Source: a virus. From it: DNA of 22,221 nt. Position numbers and translations under genes: made by a program. Shown here one piece after another: positions 1-22,221 of the stretch. The notes beneath the pieces were generated by a model. It made no database searches and was not told the DNA's origin. It worked only from the letters and a program-made list of their open reading frames with translations. The first letter of the stretch is position 1. Every line of letters starts with the position of its first letter. The stretch is taken from the IMG/VR virus record IMGVR_UViG_3300032116_001438, positions 1 through 22,221 of that record, one strand, 5' to 3'.

Positions 1-181
1 TTTTTTTTTGTTTAATAATTTCTTGTTTATGATACATCAAACGGCCCACCCAATAATGTCGAGTTGCTGGTAAATCCATTTGAATTTGTTTCATATTAAA
101 TTCATCAACAGTTACGTACTTTTTAATTTCTTGTTCATATTTTTCGAATAAAGAAATTGAAGATTTGTTTAGATCATCCAT
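1..181 (-). CDS. UvsY-like recombination mediator (N-terminal part)
   Basis: The reading frame starts with ATG at 181 and runs off the left edge; about 60 residues are visible. The N-terminus (MDDLNKSSISLF...) is followed by a stretch containing LPATRHYWVGRL and then a Lys-rich helix (YHKQEIIKQKK). This acidic N-terminus, central Pro-x-x-x-His and basic helix resemble UvsY proteins of marine T4-like phages, which load the UvsX recombinase onto single-stranded DNA covered by gp32. No catalytic motif exists to confirm it and the C-terminal half is missing, so the call rests on general resemblance only. It is transcribed away from the rightward block; its start codon overlaps the late-promoter octamer of the gene at 206. 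Confidence 0.4.
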   Translation of the reverse strand, partial: MDDLNKSSISLFEKYEQEIKKYVTVDEFNMKQIQMDLPATRHYWVGRLMYHKQEIIKQKK

Positions 182-186
182 AAATA
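179..186 (+). promoter_or_regulatory. T4-type late promoter octamer (CATAAATA)
   Basis: CATAAATA differs from the T4 late consensus TATAAATA only at the first base. It lies 19 nt upstream of the ATG at 206, whose product has a capsid-targeting-like N-terminus. Confidence 0.5.
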
Positions 187-205
187 GTTTTATTATTAAC
201 GCAAA

Positions 206-343
206 ATGAAAAATTTCAAACAATATTTTTTAGAAAAAAAAGATTACTGTTACCGTAAAGCTAAAGAAAAATTTAAAGTTTTTCCAAGTTATTATGCAGC
301 AGCTTATTTGTCTAAATGCAGAAAAAAAAATAAATCTAAATGA
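206..343 (+). CDS. 45 aa late protein with capsid-targeting-like N-terminus
   Basis: A 45-residue frame. The first ten residues, MKNFKQYFLE, closely match the T4 internal-protein targeting peptide pattern (MKTYQEFIAE), with a predicted prohead-protease cut after F-L-E. The rest holds a small basic module, CYRKAKEKFKVFPSYYAAAY, ending in a KCRKK segment. This Cys/Arg/Lys module with a V-x-P-S-x-Y-A core recurs in small proteins of T4-like marine phages; its function is unknown. The gene follows a late octamer at 179-186 and its stop overlaps the next start in ATGA. It is probably a small basic DNA-binding protein packaged in the head; that role is inference. Confidence 0.6.
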   Translation: MKNFKQYFLEKKDYCYRKAKEKFKVFPSYYAAAYLSKCRKKNKSK

Positions 344-555
344 ATTTAAATAATATTATCAATCAAATTTTAGAGGAAGAAAATATGGCAGGAGGCCTTG
401 CATCCGCTTTAGTAACACCAGACAGTACTTCTACATCTAGTCAATTTTCTGGTCCTAATGTTTATAATCCCGGAGACAACAGAAGAGCCAAACCATTATT
501 AAAGAAAATTCAAGTACGACCTTGGATGAAGAAACACCGTAAAAGAAAAAAATAA
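340..555 (+). CDS. 71 aa basic late protein
   Basis: Starts in an ATGA overlap with the preceding gene. The N-terminus, MNLNNIINQILEEENMAGG, has a hydrophobic heptad ending in I-L-E, consistent with a capsid-targeting peptide. The middle is Ser/Thr-rich with a GPNVYNPGD motif, and the C-terminus is strongly basic (WMKKHRKRKK). The hypothetical family with a GPxxYxPGDxR core is seen in T4-like marine phages, but no function is known to me. Its stop overlaps the next gene's start by one base (TAATG), so the cluster is probably translationally coupled. The basic tail suggests nucleic-acid contact. Confidence 0.6.
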   Translation: MNLNNIINQILEEENMAGGLASALVTPDSTSTSSQFSGPNVYNPGDNRRAKPLLKKIQVRPWMKKHRKRKK

Positions 556-974
556 TGGATTTAGGACATTGGACATTATCGGATGGTATTTATTGGCATA
601 ATAATGTTTTCGGGTTCATTTATGAAATTACAAATAAAGTAACCGGTAAATTTTATATTGGTAAAAAACAGTGTTTGCGTAAAATTAAAAGAAAACCTTT
701 AAAAGGCAAAACAAGAAATCGCATTGATCATGTGGAATCTGATTGGAAAGAATACTCTGGATCATCCAATGATTTACAAGAAGACATTAAAAAATACGGG
801 AAAGAAAATTTTATTTTTAATATTCTTAAACTTTGTAATTCTAAATGGGAATTGAGTTATTTTGAGGCTAAAGAACAAATGTTAAGAGATGTGCTTTTAA
901 TTGAAAACAGTTATAATGGAATTTTAAATTTACGAATAGGGAAAGCTCCAAAATCTTTCTTAAATATACAATAA
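555..974 (+). CDS. GIY-YIG-type nuclease (Seg-like)
   Basis: The protein has 139 aa. Residues about 19-40 carry the variant GIY-YIG core, GFIYEITNKVTGKFYIGKK, followed by a basic linker (KRKPLKGKTRN) and a conserved SDWKEYSGSS-x-x-L block, then KKYGKENF and a C-terminal FEAKEQ segment holding the metal-binding Glu. This architecture matches small GIY-YIG proteins of T4-like phages usually annotated as Seg-like homing endonucleases; they nick or cut DNA. No separate DNA-binding domain is present, so it may be a resident repair or processing nuclease instead of an active homing enzyme. It lies between overlapping small genes with no sign of an interrupted host gene. Confidence 0.75.
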   Translation: MDLGHWTLSDGIYWHNNVFGFIYEITNKVTGKFYIGKKQCLRKIKRKPLKGKTRNRIDHVESDWKEYSGSSNDLQEDIKKYGKENFIFNILKLCNSKWELSYFEAKEQMLRDVLLIENSYNGILNLRIGKAPKSFLNIQ

Positions 975-1586
975 ATGAATTTAATTTGTGAAAAATCTTT
1001 AATCAAACAACAAACTAATCGATGTATGTATTGCGGGTCGAGTAGTTATGGTAAAGGTTGCCGTTACGGTCCTCATGGTGTACATTTTCACCCAAATGAT
1101 TCTAAAAAGTGTTCTTACTGTGGTTCAACAAGTTTTGGTAAAGGATGTAAATTAAACCCAATAGATGATCTCCATCTTCATGGTGTTAATTATAATTCTA
1201 TGTTTAAAGAATCTTTAAAAAATAATTTTTTAATAGAACAATTAAATAAAAATTTTAAAGAATATGAAGCCTATAAATTAGGTATTATAGATGAAAATGG
1301 TAATAAAATCAAAGAGCCTTTGACAGAAGCAGAAAAAAATTCTTATTCACCTACAACTAAAACAATTTTAAAAATAAAAAAACACCTTGGTTCTAAATGG
1401 GATTTAATTCAAAATACTATTGTTCTCGAATCTGAATCTAAAATAGAATATAATAAACAAACCCATCAAAAATTTTTAAAATATGAAAATGAAATACAAA
1501 GTCTTATTACTCAATTGCATGAATTGACTAATAATGCTTTAAATGATGGATTGAGCATGGAGCAATTAGAATCATTTTTTAATTAA
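975..1586 (+). CDS. Tandem zinc-motif protein with helical C-terminus
   Basis: The 203-residue protein starts immediately after the GIY-YIG stop. Residues 17-39 and 46-69 are two copies of the same module: C-x-Y-C-G-S-[ST]-S-[YF]-GKGC followed by His residues (C17, C20, C29, H37/H39; C46, C49, C58, H67/H69). Each copy can supply a zinc site. The C-terminal part is Lys/Glu-rich and includes LGIIDENGNKI and SPTTKTILKIKKHLGSK, a conserved segment of a hypothetical T4-like phage family. The modules suggest nucleic-acid or protein binding; the cellular role is unknown. Coding is supported by the repeat and by the tight head-to-tail spacing. Confidence 0.65.
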   Translation: MNLICEKSLIKQQTNRCMYCGSSSYGKGCRYGPHGVHFHPNDSKKCSYCGSTSFGKGCKLNPIDDLHLHGVNYNSMFKESLKNNFLIEQLNKNFKEYEAYKLGIIDENGNKIKEPLTEAEKNSYSPTTKTILKIKKHLGSKWDLIQNTIVLESESKIEYNKQTHQKFLKYENEIQSLITQLHELTNNALNDGLSMEQLESFFN

Positions 1587-1587
1587 A

Positions 1588-2079
1588 ATGTACAAGGAAT
1601 TTCCAGCTTCTCGGGTTTGTGTTATTGATTATTACCCATTATTAAAATCTGCTGTTAAAGAAACTATTCAAATTTGTAAAAAATACAATATTCCGTTTAT
1701 TACAAGTGGTAGACAATCTAAAGATGTTCAAAAATTCTTTTATCACTATTGTTTAGATAAATTTTGTTCTGAATATAAAAAATGTTCTAGTAAATATGAA
1801 AAAGTAATAGCTTTTTACCCTTCACCAAAAGAACTACCATTCTCTCAAAAATCATTAGATAAAATATTATCTGTTCTTCCAATATCTTATTGTAAAGTGA
1901 GTTCTTGGTACTCTTCTGATTTAGAACTAGCCGCCTCGAGATCTTTGAACTCTTCTAAGAAGACACAAAAAACCTTTAAATTTGCAAATAAACATGATTT
2001 ATTTTCAGTTTTAAAAAATTTACAAAAAAATACAATTTTTTCAAAAGGATCCGTTGACTTTTCTGGGGACATCGAATAA
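1588..2079 (+). CDS. Hypothetical protein, 163 aa
   Basis: The ATG lies one base after the preceding stop. I do not recognise the family. The N-terminal half is alpha/beta-like (RVCVIDYYPLLKSAV, then YNIPFITSGRQSK), and it has five Cys, three of them between residues 55 and 66. The C-terminal half is Ser/Lys-rich. There is no signal peptide or membrane segment. It closes the operon of small genes before the next late promoter at 2136, and is supported as coding by uninterrupted length and packing. Confidence 0.5.
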   Translation: MYKEFPASRVCVIDYYPLLKSAVKETIQICKKYNIPFITSGRQSKDVQKFFYHYCLDKFCSEYKKCSSKYEKVIAFYPSPKELPFSQKSLDKILSVLPISYCKVSSWYSSDLELAASRSLNSSKKTQKTFKFANKHDLFSVLKNLQKNTIFSKGSVDFSGDIE

Positions 2080-2135
2080 ATGGATTAAAGGATCTGGGGC
2101 TGGGGGATTAAATTAAAAAAATAAAAGACCCTAAA

Positions 2136-2143
2136 CATAAATA
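2136..2143 (+). promoter_or_regulatory. T4-type late promoter octamer (CATAAATA)
   Basis: CATAAATA stands 5 nt before the ATG at 2149. With T4 geometry the transcript would begin at or just before the start codon, giving a nearly leaderless mRNA for the 83 aa protein and the ligase fusion behind it. Confidence 0.6.
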
Positions 2144-2148
2144 ATTCT

Positions 2149-2400
2149 ATGACTAAATTCGACCAAGTACTTAATGAACTTATTAACAATGCAAATCCGT
2201 CTAATCAAGTTCAACAAACACAAAATCAACAAACAAACACAAATCCTCAACAAACAAATAACCCTGCACAACCTGTAACTAATAATAACAATCAACAAAA
2301 ACCTTTAGATATTAAGGCTCTTTCTCAGCAATTGGCTAAAACCACAAATCCACAAGAAGTAGAAAAAATTCTTACCCCTTTACTTCAAATCAAAAAATAA
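2149..2400 (+). CDS. Gln/Asn-rich late protein, 83 aa
   Basis: The N-terminus, MTKFDQVLNELI, fits the capsid-targeting pattern with a possible cut after L-N-E (residue 10). Residues about 18-52 are a low-complexity Q/N/T/P tract, and the C-terminus is a short helical region (LSQQLAKTTNPQEVEKIL). It lacks catalytic motifs and is likely a small head-associated or scaffolding-type protein; that is inference. It is first in a two-gene late unit: the next gene's ATG follows its stop directly, with no recognisable ribosome-binding site, so the fusion protein downstream is probably translated by coupling. Confidence 0.6.
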   Translation: MTKFDQVLNELINNANPSNQVQQTQNQQTNTNPQQTNNPAQPVTNNNNQQKPLDIKALSQQLAKTTNPQEVEKILTPLLQIKK

Positions 2401-4992
2401 ATGATTAAAACGTCTTTTACTTCTTTTTTTCAAGAATCTTATAAAAGACCAGTTAAAAAAAAATATTGGTCTCCTAAAAAAATAAAAAATGTAAAAGAAA
2501 ATGTTTTTACATTTAAAAATCATTATCAATTAATCAATGAAGGTGGTCAGGCTGCTGAGAATTTGATAGTAGATTTAAAAAAAGCGTCTGAAAATGAAAA
2601 TTTAAAATATGTACGTGCTAATCCCACATCAGAAGTCATTGACGAGATACAAAGACTTCTCACACTCCTTAGAAGTAAAGGATTTGTAGATTCTAGAGAA
2701 CCTTCTTATTATTTGGGATCTAGTAGATTATTTGCAATTAAAGCTGGTATTAGAGCACCAGAACCTAATGAAATAGAAACTAAAGAAATTATCCAAAAAG
2801 CTTTAGCAACTAAAAAAGACTTTGGAGATATTGATTTAGATGTTTATTTTAAAGATGGTGTAACTACTAAAATAGTTAAAGATTTTTTAAATTCAGAATT
2901 TCCAGGAAAATACGCTGCAGATACAGCAGCGGAAGAAGTTAATACTGCTGTAGTTGTAGGAAATTCTAATAATGTTATTCAAATTGATATTGTTAACATT
3001 AAAGGTAAAGAAAAATACTTTGGGGTTTCTCAATTTGCTAGTATGGCAGATATGGCTCAAGGAATTAAAGGAGTAATAAGAGATCTTTTAATAAGAGGTA
3101 TTGCTGCTTCAACTTCTATTAATCCAGAAAAAACAAAAATATTAGACCAAGTTATTAAAAATACCGAAGAGTATAAAAATTTCGTAGAAAAAAATAAAAA
3201 GAACGGCGAAATCACTTATGACATTCGTTATACTTTAGGTGGGGATGGATTAGCTTACAAGATTAATTGGATGGTTAATGGAGTAGCTAAGAGTTACAGT
3301 AAAGGTGGGGTAAAATTTGATCAATTACAACGATTTGTTAGTGGCAAAGAAGTAGACCCAGTCACCTATGAAGATTTAGATACATTGGCTGCTATTTTAG
3401 GTTTTGCTAACCCAGATCATTTAAAACACGTGGTTAAAATGGCTGAATTAGTTTCCACTTTTGATTCAGAACGTAAACAAAAACTTTGGGACAATTTGGT
3501 TAAAAATATTAAAACTAAACTTCCTAATTTAGCTACTGGTCGTACTCAAGGTCAAATTTCTAATCAAGAAGCTAAAAGTGCTTTTGAATATCTTAAACCT
3601 TTCTTTGGTGATGTAAACACAGAAGAGTACACTCAATTATTCGGAGAAAGTTTAAATGAAGCGGTTAAAATGGTTTCCATTCCACACATAGACCAAATGA
3701 CTGCTAAAGATTTTTGTAATCTTTTTAGTGGAGGTGCTTGGGAGGTTTCTGAAAAATATGACGGTTCTAACGTTTCTTTCGGTTTAACTGAAGAAGGTCA
3801 GATTTTCGTCAAATCTAAAAAGGGAAATCCTGTTACAGATGCTTCTGAATTTTATCAACAAGCGAAACTTTATGATAATGATATTTTTGAAGGGTTTGCG
3901 AGATTTTTAGAAACTCTACAAAAAAGTAAATTAGAACGTCTTTTAGAACAACTTAATGGAATGATAGATTCCCCTATTCAAATTTTCGGAGAGATGTTCA
4001 GTAAAGCTCACATGAATGTTATTCCTTATGCCGAAGAATTAATTGGTAATGGAGCTGTTGTTATTTTCGGGATAGTAAAGTTAGATTCTCCTAAAGGAAC
4101 AGATATTACCACTACCAAAGAAGGAAAAGTCATCAAAGATAAAATTTTAGAACTTCTTAATAATTCTACTGATTGGAAATTTTACGATAAAAAACCTCTA
4201 GCTTTAGATATTGATGAGACTATTAAGTCACAAATTCAAAAAACATGCAGTGCTGAAAATATGGCGGTAATGGCTTCACGAAAAAGAACAGGCAATGAAG
4301 CTGAAATGAAAGCCAAAGCTGTTAAGGAGTTTGAAATTTTAAAATCACTTATTAAAAAAAATCTTTTAGGTTCTTTGGGTACAGTTCCTTCTTCTTTAGG
4401 AGCTTCAGAAATTGAAGGCGCTATTATTCGTAATATGGAAACTGGGGCTATTGCCAAGTTGGTTGATCTGGAAGGTTTTGGTAGAAGAAGAGCAGAACAA
4501 TGGGCTGGAGTAGATGCTTTAAAAGATTATCGTAAAAATCTTTATAAACAACTTCAAGAAGATGTATTAAAAAATGCTGATATTTTTATTTTGGATGATA
4601 AACAAGTTCAAAAATTAACCAATGCAATGGAGACTAAGGGTTCCCGCTTTGGTTCTATGGATGAAATGTTAGATGTTCTTTATGGTGATGCAGCGGAAGA
4701 AGTTCAATTTAAAGAAGCTAAACAAATGGTTTTAGATTTAAATAATTCTTTAAACAATTATAAAAAGAATATTGAAGAAGCTTTAACAAAAATCAACAAA
4801 GAAGATTTTAAAGCTTTAGAAGATACTAAAAAAGCTATTGAATCAGAAAAAAGAAGAATTGATCAATTTGTATCAGAATTAAATAAAAGAATTTCTGACC
4901 AACAAAACCCTTATTTGTCTATTATTCGATTTGTTTTGGGTCCTAAAACTTTAGAAGAATTGAGTAAAAAATTTACTCAAGTAATAAAGTAA
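2401..4992 (+). CDS. Nucleotidyltransferase-RNA ligase fusion protein
   Basis: This 863 aa protein has two enzyme-like parts. Residues about 100-200 show Pol-beta-type nucleotidyltransferase signatures: LGSSR (105-109), GDIDLDV (D143, D145, D147) and a third acid in IQIDIV (D196). Residues about 425-690 show nucleotidyl ligase motifs: motif I EKYDGS with nucleophile K452, GEM, IFGIV, motif IV EGAII (E672) and motif V-like AIAKLVD (K686). The last ~170 residues are helical and coiled-coil-rich. The N-terminus (MIKTSFTSFFQE) is a weak capsid-targeting match. Internal sites INE|G (E47) and LNE|A (E420) fall before the NTase and ligase domains and fit prohead-protease specificity. Expected reactions are nucleotide addition and RNA (possibly DNA) end joining; substrates are unknown. 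Confidence 0.7.
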   Translation: MIKTSFTSFFQESYKRPVKKKYWSPKKIKNVKENVFTFKNHYQLINEGGQAAENLIVDLKKASENENLKYVRANPTSEVIDEIQRLLTLLRSKGFVDSREPSYYLGSSRLFAIKAGIRAPEPNEIETKEIIQKALATKKDFGDIDLDVYFKDGVTTKIVKDFLNSEFPGKYAADTAAEEVNTAVVVGNSNNVIQIDIVNIKGKEKYFGVSQFASMADMAQGIKGVIRDLLIRGIAASTSINPEKTKILDQVIKNTEEYKNFVEKNKKNGEITYDIRYTLGGDGLAYKINWMVNGVAKSYSKGGVKFDQLQRFVSGKEVDPVTYEDLDTLAAILGFANPDHLKHVVKMAELVSTFDSERKQKLWDNLVKNIKTKLPNLATGRTQGQISNQEAKSAFEYLKPFFGDVNTEEYTQLFGESLNEAVKMVSIPHIDQMTAKDFCNLFSGGAWEVSEKYDGSNVSFGLTEEGQIFVKSKKGNPVTDASEFYQQAKLYDNDIFEGFARFLETLQKSKLERLLEQLNGMIDSPIQIFGEMFSKAHMNVIPYAEELIGNGAVVIFGIVKLDSPKGTDITTTKEGKVIKDKILELLNNSTDWKFYDKKPLALDIDETIKSQIQKTCSAENMAVMASRKRTGNEAEMKAKAVKEFEILKSLIKKNLLGSLGTVPSSLGASEIEGAIIRNMETGAIAKLVDLEGFGRRRAEQWAGVDALKDYRKNLYKQLQEDVLKNADIFILDDKQVQKLTNAMETKGSRFGSMDEMLDVLYGDAAEEVQFKEAKQMVLDLNNSLNNYKKNIEEALTKINKEDFKALEDTKKAIESEKRRIDQFVSELNKRISDQQNPYLSIIRFVLGPKTLEELSKKFTQVIK

Positions 4993-5028
4993 CTTGATTT
5001 AAAACAGTTAGAGGTTATTATCCGATAC

Positions 5029-5307
5029 ATGGGTAATAAAATTTCTTTAGAATTAAATGTAGATCAAACCAACCGTATTATTGAATCTTTACTTTTTGCA
5101 TCCTCTGTAAGTGTGGGTGCAGATTGGAAAAAAGAGGATTGTGAGTGTATGTTAGATATTGCTCAGACATTAAAAAATAATTTAGGGGATCAATTAAAAA
5201 TTAATAATGTTAACTTCTTTAAAGAAGATTATTATGAGGATTCTTGTTCCGAAAGTATATTGAATGAATTTGGGAATTACATTGATATAATTTCATTAGA
5301 TCTATAA
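5029..5307 (+). CDS. Hypothetical acidic protein, 92 aa
   Basis: I do not recognise this protein. It starts with MGNKISLELN, continues as a helical region (QTNRIIESLLFASS) and a WKKEDCECMLDIAQTL segment, and is acidic with no membrane segment. An AGAGG-like stretch lies about 18 nt before the ATG, too far for a normal ribosome-binding site. It stands alone between the ligase fusion and queD. Its end overlaps a possible sigma70-like promoter for queD. Supported as coding by length, composition and neatly filling the gap. Confidence 0.5.
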   Translation: MGNKISLELNVDQTNRIIESLLFASSVSVGADWKKEDCECMLDIAQTLKNNLGDQLKINNVNFFKEDYYEDSCSESILNEFGNYIDIISLDL

Positions 5308-5308
5308 T
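5282..5308 (+). promoter_or_regulatory. Possible sigma70-like promoter for queD
   Basis: TTGATA (5282-5287) and TATAAT (5303-5308) are separated by 15 bp, a short spacer. The -10 match is perfect and lies 8 nt before the queD ATG. In such AT-rich DNA this can be chance. Confidence 0.3.
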
Positions 5309-5316
5309 ATATTAAT

Positions 5317-5751
5317 ATGTCTTATGTCTCTACAAAAATTATTGAACTAGGTTCTTGTGCTTTTAGACAGTGGAGAGCAGAAGACACTCACTGTAAGTAT
5401 GTACATGGGTATCAACTAAAAGCTAAATTTTGGTTTGAAGGAGAACTAGATGACCGAAACTGGGTGGTAAATTTTGGTGGTTTGAAGGAACTGAAATACA
5501 AACTACAAAATCAATTCGATCACACACTTTGTATTGCAGCAGACGATCCTCTTATTGATATTTTTGAACAACTCCATGACGCTGGCGGGTGTAATCTCAG
5601 AGTCATGAATGCAGTTGGAATTGAAATGACAGCTAAATACTGCTTCAAAGTAGCCAATGAATTTGTTCAAAATATGACCGAAGGAAGATGTAAAGTGACT
5701 AAAGTTGAAGTTTGGGAACATGATTTAAATAGTGCTATTTATCAAGAATGA
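5317..5751 (+). CDS. queD: QueD-like 6-carboxytetrahydropterin synthase, variant
   Basis: A 144 aa member of the 6-pyruvoyl-tetrahydropterin synthase fold. QueD makes 6-carboxy-tetrahydropterin from dihydroneopterin triphosphate, the second step to preQ0/queuosine-type deazaguanines. Visible motifs are the catalytic Cys region HCKYVHGY (C26, H30), VNFGGLK (51-57), FDHTL (67-71), GIE with E103, and VEVWEH (E134, H135). The usual first zinc His (FxAAH) is replaced by FRQWR and the usual HGH is HGY, so two of three canonical zinc ligands appear changed, as I recall for other T4-like phage members. The gene overlaps the next start by four bases and lies one gene away from queE, supporting a shared pathway. 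Confidence 0.8.
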   Translation: MSYVSTKIIELGSCAFRQWRAEDTHCKYVHGYQLKAKFWFEGELDDRNWVVNFGGLKELKYKLQNQFDHTLCIAADDPLIDIFEQLHDAGGCNLRVMNAVGIEMTAKYCFKVANEFVQNMTEGRCKVTKVEVWEHDLNSAIYQE

Positions 5752-5960
5752 AAAAACAATTAGAAATTATTAACACTACTTTTGAAAAAATAGTTCCAAA
5801 AAAAGAATCGAATGATGCAAATTTTTGGTCTTTTTTAACCACATCTGTTTCTACATTTTTCGCTTTTTCATTTATTATTTTTTTTATGTTGTTTTTACAT
5901 CCTTTTGGGTGGTTGAGTATTATTATTATGACTTTATTATATAAATTTGTTATTTCTTAA
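5748..5960 (+). CDS. Small membrane protein, 70 aa
   Basis: Begins in an ATGA overlap with queD. The first ~27 residues are polar and charged; residues about 28-68 are strongly hydrophobic (SVSTFFAFSFIIFFML, then GWLSIIIMTLLYKFVIS), consistent with two short membrane helices with a Pro-Gly turn between them. It lies between queD and queE, but nothing shows a transport role for pterins or bases; an unrelated membrane function is just as likely. No family recognised. Confidence 0.55.
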   Translation: MKKQLEIINTTFEKIVPKKESNDANFWSFLTTSVSTFFAFSFIIFFMLFLHPFGWLSIIIMTLLYKFVIS

Positions 5961-5963
5961 ATT

Positions 5964-6710
5964 ATGAATGATTATCTATTTCTTAGTGACGATAAAATTT
6001 TCTATACTCTAGAAGGTGAAGGAGAGTATATTGGACAACCTTCAGTCTTTATGAGAATGTCCATGTGTAATTTGACCTGTAAAGGTTTCTCTTCATCAGA
6101 TAGTCCAAATGGGTGTGATTCTTTTATTTCTTGGTCTGTTAAAAATAAAATGTCATTTGAAGAAATCTTTCAGATGATGGAAGAGAACAATTATATCGAA
6201 CACCTTCGTCAAGGAGCAATTTTTAAATTAACTGGAGGGGAACCAATGATCAATCAAAAAGGTTTACTTCGTTTCATGGAGACTTTTGTAGAAAAATATA
6301 AATTTGTTCCACGTATTGATTTTGAAACCAATGCTACCCTTTTGCCAGATGAGCGTTGGGTCAATGAATTTTCAGCTACTTTTACCACTTCTCCTAAATT
6401 GACTACTAATGGAGATCCAGAAGAAAAAACCTATAAGCCAGAAGTATTGAAATGGCATGCAGATCATAATTCTGGATTTAAATTTGTAATCACTTCAGAT
6501 CGTGATATTGAAGAAATTTGGAGAAAGTATGTAGAAGATGAAGAAGGTATTAATGTACCTTTGAATCGTATTTGGTTTATGCCTTGTTGTGGTTCTCGAG
6601 AAGAACATATCGAAAAAGCACCAGCAGTAGCTGAATATGCTAAAGCAATGCATGTTAATTTTAGTCCAAGATTACATTTATTGCTGTGGAATATGGCTCT
6701 TCGTGTTTGA
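5964..6710 (+). CDS. queE: QueE-like 7-carboxy-7-deazaguanine synthase (radical SAM)
   Basis: The protein has 248 aa, the normal QueE length. It carries LEGEGEYIGQPSVFMR, then the cluster region: C35 and C39 (CNLTC) with the third Cys at C51 (GCDSF), a CX3CX11C spacing instead of the textbook CX3CX2C. LTGGEP follows at about 89-94, the SAM-binding motif, and the C-terminus SPRLHLLLWN is typical of QueE. It rearranges 6-carboxy-tetrahydropterin to 7-carboxy-7-deazaguanine, the step after QueD. In phages these genes feed deazaguanine modification of DNA or queuosine in tRNA; no queC, folE or base-exchange gene is visible here, so the end product is not determined. Confidence 0.88.
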   Translation: MNDYLFLSDDKIFYTLEGEGEYIGQPSVFMRMSMCNLTCKGFSSSDSPNGCDSFISWSVKNKMSFEEIFQMMEENNYIEHLRQGAIFKLTGGEPMINQKGLLRFMETFVEKYKFVPRIDFETNATLLPDERWVNEFSATFTTSPKLTTNGDPEEKTYKPEVLKWHADHNSGFKFVITSDRDIEEIWRKYVEDEEGINVPLNRIWFMPCCGSREEHIEKAPAVAEYAKAMHVNFSPRLHLLLWNMALRV

Positions 6711-6740
6711 TTTAATAATTGAACAACATTAAATAAACCC

Positions 6741-7358
6741 ATGCGTATAGGTATTATTGGTACACAAGGTTCAGGTAAGTCTACTCTCATCAAAGAATTT
6801 TTGGAGAAGTGGCCTATGTATAAAACCCCAGAAAAAACCTATCGTGATATTATTAAAAGTAGAGACATTAAGATTAATGAAGAAGGAGATGAAAAATCTC
6901 AAAAAGTTATTCTTAATGCTTTAATTGATGAAGTCCAACAAGCTAAAGGAGATTATTTAATTTTTGATCGATGTGTAGTCGATAACATTGCTTATACTCT
7001 TTGGTTGAATGCTCACGACAAGGTTTCTAATGCTTATGTATTAGACTCTAAATTTTTAGCTCTGCAAACTCTTAAACTATTTGATATTATTTTTTATGTC
7101 CCTCTTCATAAAGATATTCCTCTTAATGAAAAAGATAATAGAAGTAAGGATCCTAAGTTTAGAGAAGAAATTGACAATATTTTTAGGGCTCTTGTAATTT
7201 CGTATGAAAAAGGTTCAGGTGCTTTTTTTCCCGTAGAAGATTGTCCTGCTGTTATTACATTAGAAGGGCCTCCCGATCTTCGTTGTGAACAAATTCGACT
7301 CTATCTTAAAGATAATGGGAAGTTTTTTACAGATGAAGACGGCTCTTTACTGTCTTAA
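6741..7358 (+). CDS. P-loop nucleotide kinase-like ATPase (AAA_28/NadR-like)
   Basis: The 205 aa protein has a Walker A loop GTQGSGKST at residues 7-15 right at the N-terminus, and FDRCVVDNIAY (76-85), a DR-x-x-x-D motif as in thymidylate-kinase-like enzymes. The length and the single P-loop fold fit small nucleotide, nicotinamide-nucleotide or deoxynucleotide kinases that T4-like phages often carry. A Lys/Arg-rich lid (EKDNRSKDPKFREE) follows. The substrate cannot be read from the sequence. The sequence before the start (CATTAAATAA plus 4 nt to ATG) resembles a degenerate late octamer and matches that before the HNH gene at 21263. Confidence 0.7.
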   Translation: MRIGIIGTQGSGKSTLIKEFLEKWPMYKTPEKTYRDIIKSRDIKINEEGDEKSQKVILNALIDEVQQAKGDYLIFDRCVVDNIAYTLWLNAHDKVSNAYVLDSKFLALQTLKLFDIIFYVPLHKDIPLNEKDNRSKDPKFREEIDNIFRALVISYEKGSGAFFPVEDCPAVITLEGPPDLRCEQIRLYLKDNGKFFTDEDGSLLS

Positions 7359-7362
7359 TTGC

Positions 7363-7370
7363 CATAAATA
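7363..7370 (+). promoter_or_regulatory. T4-type late promoter octamer (CATAAATA)
   Basis: CATAAATA ends 12 nt before the ATG at 7383, just after the kinase gene's stop. It drives the 459 aa late gene and the overlapping 78 aa gene. Confidence 0.55.
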
Positions 7371-7382
7371 ACCATATACTTT

Positions 7383-8762
7383 ATGGTTAATTTTAGTTTA
7401 TTAGTAGAAAATATTTTATTAAATGAAAATGTTGTGGGTGTACCTGACTGGTTTAATGAAATTTTAAATAAACATAAAGAATTATTCGGATCTGAAATAA
7501 CAGACGAAGATTTGTTTGATTTTTTTGATTTACTAGATGATTCTAAAATATCAGAAGAAGAGGGATTAAAAGATCTAGGCAAAATTCGTATTTTAGATCT
7601 CATGAAAACGTTTTATGATTCTATGAATCCTAAACCAAAAGATCTTAACGAATTTAAAACAGACATTACCAATAATTCTAATGTTTATGAAAAGAAAATT
7701 AACAATTTAAAAAATTTAAATAGACAAAACCGACTCAATTGGAAATTAACAAATCCAAAAATTGCTGATTTGAAAACCAGATCTGAAAAAGTAGCAGGTC
7801 AAAAAGGAGCAGACACTCTTATATCAGAGTATGGTAATGATTTTATTATCCCTGCTGTTCAAAGAATTGTTAAAAAACGTATAGATTTTTTTACTAGAAT
7901 TGCCACTTTAAAAAGCCCCACTACACCATTTGCTAATCTTATTTTAGATGTTTTTAAATACCCTTTACAATACCGTTCAGGGTCTAAAAAATATACTAGC
8001 GATTTTGAAGAAGTGGATAAATTTTATATTGACAATTTAATTGAATTATCATTAGCTGCTCAGGATTTTTATGCTACTGAAATGGTTCAATTAAAATTGA
8101 CACCTCTTAAACAAATTAAAAACCAACAACAAAATGTTAACGCTGGTTTAAATTTATTTGAATTAATTGTTGGTCAAATTTTAAATGAAGCGAATAAAAT
8201 TGAAATTAAAACAGGGCCGGGTGGAGAAAAACTTTTTATAATTAAAGATGATAAAAATAATCTTAAATTTCAAGATACAGAAAAAAATGTATTAACTAAA
8301 GCACAATCATTTGATCCTAAAATTACATCTTTAGGTCAATTAAAAACAAGAGGTGATGTTTTAGGTAAACTGTTATCAACAAACCAGCCGTCTACACCAG
8401 GCACCCAATCTCAAACTAAACCCCAAGAAGCATCGCCACAGGTAGTGAATACTTTAAAACAAGAACTTTTATCTGACACACAAATACCAAATAAAATTAA
8501 TTTTTATCAAGGCAAACCAGTAAAATATAATTTAGTAAATTTTGAGGGTAAACCAAGGCAAGGTGAACAATTACAGACTAATCCTGAAAATTATAAAATA
8601 AACAAACTTAAAGATAACCCAAGAGCAAAAAATTTAATCGGACTTTTAAACCAAGTCGCTCAATATTCTAAAAAGAAACCAGGAGCAGGAGAAAGATTAC
8701 AACAATTAGGACAATTAGGAGCGTCAATTGCTTCTGCAGCAGGGGCTAAATTATATGGATAA
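7383..8762 (+). CDS. Late protein with two capsid-targeting-like segments, 459 aa
   Basis: No catalytic family recognised. The N-terminus, MVNFSLLVENILLNE, ends in L-N-E and is followed by an acidic helical region (DEDLFDFFDLLDD) and a long Lys-rich helical body. At residues about 256-270 a second, similar segment appears (NLFELIVGQILNEA), again with L-N-E|A. The part behind it (KIEIKTGPGGEKLFIIKDD) is compact, then a Pro/Gln-rich linker (STPGTQSQTKPQEASPQ) leads to an Ala/Gly-rich C-terminus. The layout suggests two modules each headed by a protease site, as for packaged internal head proteins. A late octamer lies upstream. Function unknown. Confidence 0.6.
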   Translation: MVNFSLLVENILLNENVVGVPDWFNEILNKHKELFGSEITDEDLFDFFDLLDDSKISEEEGLKDLGKIRILDLMKTFYDSMNPKPKDLNEFKTDITNNSNVYEKKINNLKNLNRQNRLNWKLTNPKIADLKTRSEKVAGQKGADTLISEYGNDFIIPAVQRIVKKRIDFFTRIATLKSPTTPFANLILDVFKYPLQYRSGSKKYTSDFEEVDKFYIDNLIELSLAAQDFYATEMVQLKLTPLKQIKNQQQNVNAGLNLFELIVGQILNEANKIEIKTGPGGEKLFIIKDDKNNLKFQDTEKNVLTKAQSFDPKITSLGQLKTRGDVLGKLLSTNQPSTPGTQSQTKPQEASPQVVNTLKQELLSDTQIPNKINFYQGKPVKYNLVNFEGKPRQGEQLQTNPENYKINKLKDNPRAKNLIGLLNQVAQYSKKKPGAGERLQQLGQLGASIASAAGAKLYG

Positions 8763-8991
8763 ATTTAACACTATTTTTGAAAACACTTTTCCTTCAACCA
8801 TTAAAATGGTAAAAAGGATTCACTACCCCAAACAAATTCAATTTTCTGAATCTTTTTTAAAGTCTCTGGAGGAAGAATTTAAAAGACTACAATCTTTAGA
8901 AGAATCTGAAAATGAAGCAGAAGTTAAACCTATTAGAAATTATAAAGAAAAATTTTTAAAAGCAGTTAATTTCTGTGTTAACGGGTTTTAA
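8755..8991 (+). CDS. Small late protein, 78 aa
   Basis: An upstream in-frame start at 8728 exists, but the ATG at 8755 overlaps the stop of the 459 aa gene (ATGGATAA) and gives the N-terminus MDKFNTIFENTF, resembling the other capsid-targeting-like starts in the window, so I prefer it. The remainder is helical and charged (FLKSLEEEFKRLQSLEESENEAE). The C-terminus overlaps the convergent primase gene by 14 bp. Function unknown; probably made late with its neighbour. Confidence 0.55.
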   Translation: MDKFNTIFENTFPSTIKMVKRIHYPKQIQFSESFLKSLEEEFKRLQSLEESENEAEVKPIRNYKEKFLKAVNFCVNGF

Positions 8992-9988
8992 ATTTCATTA
9001 ACGCCTCTACTCCAGTAAATGAATTTTCTACTATAAATTTATAAGGAAATTCATTCAAATTTAAAGAGCAACAAACTTCATTGATGTCTTTAAATTTTTT
9101 CATTTCTTTAGGCCATATAAATATTTTTTTATTTTGTTTAATGACTTGTTTAATTTTGCGGTCCATTTGTTTGTTATCTTTGTCATTGTCATAAACATAG
9201 ATAATTTCATTAAACAAACATCTATTTAAAAATGATTCTTGTCTTTCTGTCGGTGTGGAACCTCCAATTGCTACAGCGTTTTTTACAAACATCGCGTCAA
9301 TAGGTCCTTCAAACACAAAAATATAAGGATTATCTTGATTTAAATTATTCTCCCCGTAAAGGCACTTTTCTCCATATTTGGTAAGATATTTTGGGTATTC
9401 ATCGCCAGACAGTGATCTACTTTGATAAGACTCTATCTTTCCTGATTCAGAATAAAAAGGTATAATCAAACGATTTTTATGAACATAATCTTCACAAGAA
9501 ACATATAATGACTTTGGTCTATTAACAGCTTCAAATATCTTTCTCTTTTGGCAATACTCTTTGGCTTGAGTTATTAATTTTAATTCCCTTTCTTGTGTGT
9601 AGAACTCACATTCTTTATCGTTACATATATCAATACTATCTGTTGGAATAGGTGGGATATCAAATGTCTTGGTTTCTTCTTTTTCTAAGAGTTTTGCATT
9701 AAGGTCTACAGAACAAGTAAAACGAGAAGCCTCTTTTAAAATCTCGGAATAATTTTGATGGGTGGCTTCTTGAAGCCAATTAATTTCTTTCCAAGATTTA
9801 CAACAATTAAAACAATAAAAGTAACGTTCGTCTACAAAATAAAATAAACGCCTTTTTCTTCCTTGAGAATGTCCTTCATGACAAACACAACATTCTGCAT
9901 TGTATACCCTTTGGTGTTTTTTATAAACAGGGCGTTTACATCGAGTGTAAAATGTTTGAATAACATAATCTTGAGGCAATCCTTCCAC
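8978..9988 (-). CDS. DNA primase (T4 gp61-like)
   Basis: The protein has 336 aa. The N-terminal zinc-binding domain has ECCVC (C33/C36) and YCFNC (C59/C62). The C-terminal TOPRIM-type core has IFVFEGPIDAMFV (E227, D231), the IGGSTP loop and YVYDNDKDN (D267, D269, D271). These match T4 gp61-type primases, which make short RNA primers with the replicative helicase. The full frame begins with GTG at 9988; the purine-rich AAAGAGGTGG overlaps that codon, so an in-frame TTG at 9979 with better spacing is a possible alternative start. It is convergent with the 78 aa late gene. Length is typical for the family. Confidence 0.85.
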   Translation of the reverse strand: MEGLPQDYVIQTFYTRCKRPVYKKHQRVYNAECCVCHEGHSQGRKRRLFYFVDERYFYCFNCCKSWKEINWLQEATHQNYSEILKEASRFTCSVDLNAKLLEKEETKTFDIPPIPTDSIDICNDKECEFYTQERELKLITQAKEYCQKRKIFEAVNRPKSLYVSCEDYVHKNRLIIPFYSESGKIESYQSRSLSGDEYPKYLTKYGEKCLYGENNLNQDNPYIFVFEGPIDAMFVKNAVAIGGSTPTERQESFLNRCLFNEIIYVYDNDKDNKQMDRKIKQVIKQNKKIFIWPKEMKKFKDINEVCCSLNLNEFPYKFIVENSFTGVEALMKFKTR

Positions 9989-10025
9989 CTCTTTAGTATA
10001 TTATCAATTAAAAAAAATAAAAGGA

Positions 10026-10448
10026 TTATTTTTGGCCTAAAGAAATGTCTCTCTGGCGTTTAGGTGCATTAAGAATAAAACCTTCAAGAATAGTAGCAAT
10101 TTCTTTAGCATCACTTGAGATTTTAATAATACGAGAAGATAGTTCCCTGGAGATACCCATAAAAAGACTACCATTACGATCAATTTCACTCACTAATTTT
10201 TGTAAACAATCTGATTCAGTATTTTGCATTTCTTTTGCAAATTCTTGTAATTTAGAAATATAGTTTGATAAACCACCACTGTCACCAAAAGATTGAGAAA
10301 CCGGAGCAGGTTCTACATTGATACTATCAGGACTGGCAACACCACCTTCTTTGGGTGTTAGTTCTTCTTCTGGTGTTTGTGTCTCTTCTGGAGAGACTTC
10401 ATCCTGCTCTGATAAAAAAACCTGTTGGTATAAAGAGTCAAATTTCAT
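10026..10448 (-). CDS. Late protein with capsid-targeting-like N-terminus, 140 aa
   Basis: The start, MKFDSLYQQVFLSE, is a strong match to the targeting pattern with a cut after L-S-E (residue 14). An acidic Pro/Thr/Glu linker follows to about residue 50, then a helical region (YISKLQEFAKEMQ, CLQKLVSEIDRNG, LSSRIIKISSDAKEI). No enzyme motif. The upstream octamer CATAAATA on the minus strand (10462-10469) supports late expression. Probably a head or internal protein; the exact role is unknown. Confidence 0.6.
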   Translation of the reverse strand: MKFDSLYQQVFLSEQDEVSPEETQTPEEELTPKEGGVASPDSINVEPAPVSQSFGDSGGLSNYISKLQEFAKEMQNTESDCLQKLVSEIDRNGSLFMGISRELSSRIIKISSDAKEIATILEGFILNAPKRQRDISLGQK

Positions 10449-10453
10449 AAATA
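10446..10453 (+). promoter_or_regulatory. Late promoter octamer, rightward of a divergent pair
   Basis: CATAAATA lies 21 nt before the ATG at 10475 and overlaps the start codon region of the leftward gene. It pairs with the minus-strand octamer at 10462-10469, facing the opposite way. Confidence 0.45.
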
Positions 10454-10461
10454 AGTGTATA

Positions 10462-10469
10462 TATTTATG
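10462..10469 (-). promoter_or_regulatory. Late promoter octamer, leftward of a divergent pair
   Basis: The plus strand reads TATTTATG here, so the minus strand carries CATAAATA, 13 nt before the ATG at 10448. Confidence 0.55.
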
Positions 10470-10474
10470 TTGTT

Positions 10475-10822
10475 ATGATAGATTTTCTTTATAGTTTGGG
10501 GTTTATCGTCACTTTTTTAATAGTTTGGTTTCAAACAGATGCTTTTGTTGAATATTGTAAAGTATTTGGGTTTAAAAAAATTTTATTTAATTATGAGTTT
10601 TCAGAATTGACATTTCCACAATATCTTTATTCTAAACGTAATATTTTATGTAAAACTAAAATTTCACTTTTTTATATTAAATTAATTACCTGTCCTGTTT
10701 GTTTATCTTTTTGGTTGTGTTTAATTGCAGGTACTATTATTAATAATTTTTTAATTATACCTTTACTTTACGTTACTAGTGTTTTCGTTTATTTGGTCTT
10801 TAGTAAACTTTTGAATCACTAG
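10475..10822 (+). CDS. Membrane protein with CPVC motif, 115 aa
   Basis: Hydrophobic helices lie at about residues 3-20 (DFLYSLGFIVTFLIVWF), 75-90 and 92-112. Between them is LITCPVCLSFW with C73 and C76, a pattern seen in small phage and bacterial membrane proteins of the DUF1360 type; whether the Cys pair binds metal or is redox-active is unknown. A late octamer lies 21 nt upstream. The last 60 bp overlap the convergent nuclease gene, so both strands are coding there. Likely an inner-membrane protein. Confidence 0.55.
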   Translation: MIDFLYSLGFIVTFLIVWFQTDAFVEYCKVFGFKKILFNYEFSELTFPQYLYSKRNILCKTKISLFYIKLITCPVCLSFWLCLIAGTIINNFLIIPLLYVTSVFVYLVFSKLLNH

Positions 10823-11581
10823 ATCTACTTCAGAATTTAAATTTAAAAGGGGTATTAATTGGTAATTTTCATTTTTTTTGTTTAACCAAAGAACGTACAA
10901 ATTTTCTATTTTTATAGAAGTATGATCTTCTATAAATTTTTTATAAAAACCTAATTGCAAACTATAAGTGTTGTATTCACAAACTTCTAAATGATTTAAA
11001 GGTTCTAAAAATTTTTTCTTAAATTTACTAGAGTAATTAATTTCTTTGTTAGTTTTAAAATCATAAATTTCGTAACATTCTTTTTTTGTGTTATAACAAA
11101 GCATGTCTATCATACCACAAATTTTAGTATTATTGACATCACCAATAACCAACTCATTTTTAATCGGAATTAAGAACCCTTTAGTGTCGTTATAAAAATT
11201 ATTAAATTGTTTTAAAAGTGTTTCTAGTGTCTCTCTTAATTCATTATGTTGTTCCTTGGTAAGTTGAGAAGAAACCCATTCTCTGTCATAAGGAACTACT
11301 TTATTATTGAAATAATTTTCAGCATAGTTGTGAAATACTGTTCCCAATACTTTAGAGTATAAATTTTTTTGATCCCAACTTTTTATAATCTCTTCACTAG
11401 TCAATCCAAATTCTTTTCCTTTAATTGTTGCCCATTTTTCTTTTTCAAAAGGTTCTTTGAGAGATTCTAATAAACCAGTAACTGAATATTTTGCTGATGG
11501 TTTATTGTCTATAAGATAGGTGTGAGTTCTATCTAAAAATACAATTCTATTAAAAATAGAAAGTTCTTTTAAAATATCCAT
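10763..11581 (-). CDS. PD-(D/E)XK exonuclease, RecB-like
   Basis: An upstream in-frame extension to 11668 exists but overlaps the Cys-rich gene. The ATG at 11581 forms a TAATG junction with it and gives a sensible 272 aa start (MDILKELSIFNR). Motifs in order: GTVFHNYAE (H84, E88), a Glu in NELVIGD (E143), ICGMIDML (D159), YDFKTNKE (D174, K176) and the QLGFY element (Q209, Y213) that RecB-family nucleases place after the active site. This is the typical layout of phage RecB/Cas4-like exonucleases acting in recombination or DNA turnover. No helicase domain and no four-Cys cluster is visible. The 3' end overlaps the convergent membrane-protein gene by 60 bp. Confidence 0.8.
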   Translation of the reverse strand: MDILKELSIFNRIVFLDRTHTYLIDNKPSAKYSVTGLLESLKEPFEKEKWATIKGKEFGLTSEEIIKSWDQKNLYSKVLGTVFHNYAENYFNNKVVPYDREWVSSQLTKEQHNELRETLETLLKQFNNFYNDTKGFLIPIKNELVIGDVNNTKICGMIDMLCYNTKKECYEIYDFKTNKEINYSSKFKKKFLEPLNHLEVCEYNTYSLQLGFYKKFIEDHTSIKIENLYVLWLNKKNENYQLIPLLNLNSEVDLVIQKFTKDQINENTSNVK

Positions 11582-11853
11582 TATTTTTTTCTTCTTTTTG
11601 ATGGTTCTTTTTTTATCATTTTTTTGATAGGGCAGGCACAATTTTTGTTTATGGAGCACGCTACACACCCATAGTCCAAATAAATATCAGGTCTCCAACA
11701 ACTAGATTTAGTAACTTCTCTGCAAACTTCTGCATTTTTGGTTAAATCTATAGTTGTTGGTGGTTTGTATTCAAAAATAACTCTATCTAAATTTTTTTCA
11801 ATTAACTGTTTTAAATTTTTATTTTTGTTTTTTTTAACTTCTTTTTTGTCCAT
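11581..11853 (-). CDS. Cys-rich protein with CWRPDI motif, 90 aa
   Basis: A basic N-terminus (KKEVKKNKNKNLKQLIEKNL) and a C-terminal Cys module: CWRPDIYLDYGCVACSI followed by two more Cys, with a Lys/Arg tail. The spacing C...CWRPDI-x6-C-x2-C-x4-C-x-C suggests metal binding. The gene at 19015 has the same module, making the two proteins distant paralogues over this part. It lies just upstream of, and overlaps by one base, the RecB-like nuclease, so the two are likely co-translated. Function unknown; nucleic-acid binding is a reasonable guess. Confidence 0.6.
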   Translation of the reverse strand: MDKKEVKKNKNKNLKQLIEKNLDRVIFEYKPPTTIDLTKNAEVCREVTKSSCWRPDIYLDYGCVACSINKNCACPIKKMIKKEPSKRRKK

Positions 11854-11902
11854 TTATGATTTAATTATTTAAACTTAACACCAAAAAGAAGTAATTTGTT
11901 TA

Positions 11903-12223
11903 TTATTTTTTGGGAGGAGTTTGTTTTTTTAATTCAGAATTTTTAACTTTTTTGAAACGTTTTTGTGCATCTTCCATGGTCATACAAGTCCATCCTAGAG
12001 TACCCCAGTGATTAGCGGAGGGATACATTTCTGAAGGAGGAATTTTATTACCATTAATCTCATATCCTTCATGAGATTTAATAATAATAACTTCATATCG
12101 CTTATTCGTGTTTTTAATCTCTGAATCAATTAAACTTTGTTCATAGATAGCTACATTATTTTCACGTATGATTTGTTTATAACAAAAATTTTTATTTGTA
12201 ATTTTTTTTCCAAGTATTTTCAT
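11903..12223 (-). CDS. Hypothetical protein, 106 aa
   Basis: A compact protein with YEVIIIKSHEGYEINGNKIPP, then a conserved-looking core PSANHWGTLGWTC and a Lys-rich C-terminus. The WG-x-x-GWT signature with a preceding P-S/E occurs in small conserved phage and bacterial hypothetical proteins; no activity is known to me. The ATG at 12223 is the natural start, following the terminator at 12241-12272, so the gene must have its own promoter or read-through. Confidence 0.55.
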   Translation of the reverse strand: MKILGKKITNKNFCYKQIIRENNVAIYEQSLIDSEIKNTNKRYEVIIIKSHEGYEINGNKIPPSEMYPSANHWGTLGWTCMTMEDAQKRFKKVKNSELKKQTPPKK

Positions 12224-12240
12224 ATTATTATTAAAAGTGT

Positions 12241-12272
12241 AAAAGGCTCTCTATATTTCAAGAGAGCCTTTT
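12241..12272 (-). terminator. Rho-independent terminator
   Basis: A perfect 12-bp stem (AAAAGGCTCTCT paired with AGAGAGCCTTTT) with an 8-nt loop. On the minus strand the stem is followed by T-rich sequence, so it ends transcription from the gene at 12295-12516. The A/T ends make it potentially bidirectional. Confidence 0.8.
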
Positions 12273-12294
12273 ATGACACACAACACCAAATTTA

Positions 12295-12516
12295 TTATTC
12301 TTCTACTCGTGCAAAACGTCCATAAGAATCACGGACGTTGTGGAATCGAGGACGTAGAATAGCTGTATTAGATCGGTCAACAAATCCAACAAATTCATAC
12401 TTTGAAGGATTAAGGTACTTACTAATAATATTCTCTTTAATACTGCGTGGAGCATCAGAGTCCACGTAGAATCGAGAGATGTCGTTAATGTTCTTTGTTG
12501 TTACTGTATTACTCAT
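12295..12516 (-). CDS. Hypothetical protein, 73 aa
   Basis: Starts MSNTVTTKNIND and contains SDAPRSIKENIISKYL and a C-terminal VRDSYGRFARVEE. I do not recognise the family. It has its own terminator just downstream (12241-12272), and a TATATAAG-like AT-rich stretch 4-20 nt upstream of the ATG may be part of its promoter. A terminator of this quality behind a 73 aa gene suggests strong or early transcription, which is inference. Confidence 0.55.
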   Translation of the reverse strand: MSNTVTTKNINDISRFYVDSDAPRSIKENIISKYLNPSKYEFVGFVDRSNTAILRPRFHNVRDSYGRFARVEE

Positions 12517-12549
12517 AAGACTTATATACTATATCAGGTTTTAATTAAA

Positions 12550-13698
12550 TCAACAAAAACCCATTCTTTTTTCTTCTAAAAGTTCAGGAGAAACAATAGA
12601 AGAGTTTTCATCTGTATTGTAAAGATCTGCGAGAGAAATATCATTATTAACTTGATATTTGATGTTGTTTTCATCTGCAATTTTTTGTGCTTTAGAAGCT
12701 TTTAATTTGCCAAAATGATATTCGACTTTTAAACGACCTTTACGAAGAAGAGCTTTATCGATAGCTTGTCGTGGAGAATTGTAAGTAGCAATAACCGCAA
12801 TATTAAAGACATCAGCCATCATGCCATCAGTAATATTAAGAATAGCGGATACCAGAGAAGAAGAGTCTGATGGGTCCCTTGCAAGTAAAGCTTTTTCAGC
12901 ATCTTCAATAACCAAAACACTATGTTTTTTGTGAAGAAGAGCCGGAAGAAAAGATGGGTCTGCTAAATGTTCTACAAAACTAGTAGGAATATAAATCATA
13001 TCTCTCTTGACCAATGAAGAAAGATATTTGATGTATGTTGTTTTACCCGTACCAGGATCACCATGAAAAAGATAAAGACCCGATTCATTTTTGTTCAATG
13101 AATCTACGACCACATTATGAATTTTTGGAAAATCATCATTATAACATTTTTCAATATTATATGATTCTGGAATACGAACTTCAAAAGGTTCAAACCTTAT
13201 AGAACCGTGTTCATCCCTCATCACAGTAAAAATAATATTTTTAATGTCTTCAACAATAAAAAAAGATTTTAAATCTTCTAAAGGGGGTTGTACGCAAGAA
13301 GGATAATGAATTGTAATTTTGTAATTACATCCTTCTTTTTTAACTTTTTTAGATTGAGTTTTTTCTAACTCAATTAAACAATCTTTATAAAAGAAAAGTT
13401 TATGTTGATGTGCTTCTGAATCATCCCAAAAATCACTAGTGCCGTGTACTCCACTAGAAGAAGCATTTTGTGACGGAATAGTATTTCTTTCTGTAACTAG
13501 TTCTGCATTTCTTTCCAAGAAAGGCAAAATATCATTAGAAATGGGAGTTTCAAAATCTAAAACTGAAGACGCTGTTCCGTATTTTTCTAAAAAATAAACA
13601 GAATGAGGAAAAAAATGATGACTATTACTAGGAGAAAAATACTCTACTTTTTTATTTAAAAAATGTGGTTTGGCACTAAATGAAAGAGGAATGTCCAT
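12550..13698 (-). CDS. AAA ATPase, BCS1-like
   Basis: The ATG at 13698 is chosen over a TTG six bases upstream because AGGA lies 7 nt before it; the product has 382 aa. The C-terminal half is a AAA module: Walker A HGDPGTGKTT (about 212-221), Walker B VLVIEDAE (about 261-268), sensor 1 ATYN (about 304-307), and arginine-finger candidates in LLRKGR. The ATYN/KALLRKGR pattern is like BCS1-type and AAA chaperone ATPases in which the ring remodels proteins. The N-terminal ~200 residues are unrelated to known substrate domains I can name. In the phage it may remodel replication or head proteins; the target is unknown. It follows bS21 closely. Confidence 0.75.
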   Translation of the reverse strand: MDIPLSFSAKPHFLNKKVEYFSPSNSHHFFPHSVYFLEKYGTASSVLDFETPISNDILPFLERNAELVTERNTIPSQNASSSGVHGTSDFWDDSEAHQHKLFFYKDCLIELEKTQSKKVKKEGCNYKITIHYPSCVQPPLEDLKSFFIVEDIKNIIFTVMRDEHGSIRFEPFEVRIPESYNIEKCYNDDFPKIHNVVVDSLNKNESGLYLFHGDPGTGKTTYIKYLSSLVKRDMIYIPTSFVEHLADPSFLPALLHKKHSVLVIEDAEKALLARDPSDSSSLVSAILNITDGMMADVFNIAVIATYNSPRQAIDKALLRKGRLKVEYHFGKLKASKAQKIADENNIKYQVNNDISLADLYNTDENSSIVSPELLEEKRMGFC

Positions 13699-13734
13699 AA
13701 ACAAATCCTAAAAGGTTATATTAAAAAATCACCT

Positions 13735-13938
13735 TTATTTTTTATTTGAAATTCGATTTTGTTTTAAAATTTTATGCATTTTTTTCATTTTGCGAATTTT
13801 AATTTGTTTAGGAGTTTCGAATGCTCTTTTTTTCCTAATAGTGTCCATAATTTCTTCTTGATCCATTTTGGATTTTAAACGTCTTAGAGCAGAGTCTATA
13901 TTTTCGTTTTTATTAAGTTTAATAGAAATATTAATCAT
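13735..13938 (-). CDS. rpsU: Ribosomal protein bS21
   Basis: A 67 aa basic protein, the normal bS21 size. It has the N-terminal strand (INISIKLNKNEN), the helix IDSALRRLKSKMDQE, the conserved KRAFETPKQIKIRK block and a Lys/Arg-rich helical tail. bS21 sits on the 30S platform near the anti-Shine-Dalgarno region and affects initiation. Phage copies are known from aquatic phage genomes and are thought to replace the host protein in ribosomes. Upstream, TTGGAC and CATAAT separated by 16 bp form a possible promoter. It lies directly before the AAA ATPase gene and behind Hsp20. Confidence 0.85.
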   Translation of the reverse strand: MINISIKLNKNENIDSALRRLKSKMDQEEIMDTIRKKRAFETPKQIKIRKMKKMHKILKQNRISNKK

Positions 13939-13946
13939 GAATTTTA

Positions 13947-13974
13947 ATTATGTTAAAATGTCCCTAGTGTCCAA
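13947..13974 (-). promoter_or_regulatory. Possible sigma70-like promoter for bS21
   Basis: Minus strand TTGGAC (13974-13969), 16-bp spacer, CATAAT (13952-13947), 8 nt before the bS21 ATG. The -35 part lies inside the repeat that abuts the Hsp20 stop. Motif match only. Confidence 0.35.
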
Positions 13975-13990
13975 CAGATTTAGAAAATTT
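13958..13990 (-). repeat. Inverted repeat, copy next to the Hsp20 stop
   Basis: The minus strand here reads TTTTCTAAATCTGTTGG then ACACTAGGGACATT. It matches the plus strand at 14508-14542 with a few indels and substitutions; the core TGTCCCTAGTGTCCAACAGA (plus strand, 13959-13978) differs from the other copy only by two compensating one-base indels. Confidence 0.6.
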
Positions 13991-14475
13991 TAATCGACCT
14001 TAATGTCTATATTATGGACTTCAGGTTGTTTTACGGGAACGGTTACTCGCAAAAGACCGTCTACGTATGTTGATGTGATGTTTTTAGCATCTGTGTTTTT
14101 GTTTAAGGTAAAAGATAAACTCCCTTTGCGTTTACTAATTCCTTTACGGACATAAGTTGATTCGGGTTCATCATTACTTTCATCTTTATCGACATTAATG
14201 TTAAGTTTACCATCTTGTACTTTTACATTAATGTGATTTTTACCTACACCTGCTAAGGCTACTTCAACTATATAAGAAAGAGGTTCCCCTTCTTTATTTG
14301 TTACAGCCTTAACATTGTAAGGATATACTGCATTCGGGATTTCGAAAGCTTTTTCAATATCTCCGAATATGGATTTAAACCAGCTATCATTGAACAATGC
14401 AGGAAGCTGGTAGCCTGTATTGTTATAGTGACCCACTGTATAAGTGGGATTATATGTTGTTATTTTTGTTGTCAT
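13990..14475 (-). CDS. Small heat-shock protein (Hsp20/alpha-crystallin)
   Basis: The protein has 161 aa. Residues about 50-160 form an alpha-crystallin domain: YIVEVALAGVGKNHINVKVQDGKL in two pieces, then GISKRKGSLSFTLN (family pattern GIAxRxFxRxFxL) and GLLRVTVPVK near the end. The N-terminal arm (LPALFNDSWFKSIFGDIEKAF) resembles IbpA-type arms. It holds unfolding proteins in an ATP-independent way; Hsp20 is common in T4-like cyanophages and relatives. AGGA lies 13 nt before the ATG. The gene sits between a pair of inverted repeats, one touching its stop codon and the other about 33 nt upstream of its start. Confidence 0.9.
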   Translation of the reverse strand: MTTKITTYNPTYTVGHYNNTGYQLPALFNDSWFKSIFGDIEKAFEIPNAVYPYNVKAVTNKEGEPLSYIVEVALAGVGKNHINVKVQDGKLNINVDKDESNDEPESTYVRKGISKRKGSLSFTLNKNTDAKNITSTYVDGLLRVTVPVKQPEVHNIDIKVD

Positions 14476-14507
14476 GTTATATTTTTCCTTTCATTTAAGC
14501 GAGAAAT

Positions 14508-14542
14508 ATATTTTCTAGTTTCTGTTGGAACACTAGGACAAT
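14508..14542 (+). repeat. Inverted repeat, copy upstream of Hsp20
   Basis: The plus strand reads TTTTCTAGTTTCTGTTGG then AACACTAGGACAAT, the inverted partner of 13958-13990. It contains a local hairpin, CTAGTTT/AACACTAG around CTGTTGG. Confidence 0.6.
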
Positions 14543-14565
14543 AATAATTATCTCACAAATCTATT

Positions 14566-15633
14566 TTAATTCAAGAAAGGATTGGGTGCTTGAAAAGAAA
14601 GATCAGGGCCTTTAAAAAATATTTCTGAAGCTTGATGATTTAATTGCATCCCAGCCCATTGAGGAAGACCTTTTTGATGCGAGACACAATGGGTTAATCT
14701 GTTAAAAAATTCATAAGAATTTATATTAGAATTAGCAGAAGACAACCAACGACTATTCTTGTAACGAAGTTTATAAGGTTTGTAAGCTTCTTGAATTTGT
14801 TCATCATTAAAATAAACATCAGCTAGTTCTTTAGAAATACTTAAACAAGTATCCCTGGCATTAAAAAACTCACGAAGTGAAGCATTGTTGTGTTTCATTC
14901 GTTCACAAGATTGGATGGCAGTAACTCGAAGATCATTGGAAAGTGTTTTATTAATCAATCGATTAAATGACTTTTGTCGAAGACCTTTATTACTAAAATA
15001 ACGTTGAGAAACTTGGTGAGTTGCCATCATCCCGTTACTACAAATCAAACGAAGAAGAAATGGTGAAACCGTGGTTTTATTCAAACCATAAACAAAACTA
15101 AAACCGCTATCCCACATATCTTTACTATCACCAAAGATGTCAATTTGATTGGACAGATCACGAAATGAACTTTCCATAGCTAAATTTTCCTCATTAAAAC
15201 GAAAATTGTGAAGTTTTACATTTTCACTCGCAATCTCTATGTAACCTTGTAATAGATTAAGTCCATGATTCATATTCAAAGGTGATTCTTCTTTAATTTC
15301 TTCTTTAAGAAATTTAGTAATAACTTTATTATCACCTTCTTGTTTTGTAATGCCGGTGATTATACGATCATTTTTAATATTAGACAAACAACGTTGAAGA
15401 GGAAGCCATTGTTTTTCATCATCATGGATTTCTCTCAAAAGATCATTTTTAACAGAAAAGAAATTAAGAAGATCATTTAAAGCAGAAGTACGAACTTGTT
15501 GGCCTTCGTAAAGAAAAACCCTACCAGACTTATTAATTTTAGACAATTGAACTGGTATTTTTCTGAATTGATCAATTTGATTTTTTACATCAGTGGATTG
15601 GTTTTGAAATTGTTCTAATAATATTGTGTTCAT
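14566..15633 (-). CDS. DUF932-family phage protein, 355 aa
   Basis: An N-terminal extension to 15723 overlaps the next gene; the ATG at 15633 (MNTILLEQFQ), 4 bases after its stop, is preferred. Residues 180-205 carry FVYGLNKTTVSPFLLRLICSNGMM split across the DUF932 hallmark (R-x-x-CSNGM), and the C-terminal half is helical (CLSISKELADVYF). DUF932 proteins (phage/plasmid-like TIGR03299 relatives) occur widely in phages and plasmids, often near replication or anti-restriction genes; their activity is not established. It is probably co-transcribed with the 92 aa gene upstream. Confidence 0.7.
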   Translation of the reverse strand: MNTILLEQFQNQSTDVKNQIDQFRKIPVQLSKINKSGRVFLYEGQQVRTSALNDLLNFFSVKNDLLREIHDDEKQWLPLQRCLSNIKNDRIITGITKQEGDNKVITKFLKEEIKEESPLNMNHGLNLLQGYIEIASENVKLHNFRFNEENLAMESSFRDLSNQIDIFGDSKDMWDSGFSFVYGLNKTTVSPFLLRLICSNGMMATHQVSQRYFSNKGLRQKSFNRLINKTLSNDLRVTAIQSCERMKHNNASLREFFNARDTCLSISKELADVYFNDEQIQEAYKPYKLRYKNSRWLSSANSNINSYEFFNRLTHCVSHQKGLPQWAGMQLNHQASEIFFKGPDLSFQAPNPFLN

Positions 15634-15637
15634 ATTA

Positions 15638-15916
15638 TTAAATCTCGGAAACTTTATTTTTAAGCTCTTCAATAGCTCTACCCAATGCAATCTCATTTCC
15701 CACACGACGATTAAAGTTATCACTCAAAGAACAAACAGCTTTTCCAAACACATTAACCTGTTTGTCTGGTGTAGTAATTTCAATAGTGGTGGATCCACCT
15801 TGTGCTAGTAATTCTTTAGAATAGCCACTTATAGTGGATTTAATATAGTACTCACGCGAATGTATTACACGAACTTTGTATCCTTTTTGGCGCAAATTTT
15901 TAATAGTATATTTCAT
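15638..15916 (-). CDS. Conserved small phage protein, 92 aa
   Basis: A beta-rich first half (YTIKNLRQKGYKVRVIHSRE), a GGSTTIEITTPDK segment, and a conserved-looking end: GKAVCSLSDNFNRRVGNEIALGRA. The A-x-CS-x-x-DNFNR-x-x-G-x-x-IA-x-GRA signature is seen in small hypothetical proteins of T4-like and other phages. No function known. It sits four bases upstream of the DUF932 gene start and probably leads that transcript. Confidence 0.6.
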   Translation of the reverse strand: MKYTIKNLRQKGYKVRVIHSREYYIKSTISGYSKELLAQGGSTTIEITTPDKQVNVFGKAVCSLSDNFNRRVGNEIALGRAIEELKNKVSEI

Positions 15917-15963
15917 GTTTAAAATTAAATTATAAATTCAAAATTTATTTTTTTCACTTTTTT

Positions 15964-15971
15964 TATAAATA
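15964..15971 (+). promoter_or_regulatory. T4-type late promoter octamer (TATAAATA)
   Basis: A perfect match to the T4 late consensus, 5 nt before the GTG at 15977, same geometry as at 2136. Confidence 0.65.
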
Positions 15972-15976
15972 ATTTT

Positions 15977-16150
15977 GTGAAGTTTGAAAAAATAATAAAA
16001 AAAATTTTATTGGAAGTAAGACAAAAAGAAGAAGATATAAAAGAACCTTGGATTATAGAGATTACTGAAAATTTAAATAAATCAAAAGAATACAATGTAC
16101 TTGGAAAATTAATAATTAAATTAGCTTCTTTGCGATCTAATTTAGATTAA
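15977..16150 (+). CDS. 57 aa late protein, GTG start
   Basis: A short frame starting with GTG directly behind a perfect late octamer. Its N-terminus, MKFEKIIKKILLE, fits the capsid-targeting pattern with a cut after L-L-E (residue 13), and the rest is helical and charged (EEDIKEPWIIEIT, LGKLIIKLASLRSNLD). The promoter, the N-terminal pattern and the stop lying four bases into the convergent gene end together support it despite its size. Function unknown; probably packaged. Confidence 0.55.
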   Translation: MKFEKIIKKILLEVRQKEEDIKEPWIIEITENLNKSKEYNVLGKLIIKLASLRSNLD

Positions 16151-16782
16151 AATGTAGACATACTATTAATAATATTATTAATTTCTTGTTCAATTTCTAT
16201 TTGATTATAAATCTCTCCAATTGTAGGTCCTACTATATGTGGTACTGGAGGATAAACATCAGGATAATAAGAAGGACCCACTACAACAGCTTTTTTTACT
16301 GGAATAGGTGTAGAAGAAGATTTATTTACCGCGATAGCTCTTTTTATAGGAATAGGTGTAGGGGAAGGTTTATTTACAGTAATGGTTCTTTTTGGCTGAA
16401 TCGGTCTTGAGGGGGGTTTTGACCTTACAACTTTTTTAGGTAGTGATATTTCATTTTGTGGTATTTTAAATGAATCAACTTGAGTTTTTAAAAAATTAAA
16501 AAGGTTGTTTACTACATCACCGACTAATATTTCTTTTTTGCTTATTTGTGTGTTGTTAGTTATTTTTTTAATAACCGGATAAGCTACTATACGTGTTTTT
16601 GGTTGAGGGTGCCAATCACTTTTACTCTCCTTATTGTATGTGTGTTCTCTTGCTTCTTTAAGATTTTTAGCTATTTCTTTTCTGTGGTTAGAGTATAGTT
16701 TCACCCCAGTTATTACAAGAATATGTAAAACCAATACTATACATATTGACTGTTTCCAAGAAATGCTTTTATCTTTAATCAT
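16147..16782 (-). CDS. Single-pass membrane protein with Pro-rich repeats, 211 aa
   Basis: One membrane helix at about residues 10-30 (ICIVLVLHILVITGVKLY) behind a short charged N-terminus gives N-in topology. The rest would face the periplasm. Residues about 126-169 hold three imperfect repeats of 16 residues built on TPIPIKRAIAVNKSS, then a Tyr/Pro-rich segment (SYYPDVYPPVP) and a short helix at the end. The layout recalls TonB-like or spanin-like envelope proteins, but no SHP motif or lipobox is present. It follows the LysM gene by four bases, so the two are probably one unit acting at the cell wall. Confidence 0.55.
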   Translation of the reverse strand: MIKDKSISWKQSICIVLVLHILVITGVKLYSNHRKEIAKNLKEAREHTYNKESKSDWHPQPKTRIVAYPVIKKITNNTQISKKEILVGDVVNNLFNFLKTQVDSFKIPQNEISLPKKVVRSKPPSRPIQPKRTITVNKPSPTPIPIKRAIAVNKSSSTPIPVKKAVVVGPSYYPDVYPPVPHIVGPTIGEIYNQIEIEQEINNIINSMSTF

Positions 16783-16786
16783 TTAA

Positions 16787-17344
16787 TTACATGAATTTCA
16801 ATTTTTGACCGATTGAAATTTTATTAATATCTTTAATATTATTAATTTTTAAGAGTTTATCAGTATTTAGTTTATATTTTTTAGAGATAGAATATATAGT
16901 ATCACCTTTTTTAATTGTGTATTCTTTTATTAATGAATTGCATCGCTTATCAGCTATTGGGTTAACAGTTTGTGGTGTGGTTTCTTTTGGTTTACCATCC
17001 ATGGGTACATTTTTATCTGCTACTGATATATTTTGTTTTGGTGAGTGTGGTGGTGTGGTTTCTTTTGGCTTACCGTCTATAGGTACATTTTTATCTGATA
17101 GCAGTGGATCTTGTTCGGTATGTTGTATGTTAGATGAAGTTTCGGGTGTAAGTTGATTTTTGTCTGGTGAGGCTGCATATCCAATTAAAGAAAGAATAAT
17201 TACATGGATGATTAAAACAACCCAAAATATTTTATTTTTAAAAAGAGAAATATTTAAAATATTGTCTATTTTTTGAGGGGTTTTGAGTGTACGAAACAGT
17301 TGATCTTCCTCTGGTGTTACGTCAATGTGATATTTGTTTTCCAT
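16787..17344 (-). CDS. Membrane-anchored LysM protein, 185 aa
   Basis: A cytoplasmic N-terminus of about 37 residues, one membrane helix at about 40-57 (IFWVVLIIHVIILSLIGYA), a linker with two direct repeats (DKNVPIDGKPKETTP at 84-98 and DKNVPMDGKPKETTP at 110-124), and a C-terminal LysM domain at 141-185 (EYTIKKGDTIYSISKKY, LLKINNI, ISIGQKLKF). LysM binds the glycan backbone of peptidoglycan, so the protein likely ties the inner membrane to the wall. No catalytic domain is present. A role in lysis timing or superinfection exclusion is possible but not shown. Confidence 0.75.
   Translation of the reverse strand: MENKYHIDVTPEEDQLFRTLKTPQKIDNILNISLFKNKIFWVVLIIHVIILSLIGYAASPDKNQLTPETSSNIQHTEQDPLLSDKNVPIDGKPKETTPPHSPKQNISVADKNVPMDGKPKETTPQTVNPIADKRCNSLIKEYTIKKGDTIYSISKKYKLNTDKLLKINNIKDINKISIGQKLKFM
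16974..17097 (+). repeat. Tandem direct repeat inside the LysM gene
   Basis: Two 46-bp near-identical copies at 16974-17019 and 17052-17097, period 78 bp. They encode the DKNVP(I/M)DGKPKETTP linker repeats and differ mainly at third codon positions, suggesting an older duplication kept at protein level. Confidence 0.7.
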
Positions 17345-17401
17345 ATTTATAATGATGTATTATTTTTTAATAAATGTCAACAAAAAAAAATAATATGAAA
17401 A

Positions 17402-17861
17402 TGGTGGAGGCGAGGGGAGTTGAACCCCTGTCTTTATAATTTACATTAAAAGGTCTTCACATGCTTGAGTACATTTAACATTTCAGCTACCCTACGGTAA
17501 CGGAGACAACAGGTTGTTTGGCTGCACTAACCGAGTTTTATGTCTACCTATATGCGTGATTAAAGACCGCATATCGCCTATGACTAATTTTACCACACTA
17601 GTCACCTCGTGCACGAACCTCTATTGTTCAAAGTAGATTTAGAGGATCCTCTACTAGGCTCTTAGGCTGCGAGTAAACACTCGTCTTCTTCAACACCGGC
17701 GAGAAACTCGTCAGCATTGTTGAAGATGTATTCAGCTTCAGCTAGGAGATCAGACATATCATCGTCTGCATTTAGTTTTTGATCTGCTTTTTACGTGGCC
17801 AACAGATCAACCACGGCATGCGTTTTTAATTCCGACTATAAATCGAAACCAGTACGCCCCC
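17402..17861 (-). ncRNA. ssrA: tmRNA (one-piece)
   Basis: The 5' end GGGGGCG (17861-17855) pairs with 3' CGCCTCC, keeping the G3-U70 pair needed for alanine charging, and is followed by A and an encoded CCA at 17402-17404. The T arm GGGTTCAACTCCC and the 5' TGGTTTCGA element are canonical. The first pseudoknot (GCATGCCG, TTGGCCACG, GTAAAAAGC) closely follows the E. coli layout. 11 nt after it comes a GCA resume codon at 17769, the same distance as in E. coli. The tag frame runs 35 sense codons to TAA at 17662, far longer than the usual 8-15, ending LLAA. tmRNA with SmpB rescues stalled ribosomes and marks the products for proteolysis. Confidence 0.93.
17662..17769 (-). other. tmRNA tag-peptide frame, 35 codons
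   Basis: Begins at GCA: A-D-D-D-M-S-D-L-L-A and ends E-C-L-L-A-A before TAA. It is rich in Asp/Glu and Ala, with no internal stop. The final LAA fits ClpXP recognition of tmRNA tags; the long acidic front part is not part of the usual degron. Confidence 0.8.
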
Positions 17862-18015
17862 AAATTTCAAAGATCGTTACCACTGATTTACATTGTGGGC
17901 TCAATGGTCAAGCCTCTGTAATGTTTCTACCTCTGGTAGAGACGAAAGTGAGACGTTTAAATGTAACGTCTTAGGATCAATTTCATGTTTAATCCTATTA
18001 AAATATAATAAAGTA
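17862..18015 (-). other. Hairpin-rich tmRNA leader, no gene
   Basis: No credible frame. It holds AGACGTT/AACGTCT around a 7-nt loop (17951-17971), a 9-bp stem with a TCT loop centred on TCTACC/GGTAGA (17923-17943, one G-T pair on the plus strand), and nested stems TTACA/TGTAA and GGCTT/GAGCC between about 17887 and 17920. It would be the 5' leader of the tmRNA precursor, or a separate small RNA. Confidence 0.4.
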
Positions 18016-18579
18016 TTATTGATTAATAGCAACACCAACTTCTTGAGGAGTATTGGTTTGTTGTGAAAAATCAGCAGTGACTACTTTGGAATCTAAATCT
18101 GATGTATCAGAATAAGAAGTATCGCCGTATTGATTATCAGTATTAGGAGAAAAATCAACATCAGGAAGAGGATTTGCTTCTTCTTTTTTAGCTAAAAGAG
18201 TTTCAAGATCAGTAACAGATTTGCCGTGATCTTTTAAAATACCAACAAGATCGTCTCTTTCTGCTTTAAGTTTTTGGTAATTTTCAGATCCGGGTTCTGC
18301 TTTAAGAAGAGCTGCTGTAACCTTATTATAACGCCGAGCAAATTTTTTATTGATATATTTGCTTTCCAAAATTTGCTGATAGGCTTCTTCTAGTTTTTTT
18401 TCATCATTCTTTTTAGAAGAGTTATTTTCTTTTTTACTTTTAGCTTTTTTAATAGCAAGGTCTTTGGCTTTTAAATAATCTTGTGAATCAATCTTACCGT
18501 CACCAGTTAAATCTTTCTTTTTGCCTTCATTAATTTGGAGATAAGCTTGTTCTAACAATAATTGATCTTGAGACTTCAT
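18016..18579 (-). CDS. Late protein with EF-hand/dockerin-like loop, 187 aa
   Basis: The N-terminus, MKSQDQLLLEQAYLQINEGK, carries an I-N-E|G site (E18). Right behind it residues 23-34 form a calcium-loop pattern, DLTGDGKIDSQD (ligands D23, T25, D27, K29 backbone, D31, D34), as in EF-hand and dockerin modules. A second targeting-like segment LEEAYQQILESK appears at 63-74. Then come Lys-rich helices and an acidic Asp/Ser tail (YSDTSDLDSKVV). Small phage proteins with a DLTGDGKVD-type loop are common in T4-like marine phages; the partner is unknown. A late octamer lies 6 nt before the ATG. Probably virion-associated. Confidence 0.6.
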   Translation of the reverse strand: MKSQDQLLLEQAYLQINEGKKKDLTGDGKIDSQDYLKAKDLAIKKAKSKKENNSSKKNDEKKLEEAYQQILESKYINKKFARRYNKVTAALLKAEPGSENYQKLKAERDDLVGILKDHGKSVTDLETLLAKKEEANPLPDVDFSPNTDNQYGDTSYSDTSDLDSKVVTADFSQQTNTPQEVGVAINQ

Positions 18580-18585
18580 ATAACT

Positions 18586-18593
18586 TATTTATG
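18586..18593 (-). promoter_or_regulatory. T4-type late promoter octamer (CATAAATA)
   Basis: Minus-strand CATAAATA ends 6 nt before the ATG at 18579. Confidence 0.6.
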
Positions 18594-18635
18594 ACAATTA
18601 ATGTTAAATTTTAAAGATTAACCCAAATTTTTTGT

Positions 18636-19013
18636 TTAACCTTCACATACTTGTTCTTTAAAATTGTCCATCATTTCACAACATTTTTTGAATTCTTCAT
18701 AGTTCCAAATACGACATTCTGTGATACCAGAAATATGATTTTTTTCATACCAATTATGGAAATATTTTTCTTTTTGTTTAATGTTGTCCATTATATTTTT
18801 TTCCAATTTTAAAGCTTCATTTTTATTTGACATCCAACGAGTTTTCATAACTTTAATGTCAGAAAAATATTTTTTAATGGGATGTGGTTCATCTGGACCA
18901 TTATAAGTTAAACGATCCATAGCATCAGAAGAACTAGTAATACCGATTTTATAAACTACTCGTGGTGTCGTGTCGGTTCGTTTAAGTTTTGCAATATAAA
19001 CTTTATAACGCAT
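18636..19013 (-). CDS. T5orf172/GIY-YIG-like protein, 125 aa
   Basis: An extension to 19064 overlaps the neighbour; the ATG at 19013, one base after that gene's stop, is preferred (MRYKVYIAKLKRTD). The core YKVYIAKL, then VYKIGITSSSDAMDRL, followed by a Glu/Asn block (SNKNEALKLEKNIM), matches T5orf172-type members of the GIY-YIG fold: Y-[IV]..., K-IG-[IVT]-[ST]-x-[DN], R and a downstream E. The nuclease activity is plausible but unproven. It has no added DNA-binding domain. Co-transcribed with the Cys-rich gene upstream. Confidence 0.55.
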   Translation of the reverse strand: MRYKVYIAKLKRTDTTPRVVYKIGITSSSDAMDRLTYNGPDEPHPIKKYFSDIKVMKTRWMSNKNEALKLEKNIMDNIKQKEKYFHNWYEKNHISGITECRIWNYEEFKKCCEMMDNFKEQVCEG

Positions 19014-19014
19014 T

Positions 19015-19488
19015 TTAAACGTAGTGTTTGGTTTTTTTGTTGGAAAATTGTTTATTATTAGCAAGACAGAAGGTATTGAGATGGCATTTATCGCAGGTTC
19101 TGTTGTTATTCAAAAATATATCAGGACGCCAACATGCTCCTTTGGTGTGTTCTGGGTGATTTGAAAGAAGTAAACTAACGTGAGGTTTATTCTGAAAAAT
19201 TGGAATATCGTAAACCTCATTGACTTTTTCTATGATATTTTTTTTACGAGGTTTCTTAGTAGGTTTTTGTGGCTTAGGTCCTTTTTGAATTGATTTAGCT
19301 TTACGACTCACGAAGGTTTCAAGAAGATTTTCTAGACTACCATGCCTTTCAATTTTATTTTTAAGCATGGGTCCAAATGCCATAACCTTCTCTCCGGTGA
19401 CCGTACAAGTCAAATAAGGGTGTGACGTCAATTTACCCGACAATTTATATTGTTTAACTTCTTTTTGAATTTGTTCTTGTGTCATCAT
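19015..19488 (-). CDS. CWRPDI-motif Cys protein, 157 aa
   Basis: The N-terminal part (YLTCTVTGEKVMAFGPML, then KIERHGSLENLLETF) precedes a very basic Pro/Lys linker (KGPKPQKPTKKPRKK) and a C-terminal module ACWRPDIFLNNNRTC, DKC, FC. This module is shared with the 90 aa protein at 11581: CWRPDI-[YF]-L, then C-x2-C and a further Cys after x-N-x-x. The N-terminal CTVTGEKVMAFGP block may also bind metal or nucleic acid. Function unknown; the basic linker favours DNA or RNA contact. Confidence 0.6.
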   Translation of the reverse strand: MMTQEQIQKEVKQYKLSGKLTSHPYLTCTVTGEKVMAFGPMLKNKIERHGSLENLLETFVSRKAKSIQKGPKPQKPTKKPRKKNIIEKVNEVYDIPIFQNKPHVSLLLSNHPEHTKGACWRPDIFLNNNRTCDKCHLNTFCLANNKQFSNKKTKHYV

Positions 19489-19538
19489 CCTCTAATACTA
19501 GAGTTTTTTTTCAAGAATATCAACCCTAAAAATAATTA

Positions 19539-19814
19539 TTATCCTGCAATTCCACCAACAGTACGGAGAAAGTCTCCTACTGCTTCTTGGACATCTTCAA
19601 AATTATCCCAAAAAGCTTCACCGTCTTGATGTTCACCTTCTTTAATCCAATTCTTGAATGCCATAACCATTTCATCCTTTACTGGGTGTGAAAGTGTGTC
19701 GAAATCGTGAGTTTGAGAAGATGTTTGTTCTTCTCTCATTTTTTGTTGGTTCCACTGATCAAGACTTTCATCTTCAGCTATGTAATTATTTACAATACTA
19801 TCAAATTTGTTCAT
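19539..19814 (-). CDS. Late protein with IAE cleavage site, 91 aa
   Basis: The N-terminus, MNKFDSIVNNYIAE, ends in I-A-E, the same tripeptide that T4 IPIII is cut after. The rest is acidic and helical (HPVKDEMVMAFKNWIKEGE, EAFWDNFEDVQEAVGDF). A minus-strand octamer AATAAATA ends 6 nt before the ATG. Likely a small internal or head protein; function unknown. Confidence 0.6.
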   Translation of the reverse strand: MNKFDSIVNNYIAEDESLDQWNQQKMREEQTSSQTHDFDTLSHPVKDEMVMAFKNWIKEGEHQDGEAFWDNFEDVQEAVGDFLRTVGGIAG

Positions 19815-19820
19815 ATTTTA

Positions 19821-19828
19821 TATTTATT
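19821..19828 (-). promoter_or_regulatory. Late promoter octamer (AATAAATA)
   Basis: Minus-strand AATAAATA with a 6-nt gap to the ATG at 19814; it overlaps the stop codon of the 59 aa gene. Confidence 0.5.
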
Positions 19829-20006
19829 AATTTGCCTCAGCATATTTTTTAAAAAGTTCCGCAATATCATCAAAATCCTTTTGAGTGACCGCGATGTGAA
19901 AAATATTAATTTTATGTACAAGAGTTCGCTGCATAAAACAATCATATCCTAATACCCAATCATCAATATGTGTTCCATAACGTTTTTCAAATTCTTCTTT
20001 AGTCAT
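19827..20006 (-). CDS. Small conserved-looking protein, 59 aa
   Basis: ATG at 20006, stop at 19827. It opens MTKEEFEKRYGTHIDD and has a central YDCFMQRTLVHKINIFHIA followed by DFDDIAELFKKYAE. The well-formed helix/strand pattern and the fit between neighbours support coding. I do not know a function; a small phage hypothetical with a similar QRTLVH-x-I-N-IFH core may exist in T4-like genomes. Confidence 0.5.
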   Translation of the reverse strand: MTKEEFEKRYGTHIDDWVLGYDCFMQRTLVHKINIFHIAVTQKDFDDIAELFKKYAEAN

Positions 20007-20028
20007 AAGAAATTATTTAACCTAAAAT

Positions 20029-20241
20029 TTAAAAATTAGAAAGAATTTTTTGTAGGCTGTTTGATAGATACCTCGCAGAGGAAATACTCAAAATTTCCTC
20101 TGAACATACAGACCCCACATAAAAATTAAGAGTTATTGTAGGTTCTAGATAATCTGGTTTATTTTTTACAGGGGTTGGTGTTTTGGTTTGCTGTGCAATT
20201 ACTTTTTGACAAATCTTACCGTGTGTGATTTTATTTTCCAT
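20029..20241 (-). CDS. Hypothetical protein, 70 aa
   Basis: Contains a Gln/Thr/Pro-rich stretch (IAQQTKTPTPVKNKP) and a hydrophobic Ser-rich end (EEILSISSARYLSNSLQKIL). Not recognised. ATG at 20241; it fills the gap upstream of the 59 aa gene with the same orientation. Confidence 0.4.
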   Translation of the reverse strand: MENKITHGKICQKVIAQQTKTPTPVKNKPDYLEPTITLNFYVGSVCSEEILSISSARYLSNSLQKILSNF

Positions 20242-20286
20242 GGTCTTTTTTATACAGTATTACAAAAAAATAATCAACCTAAAAAT

Positions 20287-20294
20287 GATAAATA
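20287..20294 (+). promoter_or_regulatory. Late promoter octamer (GATAAATA)
   Basis: GATAAATA with a 6-nt gap to the ATG of the Ig-like protein gene. Confidence 0.5.
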
Positions 20295-20300
20295 TAATAT

Positions 20301-20669
20301 ATGGCAAATATTGTAATTACAACACAACCACAATCTATAACAGTAGTACCTGGTAAAGATACTACTTTTACTGTAGTGGGTTCAGCAGATTTTAATGCTA
20401 CTTACGGATATCAGTGGAAATTAGGAGGTACACCTATTGCAGGAGCTACTTCCAATTCTTATTTTATAGATCCTTTAATGACAAATAATGGTAATGTGTT
20501 TTCCGTTTCTGTTTCTGCTCTCTCAGCTGGAGTATCATTAGCCTCAGTTAATTCTAATAATGCCACTTTAACTGTTCAAGAAGACATACCCCCATTTAAT
20601 GTATTTGACAAGGGAAAAGAAACAGGACGTGAACGTCACCGTAGACTTAGACTTTTGGGTTATATCTAA
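20301..20669 (+). CDS. Ig-like virion protein, 122 aa
   Basis: Residues about 5-95 form an Ig-like beta-sandwich of the kind found in phage capsid decoration proteins and tails: TTQPQSITVVPG, YQWKLGGTPIAGATSNSY (Trp in the core), GNVFSVSVSA and ATLTV. A basic C-terminal end, GRERHRRLRLLGYI, is typical of T4-like phage virion proteins. Such domains bind weakly to cell-surface or mucus carbohydrates. Expression behind a late octamer fits a structural role. The stop overlaps the convergent PQ-loop gene by 4 bases. Confidence 0.75.
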   Translation: MANIVITTQPQSITVVPGKDTTFTVVGSADFNATYGYQWKLGGTPIAGATSNSYFIDPLMTNNGNVFSVSVSALSAGVSLASVNSNNATLTVQEDIPPFNVFDKGKETGRERHRRLRLLGYI

Positions 20670-20935
20670 TTCTTATATTTGTAATAAATGACCAAAAGAA
20701 AAATGGTCATAACTAGTCCTATGGTATAATTTAAAATTAACCAAAGAACAAAAGATTGAGACATCGCAAGATAAAACAATCCTGAAACATACCCAATCAT
20801 TGGCATTATTACAAAAAGTAAAGAAAGATCTTTAGAAGATTTAGTTTTAAAGATCTTAAAAATTTGTGGTATATAACAAGTCACAAAACATCCTGCCATT
20901 ACTATTCCAAAAAATTCTTTTAAAAAATTAAGCAT
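20666..20935 (-). CDS. PQ-loop/SemiSWEET-like transporter, 89 aa
   Basis: The ATG at 20935 is chosen over a TTG six bases upstream; the product has 89 aa. Three membrane helices at about 5-22, 38-56 and 62-84 make a single triple-helix bundle. Helix 1 ends with YIPQIFKIFKTKSSKDLSL, the PQ motif (P23-Q24) with the usual K-T/S-x-S-K linker; helix 3 contains N69. Bacterial SemiSWEETs of this size act as homodimers that move sugars; other PQ-loop proteins move amino acids. It overlaps the 51 aa gene upstream by 8 bases. Confidence 0.75.
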   Translation of the reverse strand: MLNFLKEFFGIVMAGCFVTCYIPQIFKIFKTKSSKDLSLLFVIMPMIGYVSGLFYLAMSQSFVLWLILNYTIGLVMTIFLLVIYYKYKN

Positions 20936-21083
20936 AACCAATTAATCGGGTTTTTGGTGGATTTTCTGGTGGTTCTTTTTTGGGAGGATTTTTTTGTTTT
21001 TTTAAAAGTTTATGATCTTTTAAAGTATTTGGGGAGTTTTTGTAGTGAGACAGAAATGTGTTTTTTATTGGTTCTATTTTCAT
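20928..21083 (-). CDS. Basic Pro/Lys-rich protein, 51 aa
   Basis: Starts MKIEPIKNTFLSHYKN; the middle is Pro/Lys-rich (NPPKKEPPENPPK) and the end TRLIGYA resembles the RLRLLGY end of the Ig-like protein. The frame overlaps the transporter start by 8 bases, suggesting coupling. It is short and low-complexity, so coding is only likely. Confidence 0.45.
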   Translation of the reverse strand: MKIEPIKNTFLSHYKNSPNTLKDHKLLKKQKNPPKKEPPENPPKTRLIGYA

Positions 21084-21090
21084 TGTAAAG

Positions 21091-21172
21091 TGGTACACCC
21101 GGCGCGACTCGAACGCGCATACTCCAGTTACTCGGTTAATGACCGCTTAGAAGGCGGTTGAGATACGGGTGT
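21091..21172 (-). tRNA. tRNA-Arg(TCT), non-canonical D region
   Basis: 82 nt with encoded CCA. Acceptor ACACCCG/CGGGTGT, anticodon arm ACCGC-CTTCTAA-GCGGT (U33, TCT, A37) and T arm GCGCG-TTCGAGT-CGCGC are all perfect. Only 7 nt (TATCTCA) lie between the acceptor and anticodon stems instead of about 19, and 23 nt follow the anticodon arm instead of about 5. CTC before can pair with GAG after the anticodon arm. It may be a rearranged or inactive tRNA. Confidence 0.7.
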
Positions 21173-21178
21173 ATTGTT

Positions 21179-21250
21179 CTGAAGTGGATGGACTCGAACC
21201 ATCAACCATTCGCTTAACAGGCGAACGCTCTGCCATTGAGCTACACTTCA
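21179..21250 (-). tRNA. tRNA-Asn(GTT)
   Basis: TGAAGTG/CACTTCA acceptor, D arm GCTC/GAGC, anticodon arm TTCGC-CTGTTAA-GCGAA with anticodon GTT, T arm GATGG-TTCGAGT-CCATC. G discriminator, no encoded CCA. Confidence 0.92.
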
Positions 21251-21262
21251 TTAAATAATTTT

Positions 21263-21631
21263 ATGATACTTAAACACGTCAAAGATGTCATACAAGGAAA
21301 AACGTCTTTAAATAAGAAAAGATCTTCTAAATGGCCTAATGTTCGTAAAAAACATTTAGAAAAATTTCCAACTTGTGCGGTTTGTAGTGGTACCAAAAAA
21401 ATTGAAGTTCATCATATCCAACCTTTTAATCAAAAACCTGAATTAGAATTAAATTTTAACAATTTAATTTCTCTTTGTGAAGATAAATCTTATGGTGTTT
21501 GTTGTCACCTATTTGTAGGACATTTAGGTAATTACAAAAACATTAATCCTAATGTGGTAAATGATTCTAAAGTTTGGAATGATAAGTTAAAAATTAAGGC
21601 AGTTCCTCATTCAGATTTGGTGGATGAATAA
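21263..21631 (+). CDS. HNH endonuclease
   Basis: An upstream in-frame start lies inside the tRNA-Asn gene, so the ATG at 21263 (MILKHVKDVIQG) is used; 122 aa. HNH features: CAVCSG (zinc Cys pair), IEVHHIQPF (catalytic HH), then an Asn in NFNNLISLC and a further CH (CCHLFVGH). Such compact HNH enzymes are frequent free-standing nucleases in T4-like phages and may home. It is inserted in the tRNA cluster, on the opposite strand. The ATG is preceded by CATTAAATAA plus four bases, as at 6741. Its 3' end overlaps a convergent coiled-coil gene by 38 bp. Confidence 0.82.
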   Translation: MILKHVKDVIQGKTSLNKKRSSKWPNVRKKHLEKFPTCAVCSGTKKIEVHHIQPFNQKPELELNFNNLISLCEDKSYGVCCHLFVGHLGNYKNINPNVVNDSKVWNDKLKIKAVPHSDLVDE

Positions 21632-21764
21632 TGTGTTTAATCTCGTCTTGGAGACGTTTGATTTCATTGTTCCATCCTTTCACCACATCTTTTTTGCGGC
21701 GTTTGGTATCTTCTAGTTCTTTAGTGAGTTGATATACTCGTTCTTGTTTTTCTTTTTCTTGCAT
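21594..21764 (-). CDS. Coiled-coil protein, 56 aa
   Basis: ATG at 21764. Residues 1-45 are heptad-like and highly charged (KQERVYQLTKELEDTKRRKK, then NNEIKRLQDEIKHII), with a short C-terminal tail PPNLNEELP that ends in L-N-E-E-L. It overlaps the HNH gene end on the other strand. Function unknown; helical small phage proteins of this type are frequent. Confidence 0.5.
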   Translation of the reverse strand: MQEKEKQERVYQLTKELEDTKRRKKDVVKGWNNEIKRLQDEIKHIIHPPNLNEELP

Positions 21765-21780
21765 AAATTTTATTGTAAAG

Positions 21781-21865
21781 TGGTGGGCAGTATTGGACTC
21801 GAACCAATGAACTCCGAAGAGGGAAGATTTACAGTCTTCTGTAATTGCCGCTATACGAACTACCC
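21781..21865 (-). tRNA. tRNA-Tyr(GTA)
   Basis: 85 nt with encoded CCA. GGGTAGT/ACTGCCC acceptor, anticodon arm GAAGA-CTGTAAA-TCTTC, long class II variable arm, T arm ATTGG-TTCGAGT-CCAAT. Confidence 0.93.
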
Positions 21866-21877
21866 ATTTAAATTAAC

Positions 21878-21950
21878 TAGACCCAGAGGGATTCGAACCC
21901 CCAACCAAGGCGTTATGAGCACCCTGCTCTGACCATTGAGCTATGAGTCT
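21878..21950 (-). tRNA. tRNA with CAT anticodon (Met or Ile2)
   Basis: AGACTCA/TGGGTCT acceptor, D arm GCTC/GAGC, anticodon arm GGGTG-CTCATAA-CGCCT, T arm GGGGG-TTCGAAT-CCCTC; no encoded CCA. Acceptor pairing A1-U72 is unlike initiator tRNA. Elongator Met and lysidine-modified Ile cannot be separated from sequence alone. Confidence 0.9.
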
Positions 21951-21956
21951 TTAAAT

Positions 21957-22042
21957 TGGTACTCGAGGTGGGACTCGAACCCACACACCATTACTGATAA
22001 GGGATTTTAAGTCCCTTGCGTCTGCCATTTCGCCACTCGAGC
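21957..22042 (-). tRNA. tRNA-Leu(TAA)
   Basis: 86 nt with encoded CCA. GCTCGAG/CTCGAGT acceptor, anticodon arm AGGGA-CTTAAAA-TCCCT, class II variable arm, T arm GTGGG-TTCGAGT-CCCAC. Confidence 0.93.
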
Positions 22043-22128
22043 ATTTTCAAAAATCTTTTGAAGTATTTTAAAGAAGCTTCAATCTTCTATACCCGAAATA
22101 ATATCGAAAAAATCAAAAACTACACGCT

Positions 22129-22221
22129 TTAATTTTCAAAAAAATCTTTAGCTTCTTCCAAGGTCACTGCATCATCATGTGTATATTCCATATACTTTAC
22201 CAAAAGTTTTTGATCTTCTTC
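22129..22221 (-). CDS. Hypothetical protein (C-terminal end)
   Basis: The last 30 residues of a gene entering from the right: LLVKYMEYTHDDAVTLEEAK then DFFEN and TAA. Acidic and helical, with a YTHDDAVTLEEA segment. The rest lies outside the window, so no family can be given. Confidence 0.5.
   Translation of the reverse strand, partial: EEDQKLLVKYMEYTHDDAVTLEEAKDFFEN

Follow-up and report, generated by a model that had tools for sequence, protein, structure and literature searches.

A predicted nucleotidyltransferase-RNA ligase fusion, probably a capsid-targeted and head protease-cleaved precursor, in an apparently T4-like virus

A gene at 2401..4992 (+ strand) of a 22,221-nt virus fragment (IMG/VR IMGVR_UViG_3300032116_001438, the whole of which is referred to as the window) encodes a precursor consisting of a leader, a Pol-beta-type nucleotidyltransferase and an RNA ligase, as judged from its translation, profile matches, alignment and a structural model. 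Its assignment as a transferase-ligase fusion of a T4-type phage is well supported by comparison with relatives, and the source appears to be a large T4-like virus of bacteria. The product is probably a late, capsid-targeted polyprotein that would be cut by a gp21-type protease into two injected RNA-repair enzymes.

The reading frame is uninterrupted and specifies 863 aa. The motif positions given in the original prediction were verified, i.e., G106-S107-S108, D143-I-D145-L-D147, IQID196, EKYDGS (with K452), IEGAII from residue 671, and K686, as were INE|GG at residues 45–49 and LNE|AV at 418–422, and nearly all of these motif and site residues are invariant, or almost so, in alignments of homologues. 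The frame, the catalytic residues, the Pfam and PHROG ligase matches and the fold matches agree with its claim that one gene carries both a nucleotidyltransferase and a nucleotidyl ligase. Structure prediction supported both domains, residues 48–420 being of Pol-beta type and the full model matching nucleotidyl ligases. The full-length AlphaFold2 (AF2) model, from a 19-row alignment, had a pLDDT of 73.6, with values below 50 at residues 1–47, 300–324, 378–382, 415–419, 724–731, 763–769 and 861–863; two of these low-confidence segments, 1–47 and 415–419, stop where the cuts are proposed.

The transferase (residues 48–420; 2542..3660, +) was recognised from the AF2 model and PDB fold matches. 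Its GSS motif (residues 106–108; 2716..2724, +) is invariant in the fused homologues, with GS invariant across alignment A6, and is followed by DIDLD (D143, D145 and D147; 2827..2841, +) and by a third catalytic aspartate, D196 of IQID (2986..2988, +), both located from sequence and alignments. G106-S107, D143/D145 and D196 are invariant and make up the GS...DxD...D pattern of the Pol-beta superfamily, D143 and D145 being the likely metal ligands. Modelled alone, the transferase gave a pLDDT of 85.8 and a pTM of 0.80, and all of its top 50 PDB fold matches (50/50) belonged to the Pol-beta superfamily, the best having an E-value of 0.029 and none being individually significant; they include TUTases, OAS1, Pol beta, AsfvPolX, CCA-adding enzymes and a SpoT-type synthetase. 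By sequence, residues 48–420 had no meaningful match in Pfam, PHROGs or NCBIfam, and PDB searches returned only chance-level matches. The RlaP profile PF10127, which matched control genomes, had no match in the 863-aa protein (E 1) or in four relatives (E 10), and membership of RlaP was rejected because the profile does not fit. A cellular origin was likewise rejected, as a search of 84,980 species genomes found no relative of the transferase or the ligase.

The ligase part (residues 421–863; 3661..4989, +) comprises an adenylyltransferase domain and an all-helical C-terminal part, according to Pfam, PHROG and Foldseek. The Pfam family RNA_ligase (PF09414) spans residues 447–688 (E = 1.8e-6; 28.7 bits against a cut-off of 27), and the PHROG match is phrog_548, RNA ligase (E = 2.2e-7). 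The RNA-ligase motifs are conserved in homologues: the predicted adenylated lysine K452 of motif I (EKYDGS; 3754..3756, +), invariant in alignment A7; FGEMF (motif III); IEGAII (motif IV, 671–676); and the motif V lysine K686 (4456..4458, +), placed by alignment. With the full model, Foldseek returned 33 PDB nucleotidyl ligases at E <= 0.001, including a Naegleria RNA ligase, T4 Rnl1, tRNA ligases and DNA ligases. The DNA ligases, together with the Pol beta and AsfvPolX matches, would suit a packaged pair that acts on DNA, filling ends and sealing the injected genome in a minimal end-joining-like manner, since DNA repair, too, employs polymerases of the Pol-beta type and ligases. However, the best family match is RNA_ligase, and in the AF2 model residues 690–862 are all-helical (at modest confidence) and lack an OB fold, which favours an RNA ligase over a DNA ligase; moreover, a relative with a 195,888-bp genome, G004, carries a gene that reads as its own DNA ligase. 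A DNA-acting pair is, on this evidence, quite improbable, and residues 421–863 are predicted, from sequence and model, to be an ATP-dependent RNA ligase of the PF09414 superfamily. G004 also has a second RNA ligase (9613-10149, −; locus L075) that lacks both a CTS-like leader and a late octamer, and so offers a helpful comparison as a presumably non-packaged enzyme.

Residues 1–47 (2401..2541, +) form a leader or propeptide, which coincides exactly with a segment of pLDDT below 50 and is variable in homologues. It begins with MIKTSFTSFF, resembling a capsid-targeting helix. In T4, the head protease gp21 cleaves after L/I-X-E, and CTS leaders suffice for packaging into the head (PMC9026906). 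A site of this form, I45-N46-E47|G48 (site 1; 2533..2541, +), is predicted at the end of the leader from its conservation in 18 homologues: in INE|GGQAA, P1 is E in 18/18 and P3 is L or I in 17/18. The leaders of the homologues range in length from 12 aa (MKLVQIRKLLLE) to 52 aa, and are longer still in locus L064, with little sequence in common, but always end in [L/I/M]-x-E directly before the conserved domain, which starts abruptly with GGQAAENL. In some relatives they are short, CTS-like leaders of 12–14 aa, such as MSSFKSLIQSILNE. Among the 14 fused sequences of alignment A5 (identity down to about 60%), E47 marks the only position at which [L/I]-x-E is retained in 14/14. Such triplets have a background frequency of about 1.1% of positions in one relative's proteome, and close to N-termini across that whole proteome they rise only to 1.4–1.8% against about 1.1%, so that lone L-x-E triplets mean little and the weight lies on their being conserved at boundaries that otherwise vary. 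By this measure the cleavage site proposed before the transferase holds, the glutamate being kept in all 18 homologues after freely varying leaders. A further site proposed at FFQE (residues 9–12) does not: its P3 is Phe, homologues have FFKK or FFCK at this place, and short leaders are without it. FFQE was rejected as a cut site for its P3 Phe and lack of conservation, and is better read as part of the targeting helix.

The second predicted head-protease site, L418-N419-E420|A421 (site 2; 3652..3660, +), lies between the two enzymes and was identified from conservation, low pLDDT and alignment with a split-gene relative. About thirty related loci were found in IMG/VR. In two of them, L061 and L062, the transferase and ligase are separate, adjacent genes; those of L062 encode 392 aa and 468 aa, overlap by 4 nt, and each product has its own leader ending in E. 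Both loci share the gene neighbourhood of the window, with which L062 is syntenic: genes for a GIY-YIG endonuclease and a small CTS-like protein, together with two conserved ORFs, lie upstream, and QueD, QueE and a kinase downstream. The stand-alone ligase of L062 starts MNLSFSNYMLVKE|AIKM, and the end of this leader (VKE|AIKM) aligns with site 2 (LNE|AVKM); what is an internal site in the fusion is thus the end of a separate gene's leader in L062. In the fused homologues, P1 at site 2 is E in 13/14 despite insertions and deletions in the linker. P3 is mostly L or I, with V or M in some homologues and EEK in L012 as the exception; the variants found directly ahead of AVKM are LNE, LIEE, VTE, IEEK, IQE, LGE, ISE, MTE and LSE.

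This looser P3 leaves room for a protein that is packaged and loses its leader while the transferase and ligase stay together as one bifunctional enzyme, with LNE (418–420) being an uncut, conserved feature of the linker, and a fusion would indeed keep cooperating activities together. Such an arrangement seems rather unlikely given that in L062 the enzymes are two chains and the leader of the ligase stops at the position aligned with site 2, and that the glutamate is kept amid changing linker residues and indels, next to residues 415–419, which are predicted to be disordered. Cleavage between the enzymes is preferred, and the E420 site of the original prediction is upheld by its conservation and by the L062 alignment. 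The presence of cleavable sites both ahead of the transferase and between the domains is well supported at the level of prediction.

Three other loci (L064-L066) carry the transferase gene followed directly by a gene for a protein of 1,024–1,088 aa with ligase motifs and an NMNAT/cytidylyltransferase-like domain (L064 7060-10290, L065 7052-10315, L066 7053-10124). This fusion hints that NAD metabolism is coupled to the same module.

Searches by tblastn with the full protein and with the homologous transferases found no close relatives in annotated phages. Foldseek against viral models matched A0A2L0UZB9 of Agrobacterium phage Atu_ph07 (277 aa, E 4.4e-5), which by its matching length would be the 277-aa CDS AUZ94877.1; this CDS overlaps a ligase-like gene, AUZ94878.1. 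From the Atu_ph07 transferase relative, tblastn reached Sinorhizobium phage Phosso, Prevotella Lak phages and the Pseudomonas PA5oct group, and in three of these four (Atu_ph07, Phosso, Lak and PA5oct) the transferase relative has a ligase-like gene as a direct or close neighbour. A search of Atu_ph07 with the A6 profile gave no match, so the transferase there is tied to the fusion by its structure, its gene neighbours and a weak profile match (hhalign, E 0.001, probability 21.6%). The link to PA5oct is distant, with this same weak score for the transferase, aided by the Foldseek match to Atu_ph07; the ligase link is supported by profile comparison (E 5.8e-6, probability 85%). GDID is invariant in the relatives from all four as well, while D147 is not. 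Atu_ph07 (AUZ94877-AUZ94878) and PA5oct (EST35_0231 and EST35_0228) have the same transferase-ligase pairing in cultured jumbo phages, but as separate, leaderless genes of very low identity to the fusion, and the pairing is unrecognised in their annotation.

The transferase relatives of the four jumbo phages start with MGGRAF, MGGAAF, MSGNAF or MSGMAI, and these M(G/S)G-x-A starts are equivalent to the predicted mature N-terminus of the fusion. The PA5oct transferase relative EST35_0231 is annotated 'structural protein, ESI-MS/MS', and the ligase-like EST35_0228, three genes upstream, has no MS flag. These observations bear on whether the fusion might be a late but non-packaged, intracellular RNA-repair protein with coincidental L-x-E triplets. 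T4 Rnl1 and other known phage RNA ligases do act post-infection, and the separate RNA ligase of G004 has no CTS-like leader. Yet coincidence would have to account for variable leaders that always end in [L/I/M]-x-E at the conserved domain, for the short CTS-like leaders of relatives, for leaderless relatives that begin at the mature position, and for a relative annotated as a virion protein, and this makes a non-packaged fusion quite improbable compared with a packaged precursor.

A T4-type late promoter octamer (CATAAATA; 2136..2143, +) confirmed the late octamer reported at 2136. It lies 5 nt before the ATG of a small gene (2149..2400, +) whose translation is a Q/N-rich protein of 83 aa with a T4 CTS-like N-terminus, MTKFDQVLNE|. 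The transferase-ligase gene begins directly after it in the same direction, and a similar small gene (MSKFESLLNTMLTE...) occupies the equivalent place in L062. The 83-aa product is a probable small internal head protein of the same operon. At homologous loci, an octamer was found 9–24 nt before the transferase start codon in 6/18 cases against 0.18 expected (Poisson P 4e-8, uncorrected for relatedness), and in five other loci (L001, L002, L003, L004 and L010) one lies about 300 nt upstream, before a small gene, as in the window; L005, L011, L012 and L065 have no octamer within 700 nt. In a relative of 198,847 bp (G001), no 7-mer occurs upstream of ORFs as often as ATAAATA (42/221), which precedes the portal, protease, scaffold and sheath genes. 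Across the whole window this 7-mer is not enriched (14 found, 15.9 expected), so it is its position that counts. Genome-wide in a relative, CTS-like leaders and late octamers show a modest association (Fisher p = 0.028). Late expression of the transferase-ligase gene is a well-supported prediction from these positioned octamers.

A gp21-family protease (Peptidase_S77) is encoded in four relatives (G001, G004, G005 and G008). The 22-kb window has no such gene, being a fragment from which that part of the genome is missing, and none turned up in the contigs of L062 and L066, which are partial. Packaging and cleavage of the precursor are well supported as predictions. The closest parallels are the T4 internal proteins and Alt, with which the fusion shares a leader ending in L/I-x-E, late octamers, a gp21-family protease in relatives and a predicted location in the head; it differs in having RNA-repair enzymes as cargo and in a predicted second, internal site that would divide a single precursor into two enzymes. 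For Alt, trimming at either end is reported, but no division into two enzymes (PMC9026906). Polyvalent proteins, such as P1 DdrB and the N4 virion RNA polymerase, are likewise multi-domain virion cargo that is delivered early and sometimes processed, but they often carry their own peptidase domains, whereas the fusion would be cut by an external head protease (PMC5512222). No description of a virion-packaged RNA ligase, or of split cargo of this kind, was found in the open-access literature searched.

Jumbo phages are already recognised to pair a Pol-beta nucleotidyltransferase with an RNA ligase for repair, RlaP being predicted to restore nucleotides ahead of sealing (PMC7824862); this order of events suits damage by nucleases that excise a nucleotide, for instance RloC (PMC2610378). 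The present fusion resembles the jumbo-phage RlaP and ATP-grasp RNA ligase systems in tying a Pol-beta transferase to an RNA ligase and in the predicted restoration of nucleotides (PMC7824862), but has no detectable RlaP membership, is late, carries a leader and cut sites, and is fused in one chain. It also resembles T4 Rnl1/Pnk, in that a phage RNA ligase would act on broken RNA and T4 Rnl1 is among the structural matches. The T4 enzymes are made after infection and are unfused; for the present fusion no accompanying Pnk was found, and its ligase part is predicted to be carried in the virion. Breaks of the PrrC type leave a 5'-OH and a 2',3'-cyclic phosphate. Searches of the large relatives recognised no polynucleotide kinase/phosphatase (no HAD_PNKP, and AAA_33 below cut-off; a divergent enzyme is possible), so repair of such breaks would need host or unrecognised healing enzymes. 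G001 has 17 tRNA genes and the window has four (21179-22042), making tRNA a plausible substrate of the enzyme pair. RNA repair is the likely function of the fusion, and an anti-defence role is hypothesised.

In the proposed mechanism, the precursor would be made late and brought into the prohead core by its N-terminal leader. The gp21-type head protease would release the leader by cutting after E47, and would separate the transferase (48–420) from the ATP-dependent RNA ligase (421–863) by cutting after E420. Both mature enzymes would remain in the head and enter the host alongside the DNA, where the transferase may replace nucleotides lost at broken RNA 3' ends and the ligase reseal the strand, with tRNA as the likeliest substrate. 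Sequence and comparison give us the two domains with their catalytic residues, the conserved sites, the late promoter, the split-gene homologue and the gp21 genes of relatives, and from these we infer packaging, cleavage, injection, the substrate and a part in defeating RNA-cutting defences.

The RNA repair known from phages is mounted once infection has begun, which is late when a defence nuclease stops translation. If the mechanism is correct, head-carried enzymes would be at work while translation still runs, their supply would be safe from a block of translation, and the head protease would be used for splitting a polyprotein of injected cargo. We suggest, tentatively, that this capsid-delivered, protease-split RNA-repair kit could be in the host as soon as infection begins and counter RNA-cutting immunity ahead of all phage gene expression. 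The signature of a late octamer, an L/I-x-E leader and an enzyme domain would also allow injected effectors to be listed in uncultured large phages.

Four more genes of the window have CTS-like starts (e.g., MVNFSLLVENILLNE and MNKFDSIVNNYIAE) with a late octamer 6–13 nt upstream of each, and are candidates for additional packaged proteins (7383-8762, +; 10026-10448, −; 18016-18579, −; 19539-19814, −). In G001 (L017-L026), a leader family, MN(K/N/R)D..LI(F/A)EAY, occurs on otherwise unlike proteins, several of them behind late octamers (examples at 10879-11334, 11944-12312, 72734-73666 and 166558-167043), and looks like a common capsid-targeting leader. The window also carries homologues of QueD (5317-5751) and QueE (5964-6710), which suggests 7-deazaguanine modification of DNA or tRNA, a gene for an Hsp20 small heat-shock protein (13990-14475, −), and a phage tmRNA (17402-17861, −) that matches Rfam RF00023 over its full length with 118 bits and has the predicted tag EAEYIFNNADEFLAGVEEDECLLAA.

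Follow-up and report, generated by a model that had tools for sequence, protein, structure and literature searches.

A one-piece phage tmRNA with a 35-codon tag whose middle is conserved at the protein level

The tmRNA gene and its tag reading frame

The window, which is the whole 22,221-nucleotide stretch of viral DNA analysed (IMG/VR record IMGVR_UViG_3300032116_001438), has gene matches to queD, queE, thymidylate kinase, primase and Hsp20. On its minus strand, at 17402-17861, lies a complete one-piece tmRNA (ssrA) gene of 460 nt that was called by both ARAGORN and Rfam RF00023 (118.2 bits, E 4.9e-46, model positions 1-374, the full length), and all the features of this gene given below are on the same strand. 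The tRNA-like domain is intact. The 5' strand of the 7-bp acceptor stem, GGGGGCG (17855-17861), contributes the G3 of a G3-U70 pair and forms 7/7 pairs with the 3' strand CGCCTCC (17406-17412), which is followed by an A and the encoded CCA end (17402-17404, the whole 3' element being 17402-17412), and the T arm AGGGGTTCAACTCCCCT (17413-17429) has 5/5 stem pairs. Pseudoknot PK1 occupies 17781-17815, with S1 formed by CGUGG/CCACG and S2 by GAUCUG/CAGAUC. As read from the sequence, 11 nt (AAAAACUAAAU) separate the 3' end of S2 from a GCA at 17769-17767, and this GCA opens a frame of 35 codons, ADDDMSDLLAEAEYIFNNADEFLAGVEEDECLLAA (17665-17769), that is closed by a TAA stop codon at 17664-17662. 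The canonical landmarks claimed for a phage tmRNA in a preliminary description of this DNA (G3-U70, PK1 and the 11-nt spacing to GCA) are thus all present, and its tag frame, 17662-17769, is the one counted here. A conserved stretch, GATCTTTGAAATTT, adjoins the 5' end of the gene at 17862-17950 and was also found upstream of the tmRNA in L004, L006, L064, L077 and L078.

Pair counts over 18 aligned sequences gave 93.9% of PK1 cells paired, with changes on both sides in 9 of the 11 pairs; no shuffle scored as high and slid versions reached at most 41.6%. Covariation in PK1 and the 11-nt spacing together fix the resume codon. The Rfam alignment matches the GCA of the window to the resume codon of the model, so that the covariance model, which had been suggested as a check for a displaced resume codon and a short tag, points to the same GCA. 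ARAGORN named a different tag of 25 codons (EAEYIF...) that omits the first 10, and it omitted the same codons in the other recognised family members bearing the conserved core described below, except L017, for which an unrelated frame was named. The 25-codon tag was rejected because both Rfam and the PK1 spacing point to the GCA, and with codon 11 as the start the distance from PK1 would be 41 nt. The 35-codon tag is very probably translated as such, and it is clear that ARAGORN can cut long tags short or settle on a wrong frame, so that automatic annotation may hide tags of this kind. The tag is also long, as had been claimed: a tmRNA database published in 2025, with 97,179 sequences of which 79 are from phages, has 10 residues as its commonest tag length (PMC11915505).

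A probable PK2 was read from the sequence at 17618-17654 (S1 GUAGA/UCUAC, S2 CCUC/GAGG), with stem changes followed by eye. As drawn on the window 60% of its cells pair, but a slide of one column raises the pair count to 72%; by eye the subgroups share a design and differ in register, and this difference accounts for the higher score of the shifted version. In L075 (606-704 and downstream) some 90 nt of extra sequence separate the tag stop from PK2.

Distribution of the tag among phages

An exact 20-nt pattern taken from the start of the tag retrieved nine other contigs, all of which have a 35-codon frame in the same resume context. A degenerate pattern for the core EYI[FL]NNADEF matched 65 IMG/VR contigs. 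In all 65 the frame was short with a tmRNA-tag-like ending, and the pattern occurred in no other viral gene, every match being a tag frame; the complete tags have 33-35 codons and one is cut by the end of its contig. Since the core pattern fixes the core residues it is unusable for measuring their conservation, and a set blind to the tag was obtained with a pattern based on the RNA of the PK2 region, which is not part of the tag. This retrieved 47 contigs, and each of the 47 has a tag of this kind, of 32-45 codons; among them are variants beyond the reach of the core pattern, although most of the contigs were shared with the set of 65. Of about 78 loci in the family, 21 (nine plus twelve) were scanned with Rfam, and each matched a tmRNA. 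A crude scan for the acceptor stem missed 3' ends that Rfam found in L002, L005, L007 and L008 and was not used for rejecting loci. These four loci have the same tag joined to a different tRNA-like domain of the tmRNA, a combination that suggests mosaic exchange. Two others, L071 (83-217) and L072 (9915-10049), have 45-codon family tags in which an additional hydrophobic segment, GDVVDSVVDFFNGA, separates the core from the end.

Of the seven largest family records searched (148-225 kb), six carry the T4-type major capsid protein gp23; the smaller family records are without gp23 and are probably fragments. The nearest isolates by gp23 are about 34% identical. One contig, L067, shares synteny with the window through most of its length, at 74-79% identity, and Rfam detects no tmRNA in it; for many contigs the match to the window is confined to about 17.36-17.95 kb. 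From these two observations the tmRNA looks optional and transferable. At about 3360-3740 in L067 the gene order is rearranged where the window has its tmRNA. A search for homologues with the neighbouring gene gave one contig, which is without a tmRNA. Neither SmpB nor SspB of phage origin was found in 19 family records, all of them possibly fragments, and these factors are therefore assumed to be supplied by the host. ClpP-like genes are present in five of the 19 records (L196-L200), as compared with 6/18 other tmRNA-bearing phage records, and ClpP was rejected as a partner of the tag for want of enrichment.

Among isolated phages, no match was obtained with the tmRNA of the window as a blastn query or with either of two family tags in tblastn, and the 21-residue tag of S-CAM1, used as a positive control, was recovered. 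A composite tblastn query of several long tags joined by X also gave no match and, as it contained a mycobacteriophage tag of uncertain sequence, was given no weight. A slightly shortened core pattern, run against 84,980 prokaryote genomes, matched twice, each time in an ordinary protein and at a site where Rfam gave no tmRNA, so that the core as a tmRNA tag was absent from these genomes under a pattern which, like that for the isolates, is strict and could be escaped by more divergent relatives. Searches of PDB and Pfam with the tag produced chance-level matches at most, and there was no report of the core motif in the literature searched, a scope outside which most subscription papers fall.

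Conservation of the tag peptide and its possible function

Selection was measured as pN/pS on the 38 unique tags of the tag-blind set, the window included. The most conserved part is a core of 16 codons in the middle of the tag, LLAEAEYIFNNADEFL (17701-17748), with a pN/pS of 0.065, or 0.099 if a variable 17th codon is included. Values were 0.295 for the first seven codons and 0.469 for the last six, a contrast with the flanks that is partly built in because the core was drawn after its conservation had been seen. The comparison of frames is independent of that choice: the two shifted frames gave 2.5 and 1.95. Third positions account for 3497 of the 4754 pairwise differences (74%) in the 17-codon core, counts that treat related tags as separate events, and in the 16-codon core 7/16, 3/16 and 15/16 columns vary at codon positions 1, 2 and 3 respectively. 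The Y, N, A, D and E positions of the core are invariant or nearly so. There is strong purifying selection in the tag frame that is absent in the two shifted frames, and at the protein level the middle of the tag is more constrained than its degradation end.

The LAA end ascribed to the tag is indeed kept in the window, and it closes 32 of the 43 distinct family peptides, with a final A in 41. The acidic front that had been proposed fared less well. The family tags are acidic, with net charges from -7 to -12, but the best conserved part is the middle and not the front. AlphaFold predicted the 35-residue tag as a helix (mean pLDDT 76, pTM 0.37), which is weak evidence for so short a peptide. 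The earlier suggestions of a changed fate for tagged proteins, or of binding to an adaptor, would fit with selection at the protein level, but nothing found here points to a diversion of host proteins, which had been suggested too. Being preserved as protein, the middle of the tag probably does something beyond marking for destruction.

The gene resembles standard bacterial tmRNA (RF00023) in its tRNA-like domain with G3-U70, its PK1, the GCA 11 nt downstream and the hydrophobic-Ala-Ala end, but differs in a tag of 35 codons and in an internal motif that is better conserved than the end. The tmRNAs of isolated phages are likewise phage-encoded and often lie beside tRNA genes, whereas the tags of S-CAM1, Wakanda and PMBT69 have 8-21 codons and none has the core. 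Gur and Sauer in 2008 and Ge and Karzai in 2009 are said to have described an extended ssrA tag in Mycoplasma / Mesoplasma florum and its recognition by Lon. Two reviews present this extended tag as read by Lon (PMC3985003, PMC9382460). On what they report, no closer parallel to an internal recognition module is at hand, as there too the tag is extended and the added part matters for recognition by a protease; the difference is that its sequence is unrelated and ends in AFA in organisms where ClpXP is absent, while the family here mostly ends in LAA. Among phages, the methylophage Melnitz has a two-piece tmRNA (PMC9004378).

The preferred reading, to which a probability of roughly 0.5 is given, is of a functional tmRNA of the phage, with a tag that combines a conserved module in its interior and an end of ClpXP-like type. 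By analogy with the established pathway, a host enzyme would charge the phage tmRNA with alanine, and in infected cells the tmRNA would act on stalled ribosomes together with host SmpB. Translation would resume at the GCA, so that alanine and the 35 encoded residues would be added to the unfinished protein, and the last of these residues would form a ClpXP-type degron leading presumptively to degradation. The middle, LLAEAEYIFNNADEFL, would be a second module that changes the handling of tagged proteins, most likely as a helix to which a protease or adaptor binds (the partner is a guess); that the middle is such a protein-recognition element appears about evenly balanced. It is a more tentative proposal that a lineage of T4-like phages uses a two-part signal, combining a phage-specific internal motif (for a protease, an adaptor or another reader) with a host-type degron. 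If this is true, the unrelated long tags in other phage tmRNAs would make two-part tagging a wider phage strategy. Why phages carry tmRNA is unsettled, and the conserved middle of the tag offers a specific, testable handle on that question by way of the motif's reader.

Other explanations of the long middle have to be weighed. It might serve as an extender, a solvent-exposed acidic helix that has no specific partner and gives proteases a hold on the tag's end, as could be expected from tags that are all strongly acidic and predicted to be helical, and from the occurrence of other phage tmRNAs with long tags whose middles differ and can even be basic. Substitutions should, however, be tolerated in a spacer, whereas the core is under more constraint than the end and its Y, N, A, D and E positions hardly change, which makes this explanation rather unlikely. 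The module might instead send tagged proteins to a particular place or complex, as in sequestration or packaging, or act in the ribosome while the tag is being synthesised. The same constraint and the confinement of the core to tag frames (65/65 pattern matches) are in keeping with such a purpose, but neither a partner, a location signal nor evidence of stalling was found and the degron-like end is kept, so that it seems improbable.

That the tag copies a long host tag, its length and core being host traits, draws on the resemblance that phage tmRNAs can bear to those of particular bacterial lineages (PMC9004378). It is judged quite improbable, since among the prokaryote genomes the core pattern occurs only in the two ordinary proteins, a result of a strict pattern applied to a collection from which the host species may be missing. 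Finally, it could be the RNA that is conserved rather than the peptide, the middle being a structural element and a short tag, such as that of ARAGORN starting at codon 11, being the one used. This is scarcely credible when third positions are free to vary and first and second are not, when the shifted frames are without constraint, and when Rfam and the PK1 spacing both set the resume codon at the GCA.

Tag lengths in other phage tmRNAs

A wider sample was drawn with a pattern for the tmRNA 5' end, among the matches listed; resume codons were assigned by hand from the listed candidates and uncertain loci were left out. In the first part, 66 loci were assigned among the matches listed, 47 with tags of 8-21 codons, none with 22-27 and 19 with 28-35. 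The second part, a hand count among the matches listed, gave 20 short tags, one of 26 codons and eight of at least 30. The 3' end was checked in 19 long-frame loci among the matches listed and a full tRNA-like end was present in 13, but not in the other six. These counts point to long tags being common in such phages but do not amount to a measured frequency. Parts of the motif recur among the matches listed, AEADEIL in L116 and L188 and NNADEIL in L081 and L193, and other long tags among the matches listed have unrelated sequences, some of them basic. Three tmRNA-like phage loci, L169, L183 and L184, have long basic tags, e.g. GAKNRVRALGLKNRLAAKRFGFKSRKLALAA. A second long-tag group (L086, L093, L116, L123, L137, L171, L174 and L188) has tags of 30-35 codons with APSVAEADEILAKFG-like middles, which are possibly related to the core of the window.
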